From Acetobacterium woodii DSM 1030 (GTDB lineage: Bacteria > Bacillota > Clostridia > Eubacteriales > Eubacteriaceae), in contig NC_016894.1 of NCBI RefSeq assembly GCF_000247605.1, positions 2,407,732-2,471,731 of the forward strand: 64,000 bases of DNA, read 5' to 3'. Under the pieces are notes generated by a model. That model saw nothing but the letters and a program-made list of their open reading frames with translations, was not told where the DNA came from and did no database searches. Below, one piece after another: positions 1-64,000 of this stretch. The translations under genes and the position numbers were made by a program. Each line of letters opens with the position of its first letter. The stretch's first letter is position 1.

Positions 1-242
1 ACCTTATCCGTTGTAGCACCAGCATTTAAGGCACGACTATTAGCCAATTCAATCACTGGCCCCTCAGCGACCGGATCAGAAAAAGGAATGCCAATTTCGA
101 TCAGATCCGCTCCAGCTCGATCCATCGCCAGAATAAATTCTTCGGTTTTATCCAAAGATGGATCGCCGGCAGTCAAAAAAGCAATAAAGGCTTTTTGATT
201 ATTAAATATTTGTGTTATTTTATTTTTTGGTCGATTATTCAT
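1..242 (-). CDS. trpA: Tryptophan synthase alpha subunit, N-terminal part only
   Basis: The frame begins at an ATG at 240-242 and runs open to the left edge, so about 80 N-terminal residues are present. The translation shows the alpha-subunit hallmarks: [11 protein letters not shown] near residue 18, with the glycine/aspartate of the indole-glycerol-phosphate pocket, and then [19 protein letters not shown], which holds the catalytic glutamate (E in LIEIGIP) and the substrate-loop aspartate. The protein cleaves indole-3-glycerol phosphate to indole, which is channelled to TrpB. The start overlaps the end of trpB by 8 bases, so the two are translationally coupled, as usual for this heterotetramer. 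The C-terminal two thirds lie outside the window. Family assignment is firm. Confidence 0.95.
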
Positions 243-1419
243 AAATTTGTTCTCCTTTATAACGGGCAATAGCGGCGACATCTTTATCTCCCCGTCCCGA
301 AACATTAACCATAATAATTTCATCTTTGTTCATTTTAGGAGCTAACACCATGGCGTAGGCAATGGCATGAGCCGATTCGATGGCCGGAATAATCCCCTCG
401 GTTCGCGACAAATATTCAAAAGCGGCTACTGCTTCATCATCGGTGATGGGAATATATTCCGCTCGTTTAGTATCATGAAGATTAGCGTGTTCCGGTCCGA
501 TTCCAGGATAATCAAGTCCTGCCGAAATTGAATAAACCGGAGCAATCTGGCCATATTCGTCCTGACAGAAATATGATTTCATGCCATGAAAAATTCCGAG
601 GGTACCATTTGCGATAGTTGCGGCGTTTTGGACCGTATCAACCCCTTTTCCGGCCGCTTCACAGCCAATCAGGCGCACCTCTTTATCGGGGATAAAATGA
701 TAGAAAGCACCAATGGCATTGCTGCCGCCACCAACACAGGCAATCACGGCACTTGGCAGTTTACCTTCTTTGGTCAGAATCTGTTCGCGGGCTTCCTTAC
801 TGATGATACTTTGGAAGTCACGAACCATTTCTGGAAATGGATGCGGCCCCATCACCGAACCTAACACATAGTGGGTATCATCAACCCGCGTCGTCCATTC
901 TCTGAAGGTTTCGTTAACCGCATCTTTTAATGTCATTGTCCCGGAAGTCACGACATGGACTTTGGCGCCTAATAACTCCATTCTAAAAACATTAAGAGCC
1001 TGACGGTCAGTATCCTCTTTGCCCATGAATATTTCACACTCAAAACCCATCAAGGCGGCAGCCGTAGCGGTGGCAACACCATGTTGTCCAGCTCCAGTTT
1101 CGGCAATAAGGCGGGTTTTTCCCATTTTTTTGGCCAATAATGCTTGACCTAAAACATTATTAATCTTATGTGACCCAGTATGATTTAAATCTTCCCGTTT
1201 AAGATAAATTTTTGCCCCCCCAAGATCGGCGGTCATTTTTTCGGCAAAATATAACCGTGATGGTCGGCCAGCATATTCATTTAAAAGTTCGGTTAATTCA
1301 TCCTGAAAATCTTTATCATTTTTATAATAGGCATAGGCTTTTTCAACTTCAATAATTGCATTCATTAACGTTTCTGGTGTAAATTGACCACCATGGATTC
1401 CATATTTTCCTTTAGTCAT
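235..1419 (-). CDS. trpB: Tryptophan synthase beta subunit
   Basis: A 394-residue PLP enzyme that condenses indole and L-serine to L-tryptophan. The PLP lysine lies in HTGSHKINN (K85), the phosphate-binding loop is GGGSNAIG near residue 230, and the catalytic ELLGAKV region is intact. The length is normal for TrpB1-type subunits that pair with TrpA. The gene overlaps trpF by 8 bases upstream and trpA by 8 bases downstream. No truncation or odd residue was seen. Confidence 0.97.
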
Positions 1420-2023
1420 TGCTCATTCTCCTAATTTTTTGAATAATATTTACGATTTTGTTCCGATCTTTTTTGCCATCTGATTCAACGCCACTGCTGA
1501 TATCGACACAATAGGGATTAACTTTGGCAATCGCTATTTTGACATTATCGATATTAAGGCCACCAGCCAGAAAAAAACTGCCCTGAAAGTCGTTAATCAG
1601 ATCCCAATTAAAAGCTTGTCCTGAACCACCGTATTGACCAGGATCATAAGTGTCAAATAAGTGATAATCAGCAGCGGTTTTGCGGATATCATTTTTGTTC
1701 TGAATCCGCATCGCCTGAATAATCGGGCAGGCGGTTTGTTCTCTAATCCGACGAATAGTCATCTCATCCTCATCACCATGGAGCTGAATCATCTCGATGA
1801 CACCCTGATTGACAAGCTCAATTATTTCAGCAACAGGCTGATTAACAAAAACGCCGACTGCCTTAATGTCAGGATTTAACGAATTTTTTAAAGTTTTGGC
1901 CAGATCGCTACTTACTTGTCGTTTACTGTTTGCAAAAACAAACCCAATAAAATCTGGTTTTGCTTCATTTACTGCTTCAATATCAGCTATTCGGGATAAA
2001 CCGCAGATTTTTATTTTAGTCAT
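1412..2023 (-). CDS. trpF: Phosphoribosylanthranilate isomerase
   Basis: A 203-residue single-domain TIM-barrel enzyme. The N-terminal KIKICGLS motif carries the catalytic cysteine, and the catalytic aspartate is expected in the [17 protein letters not shown] region. GGLNIDNV near residue 154 and VDISSGVES near 174 form the phosphate site. It converts N-(5'-phosphoribosyl)anthranilate to CdRP between TrpD and TrpC. The start lies one base after the trpC stop and the end overlaps trpB by 8 bases. It is separate from trpC here, unlike the fused enterobacterial form. Confidence 0.95.
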
Positions 2024-2024
2024 C

Positions 2025-2804
2025 CTAAATTCCTCGTAACTTGTTTAGTTCATCTTTCTTATTGCTACTTCGCATTAAGGTTTCGCCAATTAAAACTGCA
2101 TTTGTTCCATTTATTTTTAAGTTATTGACGTCTTGCACCGTTTTAATACCGCTTTCGGAGACAAAGATAATTGTCTCCGGCACCATTTTTCGAAGCCGGA
2201 TGCTATTATTAATATCCACTTCAAATGTTTTCAGGTCACGATTATTGACCCCGATCATGCGCGCTCCTGCTGCGAGTGCTGTTTTTACTTCGGCTTCGTC
2301 ATGGGCTTCAACAAGCACCGATAATCCCAATGAATCGGCAAGGCCAATATACTTTTTAAGTTGTTCAGGTTCTAGAATTGAGCAAATTAATAGAATCGCA
2401 TCGGCCTCTATTTGGCGGGATTCATAAATTTGGATTTCATCAATAATAAAATCTTTGCGTAGAATCGGAATACTCACCTCTTTTTTAATGGCTGTTAAAT
2501 ACTCATTAGCCCCTAAAAAAAAAGTTGGTTCAGTTAGCACTGAAATGGCCTGAGCACCAGCATCCTGATAGTCTCTGGCAATCTCCAAAAAAGGAAAAGC
2601 TTCGGCAATGATGCCTTTTGAAGGCGAAGCCTTTTTCACTTCACAGATAAAAGAAATCGCTTCTCCGGCTAGCGCTTTTTCAAATGCAAAGGGGGGTTCA
2701 GCTAATTTGATTTGACTTTTTAAAAATTCAATTCTACTCGCTTTCTTTAAATCAGCGACTCTTTTTTTCGTTGCAGTTACAATTTGATCAAGAATCATAC
2801 TCAA
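2025..2804 (-). CDS. trpC: Indole-3-glycerol phosphate synthase
   Basis: A 259-residue TIM-barrel enzyme that closes the indole ring. Visible hallmarks are FICEVKKASPSKG near residue 52 (catalytic lysine and phosphate loop), ILRKDFIIDEIQIYE near 115 with the second catalytic lysine, GVNNRDLKTF near 185 and VSESGIKT near 216. It is a stand-alone TrpC with no TrpF fusion. The ATG overlaps the stop of trpD by 4 bases (ATGA type), which implies coupling. Confidence 0.96.
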   Translation of the reverse strand: MSMILDQIVTATKKRVADLKKASRIEFLKSQIKLAEPPFAFEKALAGEAISFICEVKKASPSKGIIAEAFPFLEIARDYQDAGAQAISVLTEPTFFLGANEYLTAIKKEVSIPILRKDFIIDEIQIYESRQIEADAILLICSILEPEQLKKYIGLADSLGLSVLVEAHDEAEVKTALAAGARMIGVNNRDLKTFEVDINNSIRLRKMVPETIIFVSESGIKTVQDVNNLKINGTNAVLIGETLMRSSNKKDELNKLRGI

Positions 2805-3832
2805 ACCTCAATGGCAATTTCATTACTTCGTTTAATAAAATCGTCCAATTTTTGCTTGGCTTTTCCCGAATCAATCAGGTCTTGAGCCAATGTCACACAG
2901 TCTCTTAACGTCATATCATGATGTGACATATACAAACAAAAAGCACTATTTAAAACGACCACGTCGCGTTTAGGTCCATGTTCTCCATCAAGTACACTGC
3001 GTGCAATTTGGGCATTTTCATCTTTTTCACCACCAATAAGATCATTTAACGTACAACGCTTTAAACCAAACTGTTCAGGGGTAATAAAAAAGCTGTTGAT
3101 TTTGCCGTCTGCTATTTCACAAATCGTGGTGGTATCGGTTAAGGTAATCTCGTCCAAACCATCATGACCATGAACGACCATTCCGCGTTTGACTTTAAGT
3201 TTATTAAGAACGTTAGCCAGCGGTTCCACCAAATTTTCGTCATAAACTCCTAGCAACTGCATATTCGCACCAGCCGGATTCGCGAGCGGCCCAAGAATAT
3301 TAAAGATCGTTCGAATTCCCAGCTCTTTTCGCACTGGACCAGCATATTTCATCGACGCATGATAAGTTGGTGCAAACATAAAACAAATCCCTAATTCGTT
3401 CAGAATAACGGAACTTTTTGAGGCTGACAGCTCAATATTTACTCCCAAGGCTTCCAATAAATCGGCACTCCCGCATTTGCTGGAAACACTACGATTGCCA
3501 TGTTTGGCCACTGGAACCTCACCCGCGGCAATGACGAAAGCCGAAACCGTGGATATATTAAACGTCGAAACTTCGTCACCCCCAGTTCCGACAATATCCA
3601 ACACATCCGTTTTAGGCTGGATTTTGGTGCATTTTTCACGCATAACCATTGCACAGGCGGTGATTTCGTCAATGGTTTCCCCTTTCATCCGCATCGCCGT
3701 CAGAAAAGCACCAATCTGGGCATTCGTAGCTTCTCCGTTCATAATCTGATTCATAACATCCTGGGTTCGTTTCAGAGATAAATTTTTACCGTTGACGATA
3801 TCATAAATTGCTGGTTTAATCATTTTTTTCAT
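2801..3832 (-). CDS. trpD: Anthranilate phosphoribosyltransferase
   Basis: A 343-residue enzyme that transfers phosphoribose from PRPP to anthranilate. GTGGDEVSTFN at residues 82-92 is the PRPP/magnesium loop, KHGNRSVSSKCGSADLLEALG (110-130) the anthranilate site, and VHGHDGLDEI near 221 the second metal motif. The first ATG overlaps trpG by 17 bases and has only a poorly spaced ribosome site. An ATG three codons in (3823) sits about 8 bases after GGAA and may be the real start. It is not fused to TrpG here. Confidence 0.95.
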   Translation of the reverse strand: MKKMIKPAIYDIVNGKNLSLKRTQDVMNQIMNGEATNAQIGAFLTAMRMKGETIDEITACAMVMREKCTKIQPKTDVLDIVGTGGDEVSTFNISTVSAFVIAAGEVPVAKHGNRSVSSKCGSADLLEALGVNIELSASKSSVILNELGICFMFAPTYHASMKYAGPVRKELGIRTIFNILGPLANPAGANMQLLGVYDENLVEPLANVLNKLKVKRGMVVHGHDGLDEITLTDTTTICEIADGKINSFFITPEQFGLKRCTLNDLIGGEKDENAQIARSVLDGEHGPKRDVVVLNSAFCLYMSHHDMTLRDCVTLAQDLIDSGKAKQKLDDFIKRSNEIAIEV

Positions 3833-4400
3833 TTCCTATCTTTAAAAAATTTTCGATCATCTTATATCCATCTTTAGTCAGGATCGATTCCGGATGAAAT
3901 TGAACCCCATACACGTCATATTCACGATGTTTAACCGCCATTACTTCGCCATCATGATCCTCAGCAATGATCAAAAGTTCATCAGGCAAGGTATTTCGTT
4001 CTGCTCCCAATGAATGATAACGACCTACCTCAATAATCGGTGGTAACCCTCGAAAAATGGGGCTGCCATTAGCTATGTGGACGATACTCTGTTTCCCATG
4101 CATCAGTGTTTTAGCATAAGTTATTTTCCCACCTAAAACCTCACAAATCGCCTGATGTCCCAAACACACACCTAAAATCGGCGTTTTATCTTTAAAATAA
4201 TCAATCACCGCTTCACAAATTCCTGCATCTGCTGGTCTTCCCGGTCCCGGCGAAATAATAATATGATCCGGTTTTAAGGCGATAATCTCGTTCAACGTAT
4301 ATTCATCGTTTTTGATCACGCAAACATTCGGATTGATGATCCCCACGTATTGGTAAAGGTTGTAGGAAAAGCTATCATAATTATCAATTAATAAAATCAT
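3816..4400 (-). CDS. trpG: Anthranilate synthase glutaminase subunit (component II)
   Basis: A 194-residue class I glutamine amidotransferase that supplies ammonia to TrpE. The nucleophile cysteine is C79 in GVCLGHQAI, the His/Glu pair lies in VQFHPESI near residue 168, and the oxyanion strand is ISPGPGRP at 49-56. It shares one base with the trpE stop (TAATG), the tightest coupling in this operon and normal for a stoichiometric complex. Some TrpG proteins also serve p-aminobenzoate synthase (PabA). No pabB is in the window, so that dual role cannot be judged. Confidence 0.94.
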   Translation of the reverse strand: MILLIDNYDSFSYNLYQYVGIINPNVCVIKNDEYTLNEIIALKPDHIIISPGPGRPADAGICEAVIDYFKDKTPILGVCLGHQAICEVLGGKITYAKTLMHGKQSIVHIANGSPIFRGLPPIIEVGRYHSLGAERNTLPDELLIIAEDHDGEVMAVKHREYDVYGVQFHPESILTKDGYKMIENFLKIGNEKND

Positions 4401-5863
4401 TATTCTACCTCCTGAGCCCGTTCCAGCGCTTCAAACATCGCCCTGGCTTTGTTATGTGCTTCAGTAAATTCATTTTCAGGAACACTGTCAGCAACGATAC
4501 CGGCCCCAGCCGAAACGTAGACTTTATCATTTTTCTTGACTGCCATTCGGATTGCTATACACATATCCATATTTCCGGAAAAATCAATATAACCAACTGC
4601 ACCGCCATAAACTCCACGTTTTTGCCCTTCCAACTGATTAATGATTTCAATCGCTCTTTTTTTAGGAGCTCCCGAAAGTGTTCCCGCTGGTAACACAGCC
4701 GCAATGGCATCCAACTGGTCCAATCCTTTTTTTAAAGTTCCAGTAACGGTGGAAGAAATATGTGATACATGGGAATACTTCACAACCTCCTGATAGGTTT
4801 CAACTTTTACCGTTCCAAATTCACTGATTTTGCCTAAATCATTTCGGCCCAGATCCACAAGCATATTATGTTCACTTAATTCTTTTTCATCTTTAAGCAG
4901 TTCAGCGATAAAAACCTCATCTTCCGCCGGCGTTTTTCCGCGTGGACAAGTTCCGGCAATCGGAAAAGTCGCTAATTTAGAATTTTTTAACGCTATCAGC
5001 GTTTCCGGAGAAGCTCCCGCAACTTGAATTGTTTCAAAATCAAGATAAAACATATAGGGTGAAGGATTGATCGTTCGAAGCAAACGATAGGTTGAAAGCA
5101 AATCGCCCTCAAAATCCGCTTCCATCCGATTAGCAATCACAGCTTGAAAAATATCACCCTGATAAATATGCTCTTTTGTTTTTTTTACCATATCACAATA
5201 ATATTCTTTGGAAAAAAGTGACTTAAACTCTGAGGTTACTCGACCTTTAAATGGGACGCTACTGTTGCAATTTTTAATTAACGATTCAATTTCTTTCAGT
5301 TTAATCACGCCATCAATGTAATTTGTTTCAAACTGATCGGTTTTAATATTGACAATCACGATAATTTTTTGCCTAAGATGATCATAGGCAATAACCTTGT
5401 CAAAAAGCATCAGGTTCAAGTCATCAAAATTCTCATCATTTTTATTTTCCAGAATCAAATTAGTTTCAGTGTACTTAACAAAATCATAGGACACGTACCC
5501 CACAAATCCGCCCGTAAAAACTGGTAAGAAATCCAACTTAGGACTTTTCCATTGAGCAAGAATTCCCCGCACCACAGTTCGCGGATCAGCTTTTAAAATT
5601 TCACTCGATTTTCCTTTTTTTATCGTTACCTCACCATCGATGCATTGAATCGAAAGGGTTGGATCATAGCCCAAAAATGAATAACGCCCCCATTTTTCTC
5701 CACCCTCGACACTTTCCAGCAGATAGCTCTTTTTTCCGGTTGACTTTAAACATTTCAAAATTTCAATAGGTGTCTTAATATCCGAAAAAAGTTCAAGACT
5801 GATGGGAATACTCTGATAGCTTTTATAATAACTTCGGGCTTCCTCCATAGATGGTTTAATCAT
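4400..5863 (-). CDS. trpE: Anthranilate synthase component I
   Basis: A 487-residue chorismate-utilising enzyme that makes anthranilate, the first committed step to tryptophan. The N-terminal regulatory half contains LLES at residues 48-51, the motif that binds feedback tryptophan in the family. The C-terminal catalytic half shows FQAVIANRMEADF, GTCPRGKTPAEDE, LVDLGRNDLGK, TLSGAPKKRAIEII and AGAGIVADSVPENE, all in family order. A GAAAGGAAA ribosome site precedes the ATG. It is the first structural gene behind the T-box leader, so it is probably controlled by both tRNA-Trp charging and feedback inhibition. Confidence 0.96.
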   Translation of the reverse strand: MIKPSMEEARSYYKSYQSIPISLELFSDIKTPIEILKCLKSTGKKSYLLESVEGGEKWGRYSFLGYDPTLSIQCIDGEVTIKKGKSSEILKADPRTVVRGILAQWKSPKLDFLPVFTGGFVGYVSYDFVKYTETNLILENKNDENFDDLNLMLFDKVIAYDHLRQKIIVIVNIKTDQFETNYIDGVIKLKEIESLIKNCNSSVPFKGRVTSEFKSLFSKEYYCDMVKKTKEHIYQGDIFQAVIANRMEADFEGDLLSTYRLLRTINPSPYMFYLDFETIQVAGASPETLIALKNSKLATFPIAGTCPRGKTPAEDEVFIAELLKDEKELSEHNMLVDLGRNDLGKISEFGTVKVETYQEVVKYSHVSHISSTVTGTLKKGLDQLDAIAAVLPAGTLSGAPKKRAIEIINQLEGQKRGVYGGAVGYIDFSGNMDMCIAIRMAVKKNDKVYVSAGAGIVADSVPENEFTEAHNKARAMFEALERAQEVE

Positions 5864-5987
5864 AATTGTTTCCTTTCTTTTTCGTTAGCACTACCACGTA
5901 CTAACAATGATTATTTTTGATATTTTTCTAAGCATTTAAGTATGAATCAAAATCAGCACCATTTTTAGATATTGCTATTTTTTTGAA

Positions 5988-6290
5988 ATAAAAAAACGCT
6001 CGTCCATGACTAATAAAATTAATCAAGGACGAGCGAAAATAGTTCAACCCGCGATACCACCTTTATTTACAGAGACTTCCCCCTGTACACTCTGCAGAAT
6101 ACTAACATATTCCTCGCAACTGACGTATGCGTCACGTCGCAGAATACTTAGAAAACAATTGTTTTCCTTTGACTGCGCCCTCAATGGTCCATTTGATGTT
6201 CTGCGTTGTGCGAGGCTCTCAGCCTTCCTCGCTCTCTGTAACTGCACGATTCACCGTTATCTCCACGTCTACGGTTTGATGATCTATTAA
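5988..6290 (-). promoter_or_regulatory. Tryptophan T-box riboswitch with intrinsic terminator
   Basis: Read on the minus strand, the leader contains the T-box core GGTGGTATCGCGGG (about 6048-6063). This is followed by a terminator hairpin with arms CGCTCGTCC (5997-6005) and GGACGAGCG (6027-6035) and a T run (5990-5996 on the minus strand). Upstream is a Stem I with AGAGAG, a GAGG...CTGAGAGCCTC apical hairpin, and a specifier region reading TGG then A at 6191-6189. TGG is the tryptophan codon, matching the trp genes behind it. Uncharged tRNA-Trp should stabilise the antiterminator and turn on trpE. Exact Stem I boundaries are my estimate. Confidence 0.93.
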
Positions 6291-6299
6291 ATTATACAA

Positions 6300-6328
6300 A
6301 TCATAATCTAAATTATTTATCTTGTCAA
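6300..6328 (-). promoter_or_regulatory. Sigma-A type promoter of the trp leader
   Basis: On the minus strand there is TTGACA (6323-6328), a 17-base spacer and TATGAT (6300-6305). This predicts a transcript start near 6293, just upstream of T-box Stem I. It is a near-consensus housekeeping promoter, so most control is expected at the riboswitch. Confidence 0.8.
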
Positions 6329-6410
6329 ATATTTTTTTACAATTCTGGTTTTTATTAAGACATTAAAAACTGCCGGTCCGATATTTTAACCGTTTTGCCA
6401 GATAGACAAA

Positions 6411-6887
6411 CTAGTTGACTGTCATTTTCATCGGGGTAAAACGAATACCTTTGTTCTCCTGCTCGCTTTCAGTAGCTACAAACCCCAAGCGCTCATAGAC
6501 CTTAACTGCGTAGGGTGACGAATTAACTGTCAGCACAATGGGCCTTTGATATTTTTCATTTTTCAAATCAGTAACAACATTATTAAAAAGTTGCGTTGCT
6601 ATTTTTTTATTCTGATGGTCTTTATGAACAAACATCAATGAAATATGAAAATGATCACGGGTTCCAATGACCCCAATAATGTTATTGTTTTCATAAAATC
6701 CCCAAAGTTTTTTATGCCCACTGATAATATCCTCAGCCATTTCTTCCAGTTTGTATTCAAGATAATCGTTGAAGGTTTTATTTCCTTCCGGTGAATAGTC
6801 TTCCGCGATGAATTCACTAAAAACCTGATTTACTAAATCAATTGCTTCTTTTAAGTCGGTATCGTTTATTATTCGTATCATTTTCAA
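6411..6887 (-). CDS. GNAT family N-acetyltransferase
   Basis: A 158-residue protein with the Gcn5-related fold. An N-terminal IRIINDTDLKEAIDLVNQVF is followed by central strands, then the acetyl-CoA motif A region HKDHQNKKIATQLFNNVV (about residues 94-111) and a C-terminal VYERLGFVATE strand. The substrate cannot be inferred. It stands alone between the trp promoter and a long noncoding gap. A possible second start is M3 (MIRIIND). Confidence 0.8.
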   Translation of the reverse strand: MKMIRIINDTDLKEAIDLVNQVFSEFIAEDYSPEGNKTFNDYLEYKLEEMAEDIISGHKKLWGFYENNNIIGVIGTRDHFHISLMFVHKDHQNKKIATQLFNNVVTDLKNEKYQRPIVLTVNSSPYAVKVYERLGFVATESEQENKGIRFTPMKMTVN

Positions 6888-7304
6888 CCTCTAATTTGAT
6901 GTCATTGGGATGATTTTTAATTAGTACCATTTTTACGTTTTAATCAAAATGGTTTGAGTATCGTTTAAAACTATTTAATCGTCCAGACAATCACTCTATC
7001 TCATATTACTATTGTAAATGATGTTTTTGAACACCGTCAAGATAATAATTCCACCTGTAAATGGATGAAATTGGATAATCGAAAAAAGCTCATGATTTTA
7101 CCCGATGATCATAAAATTTTGTCTTGATAAGCTGTTTTCAATGTGACTATTAAAGATAACCTAAACATCTTCGACTACAATTGTAAAATTTGAGATTTTT
7201 TTTAATCTCGTCATAATAATGTGTTAAAATTAAACAAAATCAGATGTGAACAAAAGTATTATTTAAACAAAAAGGGATAACGCTAATATGAAACGGAGAT
7301 TATT
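6888..7304. other. Noncoding gap upstream of the chemoreceptor
   Basis: AT-rich DNA between divergent genes, with no convincing ORF, hairpin or repeat. It should carry the promoters of both neighbours, but I see no near-consensus -35/-10 pair for the chemoreceptor. The only clear signal is the ribosome site CGGAG at about 7292-7296 before the ATG at 7305. Confidence 0.5.
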
Positions 7305-10286
7305 ATGAAAAAATTCAACAAGAATTCAGTAGCCAGTAAAATTGTGGCCCTGGTTTTATTTATTGTAGCTTTAGCTCTTTTAGCGATTGGCATTATTGTT
7401 ACTGTTCTTAATATCAACAGTGAAAATCAACAGATTAACGAGCGAATGAATCTACAACTCAGCAATACAATTGGAAATGTCGAAAAAGCGCTCGAGAGTC
7501 ATAGCAAAATTATTAGCAGTTTAAGTCGATCCATTGGGGTATCTGGTGTTCGGATGACAACCGCGGATTACAATACACTACTCACTGAACAAGTCAATCT
7601 GAATACTGATACCTATGGCGTCGGAGTCTGGTTCGATTATAATAAATATCAACCTGGTCTGAAATATTTTGGTCCTTATGCCTATCGAGACGGTTCAAAT
7701 ATTGTTTTTGAGGAGGCGTTATACAGTACCGATGAATACGACTATCCGAACCAGGACTGGTATCTAATTGGTAAAAACGCTGATGGTAAAATAGCCTGGT
7801 CAAGCCCCTTTAAAGACGATACTCTGGGGATTTCGATGGTAACAGCGAGCGCTGCATTTGATGACAACAATAAAAATTTTAGCGGTGTCGTCACCGGCGA
7901 TATCGATTTAACCAGTCTTCAACAAATGGTCAATGATATCAAAGTGGGTGAAACCGGTCGTGCGTTCCTTGTCGATCAAACCGGTCTTTATATTGCGGAT
8001 CAAGATACCGCTAAAGTAATGAATGTCAATCTGTTGGAAGACCCTAATCAGACCCTGTCAAAACTTGGCTCAAGTATCATCAGTGGCGAAAATGGTACCG
8101 GCGTTTTTACTGATGCCTCCGGAAAAAATAATATTTATTATGCCACGATTCCTTCCACCGGCTGGACGTTAGCTATTATGGAACCACAAAGCGAACTGAA
8201 TCAACCAATAATGATGCTGATTTATCAACTTTTGGGTTTATTCCTCGTAACTCTTTTGATTCTGAGTTTCATTATTACAAAATTGATTAAAGGTGTGGTC
8301 AACCCCATCGTTTTAATCACCGAGCTGTTTCATAAAGCTGAAATCGGAGATTTCGATAGTACTATCTCTGATGATATTATCGCCCGAAATGATGAATTAG
8401 GAAAACTTGGTCAGTCTTTTAATAAACTATCGGAAAATATTCAAGAAAATATTATCATTTTAGAACAAATATCGGTCGGAAATTTAAATGTTCAGGTAAA
8501 TGTCAAATCAGATAAAGATATCCAGTCAAAAAGTTTAATTGAGGTTATTGAAAATCTGAAAAACCTGGAAACGGAAGTAGAGATGCTAACTGAATCAGCA
8601 ATGGCAGGTAACTTGTCCATTCGCAGTGAAGTCAACAAATTCCAAGGTAAATATCACGATATTGTCGTCGGTATGAACAATACCTTGGATGCTGTTATTG
8701 AACCATTAATACTTTCCGCCAATTACGTCGAAATGATCAGCAAAGGGAATATTCCCGAGACAATTTCCGCTTCATTTAATGGCGACTTTAATACCATTAA
8801 AATCAATCTTAACAATTGTATTAGCAACATCAATGCAATGGTATCTGATGTTGATATGCTATCAGCAGCGGCGCTAGAAGGTCAATTAGAAATCCAGGCT
8901 GACGAAACGAAACACAGTGGCGATTATAAAAAAATAATCCGGGGCTTTAACAACACTCTGGAAACGCTATTACACCCCATAAATGAAGCCCGTGAAGTGA
9001 TGACCAAGATGGCTGCCAACGATTATTCTATTGCGATGAACGGTGAGTATAAAGGCGATATGGCAGATTTTGCTCAGGAAATCAACTTGGTTCTGGCGAG
9101 ACTCTTAAATGTTCAGGAAGCATTTATCCAGATCTCCAAAGGCGATACCAGTCGACTCAATGAATTCATCACGATTGGCCACCGTTCCGAAAATGACCGG
9201 CTCACCCCATCCATTGTTGCGACATTGAGTACAATTAATAACCTTATTGAAGAATCACGAAATCTTGCCGAAGCAGGCATCCATGGAAATCTTACCGTTC
9301 GGAGTGATGTTTCGAAATTTGAAGGGGGGTATCGCGACATTGTTGATGGCTTCAATCAAACTCTCGATGCCATTGAAAAGCCTATCAGCGAAGCTACTCT
9401 TGTGTTGGAAAAAATGGCAGCAGGTAATCTTACCGTTTACATGCACGGTGATTATCTGGGTCGTTATGCGATTATCAAGAATTCAATTAATGATACAATC
9501 CGATCATTTAACGATATTCTAGGGAATATCAACCAATCGGCTGGTGAAGTCACCTCTGGTTCGATGCAGGTATCTCACGGCAGCCAAGCGCTAGCTCAAG
9601 GAGCTACTGAACAAGCGAGCTCAATGGAAGAATTGAATGCTTCAATTGCCGAAGTGGCTGTTCAAACTAAGGAGAATGCCCAAAACGCCAACCAGGCCAA
9701 TCAATTATCGACAACAGCCCATACAAATGCTAAAAATGGAAACAAGCAAATGCAACAGATGCTCAATTCGATGGAAGAAATCAATGCCGCATCAACTAAA
9801 ATTTCTAATATCATCAAGGTCATTGATGACATCGCCTTTCAAACTAATATTTTAGCTCTGAACGCGGCGGTTGAAGCAGCCAGAGCCGGACAACAGGGCC
9901 GAGGTTTTGCCGTGGTAGCGGAAGAGGTAAGAACCTTAGCCGGTAGAAGTGCTGAAGCGGCAAAACAAACAGCGGAACTCATCGAAGGTTCTATTTCTAA
10001 AGTTCATGAAGGGACCGTTATTGCCAATAATACAGCTGAATCACTTAATGAAATTGTAACCGGCATTGCCAGTGTTTCAGAACTTGTTCGAAAAATTGAT
10101 GCCGCTTCGAAAGAGCAAACTGCTTCAATCAGCCAGATTAATACTGGCATCGATCAGGTTTCGGTAGTTGTTCAAACAAACTCGGCAACTGCTGAGGAAA
10201 GTGCTGCCGCGAGTGAAGAGTTGTATAGCCAAGCAGAATTATTGAAAAATATGGTCAATAATTTTAACTTGATTTCGTCAAAATAA
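7305..10286 (+). CDS. Methyl-accepting chemotaxis protein with tandem HAMP-like modules
   Basis: A 993-residue membrane chemoreceptor. TM1 is near residues 13-35. The extracellular double-Cache-type domain (about 40-300) contains YGVGVWFDYNKYQPG and DYPNQDWYLIGK. TM2 is near 303-328, followed by a canonical HAMP. A long cytoplasmic stretch (about 385-740) then repeats the pattern GxLxxRxxxxxFxGxYxxIVxGxNxTLDAxxxP several times, as in poly-HAMP receptors. The signalling hairpin tip is near 842-863 (DIAFQTNILALNAAVEAARAG), flanked by methylation-helix sequence. There is no C-terminal CheR-tether pentapeptide. It faces two CheX-like genes across a shared terminator. The ligand is unknown. Confidence 0.93.
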   Translation: MKKFNKNSVASKIVALVLFIVALALLAIGIIVTVLNINSENQQINERMNLQLSNTIGNVEKALESHSKIISSLSRSIGVSGVRMTTADYNTLLTEQVNLNTDTYGVGVWFDYNKYQPGLKYFGPYAYRDGSNIVFEEALYSTDEYDYPNQDWYLIGKNADGKIAWSSPFKDDTLGISMVTASAAFDDNNKNFSGVVTGDIDLTSLQQMVNDIKVGETGRAFLVDQTGLYIADQDTAKVMNVNLLEDPNQTLSKLGSSIISGENGTGVFTDASGKNNIYYATIPSTGWTLAIMEPQSELNQPIMMLIYQLLGLFLVTLLILSFIITKLIKGVVNPIVLITELFHKAEIGDFDSTISDDIIARNDELGKLGQSFNKLSENIQENIIILEQISVGNLNVQVNVKSDKDIQSKSLIEVIENLKNLETEVEMLTESAMAGNLSIRSEVNKFQGKYHDIVVGMNNTLDAVIEPLILSANYVEMISKGNIPETISASFNGDFNTIKINLNNCISNINAMVSDVDMLSAAALEGQLEIQADETKHSGDYKKIIRGFNNTLETLLHPINEAREVMTKMAANDYSIAMNGEYKGDMADFAQEINLVLARLLNVQEAFIQISKGDTSRLNEFITIGHRSENDRLTPSIVATLSTINNLIEESRNLAEAGIHGNLTVRSDVSKFEGGYRDIVDGFNQTLDAIEKPISEATLVLEKMAAGNLTVYMHGDYLGRYAIIKNSINDTIRSFNDILGNINQSAGEVTSGSMQVSHGSQALAQGATEQASSMEELNASIAEVAVQTKENAQNANQANQLSTTAHTNAKNGNKQMQQMLNSMEEINAASTKISNIIKVIDDIAFQTNILALNAAVEAARAGQQGRGFAVVAEEVRTLAGRSAEAAKQTAELIEGSISKVHEGTVIANNTAESLNEIVTGIASVSELVRKIDAASKEQTASISQINTGIDQVSVVVQTNSATAEESAAASEELYSQAELLKNMVNNFNLISSK

Positions 10287-10334
10287 ATTATATTTCTAAA
10301 CTAATAAAAAATTATAATTTTAAACCTTGAAAAC

Positions 10335-10376
10335 TAAAAAAGAGTATCTTCCAATTAATGGTTGATACTCTTTTTT
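10335..10376. terminator. Bidirectional terminator between the chemoreceptor and cheX
   Basis: An inverted repeat AAAAGAGTATC ... GATACTCTTTTTT with a loop of about 15 bases. A-run and T-run flanks allow it to act on both strands, ending the plus-strand chemoreceptor transcript and the minus-strand CheX transcript. Confidence 0.85.
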
Positions 10377-10400
10377 AGTACAATGATAATTTTAAACCGT

Positions 10401-10859
10401 TTATTCCAATGCGACATTGATTTCCATATTAATACCATCGATATCAAATTCAACACAAACAACATGATCCTTACTCATACTTAGTTCAATATTGTCTCCT
10501 GAAAGCATAGTCGGTGGTGAAATATCGATATTAATTGAATCATTGCAAAAATTAATACTAGCATTAGCCGTTAACATGTTCGACAACTCAGAAATAGCAC
10601 TCTTGGCCATATCATCCAACTCATCTACCGGCATTCCCATCATCATAATGGAAGCAATCTTTTTTGCCCCTTCAGTATCAATGGCATAAGCAACATTTCC
10701 TTTTTTATCGCCAACAATCCCTAGCGTTAAAACAATTCCGCTGGCAATAATTTTTTTTGTTTTCTCGCGTTGCTCTTTTAAGATAACACGCTCAAATCCT
10801 AATTGAGGCATAACATCAGTTACTGAAGCAATAAAAGGATTAATAATCGCTACATCCAT
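10401..10859 (-). CDS. CheX-like chemotaxis phosphatase-family protein
   Basis: A 152-residue protein matching the CheX/CheC fold. It starts with MDVAIINPFIASVTDVMPQLG and has a central ELSNMLTANA helix corresponding to the CheX active-site helix (E-x2-N), then a PPTMLSGDNIEL strand. CheX family members dephosphorylate CheY-P. E91 and N94 (in SELSNML) are in the right pattern for activity. The start overlaps the upstream REC-CheX gene by 10 bases, so the two are one operon. The phosphatase role is inferred from the family. Confidence 0.82.
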   Translation of the reverse strand: MDVAIINPFIASVTDVMPQLGFERVILKEQREKTKKIIASGIVLTLGIVGDKKGNVAYAIDTEGAKKIASIMMMGMPVDELDDMAKSAISELSNMLTANASINFCNDSINIDISPPTMLSGDNIELSMSKDHVVCVEFDIDGINMEINVALE

Positions 10860-11713
10860 TCTACATCTCCTTTTTGAAATCCAACATTCATAAAGACATC
10901 ACCCAGATCAGTTATAATAATAAATGATTCACTCTTAATATCGCCAATGGAAATCGTAATATCTTTCCCGCGGAACACGGTTGGAGGTGAAACCCGAAGC
11001 CCAAATGAACGATTTAATCCATTTAAAAGTGAACAGGCATTACCTGCAATGATATTGGTAAATTCGCTTAAAAAATTAATTGCATCATCAATTTTTTGAG
11101 TTTCATCCTGTAATATTTTTTTTGTCATTCCTAACGCGGTTTTTTCTGACATATCCATAATTAATCGGCCATCATGTCGACCTATAATTCCAATAGCTAC
11201 AGATATTCCTGACGATTTAGTGGTCATTTCATGGGTTGGCACTTTTTGGACAGAAATTTCCCCACCAACTTCTCTTTTTAAAAAACTAAATATCGATTCT
11301 TCAAAAGCTTTTTCAAAGTTGCTTTTTAAAATATTATAAAGTTCTTCCCCTTCAAACAACCTTTCAATCGCGGCATCCAAGTCACTTTGATCAACAGGTT
11401 TTTGCAAATAGCCTCTAATTCCATTTTTCCTGGCCCGATCGATAATTTCTTCATCCATCATCGCGCTAATGGCAATGATTTTAGCTCCCGGCAAATCTTT
11501 TAAAATTTCTTTTGAACACTCAATTCCATCGCCATCCGGTAAAGTCATATCCATTGTAATTAAATCCGGTTTTATTTCTTTAGCCTTTAGGATTGCGTCG
11601 TTCATATTCAATGCCGTAGCAACAATCTCCATTCCATCTTTTTCAAGCATTCGTTTTAAAACTGCTATTGAAAATGATGAATCGTCCACTATCATAACTT
11701 TAATATTTTTCAT
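10850..11713 (-). CDS. Response regulator: REC domain fused to a CheX-like domain
   Basis: A 287-residue two-domain protein. Residues 1-120 are a CheY-like receiver with acidic pair D10/D11, phospho-acceptor D55 in LITMDMTLPD and conserved lysine K105 in LQKPVD. Residues about 130-287 form a second CheX-like domain with EFTNIIAGNA, which retains the E-x2-N pattern. It lies directly upstream of a stand-alone CheX (10-base overlap). The pair could form an autoregulated phosphatase in which the receiver controls the CheX part. GGCGGTGG precedes the start. No CheA, CheW or CheY gene is nearby. Confidence 0.85.
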   Translation of the reverse strand: MKNIKVMIVDDSSFSIAVLKRMLEKDGMEIVATALNMNDAILKAKEIKPDLITMDMTLPDGDGIECSKEILKDLPGAKIIAISAMMDEEIIDRARKNGIRGYLQKPVDQSDLDAAIERLFEGEELYNILKSNFEKAFEESIFSFLKREVGGEISVQKVPTHEMTTKSSGISVAIGIIGRHDGRLIMDMSEKTALGMTKKILQDETQKIDDAINFLSEFTNIIAGNACSLLNGLNRSFGLRVSPPTVFRGKDITISIGDIKSESFIIITDLGDVFMNVGFQKGDVEWM

Positions 11714-11851
11714 AAATCCACCGCCTTTTGTAGAATCGCACTACTTATATATCACTTATTCTAATTGCTAAAAGAAGTATCCGTCAAGTAATATTTAGAT
11801 TAGCATTAAATAATATTGAAATAGTTTTGATATTTCAAATTAACAAAGATT

Positions 11852-13144
11852 TTATTTACTATCTTTTTTCTTATTTTTTGAATAAAAACGATCACGATCT
11901 TTTTTTCCCCCACCACTTTTTCCATTTGACCTGGTATTTTTTGAGTTTCTAGATTGATAATCATTTGACCTTCTTGACGATGTAGCCAATAATTCTGAGG
12001 ATACTTGTACCAATGGGAAGGGATGAACCTCGACAACAGGAATCGATTTTGATACTAGTTTTTCAATACTCTTTAATAATGGCATTTCTTCCTGGTCACA
12101 AAAAGCAATGGCAATTCCGCCAAGTCCCGCACGACCGGTTCGGCCAATCCGATGAACGTACGTTTCAGGTACTTCGGGTAAATCATAATTAAAAACATGT
12201 GACAATTCTTCAATATCAATCCCACGCGCCGCAATGTCAGTCGCAACTAAAATTCGTGTTTTCCGTTCTTTAAAATTATTCAAAGCCAGTTGTCTGGCAT
12301 TTTGAGATTTATTGCCATGAATTGCCTGCGCTTTAAAGCCCGCCCGTTCCAGATGTTTAACAATTTTATCAGCACCATGTTTTGTCCGCGAAAAAACTAA
12401 GGCCGAGACAATTTCTTTGTTTTTTAATAAATGAATTAATAAATTAATTTTATTATTTTTATTGACATAATATACATTTTGTTCGATTATCTCGACTGCC
12501 GATGATACAGGAGTAATGGTTACTTTTGTTGGATTTTTTAAGATAGAACCGGATAACTTTGCAATTTCTTGAGGCATGGTTGCCGAGAACAGCATATTTT
12601 GCCGTTCAACTGGCATATGTTTGATTATTTTACGAACATCTTGTAACATCCCCATATCAAGCATCATATCCGCTTCATCCAAAACAAACGACTTTATCTG
12701 ATTAAGTTTAATATACTTTTGATTAATTAAATCCAATAACCGCCCTGGTGTCGCTACCAAAATATCAACCCCACTTGAAAGCGCTTTTGTCTGAGCATTT
12801 TGTGAAACGCCACCATAAATAACTAAAGTTTTCAAACCTAAATATTTACCATAAGCTTTAAAACTATCACTGATTTGAAGCGCAAGTTCCCGAGTTGGTG
12901 CCAATACCAATGCTTTGATCGGTCTGTTTCCCTTTAGATTTCGCTGCTCATAGGAAAGCCCCTGTAAAATGGGGATGGCAAATGCGGCAGTTTTCCCAGT
13001 TCCAGTTTGGGCACATCCCAACAAATCTTTACCTTCCAGCAAAGAAGGAATAGCCTTTTCTTGAATTGGTGTTGCCTCAGTGTAACCTTCAGCTTTTAAA
13101 GCCTTCTGAATAGGCTGGATAATATTTAAATTTTCAAATTGCAA
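11852..13144 (-). CDS. DEAD-box ATP-dependent RNA helicase
   Basis: A 430-residue helicase with all family motifs in order: Q motif ATPIQEKA, Walker A AQTGTGKT (45-52), PTRELALQ, TPGRL, DEAD near 155, SAT, ATDIAARGIDI and HRIGRTGRAG. The last 40 or so residues are a basic Ser/Arg/Lys/Asn-rich tail (to KNKKKDSK), typical of RhlE/CsdA-type enzymes that bind RNA non-specifically. Closeness to a cold-shock gene is consistent with a role in ribosome assembly or RNA unfolding at low temperature; that is inference. Confidence 0.93.
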   Translation of the reverse strand: MQFENLNIIQPIQKALKAEGYTEATPIQEKAIPSLLEGKDLLGCAQTGTGKTAAFAIPILQGLSYEQRNLKGNRPIKALVLAPTRELALQISDSFKAYGKYLGLKTLVIYGGVSQNAQTKALSSGVDILVATPGRLLDLINQKYIKLNQIKSFVLDEADMMLDMGMLQDVRKIIKHMPVERQNMLFSATMPQEIAKLSGSILKNPTKVTITPVSSAVEIIEQNVYYVNKNNKINLLIHLLKNKEIVSALVFSRTKHGADKIVKHLERAGFKAQAIHGNKSQNARQLALNNFKERKTRILVATDIAARGIDIEELSHVFNYDLPEVPETYVHRIGRTGRAGLGGIAIAFCDQEEMPLLKSIEKLVSKSIPVVEVHPFPLVQVSSELLATSSRRSNDYQSRNSKNTRSNGKSGGGKKDRDRFYSKNKKKDSK

Positions 13145-13204
13145 TAGAATCTCCTTTATTTTATAAGTTTAGTTAGCAGATTAATCAAAATTAACAACAC
13201 AAAT

Positions 13205-13229
13205 AAGGAACGCAACTTTGCGTTCCTTA
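13205..13229 (-). terminator. Hairpin downstream of the 52-residue gene
   Basis: A strong stem AAGGAACGCAA/TTGCGTTCCTT with a 3-4 base loop lies 16 bases after the small-gene stop. The minus-strand T-tract after it is weak (TATTTGTG), so it may be a leaky terminator between the small gene and the helicase gene, or an RNA-stabilising hairpin. Confidence 0.55.
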
Positions 13230-13244
13230 AAAAATCGCAACCTT

Positions 13245-13403
13245 TTATTTGTCAAAAAATCCACCACGTTTTGTTGTTTTAAATGCTTTTCTCTGAGTTA
13301 CCTTACTCTGATTAGGTTTATCTCCGTTTGTCCCTTGTTGAGCACTTAATTTCTTTTTTTCTTCAATTATTTTTTTCATTCCTTCAAGATTATTTGTCGA
13401 CAT
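13245..13403 (-). CDS. Small basic protein, 52 residues, unknown function
   Basis: An ORF starting MSTNNLEGMKKIIEEKKK and ending KTTKRGGFFDK, preceded by GGAGGG seven bases before the ATG. That is a near-perfect ribosome site and the main reason to call it. The composition is Lys/Gln/Thr-rich with a helical N-terminus and a TTKRGGFFDK tail. I do not recognise the family. It lies between the cold-shock gene and the DEAD-box helicase on the same strand, so it may belong with RNA metabolism; that is a guess from position. Confidence 0.7.
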   Translation of the reverse strand: MSTNNLEGMKKIIEEKKKLSAQQGTNGDKPNQSKVTQRKAFKTTKRGGFFDK

Positions 13404-13500
13404 AAAATTCCCTCCATCTTCCCTAAATGACTATTATCAAATAATTATAAATATGTCAATATAATATGGGAGCGTGTTTTTGTCTTTATTTTAGATTGTA

Positions 13501-13532
13501 AAAAAAAAACTTATGCCCGTAGGCATAAGTTT
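13501..13532 (-). terminator. Terminator of the cold-shock gene
   Basis: On the minus strand AACTTATGCC-TACG-GGCATAAGTT is followed by an unbroken T run (13501-13509). It is a textbook intrinsic terminator 12 bases after the cold-shock stop. Confidence 0.92.
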
Positions 13533-13543
13533 AGACGTTATTA

Positions 13544-13744
13544 TTAAATAACTTGAATGTTCTCTGCTTGTGGTCCTTTAGGTCCTTGTGTAATTTCAAA
13601 AGTCACTTCTTGACCTTCTTCTAAAGATTTATAACCACTGGATTGAATTTGTGAAAAATGTGCAAATACATCTTTACCATCTTCCCCTGTTATAAAACCA
13701 AAACCTTTTTCCGAGTTAAACCATTTTACTGTACCATTCATCAT
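13544..13744 (-). CDS. Cold-shock protein, CspA family
   Basis: A 66-residue single OB-fold nucleic-acid chaperone. RNP1 is KGFGFIT (residues 13-19) and RNP2 is VFAHFS (26-31). The length and the GTVKWFN N-terminus are typical of Firmicutes Csp proteins. AGGAGGTACAC precedes two consecutive ATG codons, so the start may be M1 or M2. The long AT-rich 5' region (13745 to about 14100) is the usual place for a cold-responsive leader. Confidence 0.96.
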
Positions 13745-14122
13745 GTGTACCTCCTAATTTTATTCCCTAAACCCTTGTAATACGGATAACAACTACATTT
13801 CTAAATTAGGATAATACTTTAAAGCATAAGTACCAATTAAAAAATATTATGTTACATACATTTACTATTAATTTAAGTTCTAATTTATAATAACATGGAT
13901 ACTCCAATTAAGCAAACTTTTATATGATTTTTTTTTATTTCTTAATAGTCTTAATTAACGAACTTAATAATTCACGTAAAATATTTATTGAAAAGATGGA
14001 AAATCATTATTTATAATGGTACAATATAAAGACCGTTTCTAGATTCTTGTTAATATCAATAACCTGCAAAGGCTTGTATATTCAAATGACATTTAGCTCG
14101 TATATTTTTTAGGAGGTTTCAT
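13745..14122. other. Divergent promoter region of the cold-shock and DHH genes
   Basis: About 380 bases of very AT-rich DNA with no ORF. It must contain the cold-shock promoter and leader on the minus strand and the DHH-gene promoter on the plus strand. Long T and A tracts (about 13920-13945) are compatible with a structured cold-shock leader, but I could not assign a defined thermosensor. The ribosome site AGGAGG at 14111-14116 serves the plus-strand gene. Confidence 0.5.
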
Positions 14123-15031
14123 ATGCGTTTAGTTACTCGTTCGGATTTTGACGGTTTAATATGTGGCATGCTACTAAAAGAAGCCGGTATCATTGACGAC
14201 TGGATTTTTGTTCATCCCAAAGACTTGCAGGACGGACTCTTTTCCCCCACTGAAAATGATGTACTGGCCAATGTGCCTTATGTCCCCGGGTGTGGCATGT
14301 GGTTTGATCACCATTCTTCAGAAAAAGATCGCATGGGGTGGCATCCTGGGGTTAAAGGCGAAAGTCGTCTGGCACCTTCAGCCGCTCACATTATTTATGA
14401 CTATTATGGCGGCTCCAGTCGTTTCCCAAATTATCAAGACATGATTTTATCCGTTGACAAAGTAGATTCCGGTCGTCTTAGCAAAGCAGAAATTCTAAAC
14501 CCTACTGGTTGGGTTTTGCTTGGTTTCATTTCAGATCCAAGAACCGGCCTTGGTCGATTCCGAAAATTCAGAATCAGCAATTATCAATTAATGGAAGAAC
14601 TTATTAATCTCTTCAGAAATTTGTCGATCGAAGAAATTCTGAAATTACCTGATGTCCAAGAACGGGTTGAGCTTTATTTGGATCAGTCGCGACTTTTTGT
14701 TGAAATGGTTAAAGCCCATACACAAATCACTGGAAATGTAATCATTACTGATTTGCGAGATATTGAAACGATCTATACTGGTAATCGCTTTATTATCTAT
14801 AGTCTTTACCCCGATCAAAACGTTTCCCTTTGGATCGTTGATGGTAAACAGAAACAAAACGTTTCCATTGCATGTGGTTATAGTGTCCTCAATCGAACCT
14901 GTACCGTCGATATCGGAAAACTGATGCTCAAATACGGCGGTGGTGGACATCAAATGGTGGGAACTTGCCAGACTCCTTATCATGATGCCGATTCAACCAT
15001 TGATGCCATTGTTAATGTGCTAAAAAAATAA
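14123..15031 (+). CDS. DHH-family phosphoesterase-like protein
   Basis: A 302-residue protein of the DHH/DHHA1 superfamily (exopolyphosphatase, NrnA and RecJ relatives). Visible motifs are SDFDGL (7-12), FDHHSS (D62-H63-H64), a mid-domain VDKVDSG and the C-terminal DHHA1 substrate loop YGGGGHQMVG (G272-H276). N-terminal DFDG replaces the commoner DADG/DHDG, and the sequence is not closely NrnA-like. The substrate could be an oligonucleotide, cyclic dinucleotide product or polyphosphate. AGGAGG precedes the ATG, and the gene is monocistronic with its own terminator. Confidence 0.82.
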   Translation: MRLVTRSDFDGLICGMLLKEAGIIDDWIFVHPKDLQDGLFSPTENDVLANVPYVPGCGMWFDHHSSEKDRMGWHPGVKGESRLAPSAAHIIYDYYGGSSRFPNYQDMILSVDKVDSGRLSKAEILNPTGWVLLGFISDPRTGLGRFRKFRISNYQLMEELINLFRNLSIEEILKLPDVQERVELYLDQSRLFVEMVKAHTQITGNVIITDLRDIETIYTGNRFIIYSLYPDQNVSLWIVDGKQKQNVSIACGYSVLNRTCTVDIGKLMLKYGGGGHQMVGTCQTPYHDADSTIDAIVNVLKK

Positions 15032-15079
15032 AAAAAACAACCACTGTAGAGGCATTGCCATCGTAGTGGTTGTTTTTTT
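15032..15079. terminator. Bidirectional terminator
   Basis: Arms AACAACCACT and AGTGGTTGTT with flanking A and T runs lie between the converging DHH gene and the lipoprotein gene. It can end transcripts from both sides. Confidence 0.9.
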
Positions 15080-15081
15080 AT

Positions 15082-15630
15082 TTAAGGTTGCCGAAATTCA
15101 AAAGTTTTTACGGTTCCTTTTATTCCTAAAAATGTTATATAAGCCACAGAGTGATCAGGATTTACCCAAGCCATCACACTGTAAGGATTCGCTTCATCCT
15201 TTTTGTTTTTAGCACAATTAACTTCGATCCCTTCTACGCCACCTAACGCTGTCTGAACTTCATCATAACTCATCCCTTCACTAAGCGAATTAACCTGCTC
15301 TGCGGTAACAGTCCCTCGACTTAAGCCATCAAGATAAGAATCATCTGGTACATAAAGAGACTTAAATACGACGACACTGTTCTCATCATAATCCACGGTG
15401 ACACCGTACCCAGTATTTTCATCGACATAATTAAAACCTTTACCTTTTGTTGCCGGTTCTACTTCCAAAGCCTTTTCAGCATCCTCCTTGAGCATTCCGA
15501 GTTGAACCTTGTTGTATAGATTTAAGGGGTCCGTACTAACCTCTTTTTTTCCACAACCTGAAACGACAAGAATCAAGCCAGCAATCAGCAGACTTCCAAT
15601 TAAAAAACTTTTTAATATTTTTTTATTCAT
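15082..15630 (-). CDS. Putative lipoprotein with two SmpA/OmlA-like repeats
   Basis: I chose the ATG at 15630 (MNKKILKSF) over one 11 codons upstream because GGGGAGAAAAAGTA precedes it. The product is about 182 residues. It has a lipoprotein signal peptide with lipobox VVSGC and then two related segments, NKVQLGMLKEDAEKALEVEP and NSLSEGMSYDEVQTALGGVEG. Both match the 'GMsydev...lG' signature of SmpA/OmlA/BLIP-type folds found in Firmicutes lipoproteins. The role is unknown; it is anchored outside the cell. Confidence 0.78.
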   Translation of the reverse strand: MNKKILKSFLIGSLLIAGLILVVSGCGKKEVSTDPLNLYNKVQLGMLKEDAEKALEVEPATKGKGFNYVDENTGYGVTVDYDENSVVVFKSLYVPDDSYLDGLSRGTVTAEQVNSLSEGMSYDEVQTALGGVEGIEVNCAKNKKDEANPYSVMAWVNPDHSVAYITFLGIKGTVKTFEFRQP

Positions 15631-15702
15631 TACTTTTTCTCCCCTTTCCGGTAATTTATACAATTAAATAATTTCTTATTCACTTATTTCCTGTTGCTAA
15701 CC

Positions 15703-15992
15703 AGAAATAAGTGTCAATACGTTGTCCTCAAACTTGATGAAAGAAGTTTCTATATTTATGGTGATGGACTCAACATGATGGTCCTATCTTATAAAATTAA
15801 CACTGTTAATACCACTGCTGCCGGCGATGCTTACATTGGCACATTAGCCAAAGCTTTTGTTGAAATGGGCGATCTGGTTGCCGCTGCAAAATATGCAAGT
15901 GCAGCAGGTGCATTTATTTGTACTCCATTTGGCGCCCAGCCGTCGCTCCCCACTAAGCTGAGATCGATGCCTTTCTGGCGATGCAGAAATAA
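15703..15992 (+). pseudogene. Decayed ribokinase/PfkB-family C-terminal remnant
   Basis: The frame reads YVVLKLDERSFYIYGDG, then a core NTVNTTAAGDAYIG that matches the PfkB signature DTTGAGD with the catalytic aspartate, then YASAAGAFICTPFGAQPSLPTK, a typical ribokinase C-terminus. There is no plausible start and about two thirds of a ribokinase is missing. Near 15958 the reading frame breaks: shifted by one base, it continues EIDAFLAMQK and stops at 15992, which is exactly the expected ribokinase ending. So the gene is 5'-truncated and frameshifted. A terminator still follows. Confidence 0.85.
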
Positions 15993-16013
15993 TTTTAGTG
16001 ATAAATTTTTTTT

Positions 16014-16049
16014 AGCCGGCTAAGGTTTTATTAACTTAGTCGGTTTTTT
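16014..16049 (+). terminator. Terminator after the ribokinase remnant
   Basis: AGCCGGCTAAG, a loop of about 10 bases, then CTTAGTCGGTTTTTT (one mismatch). It is a relic of the original ribokinase transcription unit and still looks functional. It also lies 28 bases beyond the end of the convergent nat gene. Confidence 0.8.
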
Positions 16050-16076
16050 AATGCATCAAGATTAAATCGGAAGTTG

Positions 16077-16847
16077 TCAATTCGCTAAAAGTCCAAAATA
16101 CTTCGCCAATACCATTTGAATTTCATCGCGGTTGTCAATAACTTTCTCCTCACTTGAGTCTTTAGTGACAATCTTTAACACTCCATCAAGATAGGTGATC
16201 CGACCCTCTTCTGTGACAAGCGAACACATCATCACTTGGGTAAAAAAAGACGCCGGATGAGTAGCTGTATAATGATTGGCAATCAGATAATCCGCAGGAC
16301 AACACTCTTCTAAAGTAAATGCATAGATCGGTATAAAATTATCATTAATCTTAAATTCCAGAAGATAACCATATTTAACATCCGTTTTAATTCGGTGCGT
16401 CCGCAAATAATGCTCCTGCACCAACCCATCTTTAAATAAAATCGGTTCAACGAGACCATTTCCGCCAAACCCAACATCGCAAAGCCAAATTTGTTCATCA
16501 GCTTCGACGAGCAGAACCTTGTGCGTTTTCCCGGAATTCTCAAAACCATTATTCCATACCCGAGCTAAATGTTTTTTTACTTTAAACCCCATTTTTTCCA
16601 AAACTGCAGCAAACAAGCCATTCATTTCAAAGCAATAACCACCACGATGATTGACAACGATTTTCTGAAATAGGTCTTCTACTTCCAGAGAAATCGATTT
16701 TTTGTGAAACACATCCAGATTTTCAAAAGGCACATTCATTACGTGAGCAATATGAAGTTGCTTTAAGGTTTCGGCAGATACTTTGTTTTCCCCCCGATAA
16801 TGAATCCGTTCAAAATAAGCATTTAGATTAAATAATTCAGTTTCCAT
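16077..16847 (-). CDS. nat: Arylamine N-acetyltransferase
   Basis: A 256-residue NAT-family enzyme that transfers acetyl from acetyl-CoA to arylamines or related nucleophiles. The cysteine-protease-like triad is complete: C72 in NHRGGYCFEMN, H109 in GKTHKVLLV and D124 in CDVGFGGN. The length is normal. Physiological substrates in anaerobes are uncertain; detoxification or natural-product roles are both known for the family. It is probably monocistronic. Confidence 0.93.
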   Translation of the reverse strand: METELFNLNAYFERIHYRGENKVSAETLKQLHIAHVMNVPFENLDVFHKKSISLEVEDLFQKIVVNHRGGYCFEMNGLFAAVLEKMGFKVKKHLARVWNNGFENSGKTHKVLLVEADEQIWLCDVGFGGNGLVEPILFKDGLVQEHYLRTHRIKTDVKYGYLLEFKINDNFIPIYAFTLEECCPADYLIANHYTATHPASFFTQVMMCSLVTEEGRITYLDGVLKIVTKDSSEEKVIDNRDEIQMVLAKYFGLLAN

Positions 16848-16949
16848 AGTTCTCCTATTAAAAGTTTTTTAGTTTTTCAATTTAATTAACAATAACTGGG
16901 ATGGTAACCACACTTATTGTCTTTATTCATTTTTTCAATGGCGTTAATT

Positions 16950-17723
16950 TTAAAAAAAGTAATTACCAATAAAAAACAATATCACAATATGAATTGGATA
17001 AAAAAAATAAAAAAAGTATTTAAAACCTTTTCCTTTTTGTCCATTGTACACCAACATCAATGGCAGTGCCGCAATCATCATCCATTGATAATTACTAAAT
17101 AAAAGGGCGGTCAGTTGCGGACTCATTGACCATTCCAATGCCATAAATCCCAGCGTAAAAAGACCATAAGCTAATATTAGATTTTGTCTGTTTATTCGGT
17201 TGAAATAAATCAACACTCCTAAAAAAACGAAAATGAAACTTCCTTCATTAAATATCAGATTAGCTGTAATAGCTCCCACAAAACCATAAATTCCATTGAT
17301 TGGAAAAGTATGTGCGGCAACAATACATAATATACTCGATAAAACTTGACATGCTAAAAACAGGATTATATAAAGAAATCCTTTTTTCTTATCGGTTTTT
17401 GCTATTTCAATGAGCCAAATAATTACGCCGACTAAAAAAAGCGTAACAAAGATATTATTGGAAATCAGTGCAATCGGATCAGTGATGATATTATTGCATA
17501 TAATATCAATAAAAGCCATGCCAAACCCAAAGAGATACATTCGGATCAGATATTTTTTTCGGTCATGAGTATAAAAAAATCCCCAAGCCATACAAAACAT
17601 AAAGAGCGGAGCTGAAATTCGACCTATCCAGTGAAGCCAAAGAGGTGTTCCCGGAATAAATTGTCCCACATGATCGAAGAACATTAGAATCAGTGCGACT
17701 AGTTTTAATGCTGTTGATGACAT
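16950..17723 (-). CDS. TraX-family membrane protein
   Basis: A 257-residue polytopic membrane protein, beginning SSTALKLVALILMFFDHVGQFIP and then LHWIGRISAPLFMFCMAWGF. This is the signature of the TraX family, acyltransferase-like proteins first seen as the F-pilin acetylase. I count about eight hydrophobic segments. Many chromosomal Firmicutes genomes carry such genes with no conjugation system, and no transfer genes are here, so a role in acylating a cell-surface molecule is as likely. Confidence 0.85.
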   Translation of the reverse strand: MSSTALKLVALILMFFDHVGQFIPGTPLWLHWIGRISAPLFMFCMAWGFFYTHDRKKYLIRMYLFGFGMAFIDIICNNIITDPIALISNNIFVTLFLVGVIIWLIEIAKTDKKKGFLYIILFLACQVLSSILCIVAAHTFPINGIYGFVGAITANLIFNEGSFIFVFLGVLIYFNRINRQNLILAYGLFTLGFMALEWSMSPQLTALLFSNYQWMMIAALPLMLVYNGQKGKGFKYFFYFFYPIHIVILFFIGNYFF

Positions 17724-17819
17724 TGTTCATTCTCCTTTTTTGTTGCTTATATTCTCAATATGTCTGTATTTATTGAAAAATTTGACCGAAGAATTATAGA
17801 TTGAGCTTTTTGCTAAATA

Positions 17820-20039
17820 TTATCTTAAGCCGTTTTTATGAATGACAATCTTGATATCCTCATAACTACAGGTTTCTGGCAAAATTTCCTTAATTGGTTT
17901 TAATCCTTCAATCCCTACGGTTCCAATGGCATTAATTATCTGCACTTCTTTATCTTCAGTAACCAAACCGGCCCAATTGACCGTTTTTCCTTCTTCATCA
18001 CAACGGATTAAATGCCCAAGTATGGTGTTAACTGTCAGCGATCGCTGCTTGGCAATTTCTGACATGGATTGACCATGAATGAACAGCTCATAGGTGACTT
18101 CATGAGATGGTTGTTTTTCACCATTATCTGCGGTTGTTTTATCAATAACTGCATCATTTCTATTTTTTTCGATGGTCTGGTTCGCGTTGAAAGATGTCTC
18201 AATCGCGAGACGGGTTCTGATTTTAATGGGATTATTTTCAGCATAACGTTTAATCGTATCAATAAAAATCGCACCATAATGATCATAACGAGTTTGACCA
18301 ACACCATTTATTTTAAGAAATTCATTTTCATCCATCGGAAAATAGGCAGCCATTTCCTTTAACGTGGCATCATGAAAAATGACATAAGGTGGAAGTTTTT
18401 TTTCTTGAGCGATGGTTTGTCGCAGGCTCCTTAATTCAGAAAACATTGTTTCGTCATAATCAACGGGCGAAACCTGTTTCGCCATTGTTTTTGTTTTATC
18501 CGTTTTTATTTCCAGCAAGTGTTTTTTATGATAAACTTTTTCATCGCCTTTTAATACCTTGCCGGCTGTCGCCGTTAGTTTAAGTACCGGGTATTCATCG
18601 GCAGTAACCAGGATATAACCCTTGGCCACCAGAGTCATAATAATCTCCCGGAGGCTTTCTAACGTATGGTCTTTCATAATACCATACGTTGATAATTTGT
18701 CTAACTGAAAGGCGATAATTTTTTTATTTTTTGAACCCCGAAGCACTGAAATAACCATATTTAAACCATAGCGGTTTTTCATTCGATAAATGCAAGAAAG
18801 GATCTTTTGTGCATCCAGACTAATATCCACCATTTCCGCCTTATCAAGACAGTTACCGCAATTGTCGCACCGTTCATATCCAGCTGATTCACCAAAATAT
18901 TGGAGAATTTTTTTTCTTAAACAATCATTGGTATGGCAATAATCGACCAAATACTGCAAATTTTCAAAAAGCAGTTTTTCCCGTTCCGGCGATATCTGAT
19001 TAAGTTGGATCAGTTGTTTCTGTCTGACAATATCTGCCGGCGAATACAAAATTGTACAATCACAACTTTCACCATCCCGACCGCCGCGGCCGGCTTCCTG
19101 ATAGTAAGCCTCCATATTTTGGGGCATGTTGAAATGAATAATAAAACGGACATCCGGTTTGTTGATCCCCATCCCAAAAGCATTCGTCGCAACGATAATC
19201 GGAATACGGTCATTGATAAAATCTTGTTGACTCTGTTCCCGATTTTCAGCGCTCATCCCGCCATGATAAGCCCCAATTGGTAATCCCAAGTTTTTTAATT
19301 TTTCAGTTAGACTTTCGACTGTTTTTCGGGTAGCACAATAAATAATCCCGGACTGTCCAGAAAATTTTTTAGTGATCGTATTTCTGACATAAGCAAATTT
19401 ATCGCCAGTTTTTATGACCTGATAAAACAAATTGGGACGGTCAAATCCGATAATCGATTCAACCGGCGTTTGTAGTGCCAGTAGTTCTTTAATTTCCTGA
19501 ATTACTTTTGTTGTGGCAGTAGCCGTATAAGCAGCCACCACCGGCCGCGGTGAAATGTTTTTAATAAAACCTGGAATTTCTTTATAGTGTGGCCGGAAAT
19601 CATGTCCCCATTGGCTAATACAATGAGCCTCATCAACAGCTACCATGGAAATATCAAGTTCTTGGACTAAATCTAAAAATAATGGCGCACAAAGACGTTC
19701 AGGCGCAATATATAAAAGTTTATAATGATTGGTGCGAATGCCTTCGATCCGTTTTTGATAGGTCGCATCATCAAGACTGCTATTTAAAAAAGTAGCCGGG
19801 ACCCCCATTTCTTCAAGGGCATCAACCTGGTCTTTCATGAGTGAAATCAGCGGTGAGATAACAATGGTAAGCCCTTTCATCGCAATCGCCGGAAGTTGAT
19901 AACATAATGATTTCCCTCCCCCCGTTGGCATAATTCCCAAAACATCCTGACCATTTAAGGTAGCATTTATAATTTTTTCCTGACCGTCTTTAAATGTATC
20001 GTAACCAAAATATTGACTGAGTTTTTCTTTTAACCCCAA
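17820..20039 (-). CDS. recQ: ATP-dependent DNA helicase RecQ
   Basis: A 739-residue 3'-5' DNA helicase. Walker A MPTGGGKS lies at 37-44, DEAH at 136-139, the aromatic-rich loop follows (CISQWGHDFRPHY), and motif VI is QEAGRGGRDG. The zinc-binding RecQ-Ct domain has CLRKKILQYF ... CDNCGNC near 366-392, then a winged helix, an HRDC domain near 525-600 (LRSLRQTIAQEKKLPPYVIF), and a C-terminal helix-turn-helix segment (SMSEIAKQRSLTVNTILGHL near 655-680) found in many Firmicutes RecQ proteins. All catalytic motifs are intact. Confidence 0.96.
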   Translation of the reverse strand: MGLKEKLSQYFGYDTFKDGQEKIINATLNGQDVLGIMPTGGGKSLCYQLPAIAMKGLTIVISPLISLMKDQVDALEEMGVPATFLNSSLDDATYQKRIEGIRTNHYKLLYIAPERLCAPLFLDLVQELDISMVAVDEAHCISQWGHDFRPHYKEIPGFIKNISPRPVVAAYTATATTKVIQEIKELLALQTPVESIIGFDRPNLFYQVIKTGDKFAYVRNTITKKFSGQSGIIYCATRKTVESLTEKLKNLGLPIGAYHGGMSAENREQSQQDFINDRIPIIVATNAFGMGINKPDVRFIIHFNMPQNMEAYYQEAGRGGRDGESCDCTILYSPADIVRQKQLIQLNQISPEREKLLFENLQYLVDYCHTNDCLRKKILQYFGESAGYERCDNCGNCLDKAEMVDISLDAQKILSCIYRMKNRYGLNMVISVLRGSKNKKIIAFQLDKLSTYGIMKDHTLESLREIIMTLVAKGYILVTADEYPVLKLTATAGKVLKGDEKVYHKKHLLEIKTDKTKTMAKQVSPVDYDETMFSELRSLRQTIAQEKKLPPYVIFHDATLKEMAAYFPMDENEFLKINGVGQTRYDHYGAIFIDTIKRYAENNPIKIRTRLAIETSFNANQTIEKNRNDAVIDKTTADNGEKQPSHEVTYELFIHGQSMSEIAKQRSLTVNTILGHLIRCDEEGKTVNWAGLVTEDKEVQIINAIGTVGIEGLKPIKEILPETCSYEDIKIVIHKNGLR

Positions 20040-20379
20040 TATGATCCTCCTGTAACTCTAATATCACCACGGTAATTCCGAAACTGCCAAAATTCGGCAA
20101 ACAGGTTCACAATCATACCATAACTATAGTTCCCACTAGAACCATTATAATTGTTTTAATATCATTATAATGGAAAAGTAAAATAATAACAAGAATAGCG
20201 ATCACGTAAAAATCTTAGAAATTTGACAATCATCACCTATTATCGACAACGATGTACCTTAACCGTTCTAATAAACAGCTCCGATACTTATAAAAAGGGT
20301 TTTTGCATCGATACTTCGACTACAAAAACCCTTTTTAAAAATATTTTTTATCACCTAAAACGATCGTCCCATTTTGTTG
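20040..20379. other. Intergenic region between recQ and the nitroreductase gene
   Basis: About 340 bases without an ORF. It holds the upstream region of recQ on the minus strand, an AT-rich inverted repeat CCATTATAAT (20142-20151)/ATTATAATGG (20164-20173) of unknown meaning, and near its right end the nitroreductase terminator. No other structure was seen. Confidence 0.5.
20292..20336 (-). terminator. Terminator downstream of the nitroreductase gene
   Basis: Perfect 14-base arms AAAAAGGGTTTTTG and CAAAAACCCTTTTT with a loop of about 17 bases. On the minus strand the stem ends in a T run, about 45 bases after the nitroreductase stop. Confidence 0.85.
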
Positions 20380-21252
20380 TTACAGATCGAAATGAGCAAC
20401 CAAACGATAGTCTTTATTACCGGACTCATCATTAATATAATGCCAATTCGACGGAAAGCTTAGTTCTTTCGCCAAACCTTCAAGCATGAACAACATCACC
20501 CCGGCATCAATATAATTATCTTCGTTTTCTGGATTAATCACCACTAACTGTGCATACCCATCTTTGAGGATCAGACGACAAGGCTGCGTATTCTGATAAG
20601 AAGGCGAATTTCTTACATAATAAAGTAAATCTAAAACGCCTCTTTTCTGCATTTCTGAAAACGGTGCTGGATTTCCCCAGTTTTGAAGAAAAATCGTGTC
20701 AATGACAGATTCACGCGTTTCATCAGTGGTAATCACCGTAAGTCCGTAAGGATTTTGTTCATATTTAGCATCACAATTGATAATTGTCGTATGTCGATCA
20801 CTATTTTCTACTTGTTTTTCAGCCTTTCCAAAAGCAAGAGCATGTTGAATGATTCCTTTTCGCCCTTCCAATAGTACGTTTTCCTGCTCAGGCGTAAGTT
20901 CTTTCAACGTAACCCAGCAACTATCCAGTTCTAAATCATAAATTTTCTTAACAATCGATTGCATATAAAATCCACCTAAAAGTTCAATCTCGTGGTCTAA
21001 TTTATCCATTTGCAATCCGATATAATGGGGACTTTTTATCATCAATCCATTATATCCGCCGATGCCTTCCAAAAGTTTGTAAACTGCATCACCGTTTCTC
21101 ATGAGCACAAAAGCAAAACCATTTTCTTTACCAATTGTATTATTAACTTCATCTAGATATGTTTTTATTTCATTCAGTTCTTTTTCTTCCAAAGACTCAT
21201 CAAGAAATTCTCTGGTTGAATGGTTATTTACCGTAAATTCTCTAAATTTCAT
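20380..21252 (-). CDS. Nitroreductase-family protein (TM1586-like)
   Basis: A 290-residue protein of the tandem/putative nitroreductase type. NHSTREFLDESLEEKELNEI at the N-terminus gives the FMN-binding arginine region, YIGLQM and GGFYMQSIV follow, and a second half has VLDLLYYVRNSPSYQNTQPCRLIL, which is itself nitroreductase-like (R-x-SPSxxNTQPw). This indicates two half-domains in one chain, which normally need a dimer. The cofactor is expected to be FMN; the substrate is unknown. It is monocistronic, with an AT-rich promoter region upstream. Confidence 0.82.
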   Translation of the reverse strand: MKFREFTVNNHSTREFLDESLEEKELNEIKTYLDEVNNTIGKENGFAFVLMRNGDAVYKLLEGIGGYNGLMIKSPHYIGLQMDKLDHEIELLGGFYMQSIVKKIYDLELDSCWVTLKELTPEQENVLLEGRKGIIQHALAFGKAEKQVENSDRHTTIINCDAKYEQNPYGLTVITTDETRESVIDTIFLQNWGNPAPFSEMQKRGVLDLLYYVRNSPSYQNTQPCRLILKDGYAQLVVINPENEDNYIDAGVMLFMLEGLAKELSFPSNWHYINDESGNKDYRLVAHFDL

Positions 21253-21445
21253 AAGCTACTACCTCCTTTAGTTGGAATTTATATACCCAGCCTAACTAAT
21301 AATAAACGTTTTTCTTTAAATTATCGATCGAAAAGAACTTTCAAAATCAACCTAAAATATTTAATCTAATTATGATAATTGTCAATGATCCGTCTCCTTT
21401 TTTATGAAATTATGGTAAAATAAAAGAAAAAAAATGGAGCATGTG

Positions 21446-21931
21446 ATGAAACGACGTGATTATTTAACTTGGGAAGAATATTTTATGGGAATTGCCCTCT
21501 TATCGGCACAACGAAGTAAAGACCCCAATACACAGGTTGGTGCCTGTATTGTGAATGGTAACAATATTATCCTTTCAACTGGTTACAACGGGATGCCTAA
21601 AGGATGTAGTGACGATCAGCTGCCCTGGGAACGTGAAGGGGGTTTTGAGGATACCAAATATGCTTATGTCTGTCATGCGGAGTTAAACGCTATTCTTAAT
21701 TCTGATGGCCGATCGCTGGCAGATTCGATTCTTTACGTCACTTGTTTTCCCTGTAATGAATGTGCCAAAGCCATTATTCAGGCCGGGATAAAAAAAGTGA
21801 TCTATCTGGAAGATAAATATCCGGATAGTGAAGCCACTAAGGTTTCTAAAAAACTATTGGCCATGGCTCAAATTACCCTAAAGAAGTTTTCAAATCCATC
21901 TTTCTTTGCTGATTTATCGCTTTATAAATAA
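21446..21931 (+). CDS. comEB: dCMP deaminase (ComEB type)
   Basis: A zinc-dependent deaminase that converts dCMP to dUMP for thymidylate synthesis. I chose the ATG at 21446 (MKRRDYLTW) because GGAG sits 6 bases before it; an ATG four codons upstream has no ribosome site. The product is 161 residues. Zinc ligands and the proton shuttle are H77 and E79 in CHAELNAI, and C103 and C106 in PCNEC. The substrate loop [13 protein letters not shown] is typical. It is followed 12 bases later by a LysR gene, possibly on the same message. Confidence 0.94.
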
Positions 21932-21943
21932 ACGGAGGTTACA

Positions 21944-22840
21944 ATGGATATCCGCAAGATTGAATATTTTCTTCATGTTGTTGAAGAAAAGAGTTTTACC
22001 AAAGCCGCCAAACGCATCCATATTTCTCAATCGGGAATCAGTCAGCAGATTGCCAGTCTTGAAGAAGATCTGGGTGTTATCCTGATCAATCGACAAAATA
22101 ACAAATTTGAATTGACACTGGCTGGGGACTATCTCTATCATTCCTGTCGGGAATTTGTTAATCAGTATCACCAAATTGAAAAAAAAACTCAGGAAATTCA
22201 TTTTCGCAGTCAATTGGATATCAATATTGGTTATGCCGGTCCCATCGAATCGACCATTATCGAACCCTTAGTCAGTTTGATCCAGGCTCATTATCCAAAT
22301 CTCAATTTCAATTTTGAAAAAAATAGCTTCCGTGAAATCATTGATGCCTTATTTAATCGTTCAATGGATATGGTGATTGCCTATACGTACGACTTAAAAA
22401 AATCCAGTGAGGTCGTAACAATTCCAATCCGCCGCGAACCACTGGGGCTCATCGTAAGCAGTCGTCATCCCTTTGCTCAAAAAGGAAAAATCAAAGCCTC
22501 AGCGGTAGCTAACGAAAAAATCATCATGCTTGATTCCGACTACGGTCAAAAAAACTATGAAAATATGCTTAATTGCTGCCGACTTGATGGTTATGAACCG
22601 AACATTCTCTATGAAGTTCCCACCTGTGAATCAATGTTCCTAAAAGTAAATGCCAATTACGGCGTATCCTTTTTTTCACAAGGATATGTCGATAAAATTT
22701 TTAAAAACATTTGTTATGTCGAGCTGGAAGGCACCCACCACATTGACTGCGTCGATTTGTCCTGGCTCAAAAATAACAGCAATACATATGTCGCCAAAAT
22801 ATCAAAATTGATCCAAGATAATCTTCATAAGTTATTCTGA
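21944..22840 (+). CDS. LysR-family transcriptional regulator
   Basis: A 298-residue regulator. The winged-helix N-terminus is MDIRKIEYFLHVVEEKSFTK and then AAKRIHISQSGISQQIASLEE (about residues 20-40). An effector-binding domain follows, with NIGYAGPIEST near 92. It lies 160 bases upstream of the flavin enoate reductase on the same strand, and LysR proteins usually control adjacent genes, so the reductase is its best target candidate. AACGGAGG precedes the start. Confidence 0.92.
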   Translation: MDIRKIEYFLHVVEEKSFTKAAKRIHISQSGISQQIASLEEDLGVILINRQNNKFELTLAGDYLYHSCREFVNQYHQIEKKTQEIHFRSQLDINIGYAGPIESTIIEPLVSLIQAHYPNLNFNFEKNSFREIIDALFNRSMDMVIAYTYDLKKSSEVVTIPIRREPLGLIVSSRHPFAQKGKIKASAVANEKIIMLDSDYGQKNYENMLNCCRLDGYEPNILYEVPTCESMFLKVNANYGVSFFSQGYVDKIFKNICYVELEGTHHIDCVDLSWLKNNSNTYVAKISKLIQDNLHKLF

Positions 22841-23001
22841 TAACATCATCATTTCTATCTATTAGACAGCACTTTGATTCTCGACGTATAATCATCTCAA
22901 AAGAATTGATAAGTCGATGACTTTTACGAAATAATTTGTAATTTAACCTCGTGGTAATCGACATCTTTCAAAATCAATTAATAGTTTTAAAGGAGTTCAT
23001 C

Positions 23002-24966
23002 ATGAAAAACTGTCAATACCCTAATCTTTTTTCTCCTATTGTCTTGGGCAATACCCTCTTTCGAAATCGTATTTTTGCTTCTCCAACGGGATACCAGAAT
23101 CTGAATGGCGACGGTTATCTAAGCGAAGGCGCTACTGCCTACTACGAACGAAAAGCTCGTGGTGGCGCTGCCAGCGTCACCTCTTTTGAAGGTATCGTTG
23201 ACTGTGAACTTGGTCGTGGCGGTGCCACCCATATTTGCCTTGACACCCCCAATATTAGCAATAATCTCTCCCGTATCGCTTATGGTGTTAAGAGCTATGG
23301 CGCCGTTGCATCGCTTGAACTTCAGCATACCGGTATGTTTGCCAATCGTGATCTTTCTTTTTTTGGAGCCTCTTCAAAGGGCATTGCTTATGGTCCGGTC
23401 GAATGTGAATTAGCTGGACGGACGATTCAAGCCATGGATGAAGCCATCATTGAACGAACGATCAAAAAATTCGCCCAAGGTGCCGGGCTGGCTAAACGGT
23501 GTGGATTTGGAATGGTAACGGTTCATGCCGGTCATGGCTGGCTACTCCACCAGTTTTTATCGCCGCTTACAAATACTCGAACTGATAAATGGGGTGGCCC
23601 GGATGTCGAAAACCGAACTCGATTAATTATAGCTGTCTGTGATGCCATTCGTAAAGAAGTTGGTCCCGGTTTCCCCATCGAAATTCGTTTAAGTGGTTCG
23701 GAATGTTATGATGGTGGATTTGGGATTGAAGATGGGATCGCGATTGCCAAGCAACTCGAAAGTCACGTCAACTTACTTCATATATCGGCCGGAAATCACG
23801 AAGTCGAAGAAGTATTCGCAATTACCCACCCCAGCATGTTTACCGAAGATGGCTGTAATGTTAAATATGCCGCTGAAATCAAGAAACATGTCAGCACTCC
23901 AGTTGCCACGGTCGGCGCTTTAGATGATCCCGAATTGATGGAAGAAATCATCCGTTCCGGCAAAGCCGATATTGTTGAGATGGCCCGGGGCCTCTTATGT
24001 GATCCAGATTTTCCAAATAAACTCCGCAGTGGTAATGAAGATAAAATTATTAAATGTATGCGCTGTCTTTCCTGTTTTTCGAGTGAGCTTACAAATGGTG
24101 AGCCTTATTGTGCTCTTAATCCCGAAACAGGCCGGGAACTTGAAATGAAATACGCCATTCCACCGGCATTAAAAAAGAAAGTCTTAATCGCCGGCGGTGG
24201 CATTGGTGGTATGCAAGCGGCACTGACCTGCGCTGATCGGGGCCATGATGTTATTTTATTCGAAAAGAGTAATCGCCTCGGCGGGGTATTGCGATGTGAA
24301 GAAGCTGTAGCCTTCAAGAAAAATCTCGATGCTTATTTGAATCAACAGGAAAAACGAATTTTAACTTCAAACATTGAAGTTCACTTAGATACTCCGGTGA
24401 CACCTGCAATTGCTGAACAAATTAATCCTGACATCATCATTGCAGCGATGGGTGCAGAACCGATTAAGCCATCAATCCCCGGCATTGAAAACAGCAATGT
24501 CTTTTGTGCTCAAGATGCCTATACAGCTATTGAGTCAATCGGCGATCAGGCCGTTATTATCGGGGCCGGATTGGTCGGTGTTGAACTGGGTTTACACCTT
24601 ATTGCCAATGGAAAAAAAGTAAAAATCGTCGAATTAACGGATCATATCAACGATGGCGGTAACTTCCTGCATATGTTAGGTTTAAAATATGAAATCCTTA
24701 AACGCAATTTAGACATTCAATTTAATACCAACGTCAAAGAAATTATTGAAGATGGTGTTGTGTGTGAAGTTGATGGTCTTGAAAAAGTAATAAAAGCCGA
24801 TACCATCATCTATGCCGTGGGTCAAAAGCCACGCCGAGATGAAGCTTTGGCACTTAATTTCTGTGCGCCCGAGTATTACCTGGTTGGCGATGTTATTGCT
24901 TCCCGCGATATTACCAGTGCTAACGCCGAAGCGTTTATGACCGCCCGAAACCTTGGCCGTTTCTAA
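23002..24966 (+). CDS. Old Yellow Enzyme-like NADH:flavin oxidoreductase / enoate reductase
   Basis: I chose the ATG at 23002 because AAAGGAG precedes it; the longer frame from 22951 has no such site. The product is 654 residues in three parts. These are an FMN-binding TIM barrel (1-350; MVTVHAGHGWLLHQFLSPLTN holds the active-site His pair region), a 4Fe-4S site KCMRCLSCF with a distant C (about 351-372), and an FAD/NAD(P)H domain with AGGGIGGMQAA (about 395) and IGAGLVGVELG (about 517). This is the architecture of 2,4-dienoyl-CoA reductase, 2-enoate reductase and BaiCD-type steroid reductases. It likely reduces an activated C=C bond; the substrate is unknown. Confidence 0.92.
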   Translation: MKNCQYPNLFSPIVLGNTLFRNRIFASPTGYQNLNGDGYLSEGATAYYERKARGGAASVTSFEGIVDCELGRGGATHICLDTPNISNNLSRIAYGVKSYGAVASLELQHTGMFANRDLSFFGASSKGIAYGPVECELAGRTIQAMDEAIIERTIKKFAQGAGLAKRCGFGMVTVHAGHGWLLHQFLSPLTNTRTDKWGGPDVENRTRLIIAVCDAIRKEVGPGFPIEIRLSGSECYDGGFGIEDGIAIAKQLESHVNLLHISAGNHEVEEVFAITHPSMFTEDGCNVKYAAEIKKHVSTPVATVGALDDPELMEEIIRSGKADIVEMARGLLCDPDFPNKLRSGNEDKIIKCMRCLSCFSSELTNGEPYCALNPETGRELEMKYAIPPALKKKVLIAGGGIGGMQAALTCADRGHDVILFEKSNRLGGVLRCEEAVAFKKNLDAYLNQQEKRILTSNIEVHLDTPVTPAIAEQINPDIIIAAMGAEPIKPSIPGIENSNVFCAQDAYTAIESIGDQAVIIGAGLVGVELGLHLIANGKKVKIVELTDHINDGGNFLHMLGLKYEILKRNLDIQFNTNVKEIIEDGVVCEVDGLEKVIKADTIIYAVGQKPRRDEALALNFCAPEYYLVGDVIASRDITSANAEAFMTARNLGRF

Positions 24967-24981
24967 AATACTTCGAATCGT

Positions 24982-25220
24982 AAAAATAATAAACCCGCCT
25001 GATTGGTGGGTTTGAGGTTGTCAATAAACGACCGTACCGACCAATTGTTAATCTGTTGCATGCACGCAATTCGTACAGTTGCAAGCAAAGTTTTGGCTAA
25101 AGATAGCCTTTTCGCGGCAACTGTTCGCCTTGAGGCACACAACATGATCGAACAATGTCAGTACTACGTTATCTTTTTTGACAGTCTGAAACCCGCCTAA
25201 TTGGCGGGTTTATTATTTTT
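24982..25220. repeat. 239-bp imperfect palindrome with perfect 18-bp terminal inverted repeats
   Basis: The ends are exact reverse complements: AAAAATAATAAACCCGCC (24982-24999) and GGCGGGTTTATTATTTTT (25203-25220). Each end also folds on itself (AAACCCGCC-TGAT-TGGTGGGTTT and AAACCCGCC-TAAT-TGGCGGGTTT). Interior arms pair too: ACAGTTGC with GCAACTGT, GGCT with AGCC at the centre, and TGTCAA near both ends. It sits between two convergent genes. The right hairpin plus T-tract would end plus-strand transcripts, and the left one minus-strand transcripts. It may be a nonautonomous mobile palindrome or a native terminator pair. Confidence 0.75.
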
Positions 25221-25275
25221 GAATAACATTTAATATCGTTTTTTTATAATAAGTGATTCATTTCTTCAATCTGAT

Positions 25276-25977
25276 CTAACGATTAATATCTTGAGCAATA
25301 ATACTCAGCTCCTTAATGGTAATACTTCTTGAATCAAACTCGATTAACCCATCACTTCTCATTTTATTCAATTCTCTACTTAACGATGATCGCTGTATTC
25401 CGAATTTTTCAGCCAACTCTTTTTTTGTTAAGGGGAGTCGAATAACTGAATTTTTTTGAAATCTAAACTCATAGTTTAGAAAATCGATAATACATCTCCG
25501 GATGCTTTTTAATGAAATCGCATTTATTTTATCAGTAAGAATTAGGGTCCGATCAGAAATTTCCGTCATTAAACCAATCATAAATCCTCTGTTTGCCTGA
25601 CACAAATCCAAAATGAGTTCTCTATTCAACTGAAGGAGCAATACCTCTGATTGCGCTACAACGGTCATCGGATAATGATTTCTTGTTGAAAACAAGAGAT
25701 TAGCGCCCAATATATCACCCTGATGAAACACATTGATTACTAAAATATTTCCGTTTTCGTCTAAATTTTGAACCGAAACCTGTCCAACTTGAATGATATC
25801 CATCCCATCACAACGTTCATTTTGCAAATGAATGATCTGATCTTTTTTATACTTACGGATTGCATAGCGATGCGTCAGAAAAAACGGATTCAGCGTTGCT
25901 TCGGTAAATCCACTAAAGAGATAATGGTTGATGATTTGTTGAATAATCTCTTGCTGTTTAATAAAAAACACCTCCAT
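25276..25977 (-). CDS. Crp/Fnr-family transcriptional regulator
   Basis: A 233-residue regulator with a cyclic-nucleotide-binding-like beta roll (QNERCDGMDIIQVGQVSV, GDILGANLLFSTRNHYPM) and a C-terminal helix-turn-helix (TKKELAEKFGIQRSSLSREL, about 180-199). The Fnr cysteine cluster is absent, so it is not a classical oxygen sensor. The first ATG lacks a ribosome site; a GGAGGTG lies just inside the frame, 8 bases before an ATT codon, so initiation at ATT is possible. It is divergent from a split permease with a ferredoxin tail, its likely target. Confidence 0.88.
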   Translation of the reverse strand: MEVFFIKQQEIIQQIINHYLFSGFTEATLNPFFLTHRYAIRKYKKDQIIHLQNERCDGMDIIQVGQVSVQNLDENGNILVINVFHQGDILGANLLFSTRNHYPMTVVAQSEVLLLQLNRELILDLCQANRGFMIGLMTEISDRTLILTDKINAISLKSIRRCIIDFLNYEFRFQKNSVIRLPLTKKELAEKFGIQRSSLSRELNKMRSDGLIEFDSRSITIKELSIIAQDINR

Positions 25978-26103
25978 TCGTTACTTCGGTAACTTTTTTT
26001 TAGGATAAAATACAGTATACTATTAAAAATCACACATTAGAACCCGCCTTTTGCGTCTATCTGAGAAAATATTTTAAATTCATTATTACCTATATAAAAT
26101 TTA

Positions 26104-26272
26104 TAGGTAATTATAAAATTAAAAAACATCGAACAACGGTTGCTTTGGGTGCAGTTTTCACAAACAATTTTGTAACGTGTAGGCGAACAGTTCATCGAAC
26201 TGTCCGCCGTACAGTGTAGAAATTGTTTCGTGCGAAACTGGGCCCAAAGCTCACGGCATTTTCGCAATTGCC
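26104..26272 (+). repeat. Palindromic repeat family, copy A (about 169 bp)
   Basis: This matches copy B at 29919-30087 over 169 positions without gaps. I count 14 differences, all transitions (about 92% identity). The unit is an imperfect palindrome. The outer GGTAATT/AATTGCC, then GCTTTGGG/CCCAAAGC, CAGTTTT/GAAACTG, ACAAACAATTT/AAATTGTTT and the centre GGCGAACAGTTC-atc-GAACTGTCCGCC pair in order. The flanks TATAAAATTTAT (26093-26104) and TATAAAACTTAA (26275-26286) look like a decayed target duplication. It lies between the Crp-type regulator and the permease gene. Confidence 0.85.
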
Positions 26273-26302
26273 TGTATAAAACTTAAATACGGAGGTTGAA
26301 AA

Positions 26303-26785
26303 TTGGATATTTTTACAGCATTCTTTTGGGTCGTTACAATTGCCTGGTTAATTTTTTCTCTAAAAAAAGACAAATCAAAAACCATTGCGGCGGTGCGACA
26401 GTCAGGCGGCATGATGAAAGGCATTGCCGGAGATATCATTGGAATATTACTATTGATCGGCTTAATCCTGACCTTTGTTCCACCAGAAACTATTAAATTA
26501 TATATTGGACAATCCAATGTGCTAATCTCGACTCTCGTTTTTTCATTGGTTGGCAGTATCACATTGATTCCAGCCTTTGTCGCTTTTCCACTTGTTGGTT
26601 CTCTTTTAGATGCCGGCGCCAACCTGATTCCAATTGTAGCCTTTTTAACGACTCTTACGATGGTCGGCATCGTAACCTTTCCGCTGGAAAAAAGAGAGTT
26701 TGGACTTAAATTCACATTGGTTCGAAATTTACTAAGTTTTGGTTTTGCCATTTTGATTGCATTAACAATGGGGGTTATTTTATAA
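26303..26785 (+). CDS. Permease, N-terminal half (PF03773-like)
   Basis: A 160-residue membrane protein with about five transmembrane segments. It starts at TTG, with CGGAGG eight bases upstream, which decides the start. The sequence has LIPAFVAFPLVGSLLDAGAN, the inner-loop signature of the predicted-permease family (DUF318, relatives of the organoarsenical exporter ArsP). The partner half follows with a one-base overlap, so this is a permease split in two genes. The substrate is unknown; metal or metalloid compounds are the main hints from the family. Confidence 0.8.
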   Translation: MDIFTAFFWVVTIAWLIFSLKKDKSKTIAAVRQSGGMMKGIAGDIIGILLLIGLILTFVPPETIKLYIGQSNVLISTLVFSLVGSITLIPAFVAFPLVGSLLDAGANLIPIVAFLTTLTMVGIVTFPLEKREFGLKFTLVRNLLSFGFAILIALTMGVIL

Positions 26786-27522
26786 TGAAAATTCAAACGA
26801 TTGTCAAAAATAATAAATTTTTAGTGCTCGTCCTTGTCGCGTATGCTGTTGTAGCAATCTTGCTGCCGAATAAGTTTTTTCAGTCATTGGGAAATACCTG
26901 GTATTATTTGAAAGAAATGCTGATGATCATGCCTGTGATTCTTTTATTGACCTCCCTCATTACTGCCTGGGTTCCGAGAAAAACCATCGAAAATGCTTTT
27001 GGCAGCCATGCCGGAATTAAAGGTTCTATTTTTGCTTTTTTGTTAGGCAGTTTTTCTGCCGGTCCGATCTACGCCGCATTTCCGGTTTGTAAGATGCTTT
27101 TAAACAAAGGTGCCAGTATCGCTAATGTTGTTATTATATTGTCAACTTGGGCCGTAATTAAAATCCCAATGTTGATTACCGAAAATAAGTTTCTGGGCCC
27201 TGAATTTATGATTTTTCGCTGGATTTTGACAACCATCGCTATTTTCCTGATGGGCTTTATCACAGCTAAACTTGTTAAACCACGAGATGTACCAAATGAC
27301 GCACTAGATGGATCTTTATTGAAAGAAGAAGCCCTTACGCTGGAACCGGATTATTGTCTCGGCTGTGGTATCTGTACTAAAGTTGCTCCCCATCATTTTC
27401 GTCTTGTCAACAAAAAAGCGGAAGTCATCAGCCAAGTGATCGCTAATGACGAGCTTCTTGATATCAAAAACGCTATCGAAAAATGTCCTGCTGCGATTAT
27501 TCACTTCTATGATCAGCATTAA
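26785..27522 (+). CDS. Permease C-terminal half with fused 4Fe-4S ferredoxin domain
   Basis: A 245-residue protein. Residues 1-170 contain about four to five membrane segments and the family signature LLGSFSAGPIYAAFPVCKMLLNKG (split here for reading: LLGSFSAGPIYAAFPV then CKMLLNKG). Residues about 188-245 are a small ferredoxin, CLGCGICTKVAPHHF with a distant EKCPAAI. Three clustered cysteines and the remote one match single-cluster ferredoxins of the Thermotoga type. Its ATG overlaps the end of the first half by one base. A redox cofactor on a permease half suggests transport coupled to, or gated by, electron transfer. Confidence 0.82.
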   Translation: MKIQTIVKNNKFLVLVLVAYAVVAILLPNKFFQSLGNTWYYLKEMLMIMPVILLLTSLITAWVPRKTIENAFGSHAGIKGSIFAFLLGSFSAGPIYAAFPVCKMLLNKGASIANVVIILSTWAVIKIPMLITENKFLGPEFMIFRWILTTIAIFLMGFITAKLVKPRDVPNDALDGSLLKEEALTLEPDYCLGCGICTKVAPHHFRLVNKKAEVISQVIANDELLDIKNAIEKCPAAIIHFYDQH

Positions 27523-28140
27523 TTACAAACGCTTTAACAATTTATTGAGCCGTTTATTGAGTTTAGCAATAGGAAGGCCGACAATATTGTTATAATCCCC
27601 TTTGATCCACTTGACCCAAAGTCCGGCTTCTTCCTGAATACCGTAGGCCCCCGCTTTATCCATTGCCTTCCCCGATTCCACATAGGCCGCTGCTTCATAT
27701 TGCATTTGGTGATCCCATTCATAAAACTTAATCTTGGAAACTGAAACAAAACAATCTTCAATATTCCCATATCTGATGCTGACACCAGTTAATACCTGAT
27801 GGGTATTTCCCGCCAGTTTCTTGATCATCTGATAAGCTTCGATCTCATCTTCAGGTTTTCCTAATATTTGATTATCTAAAATCACAATGGTATCGGCCCC
27901 AATAACCAGTGCCCGACGGTTGATCTTTTGAATGACTTTGGCCTTTCTTGATGCAAGTTCCATAACAAGGGTTTTTACCGTCATCATAAAATCGTCAGCA
28001 CTGTTATTTAAAATAATCTGTTCAATTCTTTTTTCATCAATGGCGGCGGCTTGCGTTTCGAACTCTTTTACTACTCGTTTTAAAAGTTCTTCTCTTCTTG
28101 GCGACTGACTGGCTAAAATTATTTTAGGTTTCAAAAGCAC
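27523..28140 (-). CDS. maf: Maf-family nucleoside triphosphate pyrophosphatase
   Basis: A 205-residue enzyme that hydrolyses non-canonical or modified NTPs and dTTP/UTP. Motifs: LASQSPRREELL at 9-20, GADTIVILDNQILGKP near 85-100 with the catalytic aspartate, and QIEEAGLWVKWIKGDYNNIVGLP near the C-terminus. Family members also affect septum formation. It converges on the ferredoxin-permease gene with the two stops directly abutting. Confidence 0.93.
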   Translation of the reverse strand: MLLKPKIILASQSPRREELLKRVVKEFETQAAAIDEKRIEQIILNNSADDFMMTVKTLVMELASRKAKVIQKINRRALVIGADTIVILDNQILGKPEDEIEAYQMIKKLAGNTHQVLTGVSIRYGNIEDCFVSVSKIKFYEWDHQMQYEAAAYVESGKAMDKAGAYGIQEEAGLWVKWIKGDYNNIVGLPIAKLNKRLNKLLKRL

Positions 28141-28274
28141 GCTCCTTTTTTTAGATTTTTTTGTTGTAACTCAATAAAATGTTAGATATCTTAAATTCCA
28201 GTCTGGCGAGGTTTGCTTTTATCAACTGTATTTGGTATCATATTACAATAAAACGACAAAATGATGGAGAAAAT

Positions 28275-28355
28275 ATGAAAACAAAATTTGATATAAATTC
28301 ATGGTCACGTTGCAATATCACGAAGGATCTGAAAAGGGAGAAATGCAATGACTAA
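28275..28355 (+). CDS. Possible 26-residue leader ORF overlapping rsmH
   Basis: MKTKFDINSWSRCNITKDLK and six more residues, with GGAG six bases before its ATG. Its stop overlaps the start of the methyltransferase gene (ATG at 28348, this stop at 28353-28355), so translation of the two could be coupled. I know no homologue. The evidence is only the ribosome site and the overlap, so it may be chance. Confidence 0.35.
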   Translation: MKTKFDINSWSRCNITKDLKREKCND

Positions 28356-29394
28356 CGAAGAACAAAAACACACCAGACGGCCTCGTTATAAGGGCACGCA
28401 TCCCAAAACCTACAAAGAAAAGTACAAAGAACTACAACCGGATAAATATACCGAAACAGTTGAAAAAGTAATCCGAAAAGGCAGTACGCCTGCAGGTATG
28501 CACCGCTCCATCTGCGTCAAAGAAATAATAACATTCCTGCAGATTATGCCTGGACAAATTGGTTTAGACGCGACTCTGGGTTTTGGTGGACATACTCAAG
28601 AATTGTTGAAGTGCTTAAATTCACAGGGACATTTATATGCCACTGACGTGGACCCGCTAGAATTACCACGCACTCAAAAACGCTTGGAATCCTTAGGTTA
28701 TGGCGCCGAAATTTTAACGATTAAACAAATGAACTTTTCTGATATCGATAAAATCGTAGCAGAATCTGGTCCATTGGATTTTGTATTGGCAGATTTAGGG
28801 GTCTCCTCGATGCAGATAGACAATCCGGAACGGGGTTTTTCATTTAAAAATGACGGGCCTTTAGATCTGCGTTTAAATCCTGAAAAAGGACTTTCTGCTG
28901 CTGAGCGCTTAAAAACAATTCACCAAGATGAATTGGAGGGCATGTTTATCGAAAATGCCGACGAACCGAATGCCGCCCCCATCGCTGCAGCAATTATTGC
29001 GCAGCGAAAACAAGGGCACGATATTATAACGACAAAACAACTCCAGGAAGTTATCCAAAATGCCCTTAAATTTATTCCTGGAAGCAACAGCAAAGAAGCC
29101 TTTAAGAAAACCTGCCAACGCTGCTTTCAAGCATTGCGAATCGATGTCAATGATGAGTTTGAAGTTTTATATGATTTTTTAGAAAAACTTCCCGCTGTCC
29201 TTGCTCCCGGTGGCCGAGTGGCCATTCTTTCTTTTCACTCTGGCGAAGATCGGTTGGTAAAAAAGTCTTTTAAACGGTTTTTCCGCGAAGGAATCTATCA
29301 TGAAATCGACGGCCCGATTCGACCATCAGCGGAAGAATGTCGTGCTAATGGTCGCGCCCGCTCAGCAAAGTTACGTTGGGCCATTAAGGCTTAA
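28348..29394 (+). CDS. rsmH: RsmH-type 16S rRNA C1402 N4-methyltransferase, extended paralogue
   Basis: A 348-residue SAM-dependent methyltransferase. After a basic, Tyr/Lys-rich N-terminal extension of about 50 residues come HRSICVKEI, the SAM motif LDATLGFGGHT (about 71-81), DFVLADLGVSSMQIDNPERGFSF, the lid domain, and FHSGEDRLVKKSF near the end. The core is that of MraW/RsmH. The usual dcw neighbours (mraZ, ftsL, pbp) are missing and the extension is not in classical RsmH, so this may be a second copy with an altered target. GGGAG precedes the ATG. Confidence 0.88.
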   Translation: MTNEEQKHTRRPRYKGTHPKTYKEKYKELQPDKYTETVEKVIRKGSTPAGMHRSICVKEIITFLQIMPGQIGLDATLGFGGHTQELLKCLNSQGHLYATDVDPLELPRTQKRLESLGYGAEILTIKQMNFSDIDKIVAESGPLDFVLADLGVSSMQIDNPERGFSFKNDGPLDLRLNPEKGLSAAERLKTIHQDELEGMFIENADEPNAAPIAAAIIAQRKQGHDIITTKQLQEVIQNALKFIPGSNSKEAFKKTCQRCFQALRIDVNDEFEVLYDFLEKLPAVLAPGGRVAILSFHSGEDRLVKKSFKRFFREGIYHEIDGPIRPSAEECRANGRARSAKLRWAIKA

Positions 29395-29408
29395 TGCGTT
29401 CGCTGCTG

Positions 29409-29450
29409 CAATTGGAACAGCTTTATTTAACCTGTTCCAATTGTGTTTTT
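29409..29450 (+). terminator. Terminator of rsmH
   Basis: Perfect arms CAATTGGAACAG and CTGTTCCAATTG, then TGTTTTT. The last codons and stop of the converging GNAT gene (29423) lie inside the stem, so the hairpin doubles as coding sequence on the other strand. Confidence 0.85.
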
Positions 29451-29887
29451 CTGGGATAAAATCCAAAACGTTTATAAAAGTCAAAAGCCTGTTCATTGCC
29501 CACCGCAACCGATACCGTTTTAGTGTGAGCACCCATTTCGTCCATCCAATTGATCGCATTGCTTAACAAATTTTCGCCCAGTCTTAAGCCCCGATATGTC
29601 TCATGTACAAATAACGACTCCATTTCAGCCTCGCCAGAAAACTCAACTCGGGCAATACAATAGGCCACTGTTTTCATTGTGTCCTGATCAACCGCCATTT
29701 CAATACGTAATTTACCATTTTTAGCTTTCATCAATAAATTTCTTTTTCGTGATTCAAATGAAAAATTAGCATAGTTAGATTTAAAGTTTTCTGAAACATT
29801 TCCATGATGTTGGTTTAGCGCTTCCCAGAGGTTTTTTATTTCATCCAACATGGATTCATCTCCGATTCGATAGATAATGGTTGCCAT
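29423..29887 (-). CDS. GNAT family N-acetyltransferase
   Basis: A 154-residue acetyltransferase. It has ATIIYRIGDESMLDEIKNLW at the N-terminus and the acetyl-CoA motif ESLFVHETYRGLRLGENLLS near 90-110 with the R/GxxxGxGxx-type pattern (RGLRLGE). It ends KTVSVAVGNEQAFDFYKRFGFYPRK. The length and order fit single-domain GNAT enzymes acting on small molecules or protein N-termini. The substrate is unknown. Confidence 0.85.
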   Translation of the reverse strand: MATIIYRIGDESMLDEIKNLWEALNQHHGNVSENFKSNYANFSFESRKRNLLMKAKNGKLRIEMAVDQDTMKTVAYCIARVEFSGEAEMESLFVHETYRGLRLGENLLSNAINWMDEMGAHTKTVSVAVGNEQAFDFYKRFGFYPRKTQLEQVK

Positions 29888-29919
29888 TTTGACATCATCC
29901 TTTCATTATTATATTTTTT

Positions 29920-30087
29920 AGGTAATTGCGAAATTAAAAAACATCAAACAACGGTTGCTTTGGGTGCAGTTTCCACAAACGATTTCGTAACGTGTAGGCG
30001 AACAGTTCATCGAACTGTCCGCCGTACAGTGTAGAAATTGTTTTGTGCGAAACTGAGTCCAAAGCTCATGGCACTTTTGCAATTACC
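29920..30087 (+). repeat. Palindromic repeat family, copy B, with 13-bp flanking duplication
   Basis: The same orientation and length as copy A. The terminal arms are AGGTAATTGCGAAA and TTTTGCAATTACC. Inner arms include GCTTTGG/CCAAAGC and the central GGCGAACAGTTC/GAACTGTCCGCC, so the whole unit can fold as one long hairpin. It is bounded by an exact 13-bp direct repeat, TATTATATTTTTT at 29907-29919 and 30088-30100, as left by transposition into an AT-rich target. It carries no ORF of its own. Confidence 0.88.
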
Positions 30088-30253
30088 TATTATATTTTTT
30101 GCCAAAGTGCCGTTAACTATAAGTTTTTTAATCTGAATTTGGTGCTCAACGCTAAGATATTTTTCGTTGCGATCACATAAATGATATTCAAGTTGAGTCT
30201 TGAAACAATTAAACTTCATTACATTGATGTATTCAAACGAAATAACGCGATTA

Positions 30254-30562
30254 CTAGTCCGTCATTTCTTTTGAGTCGCCAACGTAATTCATTTCATGAT
30301 ATGCCTCTTTTCTTGAAAATTCATTAAAGGCAAACGGGCAAAGCGGAATAATTTTAACCCGGTTTTCTTTGGCTATTTCGACTATATTTTCGACCAACTT
30401 AACCGCAATTTTATTTCCACGAAACTCTGGTTTGACATAGGTATGATTGATAATCCAGCATTTTGGCCCATTTGACGAATAAGCACATTCTCCAACTTCC
30501 TGGTTATTCCAATATGCGGCAACGCGTTTGTCTTCTGATTCATGTTGGTAGTTTATTTTCAT
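30254..30562 (-). CDS. Small GNAT-like acetyltransferase (YjdJ type)
   Basis: A 102-residue protein of the minimal Gcn5-related class. It has EVGECAYSSNGPKCWIINHT, then YVKPEFRGNKIAVKLVENIV (about 57-76) with the acetyl-CoA pyrophosphate loop RGNKIA, then ENRVKIIPLCPFAFNEF. The PLCPFA segment near the C-terminus, with its conserved cysteine, is typical of this short family. The target is unknown. Confidence 0.85.
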   Translation of the reverse strand: MKINYQHESEDKRVAAYWNNQEVGECAYSSNGPKCWIINHTYVKPEFRGNKIAVKLVENIVEIAKENRVKIIPLCPFAFNEFSRKEAYHEMNYVGDSKEMTD

Positions 30563-30613
30563 AACGTCCTCTTTTCTACATGTTTAGTCATTTTACAATG
30601 ATTCTTCTGCTTT

Positions 30614-33586
30614 TTAAATTTTTTTTATTAATTTCATTTTGTTATTGCATTTTTTTTGCAAATCAAGAATTTGCTTTTTTAAGCTGCTATTCGTTTTTGA
30701 AAACTCAAATAATGGCCGTCCAATGTAAAAACCTTGAGCATAATCAACGCCCATCTGAATAACCGTCTCCAGATCGCTTGACTCTTCGATTCCTTCGGCT
30801 ACAACCTTGACTCCTTTTTTATGACAAAAGTCGATCAAATTAGCAACTAAGTTTTGCTTATCACTATTACTGTGAATTCCTTGAATCATTTCAATATCTA
30901 TTTTTATGATATCCGGCAATAATGAAAGAATCCGAACCTCATTGGAATAACCGCTGCCAAAATCGTCCACTGCAATACGGGCCCCATGTTTTTTAAATAA
31001 ATTCACTTTATTACTGAGATTAGCCATATTAATATTTTCTTCTTCAGTCACTTCTAACACAATATTTTTGAAAATCTTACCATAACGGCGTTCGAGCATT
31101 AAATGATCTTCATCATTTAATATTTGGCTGGGAATACTATTTATAAATATCGTCCGATCACCAATTTCGTTAGCTTGTTCATCAATTGTCTGGAATGCCA
31201 TTAAAATGATCATTCTTTCCAGTTGAGCTAATTTTGACTGCGCGGCCGCAACCGCTAAAATCTCTTTAGGATTTTTAAAATTATCCAGCAAAGGTCGCAT
31301 TAAAGCCTCATACGCGATAAATTCACCGGTTTTTAAATCAACGATTGGCTGAAAAGCAAAGCGAATCAATTGTTCGTCCAATAGTCGATTGATAGCCTCG
31401 CGGTTTTCTAACAAATATGACATTTGCAGATAATAATCTCGATTAAATTCAAACAAACAACCTTTTTCTTTGTGTTTTGCTTCATACATTGCAAAATCAG
31501 AAAGTTTTAAAAGGTCAGTTACATTATCGGCATCTTGCGGGTACCAGGCCACCCCAGCCGAAAAACGAATCCGAACATTCTCACCATCTGGCGTATTGAT
31601 TGAAAATGTTTCGCTATATTTATATAGTTCATTAATAATCTTGCGTAGTTCATCCTGATCTTGATAGCCATGTAAATAAATGGCAAACTCATCTCCTGAT
31701 ATTCGCGAAATGATTCCCTGGTATTTTTCAAAATAGCGAAATATTTCGCTAGCACGAATAATCAGACGATCACCAACATCATGGCCAAAATTATCGTTGA
31801 TATATTTTAAATTATCAAGATCAATAAAAACCATCGCCCCAATTTCATCGGGCTTTTCCTTCAGTTTTCGTTTGACTTCTCGTTTTAAAGCCAAATTACT
31901 CGATAAATGGGTTAATGCATCAAAATCTAATTCGTTGGCTAATCGACGATTTTCTTTAATCTCATTGGTTACATCTAAAACAACCCCAACTAAACCGCTC
32001 GGCTGTTTTGCTTCTAAAATACGTAACCATAGTTGTTTCTCGGTGTATTCATCATAATATTCATAAATATCCGGATGATCTTCCATACGATGCAAGGTTA
32101 ATTTATTATAATATTCAGACCAATCTTCTTTGGAAATCTGAGTACCTGGATCAATATGAAGTAACCAGTATAAAAAATCCGTCAGAATGACATATTTGCT
32201 GTCATCAAAAACTTCATAACCGCCAATCGGCAATAAGCTTAATTCGAGTATTTTTGACGTGGTTTTGGAAACATTCATCAAACTTAAATTAAGCAATTGC
32301 AGTGCTGTTGTCAAATCATCAATTTCACGCATCCCTGTTGGCTTAAAATGGATTTCATCATATGGCGAAAGATTACGGACATACTTCGACAATCGTGAGA
32401 TCTTTCGCGTGAAAAAATAAACCAAAACTAAAACGGCTGTAAATGCTATGAATGTCGTTGCAACTATGCTGTAATTCAGCTTTTCTCGAACCGATGCAGA
32501 ATTTTCTCTTAAAACATCACGGGGTACAAAACACGCTAATGACCAATTTCGATCAATAAAAGGTGAGTTGTCACTGTAGACTTTCAATTTTCGCACTGAT
32601 GCGTACATCGTTCCCAGCTTATCCAACGAGGTTTCAAAAATCGCTTCATTTTTTAGAGCTTTTAATTGTAACTGATCATTGTTTTGTAAATCTGCTTTTG
32701 CCAGCACGCCACTGGGAATAAACCAGTCCAGATCCAGCGTATTGTCAGACATTCCGGCAATCACATAAAAACTATTATCATAAAGTAAGTCTGAATCCGG
32801 TAAATAGTATTGCGAAAAATAGGATAAATCAATTTCGATCCCAATAACTCCGTAGCCTTGACCGTTTTCATCTAAAACAGGTAACGTATAACATACCACC
32901 TTTTGATTATCATTTAAGACATCTTTAGGTTTAGACCAATAACCATATCGCTCCATTTCAGATCCTTTATATTGTGAAGCCGCCCAAATTGGCTTTTCAT
33001 AAAAATCAAAATAATCATTATCGTTATTCTCCTGAAGATCAAGATTCCATCCAATGCTGGTTGCGATCTGATATTCTTTGGCAATCGCAGTTGGGCCAAT
33101 TTCCATTATAAAATTTGTCGAATCCTGTGTATTTGGCGTCGAATTACGGATATATATTGCCGAATGAGCCTGACTATTCTCTTTATTGGCATTAGAGCCA
33201 TTAAGAATAAAAAATGCTCCTGTAACATGATTTTGCTTTAAAATTGAAACAAGTGTATCACTTGCCACCGAAGCTGTCTGATTATATAAATCATTATCAA
33301 GATACAAACTTTCGGTTGCTTTTCCATTTTTTTTGGCTAAACTAACTAATTTTTCATCCATATTTTCGTTTTCAGCGACCATACTACCAATTAATTGACC
33401 GACTGTAGAATCAAAGGTCTGCGCTCGATTTTCTGTTGTATTGTTAAGCAATCGCACCGCTTCTGCATCTAATAAATAATATACTTGAGAAACCCATAAT
33501 GCTAAAACCAGTGCCAAACTTTGAAAAATAACAATCAATGCCAGCATAACGTTTAGCTGCCTTCGAAGCGTCCAAGTTCTTTTCAT
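30614..33586 (-). CDS. Membrane GGDEF-EAL cyclic-di-GMP signalling protein
   Basis: A 990-residue sensor. TM1 is near 13-35, then a large extracellular Cache-like domain (about 36-365), TM2 near 369-392 and a PAS-like linker. A GGDEF domain follows (DALTHLSSNLALKREV near 565; active-site variant SGDEF near 630; IDLDNLKYINDNFGHDVGD), and then a complete EAL domain (EALMRP near 758, NSIPSQIL, EVTEEENIN, DDFGSGYSN, DIIKIDIEMI, VVAEGIEE). Both halves keep key catalytic residues, so direction of net activity cannot be set from sequence. It lies 33 bases after a solute-binding lipoprotein gene, almost surely in one operon. Confidence 0.93.
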   Translation of the reverse strand: MKRTWTLRRQLNVMLALIVIFQSLALVLALWVSQVYYLLDAEAVRLLNNTTENRAQTFDSTVGQLIGSMVAENENMDEKLVSLAKKNGKATESLYLDNDLYNQTASVASDTLVSILKQNHVTGAFFILNGSNANKENSQAHSAIYIRNSTPNTQDSTNFIMEIGPTAIAKEYQIATSIGWNLDLQENNDNDYFDFYEKPIWAASQYKGSEMERYGYWSKPKDVLNDNQKVVCYTLPVLDENGQGYGVIGIEIDLSYFSQYYLPDSDLLYDNSFYVIAGMSDNTLDLDWFIPSGVLAKADLQNNDQLQLKALKNEAIFETSLDKLGTMYASVRKLKVYSDNSPFIDRNWSLACFVPRDVLRENSASVREKLNYSIVATTFIAFTAVLVLVYFFTRKISRLSKYVRNLSPYDEIHFKPTGMREIDDLTTALQLLNLSLMNVSKTTSKILELSLLPIGGYEVFDDSKYVILTDFLYWLLHIDPGTQISKEDWSEYYNKLTLHRMEDHPDIYEYYDEYTEKQLWLRILEAKQPSGLVGVVLDVTNEIKENRRLANELDFDALTHLSSNLALKREVKRKLKEKPDEIGAMVFIDLDNLKYINDNFGHDVGDRLIIRASEIFRYFEKYQGIISRISGDEFAIYLHGYQDQDELRKIINELYKYSETFSINTPDGENVRIRFSAGVAWYPQDADNVTDLLKLSDFAMYEAKHKEKGCLFEFNRDYYLQMSYLLENREAINRLLDEQLIRFAFQPIVDLKTGEFIAYEALMRPLLDNFKNPKEILAVAAAQSKLAQLERMIILMAFQTIDEQANEIGDRTIFINSIPSQILNDEDHLMLERRYGKIFKNIVLEVTEEENINMANLSNKVNLFKKHGARIAVDDFGSGYSNEVRILSLLPDIIKIDIEMIQGIHSNSDKQNLVANLIDFCHKKGVKVVAEGIEESSDLETVIQMGVDYAQGFYIGRPLFEFSKTNSSLKKQILDLQKKCNNKMKLIKKI

Positions 33587-33619
33587 TTATTTAACCTTAT
33601 TTTTTTTCTTTCAAAAGTA

Positions 33620-35095
33620 TTATTCCTCTACATACGAAATTTCCAATGACTCTAACTGAGTCTGAATACTGGCGAGCCACTCATCAAAACGTGCATTCAT
33701 GTTCAGATTTTCTAATATTTCTTGTTCTGACATTCCTTGCTCTTTTAAGATAGCTGTCTGTTGTGAACCTTGTTTGGCTATGTCAGTAAGCGATTTTTCT
33801 AAGATGGTTCGAACATTATAACTGCCATTAAAAGGTTTTGACGCATAAGTGTTTGATTTCATGATCTGATTTAAAGCAATATCATAAACTGCAGCAACAT
33901 TTTTTTCGGTTGAATCACCAGTCCGTAAAGACTCCAAGGATGTGTTAAATTCAGTATTCGTATAAGCATCTGTCTCGACTGGTAAATAACCAGTTGTCAT
34001 TGCGAAAGGAATATTCTGTTCCTGCGCAGTAAACCATTTTAGAAAAAGAACGGCCCCTTCTTGATTTTCAGGTGTTGATTTCGCAACACTCATCCCTGCC
34101 CCCTGTTGAATAGCTGTTGCTGTCCCATTTTTAAATACGGGGTATGCAAGGGCTAGAAAATCGATCGGAGACTGTGCATTATTTTTTTCAATCCAGGTCG
34201 GAAAATAAGCTGCTCCCGATGACGATCCAACATAAGCAGCTAAATCTCCTGCTTTAATATCATCAGAACGAAACTTACCAATTGCATTTAAATAACCTAA
34301 ACTCATTCCACCATAATAAAAATCAAATATTTTTTTGAGGGCTTCATGATTTAATACTGTTTGTTCATTCTTTCCATCAATAATTTCAACACCTAATTGT
34401 TTATTGGCAATAATAATAAAATTACCAACCGAGTCTACCCCCATAAAGCTTTTTCCGTCCCAGGCAGTTTCAGGGGTTTGAGCATCAGTCCATTGATAAT
34501 AAGCCTTTGCCACTTGATAAATTCCTTCCCAAGTAGTTAGGTCTTGGCGATTAAAACCGGTGGCTGCCGCAAAATCATTCCAGGCAGTGTCGTTAACATA
34601 CAATAGTTCAGTACTTTTTACAATTGGGATACTTAACAACCGATTCCCATCAAATTTTCCATCATTTAAGAATTCCGCAACATATCGTTTTTGATCATCT
34701 TCAGAAAAATAATCATTTAAATCACAAATTTTTCCAAGTTGATCAATTTCCAGCGCTTTGTCCGGATAAGAAGAAAATAAATCCGGCATCGGATCAGAGT
34801 TAATAACCCCTTTAGCAGAGTCAGTAACAGCCTTTTCCAATTCTGCAATACTGCCTTTTGCCACCGCATTTACAATAACCCCTTTTTCCAAACCGATGCT
34901 TTTATTAAATTGTTCAACCGCAGTCTCTAATGCAATTTTATTGGCTCCAACATAGTAATGCCACAAAGTGATCGAAACCGGATTTTTGGGGTCCAATACC
35001 GATTTTTTTTGCCCGCTGGTTAATCCTGATGAACAGGCCGTCAATACGATTAACATGCTTAAAATCAGACAACCAGCTTTTATTCTTTTATTCAT
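33620..35095 (-). CDS. Extracellular solute-binding lipoprotein (ABC family 1 type)
   Basis: A 491-residue protein with a lipoprotein signal and lipobox LTAC (C21), then the family pattern PVSITLWHYYVGANKIALETAVEQFN. Internal features are DLFSSYPDKALEIDQLGKICDL, GAGMSVAKSTPENQEGAVLFLKWF and QNIPFAMTTGYLPV, all as in sugar-type binding proteins. No permease or ATPase gene is adjacent; the next gene is a GGDEF-EAL protein. It may thus present a ligand to that sensor rather than to a transporter. The ligand is unknown. Confidence 0.9.
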   Translation of the reverse strand: MNKRIKAGCLILSMLIVLTACSSGLTSGQKKSVLDPKNPVSITLWHYYVGANKIALETAVEQFNKSIGLEKGVIVNAVAKGSIAELEKAVTDSAKGVINSDPMPDLFSSYPDKALEIDQLGKICDLNDYFSEDDQKRYVAEFLNDGKFDGNRLLSIPIVKSTELLYVNDTAWNDFAAATGFNRQDLTTWEGIYQVAKAYYQWTDAQTPETAWDGKSFMGVDSVGNFIIIANKQLGVEIIDGKNEQTVLNHEALKKIFDFYYGGMSLGYLNAIGKFRSDDIKAGDLAAYVGSSSGAAYFPTWIEKNNAQSPIDFLALAYPVFKNGTATAIQQGAGMSVAKSTPENQEGAVLFLKWFTAQEQNIPFAMTTGYLPVETDAYTNTEFNTSLESLRTGDSTEKNVAAVYDIALNQIMKSNTYASKPFNGSYNVRTILEKSLTDIAKQGSQQTAILKEQGMSEQEILENLNMNARFDEWLASIQTQLESLEISYVEE

Positions 35096-35295
35096 TTTTC
35101 ACTCCTTAAACGTCAATATTTTTAAAATAGAAACCTCTAAACTTCGCTTTATTATACATTAATTAATTTTCCATGTAAACATTTACACTTTCCCTTGTTC
35201 ATAGGAGTTCAAAGGATTTTTGATTTAATGTCAAAATTTCCGAAATCATTTTAATGAATTGCTATTTTATGTTACCATGATACCTCAATACATCA

Positions 35296-35333
35296 TCAAA
35301 AAAACCCCTAGTTAGCACTTTAGCCAGAGGTTT
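35296..35333 (-). terminator. Terminator downstream of the MoaE-like gene
   Basis: On the minus strand AAACCTCT, a loop of about 16 bases, then AGGGGTTTTTTT (one mismatch), about 85 bases after the stop at 35421. The rest of the gap to 35095 shows only AT-rich promoter DNA for the solute-binding-protein gene. Confidence 0.78.
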
Positions 35334-35420
35334 ATCTTTTAAGCTATTTTTTACTGCTTCCATCCGTGCATATTTATAATTATACCTAAAAAAGGTTGCA
35401 ATGACATTATAATTCTTTTT

Positions 35421-35837
35421 TTATTTGGTTTGATTTTTTTCGATTTCCGTCACACAGGTGGTTTTAATCGTTTCTACCAGAAATTGTAGGGCGTCAATCA
35501 CATGCGGTCTAATATCACCACCAATGAGAACATACATAATATCATCACCAAGCTCCAGGTAACCTTCATTTAGCCAAACCCGTACATGAAATATGCCCTC
35601 TAACTGATAAGTTTTTGCGATAGCCTCTTCAACCATTTCCGGATTATAGGTAAACTCCATTCCGGTTACTAATGAACCATCATTTAAACCTTGACGTACC
35701 TGAGCTTTAGGGGTTTGGCGTACCGTGCCATTGTGGACTAAATACATCCCTTCCGCAAGCGCTTCCGGATCATTTTTAGCTTCTTTTAGCCATTCATCAA
35801 CAGAAGGTGAACGCTTTTTTTTCTTTTGGATAATCAT
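35421..35837 (-). CDS. MoaE-like protein (molybdopterin synthase large-subunit family)
   Basis: A 138-residue protein. The order LAEGMYLVHNGTVRQTPKAQ, VTGMEFTYNPEMVEEAIAKT, HVRVWLNEGYLELGDDIMYV, LIGGDIRPHVIDALQFLV resembles the clostridial MoaE-like family, in which a beta-hammerhead core ends in a helix starting R-x-H-V-x-D-A-L. The usual C-terminal catalytic lysine of MoaE (IWKKE) is not apparent, and no other molybdenum-cofactor genes are nearby, so the function is uncertain. AAAGGAG precedes the start. Confidence 0.55.
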   Translation of the reverse strand: MIIQKKKKRSPSVDEWLKEAKNDPEALAEGMYLVHNGTVRQTPKAQVRQGLNDGSLVTGMEFTYNPEMVEEAIAKTYQLEGIFHVRVWLNEGYLELGDDIMYVLIGGDIRPHVIDALQFLVETIKTTCVTEIEKNQTK

Positions 35838-36084
35838 TCAATAACTCCTTTATTTCGTTAGATTTATACTCCATACTTGCAAACTTAAATTCTATTCGAT
35901 TATTTATATTAAAATAACAGTTATTAAATAGTATATCAGAAATTGATTCATTAAAATATTATTATTTAATCGTTTTATTAAGCTTATTCCACATCTTTTA
36001 AAAAAAAGCATCGTAAATCATACCTCATAAATTCTAAAATATCAACATTCAGTAACTATAAGCTATTTTAAATCATTATTTTAC

Positions 36085-36113
36085 TTGACAAATCGACAAA
36101 GCTGACATACGAT
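36085..36113 (+). promoter_or_regulatory. Promoter of the PTS operon
   Basis: TTGACA (36085-36090), a 17-base spacer and TACGAT (36108-36113). This is a near-consensus sigma-A promoter about 26 bases upstream of the RAT element, so control is most likely by antitermination. Confidence 0.8.
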
Positions 36114-36139
36114 TACACTAATAATTGAACGTTGTTTAA

Positions 36140-36220
36140 TAGTGTGTTACTGAATGATCAGGCATTAACTATTCAGAATTGATCTCTCCAGATCAATTAT
36201 TGGGTGTTAATGTCTTTTTT
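36140..36220 (+). promoter_or_regulatory. RAT antiterminator overlapping an intrinsic terminator (LicT/GlcT type)
   Basis: TAGTGTGTTACTGA ... TCAGGCATTAACTA (36140-36171) matches the ribonucleic antiterminator consensus (GTTACTG ... CAGGCA). Its 3' half GGCATTAAC (36161-36169) also pairs with GTTAATGTC (36206-36214). The inner hairpin AATTGATCT/AGATCAATT and a T run (36215-36220) complete a terminator. The two folds are mutually exclusive: a BglG-family protein binding the RAT would let RNA polymerase into the PTS gene. The antiterminator gene lies just downstream (38630). Confidence 0.92.
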
Positions 36221-36289
36221 GTTTTATTCATTAAAAACAATATAAAACTAAAACACAAATAACAAATAATTCAGTTAAGGAGGAAGAAA

Positions 36290-38539
36290 ATGAAAGATAA
36301 AATTTTTGGTGTTTTACAACGTGTTGGACGATCCTTTATGCTACCTATTGCCCTGTTGCCAGTTGCAGGACTGTTCTTAGGAATTGGGGGATCATTTACC
36401 AACGTAACCATGTTAACTTCCTACAACCTTTTAGGAATTATGGGCCCTGGAACAGTTATCTATGCCATTTTAACTGTTATGATGGCTGCAGGTGAGATTG
36501 TTTTTGCAAATCTACCCATTATTTTTGCCATGGGTGTAGCCATTGGAATGGCAAGACAAGAAAAAGCTGTTGCCGCTCTGGCTGGTGTAATTGGTTACTT
36601 TATTATGCATACCGTCATCGGTGCATTGATTTCTATCACCGGCACATACACTCAAGAAACACTTTTGTCAGCTAATGAAACCGGATTGATGGAAGCGACT
36701 AAAAAAGGCATCGAATATATCCCCATCATTGCTAATCAATTACTTCCCAGTGGATCAATTACCAGTACTGTCGGGATTACCTCATTACAGATGGGTGTTT
36801 TTGGCGGTATTATTGTTGGTTTAGGCGTAGCCGCACTGCATAATAGGTTTTATAAAATAGAATTACCACCAGTGCTTTCATTCTTTGGCGGGACCCGTTT
36901 TGTTCCAATCATTACCGCCGTTGTCTTTTTATTTGTTGGCGGGTTAATGTTTTTTATCTGGCCATTTATTCAAAATGGCATTTACGCCCTTGGCGGTCTT
37001 GTGATGGCTTCAGGATACTTTGGAACATTTATTTATGGGGTCATAGAACGGGCGCTGATTCCTTTTGGCCTGCATCATGTCTTTTATCTGCCTTTCTGGC
37101 AAACCGGCCTGGGTGGAACCATGACTGTGGATGGTGTCGTCATTGAAGGTGCGCAAAATATTTTCTTTGCCCAATTAGCAAGTCCGAATGTTACCCATTT
37201 TTCGGTGGAAGCTACTCGTTTTATGGCAGGAAAATTTCCTTTTATGATTTTCGGCCTTCCAGGTGCCGCCTTGGCCATGTATAAATGTGCCAAAACCAAT
37301 CGCCAAAAAGAAGTCGGGGGGTTATTGATATCGGCGGCCTTAACCGCAATGATTACCGGAATTACCGAACCGCTTGAGTTCACCTTCCTTTTTGTAGCAC
37401 CATTTCTTTACGTAATTCACAGCTTTCTAGCCGGTTTATCCTTTATGCTCATGCATATACTTAATGTTGGTGTTGGAATGACTTTCTCGGGCGGCCTTAT
37501 TGACCTGACTCTATTTGGTATTCTTCAGGGGAATGCTAAAACCAATTGGGTTTATGTTGTAGTGGTTGGCGTTGCCTACTTCTTTGTTTATTATTTCCTC
37601 TTTAAGTTTTTAATTAAAAAATTTAATTTAAAAACCCCCGGACGTGAAGATGATGACGAAGAAACTAAACTTTATACCCGTACTGATGTTGAAGCTAAAA
37701 AAAATAAAGGATTAAATGAAAAATCGGCGCAAGAAACAAGCGATCCGGTTTCCGCTCAGATAATCTCAGGATTAGGAGGTAAAAATAATATCATTGATCT
37801 TGATTCATGCGCCACCAGACTTCGGGTGACCGTTGCAGATGGAAAAAAGATTGATGAAAAAATTCTTAAAGTTTCCGGTGCAATCGGAGTGATCAAAAAG
37901 GGAAATGGAATTCAAATCATTTACGGACCAACCGTAACTGTTATAAAATCCAAATTATCAGAATATCTAGACAGCTCCGAAAGTGATTTGGTAACAAACA
38001 TACCCTCGCTCGACAATCCCGAAGAAATATCAAAGGACGAATCCGAAAATGACAAAAAATCGGAGATCAAAACACCAGAAAGTTTAGAAATTTTCACTTC
38101 CCCTATTGATGGTGAAATCGCCAGTATCACCGAAACTCCGGATGATGCATTCAGTCAAAAAATGGTTGGTGATGGGATCGTAATTTTTCCTACCGGAAAT
38201 AAAATTTATGCCCCTTGTGATGCCAACATTGAGGTGCTTTTCCCCACTAAACATGCGTTAGGATTAACCAGCTTAAATGGAACAGAAATCCTCATTCATA
38301 TTGGAATTGATACGGTTAAACTAGAAGGCAAAGGATTTACTGAATTCATAAAGCAAGGCGATAAAGTAAAAAAAGGAGATTTATTAATGCAATTAGATCT
38401 GGATTTTATTTCTAAAAATGCACCTTCAACAGCCATCCCCGTTGTTTTTACAAACCTTTCTGACAATCAAAAGGTGACAATTCTTAAAAGCGGAACAGTT
38501 AAAGCTAATGAAGAAGCCTTTGCCATCAAATCCCGATGA
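36290..38539 (+). CDS. PTS glucose-family transporter, EIICBA in one chain
   Basis: A 749-residue permease. EIIC (1-430) has about ten membrane segments and GITEPLEFTFLFVAPFLY, the sugar-channel motif. EIIB (about 485-565) has phospho-cysteine C507 in DSCATRLRV. EIIA (about 590-749) has active-site histidines H655 (KHALGL) and H670 (LIHIGID). The BA order follows C through a hydrophilic linker, as in PtsG and maltose/N-acetylglucosamine types. Substrate is probably glucose or a glucoside. AAGGAGGA precedes the ATG, and expression is expected to require antitermination at the RAT. Confidence 0.93.
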   Translation: MKDKIFGVLQRVGRSFMLPIALLPVAGLFLGIGGSFTNVTMLTSYNLLGIMGPGTVIYAILTVMMAAGEIVFANLPIIFAMGVAIGMARQEKAVAALAGVIGYFIMHTVIGALISITGTYTQETLLSANETGLMEATKKGIEYIPIIANQLLPSGSITSTVGITSLQMGVFGGIIVGLGVAALHNRFYKIELPPVLSFFGGTRFVPIITAVVFLFVGGLMFFIWPFIQNGIYALGGLVMASGYFGTFIYGVIERALIPFGLHHVFYLPFWQTGLGGTMTVDGVVIEGAQNIFFAQLASPNVTHFSVEATRFMAGKFPFMIFGLPGAALAMYKCAKTNRQKEVGGLLISAALTAMITGITEPLEFTFLFVAPFLYVIHSFLAGLSFMLMHILNVGVGMTFSGGLIDLTLFGILQGNAKTNWVYVVVVGVAYFFVYYFLFKFLIKKFNLKTPGREDDDEETKLYTRTDVEAKKNKGLNEKSAQETSDPVSAQIISGLGGKNNIIDLDSCATRLRVTVADGKKIDEKILKVSGAIGVIKKGNGIQIIYGPTVTVIKSKLSEYLDSSESDLVTNIPSLDNPEEISKDESENDKKSEIKTPESLEIFTSPIDGEIASITETPDDAFSQKMVGDGIVIFPTGNKIYAPCDANIEVLFPTKHALGLTSLNGTEILIHIGIDTVKLEGKGFTEFIKQGDKVKKGDLLMQLDLDFISKNAPSTAIPVVFTNLSDNQKVTILKSGTVKANEEAFAIKSR

Positions 38540-38576
38540 ACCTTGCATCTTTACGGTAATTGAGTTAATATTAGTA

Positions 38577-38612
38577 AAAAGCAAACCTCTGACTTTCAGT
38601 GGTTTGCTTTCT
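38577..38612 (+). terminator. Hairpin between the PTS gene and the antiterminator gene
   Basis: AAAAGCAAACC, a 13-base loop, then GGTTTGCTTT. The T run is short, so read-through into the antiterminator gene is plausible, leaving both co-expressed but at different levels. Confidence 0.7.
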
Positions 38613-38629
38613 CCAAAAGGGGTAATTTT

Positions 38630-39475
38630 ATGGTTGTGATAAAAAAAGTATTAAACAATAACGCAGTATTAGCTTTTGATATTGAGAAAAAATGCGAAGT
38701 TATTTTTTTGGGCAAAGGTATTGGCTTTAATAAAAAAATTGCCATGACCGATGAAATCCAATCGGATGTCAAAAAATACTATTTAGATAAAGACACTGAA
38801 AAAGGACTTTCCACCGATCTCATTAAAAATGTGGAACCGATTTATTTAGAAATCGCCCATGAAATTATTAAAGAAGCAGAGCTAAAATTTGAAAAATTGG
38901 ACAACCATATCCTATTACCGCTAGCCGATCACATCGCTTTTGCCATTGAACGCCTTGAAAAGCATATCAATTTTGAAAACCCATTTACCAACGATATCCG
39001 TTTTTTATATGAACAGGAATTTGAAGTTGCGCTAAAAGGAAAGGTTATTATTAGTAAAAAAACCGGTTATCTGATCAGTGATGATGAAGCTGGCTACATC
39101 GCTTTGTATCTCCATTCTGCCATTAACAATACCAAAATATCCCAATCTATGAATATTGCCATTATTATGGGTGAAGCTATCAAACAAATCGAAGACGATT
39201 GCAACATGACCATTAAATCTGGATCATTCGCTTATTCTCGTCTGATGTACCATTTTCGTTTTATGATCTCCCGAGTAATGATCAATGAAAAACTCAACTC
39301 CGATATGATCGATTACGCCAAAACGCATTTACCATATGCCTTTAATGTGGCTACCAATGTTTGCAAAAAGCTTGAAAGAGAATTAGGAAAGCTTTTTTCA
39401 GAAAGAGAAATCAGTTATTTAGCCTTGCACATTGAACGTATTCGAATGCTGGAAACATCGGATTTAAAGTCTTAA
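38630..39475 (+). CDS. licT: BglG/LicT-family transcriptional antiterminator
   Basis: A 281-residue RNA-binding regulator. The co-antiterminator domain (1-60) starts VIKKVLNNNAVLAFD and continues EVIFLGKGIGFNKK, the RNA-binding signature. PRD1 (about 65-170) contains LPLADHIAFAIERLEKHI and ALYLHSAINN with conserved histidines. PRD2 (about 175-281) contains HLPYAFNVA and LALHIERI. PTS phosphorylation of PRD histidines controls dimerisation and RAT binding. The RAT lies upstream of the adjacent PTS gene, so this is its regulator. LicT and GlcT subtypes cannot be told apart here with certainty. Confidence 0.92.
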   Translation: MVVIKKVLNNNAVLAFDIEKKCEVIFLGKGIGFNKKIAMTDEIQSDVKKYYLDKDTEKGLSTDLIKNVEPIYLEIAHEIIKEAELKFEKLDNHILLPLADHIAFAIERLEKHINFENPFTNDIRFLYEQEFEVALKGKVIISKKTGYLISDDEAGYIALYLHSAINNTKISQSMNIAIIMGEAIKQIEDDCNMTIKSGSFAYSRLMYHFRFMISRVMINEKLNSDMIDYAKTHLPYAFNVATNVCKKLERELGKLFSEREISYLALHIERIRMLETSDLKS

Positions 39476-39480
39476 AATCA

Positions 39481-39525
39481 AAAAAAAGAAAGCTAGCCAT
39501 TATAATGACCAAGCTTTCTTTTTTT
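39481..39525. terminator. Bidirectional terminator
   Basis: Perfect 14-base arms AAAAAAAGAAAGCT (39481-39494) and AGCTTTCTTTTTTT (39512-39525) between the antiterminator gene and the convergent URO-D gene. Confidence 0.9.
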
Positions 39526-39530
39526 ATTCT

Positions 39531-40544
39531 TTAATATTCTTTATTAAGTCGGTTTAATTCTTCAGTAATTGCTTCATAAACACCTGGATATACACTACCC
39601 GGTCCACCTTGGGTAATACAAGGAATATAATAATGTTTACCACATCGTTTAACCGAATTTTGTACTTCAGCACTGACGCTTTCCTGCGTCCAGTTTTCTT
39701 CGTCAATCAGGGAATTATCAATATCACCCATGAAAGAAATCTGTCCGCCATATTTCTTAATCAGTTCGGGAACATTATTTGAAGAAATACAACCTTGCCA
39801 GATATCAATTCCCATTTCAATCATATGAGGAACCAAATTGGCCGCATAAGAATCGCTATGATGGACAACCAGTTCCACGCCGTTTGCTTTATAGAATCCG
39901 TATATTTTTTTGTAAGCTGGTACAATAAATTCTTCAAACATATCCGGTGCCATGAATGAATTTAAAGAGCTGCCCCAGTCGTCATGATGGAAAAGACAGT
40001 CTGGTTTAAAGTATTTGATCAGTTCAGCTGCATATTTCAATTCATATTCGACGATGTAATCGATCAGTGCATGCATTTCTTCGGGTTCTTCATAGAAACC
40101 CATCAGGCAGTCTTCCATACCCATTAAATGGTGACATTGTTCAAAGACACCCGGGGCAACAAATACAGTTGCAAAAACTTCATTGCGGTCAATGGCTTCG
40201 ACTGCTGGTAAAAATGGTGCCCATGCTTCAGCGGGAAGATTTGTCTCGGGAGCTTTTACAACATCTCTCCATTTCGTAATATCTTTAAGGACTTTGTGTT
40301 CGGCATCATGTAAAGGAAATGCACCCGGTGTCCCAGCTGGCCAGGCAAAAGTAATTCCCCAGGCATTTTTTGCCGGCTCGCCACCAGGCATGGGAAAGGC
40401 ACCCTGAGCAGTAATCGGATCACCCATGATCATTCCATAAATGGCATCCGTACATACAAAAGCTTCATATTGATTAACATAGCGGTCTGGATTTCCACCG
40501 TTAATCGTTTCCAATAAGTTCTGTCTTTTTGTTAGCATATTCAT
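39531..40544 (-). CDS. Uroporphyrinogen decarboxylase-family protein (methyltransferase type)
   Basis: A 337-residue TIM-barrel protein of the URO-D superfamily. It starts MLTKRQNLLETINGGNPDRY and contains FHHDDWGSSLNSFMAPDMFEEFIVP (near 185-210) and HSDSYAANLVPHMIEMGIDIW. It lacks an HXCX zinc motif, so it is not a plain MtaA. In acetogens many such proteins are methyltransferases of O-demethylase systems or act on unknown methylated substrates. No corrinoid protein or activase gene is adjacent. AGGAGG is better spaced for the ATG two codons in (40538) than for the first. Confidence 0.82.
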   Translation of the reverse strand: MNMLTKRQNLLETINGGNPDRYVNQYEAFVCTDAIYGMIMGDPITAQGAFPMPGGEPAKNAWGITFAWPAGTPGAFPLHDAEHKVLKDITKWRDVVKAPETNLPAEAWAPFLPAVEAIDRNEVFATVFVAPGVFEQCHHLMGMEDCLMGFYEEPEEMHALIDYIVEYELKYAAELIKYFKPDCLFHHDDWGSSLNSFMAPDMFEEFIVPAYKKIYGFYKANGVELVVHHSDSYAANLVPHMIEMGIDIWQGCISSNNVPELIKKYGGQISFMGDIDNSLIDEENWTQESVSAEVQNSVKRCGKHYYIPCITQGGPGSVYPGVYEAITEELNRLNKEY

Positions 40545-41143
40545 CTTCCTCCTATGAATGTTGTAACACTACACAAATTAAATGCGTGTAACTATTGTAA
40601 AATCAATTATATCACCAGTTTTTAAAAACATCAAGCTAAACTTAACCGGTTAAAATATATTTTTTATTTGCTTAAAAATGCCTTTTTATAAGGATTAATC
40701 AATCTACTTAAGATTGTTTATTTACTCTCTAGATATTTTCATCTCGTAGATATCGATAAATTTACATATTCAGATTTCACAATATAACAAGCCCATGTCA
40801 AAACGTTTTCTGTTTTCTAGTAATAAAAGTAACCTTACCGCGAGTTTTACCTACCTGCCAATCATAATCTTCGACAATAAGCCGATAATCACCAATAAAG
40901 CCATTAATCGTTTCATTTTTCCTGAACCTATTTTTGTCCTTATTCTTCGTATACCCATATTACCGTTGACTATCCCTTTTTTGTGATAATCGTAACCTTT
41001 TATTTTTAAATTTGATCATCTAAAACGCTTTTTCATACTTTTACATATTTGATATCAAATAATTACGACATTTAAATGACTTCGAAAGTTTTGACATTGA
41101 TGGGCTTCAAACTCTGATCACCAGCTTTTTTTAAACATCTTTA
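40545..41143. other. Noncoding gap between the URO-D gene and the EFR1 gene
   Basis: About 600 bases of AT-rich DNA with no gene I can support. Around 40795-40930 the minus strand has a short run that reads as plausible protein (GDYRLIVEDYDWQVGKTRGK and following) but with no start or ribosome site and stops on both sides. It could be a gene relic. I found no terminator or repeat here. The URO-D promoter must lie in the left part. Confidence 0.45.
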
Positions 41144-41899
41144 TCATTTAATCCCCTGATACTGTTGTTTAACTTGCCCATGTAAGAGAACGGTAATTGC
41201 TTTTTGGGGACATGCGTTCACACACCGATAACAAAGGGTACAGTTACCTTTAGGTTCAATTTTTTGTTCAATCGGTTCGAGATTTTTCATTGGACAGATT
41301 TTTACACACTTTAAGCAAACAATACAGTTATCCGTAATAATGACATCCTTCTCCGCTTTTTTCTCAAGTCTTAAAAAAGATTTGCGTTGCATCCATAAAC
41401 CCAAATAATTCGATACCGGATTGAATCCACGTGTTTTAACAACTCCATTACGAATATTTTTAACCACATTATCAAGTCGCTTTTCCGCTTTTTTGACATA
41501 GTTGACAATCTTTTTCGGATTTCCAACCGATAATAACGGTATATTGCAGATATTATTTGGCATATTAAAATGTTCAGCATAAAGAATGTTAATGGTAACG
41601 CCTTCTAATAATTCGGTAAAAATCCGAGCTCCATCACCTGAAAACATCAGTTGGGTGCTGAGAATGATTAGGTTTTTTTGATCAAAAAGCAAACGATTCC
41701 GGGTAACAAACTCACGCATGATTTTGGGTACACAAGACCCATAAATGGGGTAACTAACGACAATCGTTTCTGTCACTGCCATTATTTTCTTAAAATCAAT
41801 TTCTTCCTCAATGGAATGGCACTCCGCCCCCATCTTTTGTGAAAAATGTTCGGCAATGAATTTTGAATTTCCAGTTCCTGAAAAATATAATGTTAGCAT
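41144..41899 (-). CDS. EFR1-family flavodoxin-ferredoxin protein
   Basis: A 251-residue fusion. The N-terminal flavodoxin-like domain begins LTLYFSGTGNSKFIAEHF, with the FMN phosphate loop SGTGNS. The C-terminal dicluster ferredoxin has CIVCLKCVKICPMKN and CTLCYRCVNACPQKAI (about 195-237), giving two complete CxxCxxCxxxCP sites. Family members pass electrons between flavin and 4Fe-4S centres in anaerobes. The partner is unknown. GGGAG precedes the ATG; it is probably monocistronic. Confidence 0.9.
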   Translation of the reverse strand: MLTLYFSGTGNSKFIAEHFSQKMGAECHSIEEEIDFKKIMAVTETIVVSYPIYGSCVPKIMREFVTRNRLLFDQKNLIILSTQLMFSGDGARIFTELLEGVTINILYAEHFNMPNNICNIPLLSVGNPKKIVNYVKKAEKRLDNVVKNIRNGVVKTRGFNPVSNYLGLWMQRKSFLRLEKKAEKDVIITDNCIVCLKCVKICPMKNLEPIEQKIEPKGNCTLCYRCVNACPQKAITVLLHGQVKQQYQGIK

Positions 41900-42066
41900 A
41901 AATTCTCCCTATATAAATATAAAATCAACTCTGATTTAATCTGATCATTTCTAATTGAAATAACATCCTGTATTTTAATTAACTACTCGTTGCTATTTCA
42001 TGCCAGATGTCTCACGCGATGACAGTTCATCACGATAATAGTTCCCTTTGTTAATAGCACTATAAT

Positions 42067-42753
42067 TTATTCCGTTTGTCCAATCGGTAACGTATCAATC
42101 AAACGACTAATCACAAACAATCCTGCGATAATTAAAACCGCTATTATAATGGGAATACTGACCAGTTTGAATGTCAAAAAACGACCAATTAGGTAGATTG
42201 CTCCGAATATCAAAAAAAACATGATCCAGTCGATTAAATAAAACCAATTCCGGTAGCGCGCTTTAATCTGTGTCAATGACAGTGACGTCTTACACGTATA
42301 GTTTACAATGAGGTTAGCAGTAATTACAATTATCAAACCATTAATTATATCTCCCAACGTCAAAGATAATTCCCAAACCATTGTTTTATTTAAAATCCCG
42401 TCAATCATACCACTCATAAGCCAAATCACCAACATTACACCAGTCAATGAAAACGCTTCACTGACTGTTATCAGGATTTTTTCTTTTTTCGACTGCGGTG
42501 GAAAGACATTAACAATTTCATCACAAAACAATTTAAAATCTTCACCAATTATCACTTCGATATTTTCATTTCTTGCTTCCCCATCCGCTACCATTCGCAT
42601 AATGTCTGCTCTAACCTCTTCTTGATGGTATTCCGAAATATTACACCCGCGAAGATAAACAACGATGTCCGTAAGTGCTTTTTGGTTACAGTCATTTAAG
42701 GTTTTTTCAAATTCATTATTTTCACGTAATAATTTTCTGGTTTTACTCTTCAC
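42067..42753 (-). CDS. Membrane protein of the PadR-linked HAAS/DUF1700-like class
   Basis: A 228-residue protein. Residues 1-90 are soluble and helical and resemble the HAAS-type domain (EYHQEEVRADIMRMVADGEA then IEVIIGEDFKLFCDEIV). This is followed by four hydrophobic segments (about 100-125, 133-152, 170-190, 195-220). Such proteins are often encoded next to a PadR repressor and are part of its regulon, as here: the genes overlap by 4 bases. Function is unknown; envelope-stress or transporter-accessory roles are possible. Confidence 0.65.
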   Translation of the reverse strand: MKSKTRKLLRENNEFEKTLNDCNQKALTDIVVYLRGCNISEYHQEEVRADIMRMVADGEARNENIEVIIGEDFKLFCDEIVNVFPPQSKKEKILITVSEAFSLTGVMLVIWLMSGMIDGILNKTMVWELSLTLGDIINGLIIVITANLIVNYTCKTSLSLTQIKARYRNWFYLIDWIMFFLIFGAIYLIGRFLTFKLVSIPIIIAVLIIAGLFVISRLIDTLPIGQTE

Positions 42754-43085
42754 AAATTGACCTCCTTCAAATAATTTATCAGCTGATGCACGGCCTGATC
42801 TAATTCTTCAAAACTATCAAAAAATTGCTTCAGTTCACTTTTCCCAGAGTCAGAAAGACCATAATACTTGCGTTTTGGTCCTTGACCAGACTCCCGATAG
42901 GTCGCCACAATCAATCCATTTTTTTCGAGCCGAAGCAACAAAGGATAAATTGTCCCCTCTGAAATATTACCAAAACCAAATTTTTCCAATTGCCGTGAAA
43001 TCTCATATCCATAACTATCCTGTACACTGATAATAGCTAAAATACAGCCTTCCAGTGTTCCTTTAAGCATCTGCGATGGAATCAT
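42750..43085 (-). CDS. PadR-family transcriptional regulator
   Basis: A 111-residue winged-helix repressor. It has MLKGTLEGCILAIISVQDSY, GYEISRQLEKFGFGNISEGT, IYPLLLRLEKNGLIVATYRE and then GPKRKYYGLSDSGKSELKQF, the full PadR core, plus a short C-terminal dimerisation helix. It overlaps the following membrane-protein gene by 4 bases. An inverted repeat upstream (43101-43145) is a candidate operator. Effector unknown. Confidence 0.92.
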   Translation of the reverse strand: MIPSQMLKGTLEGCILAIISVQDSYGYEISRQLEKFGFGNISEGTIYPLLLRLEKNGLIVATYRESGQGPKRKYYGLSDSGKSELKQFFDSFEELDQAVHQLINYLKEVNL

Positions 43086-43100
43086 CCGATCCTCCTTTTA

Positions 43101-43145
43101 CTAACATGCAATGCATAGCACTGACTATATTGTATTACATGTTAG
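43101..43145. promoter_or_regulatory. Candidate PadR operator (inverted repeat)
   Basis: CTAACATG (43101-43108) and CATGTTAG (43138-43145) are exact reverse complements separated by 29 bases, just upstream of padR. The spacing of about three and a half helical turns would suit two PadR dimers or a looped site. No -10/-35 pair was fixed with confidence. Confidence 0.6.
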
Positions 43146-43255
43146 TGGATAATGACAAGAATTATTTTTTTTGCTAAAAAAAATTTATGTTTCTCCGCAC
43201 CAAGATCACTTAGTCAGTCCGGCAGATAAATTTCTTATGATATATTTTAAACACA

Positions 43256-43311
43256 TTGACAAAGAACGGTTGTTAGTTTATACTGTGCTTACAGTGCATG
43301 CACAGTATAAA
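43256..43311 (+). promoter_or_regulatory. Promoter and GntR-type operator of the ABC operon
   Basis: TTGACA (43256-43261), a 17-base spacer, then TATACT (43279-43284). An exact inverted repeat TTTATACTGTG (43277-43287)/CACAGTATAAA (43301-43311) covers the -10 box and likely start site, ideal for repression. The first gene of the operon is a GntR (YtrA type) protein, so autorepression is likely. Confidence 0.85.
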
Positions 43312-43325
43312 TATATGGAGGTGGC

Positions 43326-43706
43326 ATGAAATTGAATATAATCATTGTAAATTCTGCGGATGTACCGATTTACGAACAGATTATGAACCAAGTTAAAGCT
43401 GCCATCTTATCTGGCGAATTAAAAGATGGGGATATTTTACCTTCGGTTAGGAGTTTAGCGAAGGACTTAAATGTTAGTGTCATTACCACCAGAAAAGCCT
43501 ACGATGGCTTGGAAGCCCAAGGTTTTACACTCAATATGATGGGTAAAGGTTCTTTTGTCGCACCACAAAATATGGAACGCTTACGAGAATCGCGAATGAT
43601 AGAGATTGAAAAGAAGCTCACCGAAATTATCAAGTATGCAAAACCGATTGGTATTTTAGGCGAAGACTTAAAAAAAATAATTGATGAATTAATCGTGGAG
43701 GAATAA
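43326..43706 (+). CDS. GntR-family regulator, YtrA subfamily
   Basis: A 126-residue regulator. The winged helix contains VPIYEQIMNQVKAAILSGEL, LPSVRSLAKDLNVSVITTRK and YDGLEAQGFTLNMMGKGSFV. The short C-terminal helical part (about 75-126) is the small YtrA-type dimerisation domain, not a large effector domain. ATGGAGGTGGC precedes the start. It is the first gene of an operon with an ABC ATPase and permease. Confidence 0.92.
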   Translation: MKLNIIIVNSADVPIYEQIMNQVKAAILSGELKDGDILPSVRSLAKDLNVSVITTRKAYDGLEAQGFTLNMMGKGSFVAPQNMERLRESRMIEIEKKLTEIIKYAKPIGILGEDLKKIIDELIVEE

Positions 43707-43708
43707 AA

Positions 43709-44569
43709 TTGGATATAGCTTTAGAAATTTGCAACCTATGTAAAAACTATGATGATTTCAGTTTACAAAATATCAATATGTCATTGGAAAAAGGAACCTT
43801 GACCGGCTTCATTGGACCTAATGGTGCCGGAAAAACGACCACGATTAATAACATCCTGAATATTATTAAACCAGATAATGGAAAAATCACGATTTTAGGT
43901 ATGGATAGCATTACCAATGATTTAGAAATTAAGTCAAAGCTCGGCATCGTTCTTGATGATGGGCATTTTTACGAAGATTTAACCCTACAAAAAATGAAAA
44001 GTCTGATTGCACCCATGTACCCGACATGGAATGATCATGATTATCAGTTTTATATGAAAAAATTTAAACTACCGGAGCAAAAAAAGATTAAAAACTTATC
44101 TAGAGGTATGAAAATGAAATACGCGCTTGTACTAGCCCTTTCGCATGGTGCAAAGCTTTTTATTCTGGACGAGCCAACATCGGGCCTTGATCCATTGGTA
44201 AGGAGCGAATTGCTGGAAATTCTCAAAGATCTCGTCTGTGAAAATCATAAAACAGTTTTGATGTCAACACATATCACATCTGATCTTGATAAAATCGCCG
44301 ACTATTTGTTTTTCATCTTTGGCGGTAAAATTATTCTGCACGGACAGAAAGATGAATTAAAAGAACAACACGCCATTGTAAAAGGCAATCCTGCCGTATT
44401 ATTGCCAGAGCTTGAAAATCATTTTATCGGAATAAACAAATCCAACTATGGTTTTGAAGGACTGACCGCTAACAAGGCGATACTCAAAAAGCTACTACCT
44501 AACGAAACAGTCTATGAAGTCCCTACGATCGAAGAGCTGATGCTCTATTACACAAGGAGGCACCAATAA
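43709..44569 (+). CDS. ABC transporter ATP-binding protein
   Basis: A 286-residue ATPase with Walker A GPNGAGKTTT (about 35-44), signature LSRGMKMKYAL (about 130), Walker B LFILDEPTSGLDP and the H-loop STHIT. It begins at TTG with GGAGG eight bases upstream. It belongs to the YtrB-type group next to GntR regulators. The C-terminal 70 residues form an extra domain. Its permease partner follows with a one-base overlap (TAATG). Confidence 0.93.
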   Translation: MDIALEICNLCKNYDDFSLQNINMSLEKGTLTGFIGPNGAGKTTTINNILNIIKPDNGKITILGMDSITNDLEIKSKLGIVLDDGHFYEDLTLQKMKSLIAPMYPTWNDHDYQFYMKKFKLPEQKKIKNLSRGMKMKYALVLALSHGAKLFILDEPTSGLDPLVRSELLEILKDLVCENHKTVLMSTHITSDLDKIADYLFFIFGGKIILHGQKDELKEQHAIVKGNPAVLLPELENHFIGINKSNYGFEGLTANKAILKKLLPNETVYEVPTIEELMLYYTRRHQ

Positions 44570-45210
44570 TGCACTCAAATTTTCTTAATTTCACCAAAAT
44601 GCAAATTGTCGCATTAAGTCAAATTGTTTGGTTACAGCTACTTTGTATTGTGTTATACCCGATGTTTTTTAGTCAAATTAATGTAGCTAATGATTTTGTA
44701 AATATCATTACTTACGCGATGGGATTATTAATGTTATCCTATTTATTGCTGCGGAATTTTGCATTTAATGATGAAAAATATCAGACGAAATTATTGTTTG
44801 GTATCCTCCCCGTCAAAGCGACAACAATCATTGGCGCAAGAGGTATCATTATCTACCTGTTCTGTTTAATGGCAACGCCGCTCATTATCTTCTTTTCTAA
44901 TGTAACCCACGCGATTAAACCAGAAATGTTTGCAATTGTGCCAACACATATTCTACCGGATGGATTATTGTTAGCTTCTGTATTTCTACCCATTGAATTT
45001 TTAATATTTTATCTGTTTGAGGCGCAAAAATCCGATATTATCGGAGCCATTGCAATTTTTCCCTACATGGCGTTGATGGCGCTGTTAGAAAACTATCTGA
45101 TGAATAGTATTCTTTGGATTGTCGTCTTTATGATTGCTATTTTTATGAATATAACTTGTTTTTGGTTTTCTAATCAATTATATCATCGCAACCGCTTCAA
45201 TAAAAACTAA
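44569..45210 (+). CDS. ABC-2 type transporter permease
   Basis: A 213-residue membrane protein with about six hydrophobic segments, including IVWLQLLCIVLYPMFF near 18-33, FVNIITYAMGLLMLSYLL, GIIIYLFCLMATPLIIFF and a C-terminal IFPYMALMALLENYLM. LLFGILPVKATTIIGARGII is the loop typical of YtrC/D-like ABC-2 permeases. It pairs with the preceding ATPase. The substrate is unknown; related operons respond to cell-wall antibiotics in Firmicutes. Confidence 0.82.
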   Translation: MHSNFLNFTKMQIVALSQIVWLQLLCIVLYPMFFSQINVANDFVNIITYAMGLLMLSYLLLRNFAFNDEKYQTKLLFGILPVKATTIIGARGIIIYLFCLMATPLIIFFSNVTHAIKPEMFAIVPTHILPDGLLLASVFLPIEFLIFYLFEAQKSDIIGAIAIFPYMALMALLENYLMNSILWIVVFMIAIFMNITCFWFSNQLYHRNRFNKN

Positions 45211-45224
45211 CAATCGCTAACTTG

Positions 45225-45274
45225 AAAACCATGAACCTTCTTAAAAAATTACTATTGGGAAGGTTCATGGTTTT
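45225..45274. terminator. Bidirectional terminator
   Basis: Perfect 16-base arms AAAACCATGAACCTTC (45225-45240) and GAAGGTTCATGGTTTT (45259-45274), between the ABC operon and the convergent aldo/keto reductase gene. Confidence 0.9.
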
Positions 45275-45297
45275 AAAATGAGATAACCGTCAGTATT

Positions 45298-46492
45298 TTA
45301 GAGTTTCATAAATCGTTTAATCAAAAACCGGGTGGGCTTGTAATAAAAACCTTCCATGGTTTTAGCAACGGTTACTAACTCTTCTCTTATCTTTATATTC
45401 TGCGGACAATGGCTTTCACATTTTCCGCATTTTGAACAGAGGGAAGCATTACTCGTTTTACTTTTAACACTGGTTTGCATAATATATTTGCTCAGTGCTG
45501 CTGTTTTACCTTCAATTTCGCGATCATTATAGGTTGAAAAACAGGTGGGAATGTCAACTCCTTTAGGACATGGCATGCAATAATTGCAGCCGGTTAGGAC
45601 ATGGCATGCAATAATTGCAGCCGGTACAGGGGATTTTTATCTTATCGCTTAAGATTTGCGTGACATGCTTAAATAATTCAAAGTCAGCAGCAGTAAAGCT
45701 ATTAGCTTCCATTTCTGACGCAACTTTGATATTTTCTTCAACCATCGCTTGTGAGTTCATGCCCGACAAAACGACGGTGACTTCAGGATGATTCCAAATC
45801 CAGCGAAAGGCCCACTCCGCCGGTGAACGTTTCACATCAGCATTATCCCAAACCTTGTAAACCGCTTTCGGTAAATTGGTGACCAGTTTGCCTCCTCTTA
45901 AAGGTTCCATAATCATCACCGGCAGCCCCTTAGCGGCTGCATATTCCAGTCCTTCTTTTCCCGCTTGTTTATGTTCATCCAGAAAATTAAACTGAATCAT
46001 ACAAAATTCCCAATCGTAGACATCAACCAGCTTTATAAATTCGTCTCGACCACCATGGTATGAAAAACCAATATTGATAATTTGACCCGCTTGCTTTTTT
46101 TCTTCGATCCATTTTAAAATCCCCAATTCGACAAGTCTTGTCCAAATGTTCACATCGGTAAGCATGTGCATAAAATAATAATCAATATGATCAGTTTGCA
46201 GCCGTTCCAATTCCGCATTAAAAATTTTATCCAAATCTTCATATTTTTTTATTAAATATGGCGGCATTTTGGTGGCTATTTTGACTCGATCACGATAACC
46301 TTTTGCCAACACCCGACCCAAAATTGCTTCGCTTTTGGGATAAATATAAGCCGTGTCAAAATAATTGACGCCATTTTCAATCGCGTAAATAATTTGGTTT
46401 TCAACCTCTTTTTCATCTTTGGCAAAACGCATACAGCCAAATCCCAAGGCTGAAAGTTTGTCACCATTTTTAGGATTAATCCGATATTTCAT
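45298..46492 (-). pseudogene. Aldo/keto reductase with ferredoxin tail, frameshifted by a tandem duplication
   Basis: The N-terminal frame (45563-46492) is a typical aldo/keto reductase: GFGCMRFAK, GVNYFDTAYIYPKSE with the catalytic aspartate/tyrosine, then TDHIDYYFMHML. It ends in CTGCNYCMPCP before running out of frame. The second frame (from 45576 down to 45298) starts MPCPKGVDIPTCFSTYN and has CSKCGKCESHCPQNI. Joined across the duplicated block, the two give CTGCNYCMPCPKGVDIP, the usual ferredoxin-like end of this family. So one gene was broken by a 31-bp insertion. An in-frame start exists for the second part, so a short fragment could still be made. Confidence 0.92.
45563..45625. repeat. 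Exact 31-bp tandem duplication
   Basis: Copy 1 is at 45564-45594 and copy 2 at 45595-45625, identical base for base, with one further matching base on the left. It lies in the ferredoxin part of the aldo/keto reductase gene and shifts the frame (31 is not a multiple of 3). Loss of one copy restores the normal protein. Confidence 0.95.
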
Positions 46493-46599
46493 TTTTTACT
46501 ACTCCTTCATTTTTTATATTTGTGTATTTATGTTCCTGCTAATTCGACAATAAATTTAAATTGGCACCAGTCTAAATTGCTTTTTCACAAGCTATCTGG

Positions 46600-46631
46600 A
46601 CCTATAGATGACTATTTAGTCATCTATAGGT
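46600..46631. promoter_or_regulatory. Perfect 32-bp palindrome, candidate TetR operator
   Basis: ACCTATAGATGACTA, TT, TAGTCATCTATAGGT is a perfect inverted repeat in the promoter region of the reductase gene and just past the stop of tetR. Its core TGACTATTTAGTCA (46609-46622) matches TGACTACTCAGTCA (47242-47255) in the tetR promoter at 12 of 14 positions. It has no T-tract on the minus strand, so it is unlikely to be a terminator. Confidence 0.72.
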
Positions 46632-46638
46632 AAAAAAA

Positions 46639-47199
46639 TTAGTTTTTAATACTATCCCAAAGAAAACTGAATGATGTTTCTAGAAAGTCATCATCTCCCG
46701 CCAAACTGGGATTATCGATAAAATAATAGGTGTTTGCATTCATGATGCTCATTAGTAAACTACTCATATAATCCAGATTAACATTTTTAATAATTTCCTG
46801 CTCAATTCCCTCAGACATTAAAGCCATGATTTTTTTAAATTTGCTTACCCCTTCTTTACGGGTGTTCTCACCGATGCAAGGCGCGTTGCAAAACTGCTGA
46901 AAAAAGAGAAATTCATCGGTATGATCAAGACTCCAAACAATATAATTAATATAAATTCGTTTTAGCTTACTTCTAAAAGTGCTCTCCTGTTCAAAACCTC
47001 TGGATAACCCATTAGTCAAAGAGTCTTTACACGACAAATAAAGAACATTGATTAGTTCTTCTTTATTTTTAAAATAATTAAATAATGTTCCGGTAGCAAC
47101 ACCTGCTTCCTTAGTGATTCGAGCAGTTGGAGTATTATCAAAACCATATTGATTAAAAAGTTCTAATGCCGCTTTTAATATTTTTTCTCGTTTATCCAT
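46639..47199 (-). CDS. TetR-family transcriptional regulator
   Basis: A 186-residue repressor. The N-terminal DNA-binding helices DKREKILKAALELFNQYGFD and TPTARITKEAGVATGTLFNY are standard TetR. The C-terminal ligand domain contains SLDHTDEFLFFQQF and ends in SFLWDSIKN. Matching palindromic cores lie in its own promoter and in that of the adjacent reductase gene, so it probably represses both. GGAGGC precedes the start. Confidence 0.92.
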   Translation of the reverse strand: MDKREKILKAALELFNQYGFDNTPTARITKEAGVATGTLFNYFKNKEELINVLYLSCKDSLTNGLSRGFEQESTFRSKLKRIYINYIVWSLDHTDEFLFFQQFCNAPCIGENTRKEGVSKFKKIMALMSEGIEQEIIKNVNLDYMSSLLMSIMNANTYYFIDNPSLAGDDDFLETSFSFLWDSIKN

Positions 47200-47227
47200 T
47201 CTTTGCCTCCTGAACCTGTTAAAATTG

Positions 47228-47256
47228 ATTATATAGCAAAATGACTACTCAGTCAA
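47228..47256 (-). promoter_or_regulatory. tetR promoter with overlapping operator
   Basis: On the minus strand TTGACT (47251-47256), a 17-base spacer and TATAAT (47228-47233). The palindromic core TGACTACTCAGTCA (47242-47255) covers the -35 box and part of the spacer, as expected for autorepression. Confidence 0.8.
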
Positions 47257-47424
47257 TATCATTATTAAAAATTAGTCACAAAAAAATCAACTGCAAGACT
47301 AAGTCTCAGCGTTGATTTCCCTGGTTGTGCTCTTATTCGTCTTGATCAACTAAAGTACTCGTCCATTATTAGAGACGTCAGTCGCTCCATTTTGTCTGAA
47401 CATATCCGTAATATCTACAAAACG

Positions 47425-48378
47425 CTACTGTTTATTTTTGACTTTTAACTTAACTTTATTGCCATCCACAGATATTTCGTCAATACTTCTTAAAAAGCTT
47501 GAAAACCGACTGTATCCATAATCTTTTAAATTAAAATGACTATGTTTCGTTTTCAATGCGTTATGTATTATCGATAAATTGCCAATAGTACCACGGTTAC
47601 TTTTTATAATCTCTAATATTTCGTTTTTAACAGTGATAAAATCAACGTCATTTTTCATTTTCACAAAAAAAGATCCCTCTTTTTCTTCAATTTGAATTTT
47701 AGGAAATTCTTCACGAATAAAAACATTAAGTTTCGTATAGCCATAATTTCTAACATCAAAATCAGTAAATAGTTTGCCTAACGATGACCCGACTTCACCA
47801 AGCGTAAGGCAATCTGATTCGGTAATCATATTTAATATTGATTCCTGGATTTGACTAATCGGGGTGACATTTGATTCCATTGACTCGATTATTTTAGCGT
47901 TTTTTTCATTTTGTACCGCCGCTTTGGTCTCTTCGACCTTTGGTTCATCTGAGGCAATCAAATCGAGATGAACAAATTTATTACAGGCTTTGGTAAGTGC
48001 AATTGGAGTTTTTGATTCACCCATGCCAATGACATAAGCTTGCGATTCTCTTAATCGCATCGCTAGTTTTGTAAAATCGCTGTCACTGGTTACAATGCAA
48101 AAAACATCGATGTTATGACCATAAAGTATGTCCATTGCATCGATAACCATTGCCATATCAGTCGCATTTTTTCCTTTTGTATAATCAAATTGCTGAATTG
48201 GTTGAATTGAATATTCTAACAATACATCTTCATTCCATCCATAAGTTCTTTTCCAATTACCATAAATTCTTCTAATAGACACTGTTCCAAAAGCATTTAG
48301 TTCATCAAATATGCTTTTAACATATTTTGCACTGACATTATCAACGTCAATTAGCAATGCTATGTTACTGTCACTCAT
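47425..48378 (-). CDS. NYN-domain protein with two LOTUS (OST-HTH) domains
   Basis: A 317-residue protein. Residues 1-150 are a NYN/LabA-like PIN-fold nuclease: ALLIDVDNVS, GKNATDMAMVIDAMDILYG, CIVTSDSDFTKLAMRLRE, each carrying the conserved acidic residues. Two C-terminal winged modules follow: about 175-240 (LGKLFTDFDVRNYGYTKLNV) and about 243-315 (FNLKDYGYSRFSSFLRSI). Both end with the GYxxxxxF pattern of LOTUS/OST-HTH RNA-binding domains. The order resembles eukaryotic MARF1. A role in RNA cleavage is likely, but the target is unknown. No mobile or toxin partner is adjacent. Confidence 0.88.
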   Translation of the reverse strand: MSDSNIALLIDVDNVSAKYVKSIFDELNAFGTVSIRRIYGNWKRTYGWNEDVLLEYSIQPIQQFDYTKGKNATDMAMVIDAMDILYGHNIDVFCIVTSDSDFTKLAMRLRESQAYVIGMGESKTPIALTKACNKFVHLDLIASDEPKVEETKAAVQNEKNAKIIESMESNVTPISQIQESILNMITESDCLTLGEVGSSLGKLFTDFDVRNYGYTKLNVFIREEFPKIQIEEKEGSFFVKMKNDVDFITVKNEILEIIKSNRGTIGNLSIIHNALKTKHSHFNLKDYGYSRFSSFLRSIDEISVDGNKVKLKVKNKQ

Positions 48379-48639
48379 AAAAATTTCCTTCCTTTTATTT
48401 ATTTTAGAATTAATTAATTATTTTTTGCTTTCATCTGGTCCAAATATCTTTGATCTTTGATCTTTGATCCTGCTCGATAAATAAACGATACCTCGTTTAA
48501 TTGCTGAGGCCTTTAATTCACCCGTTATCTGTTTGTCTTAACATACCCTTTAATGCCCACATATTATCAAATGATTCCTAAACAGCTTCATTTTCCAGAT
48601 TTTTAAATAAAAACTCCATAATGTCACGTTTACTTTAAA

Positions 48640-49401
48640 TTATTTAAAATCGACTTGCTTTTTCATACTCCAGACAGCCAAAACCGCGATTACTTCAGCC
48701 AGTCCATTTTTTACAAGACTTACCTTGACCGGATAAAAAAATTTTGGTTTATCGTTGTAAAATTGGTAATCCGCCGGTAAATTTTGTTCTGATAAACTTG
48801 CCATTTTTTTAAAGATTTTAAACCAAATCAAATTTCCTAAATCAGGACGAATTTTTTGTTTATCGATCATCGCACGATAAAACTTTTTAGCGCTTTTTTC
48901 AATCGCCTGATCGGTCTGATTTCGATATTTAAGGGTCGTTTCCCAAGGGGTTGTGGTTATTTTCAATTCACAAATTTTGCGGCTGCCGCCAAGGTTCATG
49001 GTAAGGGCTTTAATTACTTTTCCCAAACCAGAACCGCCGTTAGCAACCAGCATCAGAGACTGATTAAAAAACTTCGGCCGATGTAAGCTATAGGCAAACC
49101 GATCCATAAAGTTTTTCATCAAACCACTGACATTTTGGGTATAACCGGGTGAACTAAGAATAATTCCATCCGCACTCAGCATTTCTGTCTCAATGGATTT
49201 CCGGTCATCTTGCAACGGGCAAAAACTTTCACCTTTGGCAATACAAGCAAAACAACCAATACAGGGCTGCAAATTGACATCTTTTAAAAAGATATACTGA
49301 AAATCAATGTCCCCCCATCGTTTTAATGCCATTTCGATTTTTTGAACAATCTGGTAACCTTTCCCCTTATGGGGACTCCCCATAATTGCGATAATTTTCA
49401 T
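48640..49401 (-). CDS. Flavodoxin-family NAD(P)H-dependent oxidoreductase with Fe-S-type cysteines
   Basis: I chose the ATG at 49401 (MKIIAIMGSPHKG) because GGAGG lies 8 bases before it; an ATG five codons upstream overlaps that site. The product is 253 residues. GSPHKGKG is the FMN phosphate loop, and CIGCFACIAKGESFCPLQDD (about 53-72) is the compact cysteine motif of iron-sulfur flavoproteins. SPGYTQNVSGLMKNFMDRF and ANGGSGLGKVI complete the fold. It is a likely electron carrier or quinone/flavin reductase. It stands alone. Confidence 0.88.
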   Translation of the reverse strand: MKIIAIMGSPHKGKGYQIVQKIEMALKRWGDIDFQYIFLKDVNLQPCIGCFACIAKGESFCPLQDDRKSIETEMLSADGIILSSPGYTQNVSGLMKNFMDRFAYSLHRPKFFNQSLMLVANGGSGLGKVIKALTMNLGGSRKICELKITTTPWETTLKYRNQTDQAIEKSAKKFYRAMIDKQKIRPDLGNLIWFKIFKKMASLSEQNLPADYQFYNDKPKFFYPVKVSLVKNGLAEVIAVLAVWSMKKQVDFK

Positions 49402-49545
49402 CAGTTTGACCTCCAAAAGCTAATGTTAGCGTATTTTTATTATTAGTATCACCTTTTTACCAAAGAATTATATTTAAAAGCAAAATACAGTAGTGTATAA
49501 TAAACTGGTTATTAAACAATTAAGTGCATAATTGGGAGGACTTAC

Positions 49546-50706
49546 ATGACGCACATATATAAAAAATCGACTTTTGATAAAAACTTACCAGATTCGACAC
49601 TTATTCAAATCCGTAAAAATATCAACGCCATTAATTTTAAACGGCTTACCTACTTTTTTATTGCGATGCTTGTTATTGAACCTTTTATTATCGCGCTTTT
49701 TGATATTCAGGGGATGTTGCAAATAGACTCACAAAAAAACTGGGTATATATCAGCTATTTTATTATTCACTCACTGTTATGGTTTCTTTCGTTGATCTGG
49801 ATCTTGGCGAGACGCTTTCTTCAAAACCGATGCAACGAAAATTGTCATCTGATTGCGATAGGTGCCGCATTGGTGCTCGTTTTATTGGCTATGGTCAATG
49901 GACTCGATCAATTAAAAGAAATCGGCATAACCGTATATATTGCTTATGTTCTAATGTTTGGCATTGCACTGCTGTTTACTTTTCCAACTAACCTGTTCGT
50001 TATTTTGCCATCTTATATTGTCTTTGTGTTTGGAATACTTCTATTCCAAGCTAATCCAGATGATAAAGTAAGCAGCATCACCAATGGTTCGATTTTCTTT
50101 TTAGCAGTGATTGTCATTTCCTCCTATCTTTATCAGACTTATTTTGAAAATTCCCTTTATACATTGGAATTAAAAATTGCCAATGAGAAACTCAATTATT
50201 TGTCAACTCATGATAGTCTGACAGGGCTTTTGAATCGATTCGAATTTGAAAATCAATTGTCACTGTTAAATCAGGCTACTTCACAAAAAGTAGCTTTAAT
50301 CCTTTTAGATGTTGATTATTTCAAAAATGTCAATGATTGCTATGGTCATCTGATTGGCGATCAAATATTGATTGAAATTGCTAAAACAATAACAACTGTC
50401 GTTCCCATTGAATTTTTGGTTTCTCGATGGGGGGGTGAAGAATTTTTAATTGCCGGTCCGATGGAAAATATGATCGAAGCGCTATCCATGGCCGAATTAA
50501 TCAGAATCAATATTGCCCAAAAGACCTTTACTTCAGATCAAGGCAAGATCAACATAACAGCCAGTTTGGGAGTCTCGTTGATGACCGGGGATAATCCTGA
50601 CGTCTTCGAACCATATTTTAAAGAAACTGATGACTCTTTATATCGGGCCAAAGAAAAAGGCCGAAACCGTGTCGAGTCATCACAAAATCTAAATAGTAAG
50701 GAATAA
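49546..50706 (+). CDS. Membrane diguanylate cyclase (GGDEF)
   Basis: A 386-residue protein with about six hydrophobic segments in residues 37-200 (a 5-6TM sensor) and then a GGDEF domain (about 220-380). It has HDSLTGLLNRFEFENQL, ILLDVDYFKNVNDCYGHLIG with the metal aspartates, and active site GGEEF in SRWGGEEFLIAG. It should make cyclic-di-GMP; I see no clear RxxD inhibitory site. TTGGGAGGACTTAC precedes the start. It converges on an HD-GYP gene. Confidence 0.94.
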   Translation: MTHIYKKSTFDKNLPDSTLIQIRKNINAINFKRLTYFFIAMLVIEPFIIALFDIQGMLQIDSQKNWVYISYFIIHSLLWFLSLIWILARRFLQNRCNENCHLIAIGAALVLVLLAMVNGLDQLKEIGITVYIAYVLMFGIALLFTFPTNLFVILPSYIVFVFGILLFQANPDDKVSSITNGSIFFLAVIVISSYLYQTYFENSLYTLELKIANEKLNYLSTHDSLTGLLNRFEFENQLSLLNQATSQKVALILLDVDYFKNVNDCYGHLIGDQILIEIAKTITTVVPIEFLVSRWGGEEFLIAGPMENMIEALSMAELIRINIAQKTFTSDQGKINITASLGVSLMTGDNPDVFEPYFKETDDSLYRAKEKGRNRVESSQNLNSKE

Positions 50707-50773
50707 TAACCGTCATCTGGTAAATCCAACTAACCATTGTCATCCTAACAAATGAATTTGACCAAAATGATCA

Positions 50774-52057
50774 TTATGAAAAACTTTTGATTAACTGCTC
50801 CTGTTCTTGAGCCATCTCTTGATAAACATGGAAGTGCGAAACGCCATCTTGAACGGATGATTTACAGACCTCATCGATTTCATTCAAATTATTTTGAATA
50901 ATCTTAAATACTGGTTCACCGTGTTTTCCCAAATATTCGTCTTCGAGAATTTGAATTATCTGATCTGCAGGCAACCCTTTTCGGTAGGGTCGATCTTCAG
51001 AAAGCGCTGTGTAAATATCAGCATAGGATACAATGTCCATCTCCAACGAAATCCCGGTTTTAAAAAGATTCATTGGATAACCTGTTCCATCGTGGTTCTC
51101 ATGATGGCCGGAGGCCCATTCAACAATCTCCTCTAATCCCGAAATATTACCCAGAATTAAATAAGTAAAATAGGCATGGGTTCTAATATCAGCACGTTCA
51201 GTTATGGTTAGTTCTTCTTTTTTTTCGATAATCTCTGTAGCTACGGCGATTTTTCCCATGTCATGAAGCAAACCGGCAACTCTTATTTTTCGGCATTTTT
51301 CTTCAGAACAATCCATTTTTCGAGCCAGAAAATAAGCAACTTGACTTACCCCAAATGAATGGGAAATGGCAAATTTACTGCGTGAATCAATAATTCTCGA
51401 AATAGTCAGCGCAAACTCCTCTAATAAATCCATTGACATCTCAATCTCATATTCTTTAGAAATAGCAAGACCTAGAATTTTATCCATATCCCAGTTATCA
51501 AAATCCAACCAAAAGGAATCTTTCTGAGCCTGCTCTAAAAATGCGGTTATCACCTCTGGATGGAATACAGTTCCACTATATGATTGTATTTTAGTTGAAA
51601 CATCCTGCTTTTGAGCCAAAATTGAATAATTTGGTTGAACTAATATATCCATTCGATCAGCAACATGAAGAATATAGGCCTCCAATGGCACTGGACCGAA
51701 TGCCGATATATAGTGAAGATCTTGATCATAATGCCAATGGTGGTAAAATACTATTTTAGAGATATCCTGAAAAGGTGAAAATGAGGATAGCATATAGCAA
51801 CCTAAACTGCTATGAGGGAATGGATTCTCGACATCTAATTGAATTAGTAGATCACGTTCATTAACGGTAAACGCTCCAATATCATGCAATGATGCAGCGA
51901 TCACAAGGTCACTTAGTCTTTTTGCAGACAATCCCATTTGCATCCCAATATGATAAGCGGCTATCGCCGTACGACGATGATGGTTTTTAAGCAAATAATT
52001 ATAAAGATCGATGGATTTTGTAAACGATGTGATCAATTCCTTCAATGTAATATTCAT
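50774..52057 (-). CDS. Two-domain HD protein with a canonical HD-GYP motif
   Basis: I take the ATG at 52057 (MNITLKELI) because AGAGGAA precedes it. The product is about 427 residues. An N-terminal HD domain has AASLHDIGAFTVN near 80. A C-terminal HD-GYP domain has GLLHDMGKIAV near 265, GHHENHDGTGYPMN near 320-333 and SYADIYTALSEDRPYRKG. The HHExxDGxGYP motif is complete, so it should break down cyclic-di-GMP to GMP. The first HD lacks GYP and may sense. It faces the GGDEF gene, so the two give opposing activities. Confidence 0.93.
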   Translation of the reverse strand: MNITLKELITSFTKSIDLYNYLLKNHHRRTAIAAYHIGMQMGLSAKRLSDLVIAASLHDIGAFTVNERDLLIQLDVENPFPHSSLGCYMLSSFSPFQDISKIVFYHHWHYDQDLHYISAFGPVPLEAYILHVADRMDILVQPNYSILAQKQDVSTKIQSYSGTVFHPEVITAFLEQAQKDSFWLDFDNWDMDKILGLAISKEYEIEMSMDLLEEFALTISRIIDSRSKFAISHSFGVSQVAYFLARKMDCSEEKCRKIRVAGLLHDMGKIAVATEIIEKKEELTITERADIRTHAYFTYLILGNISGLEEIVEWASGHHENHDGTGYPMNLFKTGISLEMDIVSYADIYTALSEDRPYRKGLPADQIIQILEDEYLGKHGEPVFKIIQNNLNEIDEVCKSSVQDGVSHFHVYQEMAQEQEQLIKSFS

Positions 52058-52187
52058 GTATAATTCCTCTGCCAAGTCATAATTATTAATCTTTTGAAAT
52101 CATTTTCTAAAGATAGTTTACACATATCAAACAATTTCGTCAATGAATACAATTTCTACATTAAAACTCAAATTAAATTTTATCGAC

Positions 52188-52230
52188 CAAAAACGGGAAA
52201 AACCAATAAATTGGCCCTTTCCCAGTTTTA
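52188..52230 (-). terminator. Terminator of the ABC-F gene
   Basis: On the minus strand AAAACTGGGAAA, a loop of about 17 bases, then TTTCCCGTTTTT (one mismatch), about 50 bases after the stop at 52280. The tail is T-rich. Confidence 0.78.
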
Positions 52231-52279
52231 CTTTCGATCTAATAATTTAAGAACACCCTAATCGATCCGTTACGGATGA

Positions 52280-53875
52280 CTAAGCCAAGGTTTTTTTATA
52301 CTCAATGAACTCATCATAAGTAGACAAACGATCCATGATCCCTTCATCTTTGATTTCAATAATTCGATTTGCCACAGTTTGCATGAATTGATGATCATGA
52401 CTGGCAAAAAGAAGGATTGATTTAAAATCAATCAGGCCATTATTAACAGCAGTTATCGATTCCAAATCCAGATGATTAGTGGGCTGATCCAATATTAAAA
52501 CATTTGAACCAAACATCATTATTTTGGAAAGCATACACCGAACCTTTTCGCCACCTGACAAAACTTGCACTTGTTTATAGATATCATCACCAGAAAACAG
52601 CATTCGTCCCAAAAATCCACGAATATACGTTTCGGTAATTTCCTCGGTATACTGCTGCAGCCACTCGCAAATGTTGAGTGTACAGCCATTAAAATAGTCA
52701 CTGTTATCTTTGGGAAAATAAGATTGACTTGTACTGACTCCCCATTTAAAAGTCCCTTCATCTGGTTCTATCTCTTCCATTAATATCTTAAAAAGCGTCG
52801 TCATCGCGATCTCATTATCCGCAACAAACGCAATTTTATCATCTTTATTAACTCGAAAACTCACATTATTTAAAACTTTTACGCCATCAATCGTTTTAGA
52901 CAAATGTTCAACCGTTAAAATCTCTTTTCCAGGTTCTCGATCAATTTGAAAACCAACCCAAGGATATTTACGGGATGACGAAGGCATATCTTCAATATTC
53001 AATTTATCCAACATTTTTTTACGGGAGGTCGCTTGTTTAGATTTAGATTTATTGGCTGAAAATCGGGCAATAAAACTTTGTAGTTCTTTAGCTTTATCTT
53101 CATTTTTTTTGTTTTGATCTTTTAATAATCGTTGCACTAACTGGCTTGATTCATACCAGAAATCATAATTGCCAACATAAACTTTAATTTTACCAAAGTC
53201 AATATCGACAATATGAGTACAGACATTATTCAAAAAGTAACGGTCATGAGATACCACAATAACCGTTCCTTCATATTCCATTAAAAATTCTTCCAGCCAT
53301 TCAACTGCTTGGATATCTAAATGATTGGTAGGCTCATCTAAGAGGATAATTTCTGGTTTGCCAAATAAAGCCTGGGCCAATAAAACCTTGACCTTTTCAT
53401 TTCCTGTTAGGCCATCCATGTTAGCATCGAGGATGTTAACGCCGAGTCCCAAACCCTGGATAATTCGCGATGCATCTGATTCGGCTTCCCAACCGCCCAT
53501 TTCAGCAAATTCACCTTCAAGCTCACCCGCTCTGATTCCATCTGCATCAGAAAAATCTTCTTTCATATATAATGCATCTTTTTCTTTCATAACCGAATAA
53601 AGATGTTGATTTCCCATCATAATGGTATCAAGGACCGAAAATTCATCAAAAGCATAATGATCCTGTTTTAGCACTGACATTCGCATATGCTCCGGAATAA
53701 ATACATTACCCGTTGATGGTTCAATTTCACCTGATAAAATTCTCAAAAAAGTGGTCTTCCCAGCGCCATTCGCTCCGATAACCCCATAGCAATTTCCAGG
53801 GGTAAATTTAATATTTACGTTGGAAAAAAGATTTGTTCCACTAAAATTCAAACTTAATTCTGATACTGTTATCAT
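52280..53875 (-). CDS. ABC-F ATPase (YkpA/YbiT type)
   Basis: A 531-residue soluble twin-ATPase. Domain 1 has GANGAGKTTFLRIL (about 37-50), variant signature GLTGNEKVKVLL and DEPTNHLD. A linker of Lys/Arg-rich helices (about 265-305) follows. Domain 2 has VADNEIAMTTLFKIL (about 352-366) in place of a standard Walker A, signature LSGGEKVRCML and DQPTNHLDLES. ABC-F proteins act on ribosomes; this subgroup is not linked to drug resistance. The altered second Walker A is discussed in the findings. Confidence 0.93.
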   Translation of the reverse strand: MITVSELSLNFSGTNLFSNVNIKFTPGNCYGVIGANGAGKTTFLRILSGEIEPSTGNVFIPEHMRMSVLKQDHYAFDEFSVLDTIMMGNQHLYSVMKEKDALYMKEDFSDADGIRAGELEGEFAEMGGWEAESDASRIIQGLGLGVNILDANMDGLTGNEKVKVLLAQALFGKPEIILLDEPTNHLDIQAVEWLEEFLMEYEGTVIVVSHDRYFLNNVCTHIVDIDFGKIKVYVGNYDFWYESSQLVQRLLKDQNKKNEDKAKELQSFIARFSANKSKSKQATSRKKMLDKLNIEDMPSSSRKYPWVGFQIDREPGKEILTVEHLSKTIDGVKVLNNVSFRVNKDDKIAFVADNEIAMTTLFKILMEEIEPDEGTFKWGVSTSQSYFPKDNSDYFNGCTLNICEWLQQYTEEITETYIRGFLGRMLFSGDDIYKQVQVLSGGEKVRCMLSKIMMFGSNVLILDQPTNHLDLESITAVNNGLIDFKSILLFASHDHQFMQTVANRIIEIKDEGIMDRLSTYDEFIEYKKTLA

Positions 53876-53962
53876 TAATCAATACTCCTTTTTTATTTTC
53901 TATCTTGTAGGTACTAAAAAATATCGATGATGCTATTTTTTAGCTTTCAATCAAATTTATAA

Positions 53963-54054
53963 GTTACTTACTTTGACTTTAATCAAAGTAAGTAACAGCC
54001 TTGTTCTCGTCGCGTAAAGAAGAGGCCTTTATCATCGCAATGATAAAAGCCTCT
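53963..54054 (-). terminator. Two hairpins in the gap downstream of the capsule operon
   Basis: The gap 53876-54188 has no ORF. It contains a perfect inverted repeat GTTACTTACTTTGA (53963-53976)/TCAAAGTAAGTAAC (53983-53996) with a 6-base loop, and a second stem AGAGGCCTTTATCAT (54021-54035)/ATGATAAAAGCCTCT (54040-54054) with a 4-base loop and one mismatch. The second is a likely minus-strand terminator for cpsD. The first has no T-tract. Confidence 0.6.
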
Positions 54055-54188
54055 ACTATAATCTATAATATTATATCCTTTTTGATCGTTAATTTCCAGT
54101 CCTTTTATAAATTTTTAATATTTTATTTAATCTATTTTTTGTCTGAATATCAACGTTAATTCAATGAATTATAAAATCAACTTTTAAA

Positions 54189-54905
54189 CTATTTTTTCTT
54201 TTTCAGTTTTTTTTCTTTTTTGGAATGTCCTTTATCTTCACCATAACCATAATAATCCGAACTTTTTTTAAATTTTACTTTGGTCAAAATAACCCCTAAT
54301 AATACACCGCCAACCTTGTCAATCGTTTTTTTTGCCTCTACGATCATCGCTTTTTTAGTTTCATTCGCGGCGACAACAAGTAACGACCCATCCGCAACTT
54401 TAGAAACAATACTGGCATCAGCAAAATTTAAAACCGGTGGCGTATCAATTAAAATAATATCGTATTCCTTTCTACATGCAATAATTAATTGCTCAAAAGC
54501 ATCAGAATTCAATAATTCCGTTGGTGAAACCTGTCGATCTCCGGCAGTTAAAATTTCAAATTTTTCTAAATCCTTTACCTTGTTTAATACAGAGTCAAAT
54601 ATTAAACCATCAACAAGCATGTTTGACAAACCTGGTTGATTTAAGCTGATATCAAATATCTTACCAATCCGTGGTAGCCTTAAATCTGCATCAATTAACA
54701 ATACTCTCTTTCCCGATTGAGCAAGTGTTATTGCTAAATTAGCGATAGTTGTTGTTTTTCCTTCTTCTTTAGCCGCACTGGTAAACAATAATACCTGATA
54801 TTTATTTTCGAGGTTGATAAAATTTAAGTTTGTTCTTAATAATTTGTAGCTTTCAGTTACATGTGAAGTGGGATCATTTAATGTTATTAAACTCGCTAAA
54901 TTCAT
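54189..54905 (-). CDS. CpsD/YwqD-type tyrosine autokinase (BY-kinase)
   Basis: I chose the ATG at 54905 (MNLASLITL): GGAGAGG lies before it, while the longer frame overlaps cpsC heavily. The product is 238 residues. The bacterial tyrosine-kinase motifs are present: Walker A AAKEEGKTTT, Walker A' LLIDADLRLPRIGKIF, Walker B IILIDTPPVL. The C-terminus has a tyrosine cluster SDYYGYGE for autophosphorylation, then a very basic tail (KKEKKLKKKK). It works with CpsC (adjacent) and is dephosphorylated by the CpsB-type phosphatase (58879). Confidence 0.93.
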   Translation of the reverse strand: MNLASLITLNDPTSHVTESYKLLRTNLNFINLENKYQVLLFTSAAKEEGKTTTIANLAITLAQSGKRVLLIDADLRLPRIGKIFDISLNQPGLSNMLVDGLIFDSVLNKVKDLEKFEILTAGDRQVSPTELLNSDAFEQLIIACRKEYDIILIDTPPVLNFADASIVSKVADGSLLVVAANETKKAMIVEAKKTIDKVGGVLLGVILTKVKFKKSSDYYGYGEDKGHSKKEKKLKKKK

Positions 54906-54906
54906 A

Positions 54907-55644
54907 TTATCTAGCCTCTCCTTTAAATTCTGGAATACTTCCCAGCACTGATACATCAATTAAACTTTTTATATCATCTTCATCTTTAACGGTATCATTG
55001 AATAAAAACATAATCAAAATAACAAATAACGAAAACAGTAAACCAAACAAACCACCAATAATTGTATTTATTAATATATTCGGTGAAATTGGTTTAACTG
55101 GAAGCGTAGATTGATCTAAAATACGAATATTTTCGACCCCAACAATTTGCGAAACGGCAATCGTTAGTTGCTTTGCTAATTCATCTGAAACTTTTTTGGC
55201 AATCTCAGGATCTGGATCTTTAAATCCAACCGTAAACAGTCGTGAATTGTTAATCGCTTCGATCTCCGTGTTCTTTTGAAAATCCGTATATGTCATTGAG
55301 GACTTACCTGTTATACCATTTTTTGACTCATTGTCGTTAATGTTTAGTCCTGTATTTTTAACTACCGCATCAATAACCAAGCGCGTTAAAGCAATTTCTT
55401 TGTAGTCGATAATCAACTGACTATCTGCTTCAAGTTGACCCAAAGAAACATCGATTGTTCCTAGTCCTGAATTTTCCCGTCCGATATATAATACCGTCTT
55501 TGCTTCGTAAATAGGGGTTATCAATTTAGCAGTACCAAAATAAGCCCCGACAAACCCGACTATTGTCAGTAAAATGATCAGCCACCATTTTTTCAGCACA
55601 ATTCTAAATAGCTCTTTTAAATCAACTTCTCCCGTTTTGTTCAT
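54907..55644 (-). CDS. CpsC/Wzz-type chain-length and kinase-activator protein
   Basis: A 245-residue inner-membrane protein. It has TM1 near residues 18-38 (WWLIILLTIVGFVGAYFGT), an extracellular domain (40-180), a proline-rich LPVKPISPNILINT before TM2 (about 190-215), and a cytoplasmic tail (DEDDIKSLIDVSVLGSIPEF) that in the family activates the kinase. It ends one base before the start of cpsD. The length fits Gram-positive two-protein systems where kinase and activator are separate. Confidence 0.93.
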   Translation of the reverse strand: MNKTGEVDLKELFRIVLKKWWLIILLTIVGFVGAYFGTAKLITPIYEAKTVLYIGRENSGLGTIDVSLGQLEADSQLIIDYKEIALTRLVIDAVVKNTGLNINDNESKNGITGKSSMTYTDFQKNTEIEAINNSRLFTVGFKDPDPEIAKKVSDELAKQLTIAVSQIVGVENIRILDQSTLPVKPISPNILINTIIGGLFGLLFSLFVILIMFLFNDTVKDEDDIKSLIDVSVLGSIPEFKGEAR

Positions 55645-55669
55645 GATTATCCCCTTCCCTTTTGATCTT

Positions 55670-56626
55670 TTATTCTCGCCAATTATCCAAATTCATTTCT
55701 TCTTTATGGTCAAATAAAGCTTTAATCGTATCTAAATCTTCTTGATGATACAACTCATACCATAAGCCATCGATAATTTCGCCGTAAGTTTGAAGACGAT
55801 GATTTTCATAGATAATATCAGTATCCTTGCTGCTCATCTTAATATAGTCAGTTATCTTGGTTAGATTAGCATCTGTCTCAATTCCCTGATTGTAATATTT
55901 CATAACCAATTCGATTTTTTTACTTAAACTAGAAGTCTTCAAATATTCTATCAGGGAAATTACCACTTCTTGTTGTCTGGCAATCCGTCCATAATCGTAT
56001 TCATCATCACTTCGGAACCTGACATAAAAAAGCGCTTGTTCTCCCGTTAACAATTGACTTCCCTGATCAACAACAAGCGTTCCATCGGAAGCAAAAAATT
56101 GCTTTTTAGCGTTAATCTTGACTCCACCTAAGGTATCGATGATATTAGAGAAGGTATCAAAATTTAATTTTATTGTAAAGTCAAGTTTAATATCTAACAG
56201 GTTTTCGACAACTTGATTGATTAATTGCTCTTGCCCATAAGCATAGGCGGCATTTATTTTATTCATCCCATAGCCAGGAATATCAACTCTTGTATCTCTT
56301 GGAATCGAAACAATAAGCATTTTTTTCAAAGTCGGATCATATTTAACTACCATGATGATATCACTTCTTCCATCTTCAGTTGTTTTATCATCAATGCCAT
56401 AAATAGCGAAAATAACTGGTTTTCGTATGTCCTCTAACTTGAGCAAATCCTCATTATTATTGTTAAGAACATCTTCAATTGAGACGCTTGTGTCATCACT
56501 TTTTAAATTAGCAGGTTTCTCGTTCGAATTCACGTTACGACTGAACAGGAGATAACCACCAACTCCAATAATTAAGGAAATAAGACTTATTGAAATAATC
56601 AATATCGCTTTTTTTTTATTGTTCAT
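55670..56626 (-). CDS. LytR-CpsA-Psr (LCP) family protein
   Basis: A 318-residue protein with one N-terminal TM (about 7-27) and an extracellular LCP domain: IYGIDDKTTEDGRSDIIMVV, SIPRDTRVDIPGYGMNKIN, GGVKINAKKQFFASDG and FRSDDEYDYGRIARQQEVV, which carry the arginines and aspartates of the pyrophosphate-lipid site. LCP enzymes attach polymers from lipid carriers to peptidoglycan. It sits between capD and cpsC in one transcriptional direction, supporting capsule or wall-polymer attachment. Confidence 0.93.
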   Translation of the reverse strand: MNNKKKAILIISISLISLIIGVGGYLLFSRNVNSNEKPANLKSDDTSVSIEDVLNNNNEDLLKLEDIRKPVIFAIYGIDDKTTEDGRSDIIMVVKYDPTLKKMLIVSIPRDTRVDIPGYGMNKINAAYAYGQEQLINQVVENLLDIKLDFTIKLNFDTFSNIIDTLGGVKINAKKQFFASDGTLVVDQGSQLLTGEQALFYVRFRSDDEYDYGRIARQQEVVISLIEYLKTSSLSKKIELVMKYYNQGIETDANLTKITDYIKMSSKDTDIIYENHRLQTYGEIIDGLWYELYHQEDLDTIKALFDHKEEMNLDNWRE

Positions 56627-56714
56627 TATAGCTGCTCTTTTCTTTCACATTGTTATGAGAATAATCTACACGATATTACAATTGATACTATTATAGTATT
56701 TTAATTAATTATTT

Positions 56715-58580
56715 TCAATTCAATTCTTTTTCTTTATTTACTTCAGTATTATTTCTGTACGTAGGAACAATTCTTTTTACTGTATTAATGAGTTGATTTG
56801 TGTCCTCTAATTTCACGATCTGTGATAATTCATCCAGTGATTTTTTTAACTCTGTATAATCGATATCAATCGGTTTTCCAATATGGATTTTTTCAAATTT
56901 AGTATCGGTTAATCCCTCTTCATCCATAAGCAGTTCTTCATAAAGTTTCTCTCCTGGTCTCAGGCCTGTTATTTCAATTTTTATATCTTCATCGAGTTTA
57001 AGCCCTGAGAGTTTAATTAAATCTACCGCCAAATCATATATTTTTACTGGCTCTCCCATATCAAGAATAAATATTTCTCCGCCCTTGGCAATTGCCCCGG
57101 ATTGTATCACCAGTTGGGCAGCTTCTGGAATTGTCATAAAGTAACGAATAATATCTTTATGTGTGACCGTAACCGGCCCACCTTCCTTGATTTGTTTCTT
57201 GAAAAGGGGAACAACAGAACCATTACTATCAAGAACATTTCCAAATCTGACTGCCGTAAATTTGGTTTTGCTTTTTTTGGCAAGACCCTGAATGATCATT
57301 TCACATATCCGCTTACTGGCTCCCATGATATTTGTCGGATTAACAGCCTTATCCGTCGAGATTAAGACAAAGCGTTCAACATCATATTCATGAGCCGCTT
57401 CAGCCACATTTCGAGTTCCAAACGCATTGTTTTTTATCGCTTCACGAGGTGAATGTTCCATTAGTGGCACATGTTTATGCGCCGCCGCATGGAATATCAC
57501 ATCAGGTCGCAAGCTTCCTATAATTGTAAAAATATTATAGCGATCTCTTACCGAAGCAATAATAATTTCAAGATTTAGCTTTGTTCCATATTCTTTTATT
57601 AGTTCATTCTGAATTTCGTAGGCATTATTTTCATAATTGTCAAGAATAACCAGTTTTTTAGGATTAAATTTAGCAAGCTGTCGGCATAATTCCGAGCCAA
57701 TAGAACCACCGCCGCCAGTTACTAAAATAGTCTTATTCTCAATGTAACTAATTACTTCTGTGACATGTAAATTAACTGAATCTCTGCCTAAAAGATCTTC
57801 TATCTCAACGCCTCTTATTTTATTAAGCGATACTTGTCCATCTATTACTTCACGAATCCCTGGCATAATCCGAACCTTGGCATCTGTTCGTTTACACTCT
57901 GCGATAACCATCCTTACCGTATAAGGACCAGCTGTCGGAACTGCAATAATAATTTCATTGATGTGATATTTATAGACAATACCATAAATGTCATGATAGT
58001 TTCCTAAAACTTTCACTCCCGAAATGCTTTTATTCAATTTATTCTCATCATCATCAATAAAACCAATCACTTGGCCATAGTTTGATGCGTGATTTCTGAT
58101 TTCAGTAGCAATCAGAGTTGCTGTTGATCCACTTCCAATGATCAATATTTTTTTCTCATGTTCCTGTTTGTTAAATAAATTTTTATTTTTTAGATTTCTA
58201 AGCAGTCGATAGCTAAAACGCACCCCGCCAATAAATCCAACTTCCAGAATCATTGCTGTTATATAAACGCCAAAGAATAGTTGAGCTCCCATTAATATGA
58301 GATATACAGTACTAAAAACATTTGTCACAAAACCCGCTATTAGAATTTTCATAAATTCATCCACTGAAGCATATGACCATAAACTACTATATAACTCAAA
58401 ATACCGATAAATTAAAATTTTACCAATCGTCAAAATGATAAAACTATTTAGGTAAATAGTTCTAATCGCGATTGGGATATGACCCTCATAATGTAACAAC
58501 AATGCTAATAGAAAAGCAATATTTACTAATAAGATATCAGTAACAACTAGAAATAGCTGCCTGCTTGTTTTCTTTTTCAC
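56715..58580 (-). CDS. CapD-type membrane nucleotide-sugar dehydratase/epimerase
   Basis: A 621-residue protein. Four to five TM segments in the first 130 residues precede an N-terminal Rossmann-like domain (ILIIGSGSTATLIATEIRNH near 145). The catalytic SDR domain follows (VTGGGGSIGSELCRQL near 288, FHAAAHKHVPLME, STDKAVNPTNIMGASKR near 410-426). This is the FlaA1/CapD architecture with the family's modified M/K active site instead of YxxxK. It probably makes the first sugar precursor (4,6-dehydration of UDP-GlcNAc) of a surface polysaccharide. Confidence 0.92.
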   Translation of the reverse strand: MKKKTSRQLFLVVTDILLVNIAFLLALLLHYEGHIPIAIRTIYLNSFIILTIGKILIYRYFELYSSLWSYASVDEFMKILIAGFVTNVFSTVYLILMGAQLFFGVYITAMILEVGFIGGVRFSYRLLRNLKNKNLFNKQEHEKKILIIGSGSTATLIATEIRNHASNYGQVIGFIDDDENKLNKSISGVKVLGNYHDIYGIVYKYHINEIIIAVPTAGPYTVRMVIAECKRTDAKVRIMPGIREVIDGQVSLNKIRGVEIEDLLGRDSVNLHVTEVISYIENKTILVTGGGGSIGSELCRQLAKFNPKKLVILDNYENNAYEIQNELIKEYGTKLNLEIIIASVRDRYNIFTIIGSLRPDVIFHAAAHKHVPLMEHSPREAIKNNAFGTRNVAEAAHEYDVERFVLISTDKAVNPTNIMGASKRICEMIIQGLAKKSKTKFTAVRFGNVLDSNGSVVPLFKKQIKEGGPVTVTHKDIIRYFMTIPEAAQLVIQSGAIAKGGEIFILDMGEPVKIYDLAVDLIKLSGLKLDEDIKIEITGLRPGEKLYEELLMDEEGLTDTKFEKIHIGKPIDIDYTELKKSLDELSQIVKLEDTNQLINTVKRIVPTYRNNTEVNKEKELN

Positions 58581-58771
58581 GGTATTTATTCCTCACTTCT
58601 CAAGACTGCAATATAGGTTTCTTTGAATATATTAATTTCGTACGAATAGGCTATTCATTATAACATATTCAGGGTATTCAGATAACTGCTCCCTCTAATT
58701 AAATTTTCGCTACCGTTCAATTAAAACTGTTATTTTCCATAAAATTTAGATATATTATTTAAACTTTCTAT

Positions 58772-58808
58772 AAAAAAAACCTATGGGCGGATCATCATAG
58801 GTTTTTTT
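58772..58808 (-). terminator. Terminator after the CpsB-type gene
   Basis: AAAACCTATG, a loop of about 10 bases, then CATAGGTTTTTTT, with an A run on the other side (bidirectional). On the minus strand it falls between cpsB and capD, so the two may be separately transcribed or joined by read-through. Confidence 0.85.
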
Positions 58809-58878
58809 ATCAATTCATCAATCTGAATCGCTATTTTACTTTTTTGATGTAAAACGATTGTTAACTTCTTTTCTCATA

Positions 58879-59640
58879 TTAAAAAAAATGAAATCTTTTC
58901 ACTTTTTTTATATTAATCGTTGCTAATTCCATATTTTCAATCATTAATTTAGGATTATCAAGAAATAATATCTGCGCACAATCTTTCCCAAACGTTTCGG
59001 AAACGATGTCATAAGCCATTTTCATCACCGGCGGTCGCCACTCTATCCCATGTCCATCTGAAGCAACAATATGAATCAAACCGTTTTTTATCAGTTGAAG
59101 CGCCCTTTTTCTCGTTTTTTTATTCATAATATACTGAGAAGTTATTTGTCCATAACTCCCATAACGAATTAATTCCTTAAGTTTTTCCGGTTCTTTTTTG
59201 AAAATATCATAACGTTCAACATGAGCTAGCAAAATTTTATATCCCCTTTTTTGCAGATCTTGAATCATGATCTCGTGAAATGGATAAAACTGATGGATTG
59301 GCAATTCCAATAATACATAGCGTGTATTCCCCATAGTGAAAGCCATGCCCTTTTTGACCCCTTCGACGTCTTCTTCACTTAAATATATCTCATTCCCCAG
59401 ATGTATCTTAAAGTCTATTTGTGCAGTTGAAATATACGCCTTAAGTTGAAGATACTGCTCGATCACCTTTTGATTACTGTAGATGGGGATGTTGAAATGA
59501 GGGGTCAAAACCATCTCGTTGACCCCATCATTCATTGCAATCTGTAACATCTGAATTGCAATATCCATATCTTTTGCACCATCGTCAACTCCGGGAAGCA
59601 GATGTATATGTGTATCTATCAATTCCAGACCTCTTTTCAT
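58879..59640 (-). CDS. CpsB/YwqE-type PHP tyrosine phosphatase
   Basis: A 253-residue manganese-dependent phosphatase. Metal ligands are visible in DTHIHLLPGVDDGAKD (about 9-24), MVLTPHFN (about 43-50), GNEIYLSEEDV, LLAHVERYDIF and VASDGHGIEWR near 190. It removes phosphate from the BY-kinase tyrosine cluster and so controls polymer length. It starts 82 bases after the PAS/coiled-coil/ferritin gene on the same strand. Confidence 0.93.
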   Translation of the reverse strand: MKRGLELIDTHIHLLPGVDDGAKDMDIAIQMLQIAMNDGVNEMVLTPHFNIPIYSNQKVIEQYLQLKAYISTAQIDFKIHLGNEIYLSEEDVEGVKKGMAFTMGNTRYVLLELPIHQFYPFHEIMIQDLQKRGYKILLAHVERYDIFKKEPEKLKELIRYGSYGQITSQYIMNKKTRKRALQLIKNGLIHIVASDGHGIEWRPPVMKMAYDIVSETFGKDCAQILFLDNPKLMIENMELATINIKKVKRFHFF

Positions 59641-59721
59641 AAAAGATCATACCAGTTAGTATATCATTAAGTATACATAACCATTAAAGCTCGCTGTTTG
59701 ACTTTTCATAAACCAACTTCA

Positions 59722-62658
59722 TCAGTCCTTATATTGAACCCCGACTTTTCTCATCGTCATTATTTGTTCTGAAAACTCAGCTTGTTTCATATCATTAAGC
59801 TTATTTAAAATAAAAATCATATGTTTTCTTGCTTCTTCAATAATACTTTTGAATTTTTTGTATTCGCTGGAATCAGCTGTAAATATCGTTAATTGTCTTT
59901 TATATATTTCGATGTAATTTTTTTCTAGCTCAAGTGCAAATTGCAAAAACTCTTTATCCGAAGGAGAATTGACACTTCCGCAATTATTTGCGACATAATC
60001 AGCTTGTTGCAGCGAAATATCTGACACCATTTTATCCAAATGGATATTTTTGTATTGATCATCACTTGCAAGATCAATCATCAATCGTTTATGTTTGAAT
60101 TCTTCCTGGGCAAAACTGCGAACAACCGCTTTTAGTTTTTCCGAGCAAACTTCGGAAAATTTTTCATACAGCTCAGCTCCGTCCTCTTCAATCTTAGCAA
60201 GTAGCAAAAACCATTCCTTCAAATTCATCGTTTGAAACTCTTTTTTTACCTCATCAAACTCTGACGATTCTGAAGCGATAGTATCTAAAGTAACTAGTGA
60301 ACTTTTGTTTGATTTTTCATCTAAAAAATCTGGTGTGAATCGATTCATATCTGAAATATTTGATTCTTTGAAATTGATCTCATCTTCTGCCGGAACAAAC
60401 TTAAAGAGATTTTTTTCGCTACTCACTTGTGATGATTCAGGTATTATGAGATCGTTACTATCAGCAAATTCATTATTACTAGGTAAATCGATTTCTGACT
60501 TTTCTCTAAAATGAAACTGCACTGTGTTCGTACCAGGTAATTCAATTGATTTACCTAAAAATTGAGTCTCATTAACATCAGATTTTTCACTAATTACTGG
60601 AGACTGTCCCTTTGAGTCCGGTGATTTTTCATTATTAAATAATGAGTGAATATTCTCAATCACTGGTTTCTCATCAGAATACAGAGAATGAACTTTTTCA
60701 TGAACGGTATTTTCTTTGTTTTTAGAATACTTACTTTCATTCATAGAGATTTCAGTCTTTTGTGAATTCAGAATTTTTCTTGAGTTTTCTATTTCTTCAT
60801 TTGTTTTCGACAGTTTCTCGTTAGCATTATATAATTCTTGACTTGTTGTCTGTAATTCGTTTTTCATGGTATCAAGTTCGTTTTTTATGGTTTCCAACTT
60901 CTGTTTCAGAAGTTCTGGCAGTTTATTTCCTTTTTCCAACTCCGTTTTTTGATTATCCAATTCAATATTAACCGTCAAAAGTTCATCTTTCGACAACTCT
61001 AAAAGATTATTATTAATCCGCAATTCGTTTTTACTCGTAATTAGTTTTTCGTTGACATTCTGTAACTCTTCTTTTGCTATCACTAATAATTCATCATTAT
61101 TCTGTAATTCTTTTCGACCTTGACTCAGTTTTTTATCAATTTCATGCAGCTCTGCTTTTGATTTTTTCAATTGTCCATCATTATTCTGCAATTCCGTTCG
61201 ATCACGACTCAGTTTTTCATCGATTTCATGCAGTTCTGTTTTTGATCTTTTCAATCGTTCATCATTGCTCTGCAATTCCATTTGATCTTTGATCAATTTT
61301 TTAGTAATTTTCTGCAACTCTTCATTCGATTTTTCCAATCGAAGATCGTTGTTTTGCAACTCCGTTTGCTTTTGTTGTAATTCTTCATTGACTTTTTCCA
61401 ACTCAGCTGTTGCTGTATACAATTGGTCATCATTATTCTGTAACTCTGTTTGAACGCGAGTCAGTTTCTCATCCATATTTTGCATTTCAACACGAGTTCG
61501 ACTTATTTTTTCAGTGATTTGCTGCAATTCTTCGTTAGCTTTTGCCAGTCGTTCATCATTGCTGCACAGTTCAGCCCGATCTTGAATTAACTTTTTTCCA
61601 ACTCGTTGTAGCTCTTCTTTTGATGTTTCCAATAACATTATATTATTTTGCAATTCTGTTTTGTCTTCACTCAGTTTTTTATTAATTGTCTGTAATTCTT
61701 CTTTAGCTGTTTCTAATAATTCATTTGTCTTTTGCAATTCTGTTTTATTTTGAGCCAGCTGCTCATTAACACTCACTAATTCGTTTTTGTATTTTTGCAA
61801 AAGCTCGCTGTTATTCTGCAATTCCGTACGATTTGTTATTAGTTTTTCATTAATTGTCTGTAAATTTTCCTGTGCGATTTCGACTAATTGGTCATTCATC
61901 TCTAAATCGCTTTTGGTCACATCCAACTTTCCGTTTGTTTTCTGCAACTCTATCTGCAACATTTCATAAATCTCATTATTTGTCTGTAGTTCACTTTTGA
62001 TAGTTGCTAATTCTACATATTTAGAATTAAGGGTATTCTCAATTTTTAATAATTCTTGTTCAGCATCCATTTGTACTTGAAGATTAGTTTTTTCATCCAA
62101 GAAAATTGGATATCTTTGACTTTCGATTACGTTTTGTTGTAACTTAATTTTATTTGAAGCATTCTCAAAAATAACGATAAATAATGCTGGTTCCTCCTTA
62201 TGATTCTCTAAGGGTCCCACTGTGAGATTCACCAATACGTACCCACCGATTGTTTTAACTTTAAGGTCTGGTGAATATACAATTTTTTGTAGTGTCACGG
62301 CTTCATTCAAAGCAACTGTAAGCTTTCGTCGTATGCCAACACGAGACATTTTCAGAATATTGCTTGTCCCATGATATCCTGGCACTGGCTCTAAAAACAC
62401 ACCCGTTTGTCCGTGAATAAACTGAATTTGTCCTAATGCATCAACAACAACTGCCGCTGGAGCAAACTGTTTTAAAAGCATGCGTTCAGTCAACCATCGC
62501 AATGATTTTTTTACCGGTTTTGATATCTTAAAACCGGTTGTTTGCAATTCATCATCGCCTGCTGTCATCTGTTCAATAAATTGATCATTAACTTTGTAAC
62601 GGGGATAATCATCATTATCTTTTTTGGTATTTTCAACCTTATTTTTTTGTTCCGACAT
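59722..62658 (-). CDS. PAS / 28-residue-repeat coiled coil / ferritin-like fusion protein
   Basis: A 978-residue soluble protein with no signal or TM. Residues 50-180 resemble the PAS domain of CheB-CheR fusion proteins (LTERMLLKQFAPAAVVVDAL, FIHGQTGVFLEPVPG, LKMSRVGIRRKLTVALNEA). About 195-635 are a heptad coiled coil built of about fourteen tandem 28-residue repeats (consensus TELQNNDELLxxSKEELQxINEKLxxDR). About 640-810 are a polar, disordered linker with short EKS repeats. About 812-960 form a ferritin-like four-helix domain: helix 1 KIEEDGAELYEKF, helix 2 FAQEEFKHKRLM (E853/H856), helix 3 LELEKNYIEIYKRQ, helix 4 IIEEARKHMIFI. The metal set is nearly complete. It is probably a redox/oxygen-linked scaffold; no function is proven. 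Confidence 0.85.
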   Translation of the reverse strand: MSEQKNKVENTKKDNDDYPRYKVNDQFIEQMTAGDDELQTTGFKISKPVKKSLRWLTERMLLKQFAPAAVVVDALGQIQFIHGQTGVFLEPVPGYHGTSNILKMSRVGIRRKLTVALNEAVTLQKIVYSPDLKVKTIGGYVLVNLTVGPLENHKEEPALFIVIFENASNKIKLQQNVIESQRYPIFLDEKTNLQVQMDAEQELLKIENTLNSKYVELATIKSELQTNNEIYEMLQIELQKTNGKLDVTKSDLEMNDQLVEIAQENLQTINEKLITNRTELQNNSELLQKYKNELVSVNEQLAQNKTELQKTNELLETAKEELQTINKKLSEDKTELQNNIMLLETSKEELQRVGKKLIQDRAELCSNDERLAKANEELQQITEKISRTRVEMQNMDEKLTRVQTELQNNDDQLYTATAELEKVNEELQQKQTELQNNDLRLEKSNEELQKITKKLIKDQMELQSNDERLKRSKTELHEIDEKLSRDRTELQNNDGQLKKSKAELHEIDKKLSQGRKELQNNDELLVIAKEELQNVNEKLITSKNELRINNNLLELSKDELLTVNIELDNQKTELEKGNKLPELLKQKLETIKNELDTMKNELQTTSQELYNANEKLSKTNEEIENSRKILNSQKTEISMNESKYSKNKENTVHEKVHSLYSDEKPVIENIHSLFNNEKSPDSKGQSPVISEKSDVNETQFLGKSIELPGTNTVQFHFREKSEIDLPSNNEFADSNDLIIPESSQVSSEKNLFKFVPAEDEINFKESNISDMNRFTPDFLDEKSNKSSLVTLDTIASESSEFDEVKKEFQTMNLKEWFLLLAKIEEDGAELYEKFSEVCSEKLKAVVRSFAQEEFKHKRLMIDLASDDQYKNIHLDKMVSDISLQQADYVANNCGSVNSPSDKEFLQFALELEKNYIEIYKRQLTIFTADSSEYKKFKSIIEEARKHMIFILNKLNDMKQAEFSEQIMTMRKVGVQYKD

Positions 62659-63200
62659 CGTATTTTACTCCTTCCTACAACTAGATTTAATTATCAGACC
62701 TATTGAAGTGCCTTAAATCTTGATCAAATTAACATACAAAAACATTTAAGCGAGTGGTTCAAATTTAAAATGATTTAAATCGTAGCACTTTTTAATATTG
62801 TATCTAAATTGTATCTTTTTTAATGTTTTTTCATCTAAAAACAATTATTTAATCAGATTATAGCAGGTATTGCTCCGATTGTCAAAGATATTGTAACATT
62901 TTTGTAACTATATTTCAATTATGTAATTTTCGTCGACTATTTAGAATTAATTCAGATATAAATCTGAATTAATTCTAATGTCTACTTACATCTTTTATCG
63001 ATAAATCTATTGATAACAATAATGTCGGCAATTTGTCTAAATTCTTTAAATTTGATGGTCATTTTAGCATAAAAAACTTTCCATCTTAGAAAAAACAATG
63101 ATTCATTTGATTCGTAACTTTAAAACCGCGGCTAACAAGATCATAAACAGATTTCTAATGCTTATCAATTTTTCCAAAACCAGTGATATCCAATAAATAG
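62659..63200. other. Intergenic region with a 38-bp perfect palindrome
   Basis: About 540 bases without an ORF, between the coiled-coil gene and the aat-like gene on the same strand. It contains TTAGAATTAATTCAGAT (62941-62957)/ATCTGAATTAATTCTAA (62962-62978) with a 4-base loop, a strong hairpin with no T-tract. It could be an operator, a terminator remnant or an mRNA end. The coiled-coil gene promoter must lie to its left. I saw nothing else. Confidence 0.55.
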
Positions 63201-64000
63201 TTATAACGTATCCATATTTTTCTGTTTCTCCTGCATCTTAATATCATGGTTTCGGATCGCTATACTCAAATCCCACTTTTCAAATAAATCTTCCCACTTT
63301 TCTACAGCGTCAGGCATTTGAGAACACTGATTTAATTCTTTTAAAAATTCGTCACGTGTGATGATAACAGCACCCATTGATTTTAAATGATCTGTCGGCC
63401 AAATTCCACAGTCCATCATCGTATAATTCAATTCCTCCATTCGAATGGCTAATGCAATCATGGCAACTTTTGAAGCGTGATTCACTCGTGTAAATTTTGA
63501 AGCGACAAAAAAATAAGTTCCAAATGTAATCCCAAATAACCCGGCAACCAACTTCTCTTCCTGCCAGACTTCAATCGAATGGGAGAACCCTACATCATGG
63601 AGAACTGATGATGCTACTATGCGTTCTGGCGTAAGCCAGGTATTATCGATTCGACCTTCCGTACAACCAATCACAACTTCAGAAAAAGCCTTATCGACCG
63701 TTAAACTAAAATTCTTTTGTTTGATAAATCTTCGTACAATTTTTGAAATATGAATATCTTTTGGATATATTACACAACGTATTTCAGATGTCCACCAAAG
63801 TATCGGCTCGTTATTGTAAAAACAAGGACAAATTCCATTTTTATACGCATAAATCATTCTCTCCGGTGTCAAATCTCCTCCAATTGCCAATAATTCTCCT
63901 GCCGGTCCCAGTCTAATTTTTTTATTAGCCGCTGTATGTGGGGGAAAATACATCTCCTTGTTTAATAAATATGCTTTGCCTCTATATTTAAAATTACGAG
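63201..64000 (-). CDS. aat: Leucyl/phenylalanyl-tRNA-protein transferase-like protein, 5' end outside the window
   Basis: The family order is clear: FPPHTAA, LLAIGGDLTPERMIYAYKNG, PILWWTSEIRCVIYP, DKAFSEVVIGC, HSIEVWQEEKLVAGLFGI, HASKVAMIAL, MMDCGIWPTDHLKSMGA. An ATG at 63953 has a poorly spaced site, and the frame stays open to the window edge reading GKAYLLNKE just before it, which matches the usual Aat N-terminus, so the start is beyond 64000. Several positions differ from classical Aat: ICPCFY for IFPWY, VASKFT for GESMFS, DCG for DCQ. The enzyme adds Leu/Phe to protein N-termini for ClpS/ClpAP degradation; this one may be altered. Confidence 0.85.
   Translation of the reverse strand, partial: RNFKYRGKAYLLNKEMYFPPHTAANKKIRLGPAGELLAIGGDLTPERMIYAYKNGICPCFYNNEPILWWTSEIRCVIYPKDIHISKIVRRFIKQKNFSLTVDKAFSEVVIGCTEGRIDNTWLTPERIVASSVLHDVGFSHSIEVWQEEKLVAGLFGITFGTYFFVASKFTRVNHASKVAMIALAIRMEELNYTMMDCGIWPTDHLKSMGAVIITRDEFLKELNQCSQMPDAVEKWEDLFEKWDLSIAIRNHDIKMQEKQKNMDTL

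Follow-up and report, generated by a model that had tools for sequence, protein, structure and literature searches.

The solute-binding lipoprotein described here, from Acetobacterium woodii DSM 1030, is very probably an input subunit dedicated to the GGDEF-EAL sensor encoded next to it, with no transporter involved. The window (the whole stretch of 64,000 nucleotides that was analysed) holds both open reading frames where an initial annotation had placed them, with the binding-protein gene followed after 33 bases by the membrane sensor gene. The locus is laid out as follows:

33620..35095, minus strand: solute-binding lipoprotein (SBP) of the SBP_bac_8 family, 491 aa (ORF list and Pfam)
35033..35044, minus strand: lipobox L-T-A-C (C21), the lipid anchor site (read from the translation)
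33587..33619, minus strand: intergenic gap of 33 bases; the lipoprotein and sensor genes share one frame
30614..33586, minus strand: membrane sensor with GGDEF and EAL domains, 990 aa (ORF and Pfam)
33494..33550, minus strand: first transmembrane segment (TM1) of the sensor, residues ~13–31 (hydropathy scan)
32456..33493, minus strand: extracellular domain of the sensor, Cache-like, with a putative tandem Cache/PDC fold
32411..32467, minus strand: second transmembrane segment (TM2) of the sensor, residues ~374–392 (hydropathy scan)
31463..31924, minus strand: GGDEF domain of the sensor, signature SGDEF (Pfam)
30713..31399, minus strand: EAL domain of the sensor (Pfam)

The lipoprotein carries the SBP_bac_8 profile (85.9 bits against a Pfam cut-off of 27) and the two-lobe fold of ABC importer SBPs, and its lipobox cysteine C21 is invariant in all nine aligned sequences. 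The sensor has the large extracellular domain attributed to it, with about 345 residues between two transmembrane segments that begin near residues 13 and 374 by hydropathy. 'Cache-like' is a fair label for this domain: two relatives pass the cut-off of 27 for the related profile MCP-like_PDC_1 (L113, 33.7 bits; L023, 31.9 bits), but the match of the window protein itself is weak (dCache_1, 19.4 bits against a Pfam cut-off of 45). The ectodomain profile found five matches in the PDB at E values up to 1 (range 0.0039–0.43), all of them MCP, Cache or histidine-kinase sensor chains, and the predicted secondary structure is compatible with a long N-terminal helix and two PAS-like sheets between the transmembrane segments. 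A search of the window for RNA families, including c-di-GMP riboswitches, returned none at the gathering score, and promoter-like sites are about as frequent there as chance predicts (30 against an expected 26.7).

Both enzymatic domains of the sensor score above their Pfam cut-offs (GGDEF, 99 bits; EAL, 166.8 bits), and at the level of sequence their catalytic residues are intact. The GGDEF domain has the S630–F634 signature and D589, with the RxxD inhibitory site absent at its usual place; the EAL domain has E760, N816, E845, D874, D875, K895, E931 and Q951, which we take from the EAL literature to be the catalytic site. In a survey of active-site residues (66 GGDEF-EAL, 17 GGDEF and 9 kinase rows), the G-D-E-F core was present in 66 of 66 GGDEF-EAL relatives and each of the eight EAL residues was kept in 61 to 66 of them; degenerate GGDEF motifs occur in two of the nine kinase rows.

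Co-occurrence of the two genes in other genomes, suggested at the outset as a check, was found. Of 40 family genomes, 22 have the SBP, and those 22 are also the ones with the N-terminal part of the sensor. The genes are adjacent in 21; the exception (G011) keeps both on different contigs, unlinked. Across a class draw of 391 genomes, 34 of the 36 SBPs at 270 bits or more, a cut chosen after the table was seen, have a same-strand ectodomain directly downstream; one miss lies at a contig end and the other, L190, is real. These 36 include the window pair, a second SBP–sensor pair of the same genome (its output GGDEF only), an SBP split by a stop (L175) and L189, whose sensor is cut by a contig end and matched over 157 aa; G004 lies outside them and has its sensor adjacent in the family survey. 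Between 250 and 270 bits, four of six SBPs have the ectodomain downstream and two have no sensor beside them, and below 250 bits a sensor adjoins none of seven (including L217, its own start cut). Weak class-level SBP matches that adjoin phosphoglucomutase, PfkB, amidase and SSF genes served as an outgroup. Among the best 80 of 249 loci by SBP similarity, a selection biased towards close relatives (the class draw is less so), the pair is also seen in genera from the gut and in lineages of Clostridioides difficile. A lack of conserved adjacency had been named as grounds for rejecting the pairing; instead, adjacency is conserved in family and class genomes and is therefore beyond chance. L190, the weaker SBP relatives without an adjoining sensor and the unlinked genes of G011 count against our main reading.

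One family genome (G027) has a further partial SBP at a contig end. Mobile homes for the pair were considered and rejected: viral contigs gave no relative to a query with one protein, which can reach only close relatives, and SBP and ectodomain occur together in two plasmid records, one of 2.6 Mb with the look of a chromosome and the other circular, of 154 kb.

The output joined to the ectodomain varies. Among 115 distinct pairs (after removal of partner proteins that were identical, short, contig-cut or lacking the two-TM layout), the outputs are GGDEF-EAL (65), LuxR-type DNA-binding (23), GGDEF (17) and histidine kinase (10); L103, counted as GGDEF-only, may be a truncated GGDEF-EAL gene, and contig ends cut off L102 and L115. 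Ectodomains of the four classes align over nearly their full length (E = 4e-32 to 2e-93), compared with partial alignments at no more than 56% probability for five other two-TM sensor ectodomains of the genome. Judged by these alignments, the ectodomain is homologous across all four output classes.

Prediction of the complex also fits a direct partnership. AlphaFold models were run as single-chain fusions read through the stop codons, for cognate pairs alone and scored by pTM alone. The SBP–sensor fusion placed both parts with a pTM of 0.87, and a rough calculation for unplaced parts gives about 0.55. The corresponding fusion of a LuxR-class pair reached 0.83, although this second model is not fully independent because 16 rows of its alignment are shared with that of the first. 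The models predict docking of the SBP on the sensor ectodomain.

A different account would have the SBP serve an ABC importer encoded elsewhere while the sensor reads the ligand itself, with adjacency reflecting co-expression of uptake and response. Cache domains often bind ligands directly, which counts in favour of this account. So does the existence of SBP genes that stand apart from transporter genes, as described in PMC9602780. ABC importer SBPs are encoded with a permease and an ATPase; no such companions adjoin the SBP gene here, in agreement with the initial annotation: all 32 BPD_transp_1 permeases that the genome encodes map outside the window, the closest about 78 kb away from this gene, and the two ABC ATPases among the window ORFs scanned, of PmtA-like exporter type (43709) and ABC-F type (52280), are at least 8.6 kb off. 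Nor did an orphan sugar-type permease, the partner that could have overturned the proposal, appear among the 30 of 32 permeases scanned, none of which matches a sugar type best. The only sugar-type name listed, GlcU for L255, is weak and secondary to PotC (46.3 bits, where the cut-off is 340), and the four permeases without a match at the thresholds used are, at 198–240 aa, short for the MalF/MalG type. The NCBIfam comparisons, run at 1e-50 and 1e-40, leave weaker secondary matches out of view, the permease matches listed reach down to about 2e-14, and PF00528 covers only part of the importer types. Among 136 SBP neighbourhoods, a number of them truncated at contig ends, a single one has a permease-profile match within 2 kb, and its SBP is a weak relative; the 136 ORFs include fragments (L175, L220) and same-genome duplicates that came from two collections, and the home-made profile, built from the permeases of this genome, may miss some sugar types. 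Three SBP_bac_8 proteins of the genome exceed the cut-off, namely the two pair members and one that adjoins polyamine-type permeases. A further point against an importer is that the ectodomain partner stays with the SBP through changes of output, and we consider this account unlikely.

We give even less credence to a constant structural subunit without ligand binding, or a reporter of wall polymers instead of a diffusible solute. The fusion models are confident without a ligand and conservation extends along much of the SBP, as such a subunit would allow; however, the two-lobe fold matches ligand-solved SBPs across about 380 residues, with Z scores as high as 36, and the aromatic and polar residues W45, Y47, Y48, K160, E163 and Q331, invariant in the alignment, would also speak against it if they line the cleft. 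Shared ancestry alone, without functional coupling, is a highly improbable source of the conserved adjacency. The SBP and ectodomain trees for 114 pairs (the 115 minus L160) are similar, as for any co-inherited neighbours: distances correlate at r = 0.90, 70 of 111 bipartitions are in common and eight output changes fall on each tree, and such agreement also follows from joint inheritance. However, of the 34 genera in the class draw with an SBP match, 27 show the adjacency, other neighbours are common only within small groups of loci (conserved third genes, looked for near the pairs as possible clues to the ligand, yielded nothing general), and SBP and ectodomain stay together whichever of the four outputs they are joined to. 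Taken as a whole, the initial interpretation finds partial support. Its core, a lipoprotein that works for the sensor instead of a transporter, has good support from co-occurrence, adjacency and output swapping over a constant input, and is further backed by the lack of a candidate permease among those scanned and by the fusion models.

As an input subunit, the lipoprotein, anchored outside the membrane, would capture an extracellular small molecule, and one of its states, loaded or empty, would dock on the Cache-like ectodomain of the adjoining GGDEF-EAL protein. The docking change would travel via TM2 and the juxtamembrane linker and presumably tilt the enzyme between c-di-GMP synthesis (SGDEF) and c-di-GMP breakdown (EAL), in whichever direction. 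In relatives, the same SBP–ectodomain module would drive GGDEF-only enzymes, hybrid histidine kinases and membrane-tethered LuxR-type regulators.

By analogy, the pair is best read as transporter-free, binding-protein-gated sensing that works like NspS–MbaA of Vibrio cholerae, in which, according to PMC8079147 and PMC9993111, the SBP reports its ligand to the enzyme and the response does not need import. Common to both is an SBP gene directly upstream of a TM–ectodomain–TM–GGDEF–EAL gene with an SGDEF signature, and NspS–MbaA has homologues in Sinorhizobium meliloti. NspS is a PotD-like polyamine binder, whereas the nearest folds of the window SBP are dinucleotide, UgpB and maltose types; the window SBP and the putative PotD-like protein of the genome share the broad Pfam family SBP_bac_8 but no significant BLAST match (best E = 7.4). 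Unlike NspS–MbaA, the window pair is Gram-positive and lipid-anchored. In LuxP–LuxQ and XylFII–LytS an SBP likewise docks on the extracellular domain of a sensor, and LuxQ has a tandem PAS/Cache-like fold. The SBPs of LuxP–LuxQ and XylFII–LytS belong to other SBP families, and both systems are set apart by description through their histidine-kinase output. In CuaD–CuaS–CuaR of Ruminiclostridium cellulolyticum, a Clostridial SBP lipoprotein gene also sits beside a sensor gene, and the lipoprotein binds the extracellular part of that sensor; unlike the window pair, the system has a two-component output, an extracellular part modelled as helical, cellobiose as ligand and an adjoining transporter operon (PMC10384115, which also mentions the XylFII–LytS complex). 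SBP-gated c-di-GMP control is described for proteobacteria, chiefly as NspS–MbaA, in the open-licence PMC literature covered here, and the view that it is less described in a Gram-positive fits that literature as judged mainly from listings. A Clostridium perfringens paper (PMC2879425) is no precedent because it places the SBP gene and the GGDEF genes in different loci. The NspS–MbaA-like kind is already known; the interesting part is one input module with interchangeable outputs.

The closest fold to the SBP is a dinucleotide-binding protein (7c15, Z = 36.2), followed by UgpB (6r1b, Z = 35.1), 7bvt (Z = 34.6) and maltose types, and the ligands of these folds are a dinucleotide, glycerophosphocholine or maltose-type sugars. 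The 'sugar-like' signal first proposed is one option among several. A wider and rather speculative possibility is that Clostridia and their neighbours share one plug-in module of SBP lipoprotein and Cache-like ectodomain, which senses, independently of any transporter, a common class of cue from outside the cell and has been joined to four outputs, SBP-gated, membrane-tethered LuxR-type transcription regulators among them. Its cue may be one shared diffusible phosphodiester, dinucleotide or oligosaccharide, not many unrelated nutrients. A family across Clostridia, with two pairs in this acetogen, would open the external signals that feed Gram-positive c-di-GMP networks to direct testing, and a constant input with four outputs is a natural experiment on the rewiring of sensor modules. 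Separately, L190, the lone SBP relative, adjoins a carbohydrate-phosphorylase gene, a weak hint of a sugar.

The initial annotation proposed that a solute-binding lipoprotein (SBP) feeds the membrane sensor encoded beside it. The genes concerned, including a second pair elsewhere in the genome (L023), are:

Window 33620-35095, minus strand: SBP lipoprotein, 491 residues, lipobox LTAC, Pfam SBP_bac_8
Window 30614-33586, minus strand: membrane sensor, 990 residues, two transmembrane (TM) segments, ectodomain, GGDEF and EAL domains
Genome 3738000-3752000, 4171-7708: second SBP-sensor pair, GGDEF output, no EAL

The window pair is as described, with both genes on the minus strand, 33 bases apart and in one frame. 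The TM segments start near residues 13 and 374 and enclose a Cache-like ectodomain of about 345 residues; GGDEF and EAL are cytoplasmic. In the second pair, the SBP is 39% identical to that of the window; its partner, encoded 7 bases downstream, has 700 residues with a PDC-type match and GGDEF, and lacks EAL. The genome is a single contig of 4,044,777 bases, and close relatives are from Acetobacterium species. A metagenome bin labelled Acetobacterium woodii (L098) encodes an SBP only 70% identical to that of the window, and one of the two species labels looks doubtful. Upstream of the SBP gene, at a distance of 325 bases, a MoaE-like protein is encoded (35421-35837; 37.9 bits against a cut-off of 23.4) that has no apparent link to the pair, and a 978-residue open reading frame (59722-62658) has no Pfam match at E 0.001.

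Conserved adjacency, on which the proposal was said to hinge, was found at both scales examined. A survey of 40 family genomes placed the SBP and the N-terminal part of the sensor (query, residues 1-550) in the identical 22, adjacent in 21; in the exception, a draft of 87% completeness (G011), they lie on different contigs with other neighbours. This genome is also the only one among the best 80 of 249 SBP loci to lack a sensor beside the SBP. An even class-wide draw of 391 genomes from 223 genera gave SBP matches (E 1e-25 or better) in 47 genomes from 34 genera, and adjacent SBP-ectodomain cases span 27 of these 34. With cuts chosen after the table was seen, a protein with the same ectodomain lies downstream on the same strand for 34 of 36 SBPs scoring at least 270 bits with the family profile, and for 4 of 6 at 250-270 bits and 0 of 7 below 250 bits. 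The two misses among the 36 are a contig end and one real case, L190. The arrangement varies in places: one gap is longer (468 bases, L135), and one gene order is reversed (L160). Broken members also occur (a split sensor in L159; an SBP split by a stop in L175, genome G366), with intact relatives elsewhere.

The claim that no permease lies near was borne out: not one of the 32 BPD_transp_1 permeases in the genome is encoded in the window, and the nearest is about 78 kb from the SBP gene. An orphan sugar permease as partner finds no support in NCBIfam typing of 30 of the 32, for which best matches were of nickel/oligopeptide, amino acid, sulfonate/nitrate, phosphate, molybdate, methionine and polyamine types; the sole sugar-type name listed, GlcU for L255, was a weak secondary match (46.3 bits versus 340). 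Four permeases (198-240 amino acids) matched no family at the thresholds applied. A distance of about 7 kb or more separates the SBP from the nearest permease among the matches listed for five other genomes, and a permease-profile match within 2 kb occurs in only 1 of 136 SBP neighbourhoods, where the SBP is a weak relative. Three SBP_bac_8 proteins exceed the cut-off in the genome: both pair members and one that is probably PotD-like, because it adjoins polyamine-type permeases (best match, PotC). Two GGDEF-EAL genes adjoin that locus and converge with it (1641217-1648232), a possible polyamine/cyclic-di-GMP link.

The closest folds to the SBP are a dinucleotide-binding protein (7c15_A; Z 36.2, 379 residues, r.m.s.d. 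2.9), UgpB with glycerophosphocholine (6r1b; Z 35.1) and a cyclic-maltosyl-maltose-binding protein (7bvt; Z 34.6), followed by maltose-type proteins; 7bvt and UgpB were also matched weakly by sequence. These matches rank so closely that they do not fix the ligand, and the proposed sugar-like ligand is possible.

The SBP and sensor genes are in frame in the window and in 27 other pairs, and natural-order fusions were therefore made by translating through the stop codons. The AlphaFold model of the window fusion (120-row alignment with the 27 other in-frame fusions, and with 46 of 58 other pairs entered as separate rows) reached a mean pLDDT of 90.5 and pTM of 0.87; a fusion with a LuxR-type partner (L186; 56 rows, 16 in common) reached 88.3 and 0.83, with a disordered joint of about 40 residues. 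By rough calculation, pTM would be about 0.55 if the two parts were unplaced relative to each other, and the observed values correspond to cross-part errors averaging about 4-5.5 Å. Both models are single-chain fusions of cognate pairs, judged by pLDDT and pTM, in which the joint and first TM segment constrain geometry; they support docking of the SBP on the ectodomain but fall short of proof. Overall, the reading that the lipoprotein serves the sensor appears mostly right and is better founded than before, through conserved adjacency and the permease typing, with docking supported by predicted models. NspS-MbaA of Vibrio cholerae (PMC8079147, PMC9993111) works in a like manner to the arrangement that genes and models suggest for the window pair, and the clostridial SBP-kinase system CuaD-CuaS (PMC10384115) is alike in the SBP-sensor step. 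The open-licence PMC literature searched yielded no account of SBP-GGDEF pairs from Firmicutes.

The interest of the system lies in a widespread modular input, SBP plus ectodomain. Distinct partners of two-TM layout comprise 65 GGDEF-EAL proteins, 17 with GGDEF only, 10 histidine kinases and 23 with LuxR-type helix-turn-helix ends (Pfam was run on 4 of the 10 kinases and 6 of the 23 LuxR-type partners, and profiles from these matched all 10 and all 23). The four scanned kinases have HisKA, HATPase and receiver domains, and three also have GGDEF. Ectodomains of the four classes align across nearly their full length (hhalign E 4e-32 to 2e-93), whereas those of five further two-TM sensors from this genome matched partially (probability at most 56%). 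Trees built for SBP and ectodomain from 114 pairs are in agreement (distance r = 0.90; 70 of 111 bipartitions in common; 8 output-class changes needed on each), with a long-branch warning chiefly for the ectodomain tree; joint inheritance explains this agreement as well as interaction does.

The window sensor has the GGDEF signature SGDEF, as does MbaA, which is thought to be bifunctional (PMC8079147). The G-D-E-F core is kept in all 66 GGDEF-EAL and all 17 GGDEF-only relatives, and RxxD is absent from its usual place in both classes. The eight EAL residues examined all occur in the window sensor, and each is kept in 61-66 of the 66 GGDEF-EAL relatives.

Several loci carry further genes. An uncultured Lachnospiraceae genome (L156) has two tandem pairs, the first with GGDEF-EAL output and the second with a hybrid kinase. 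At four LuxR-type loci (L185-L188), a small divergent gene (about 130-180 amino acids; DUF6591 in L186 and L187, without a Pfam match at the other two) lies upstream and might be the target of the LuxR-type partner. In Clostridioides difficile lineages (L111, L112, L118, L129), the SBP/GGDEF-EAL pair has two genes upstream on its own strand: one MotB-like (Pfam for L112) and one of about 128 amino acids that matches no Pfam family.
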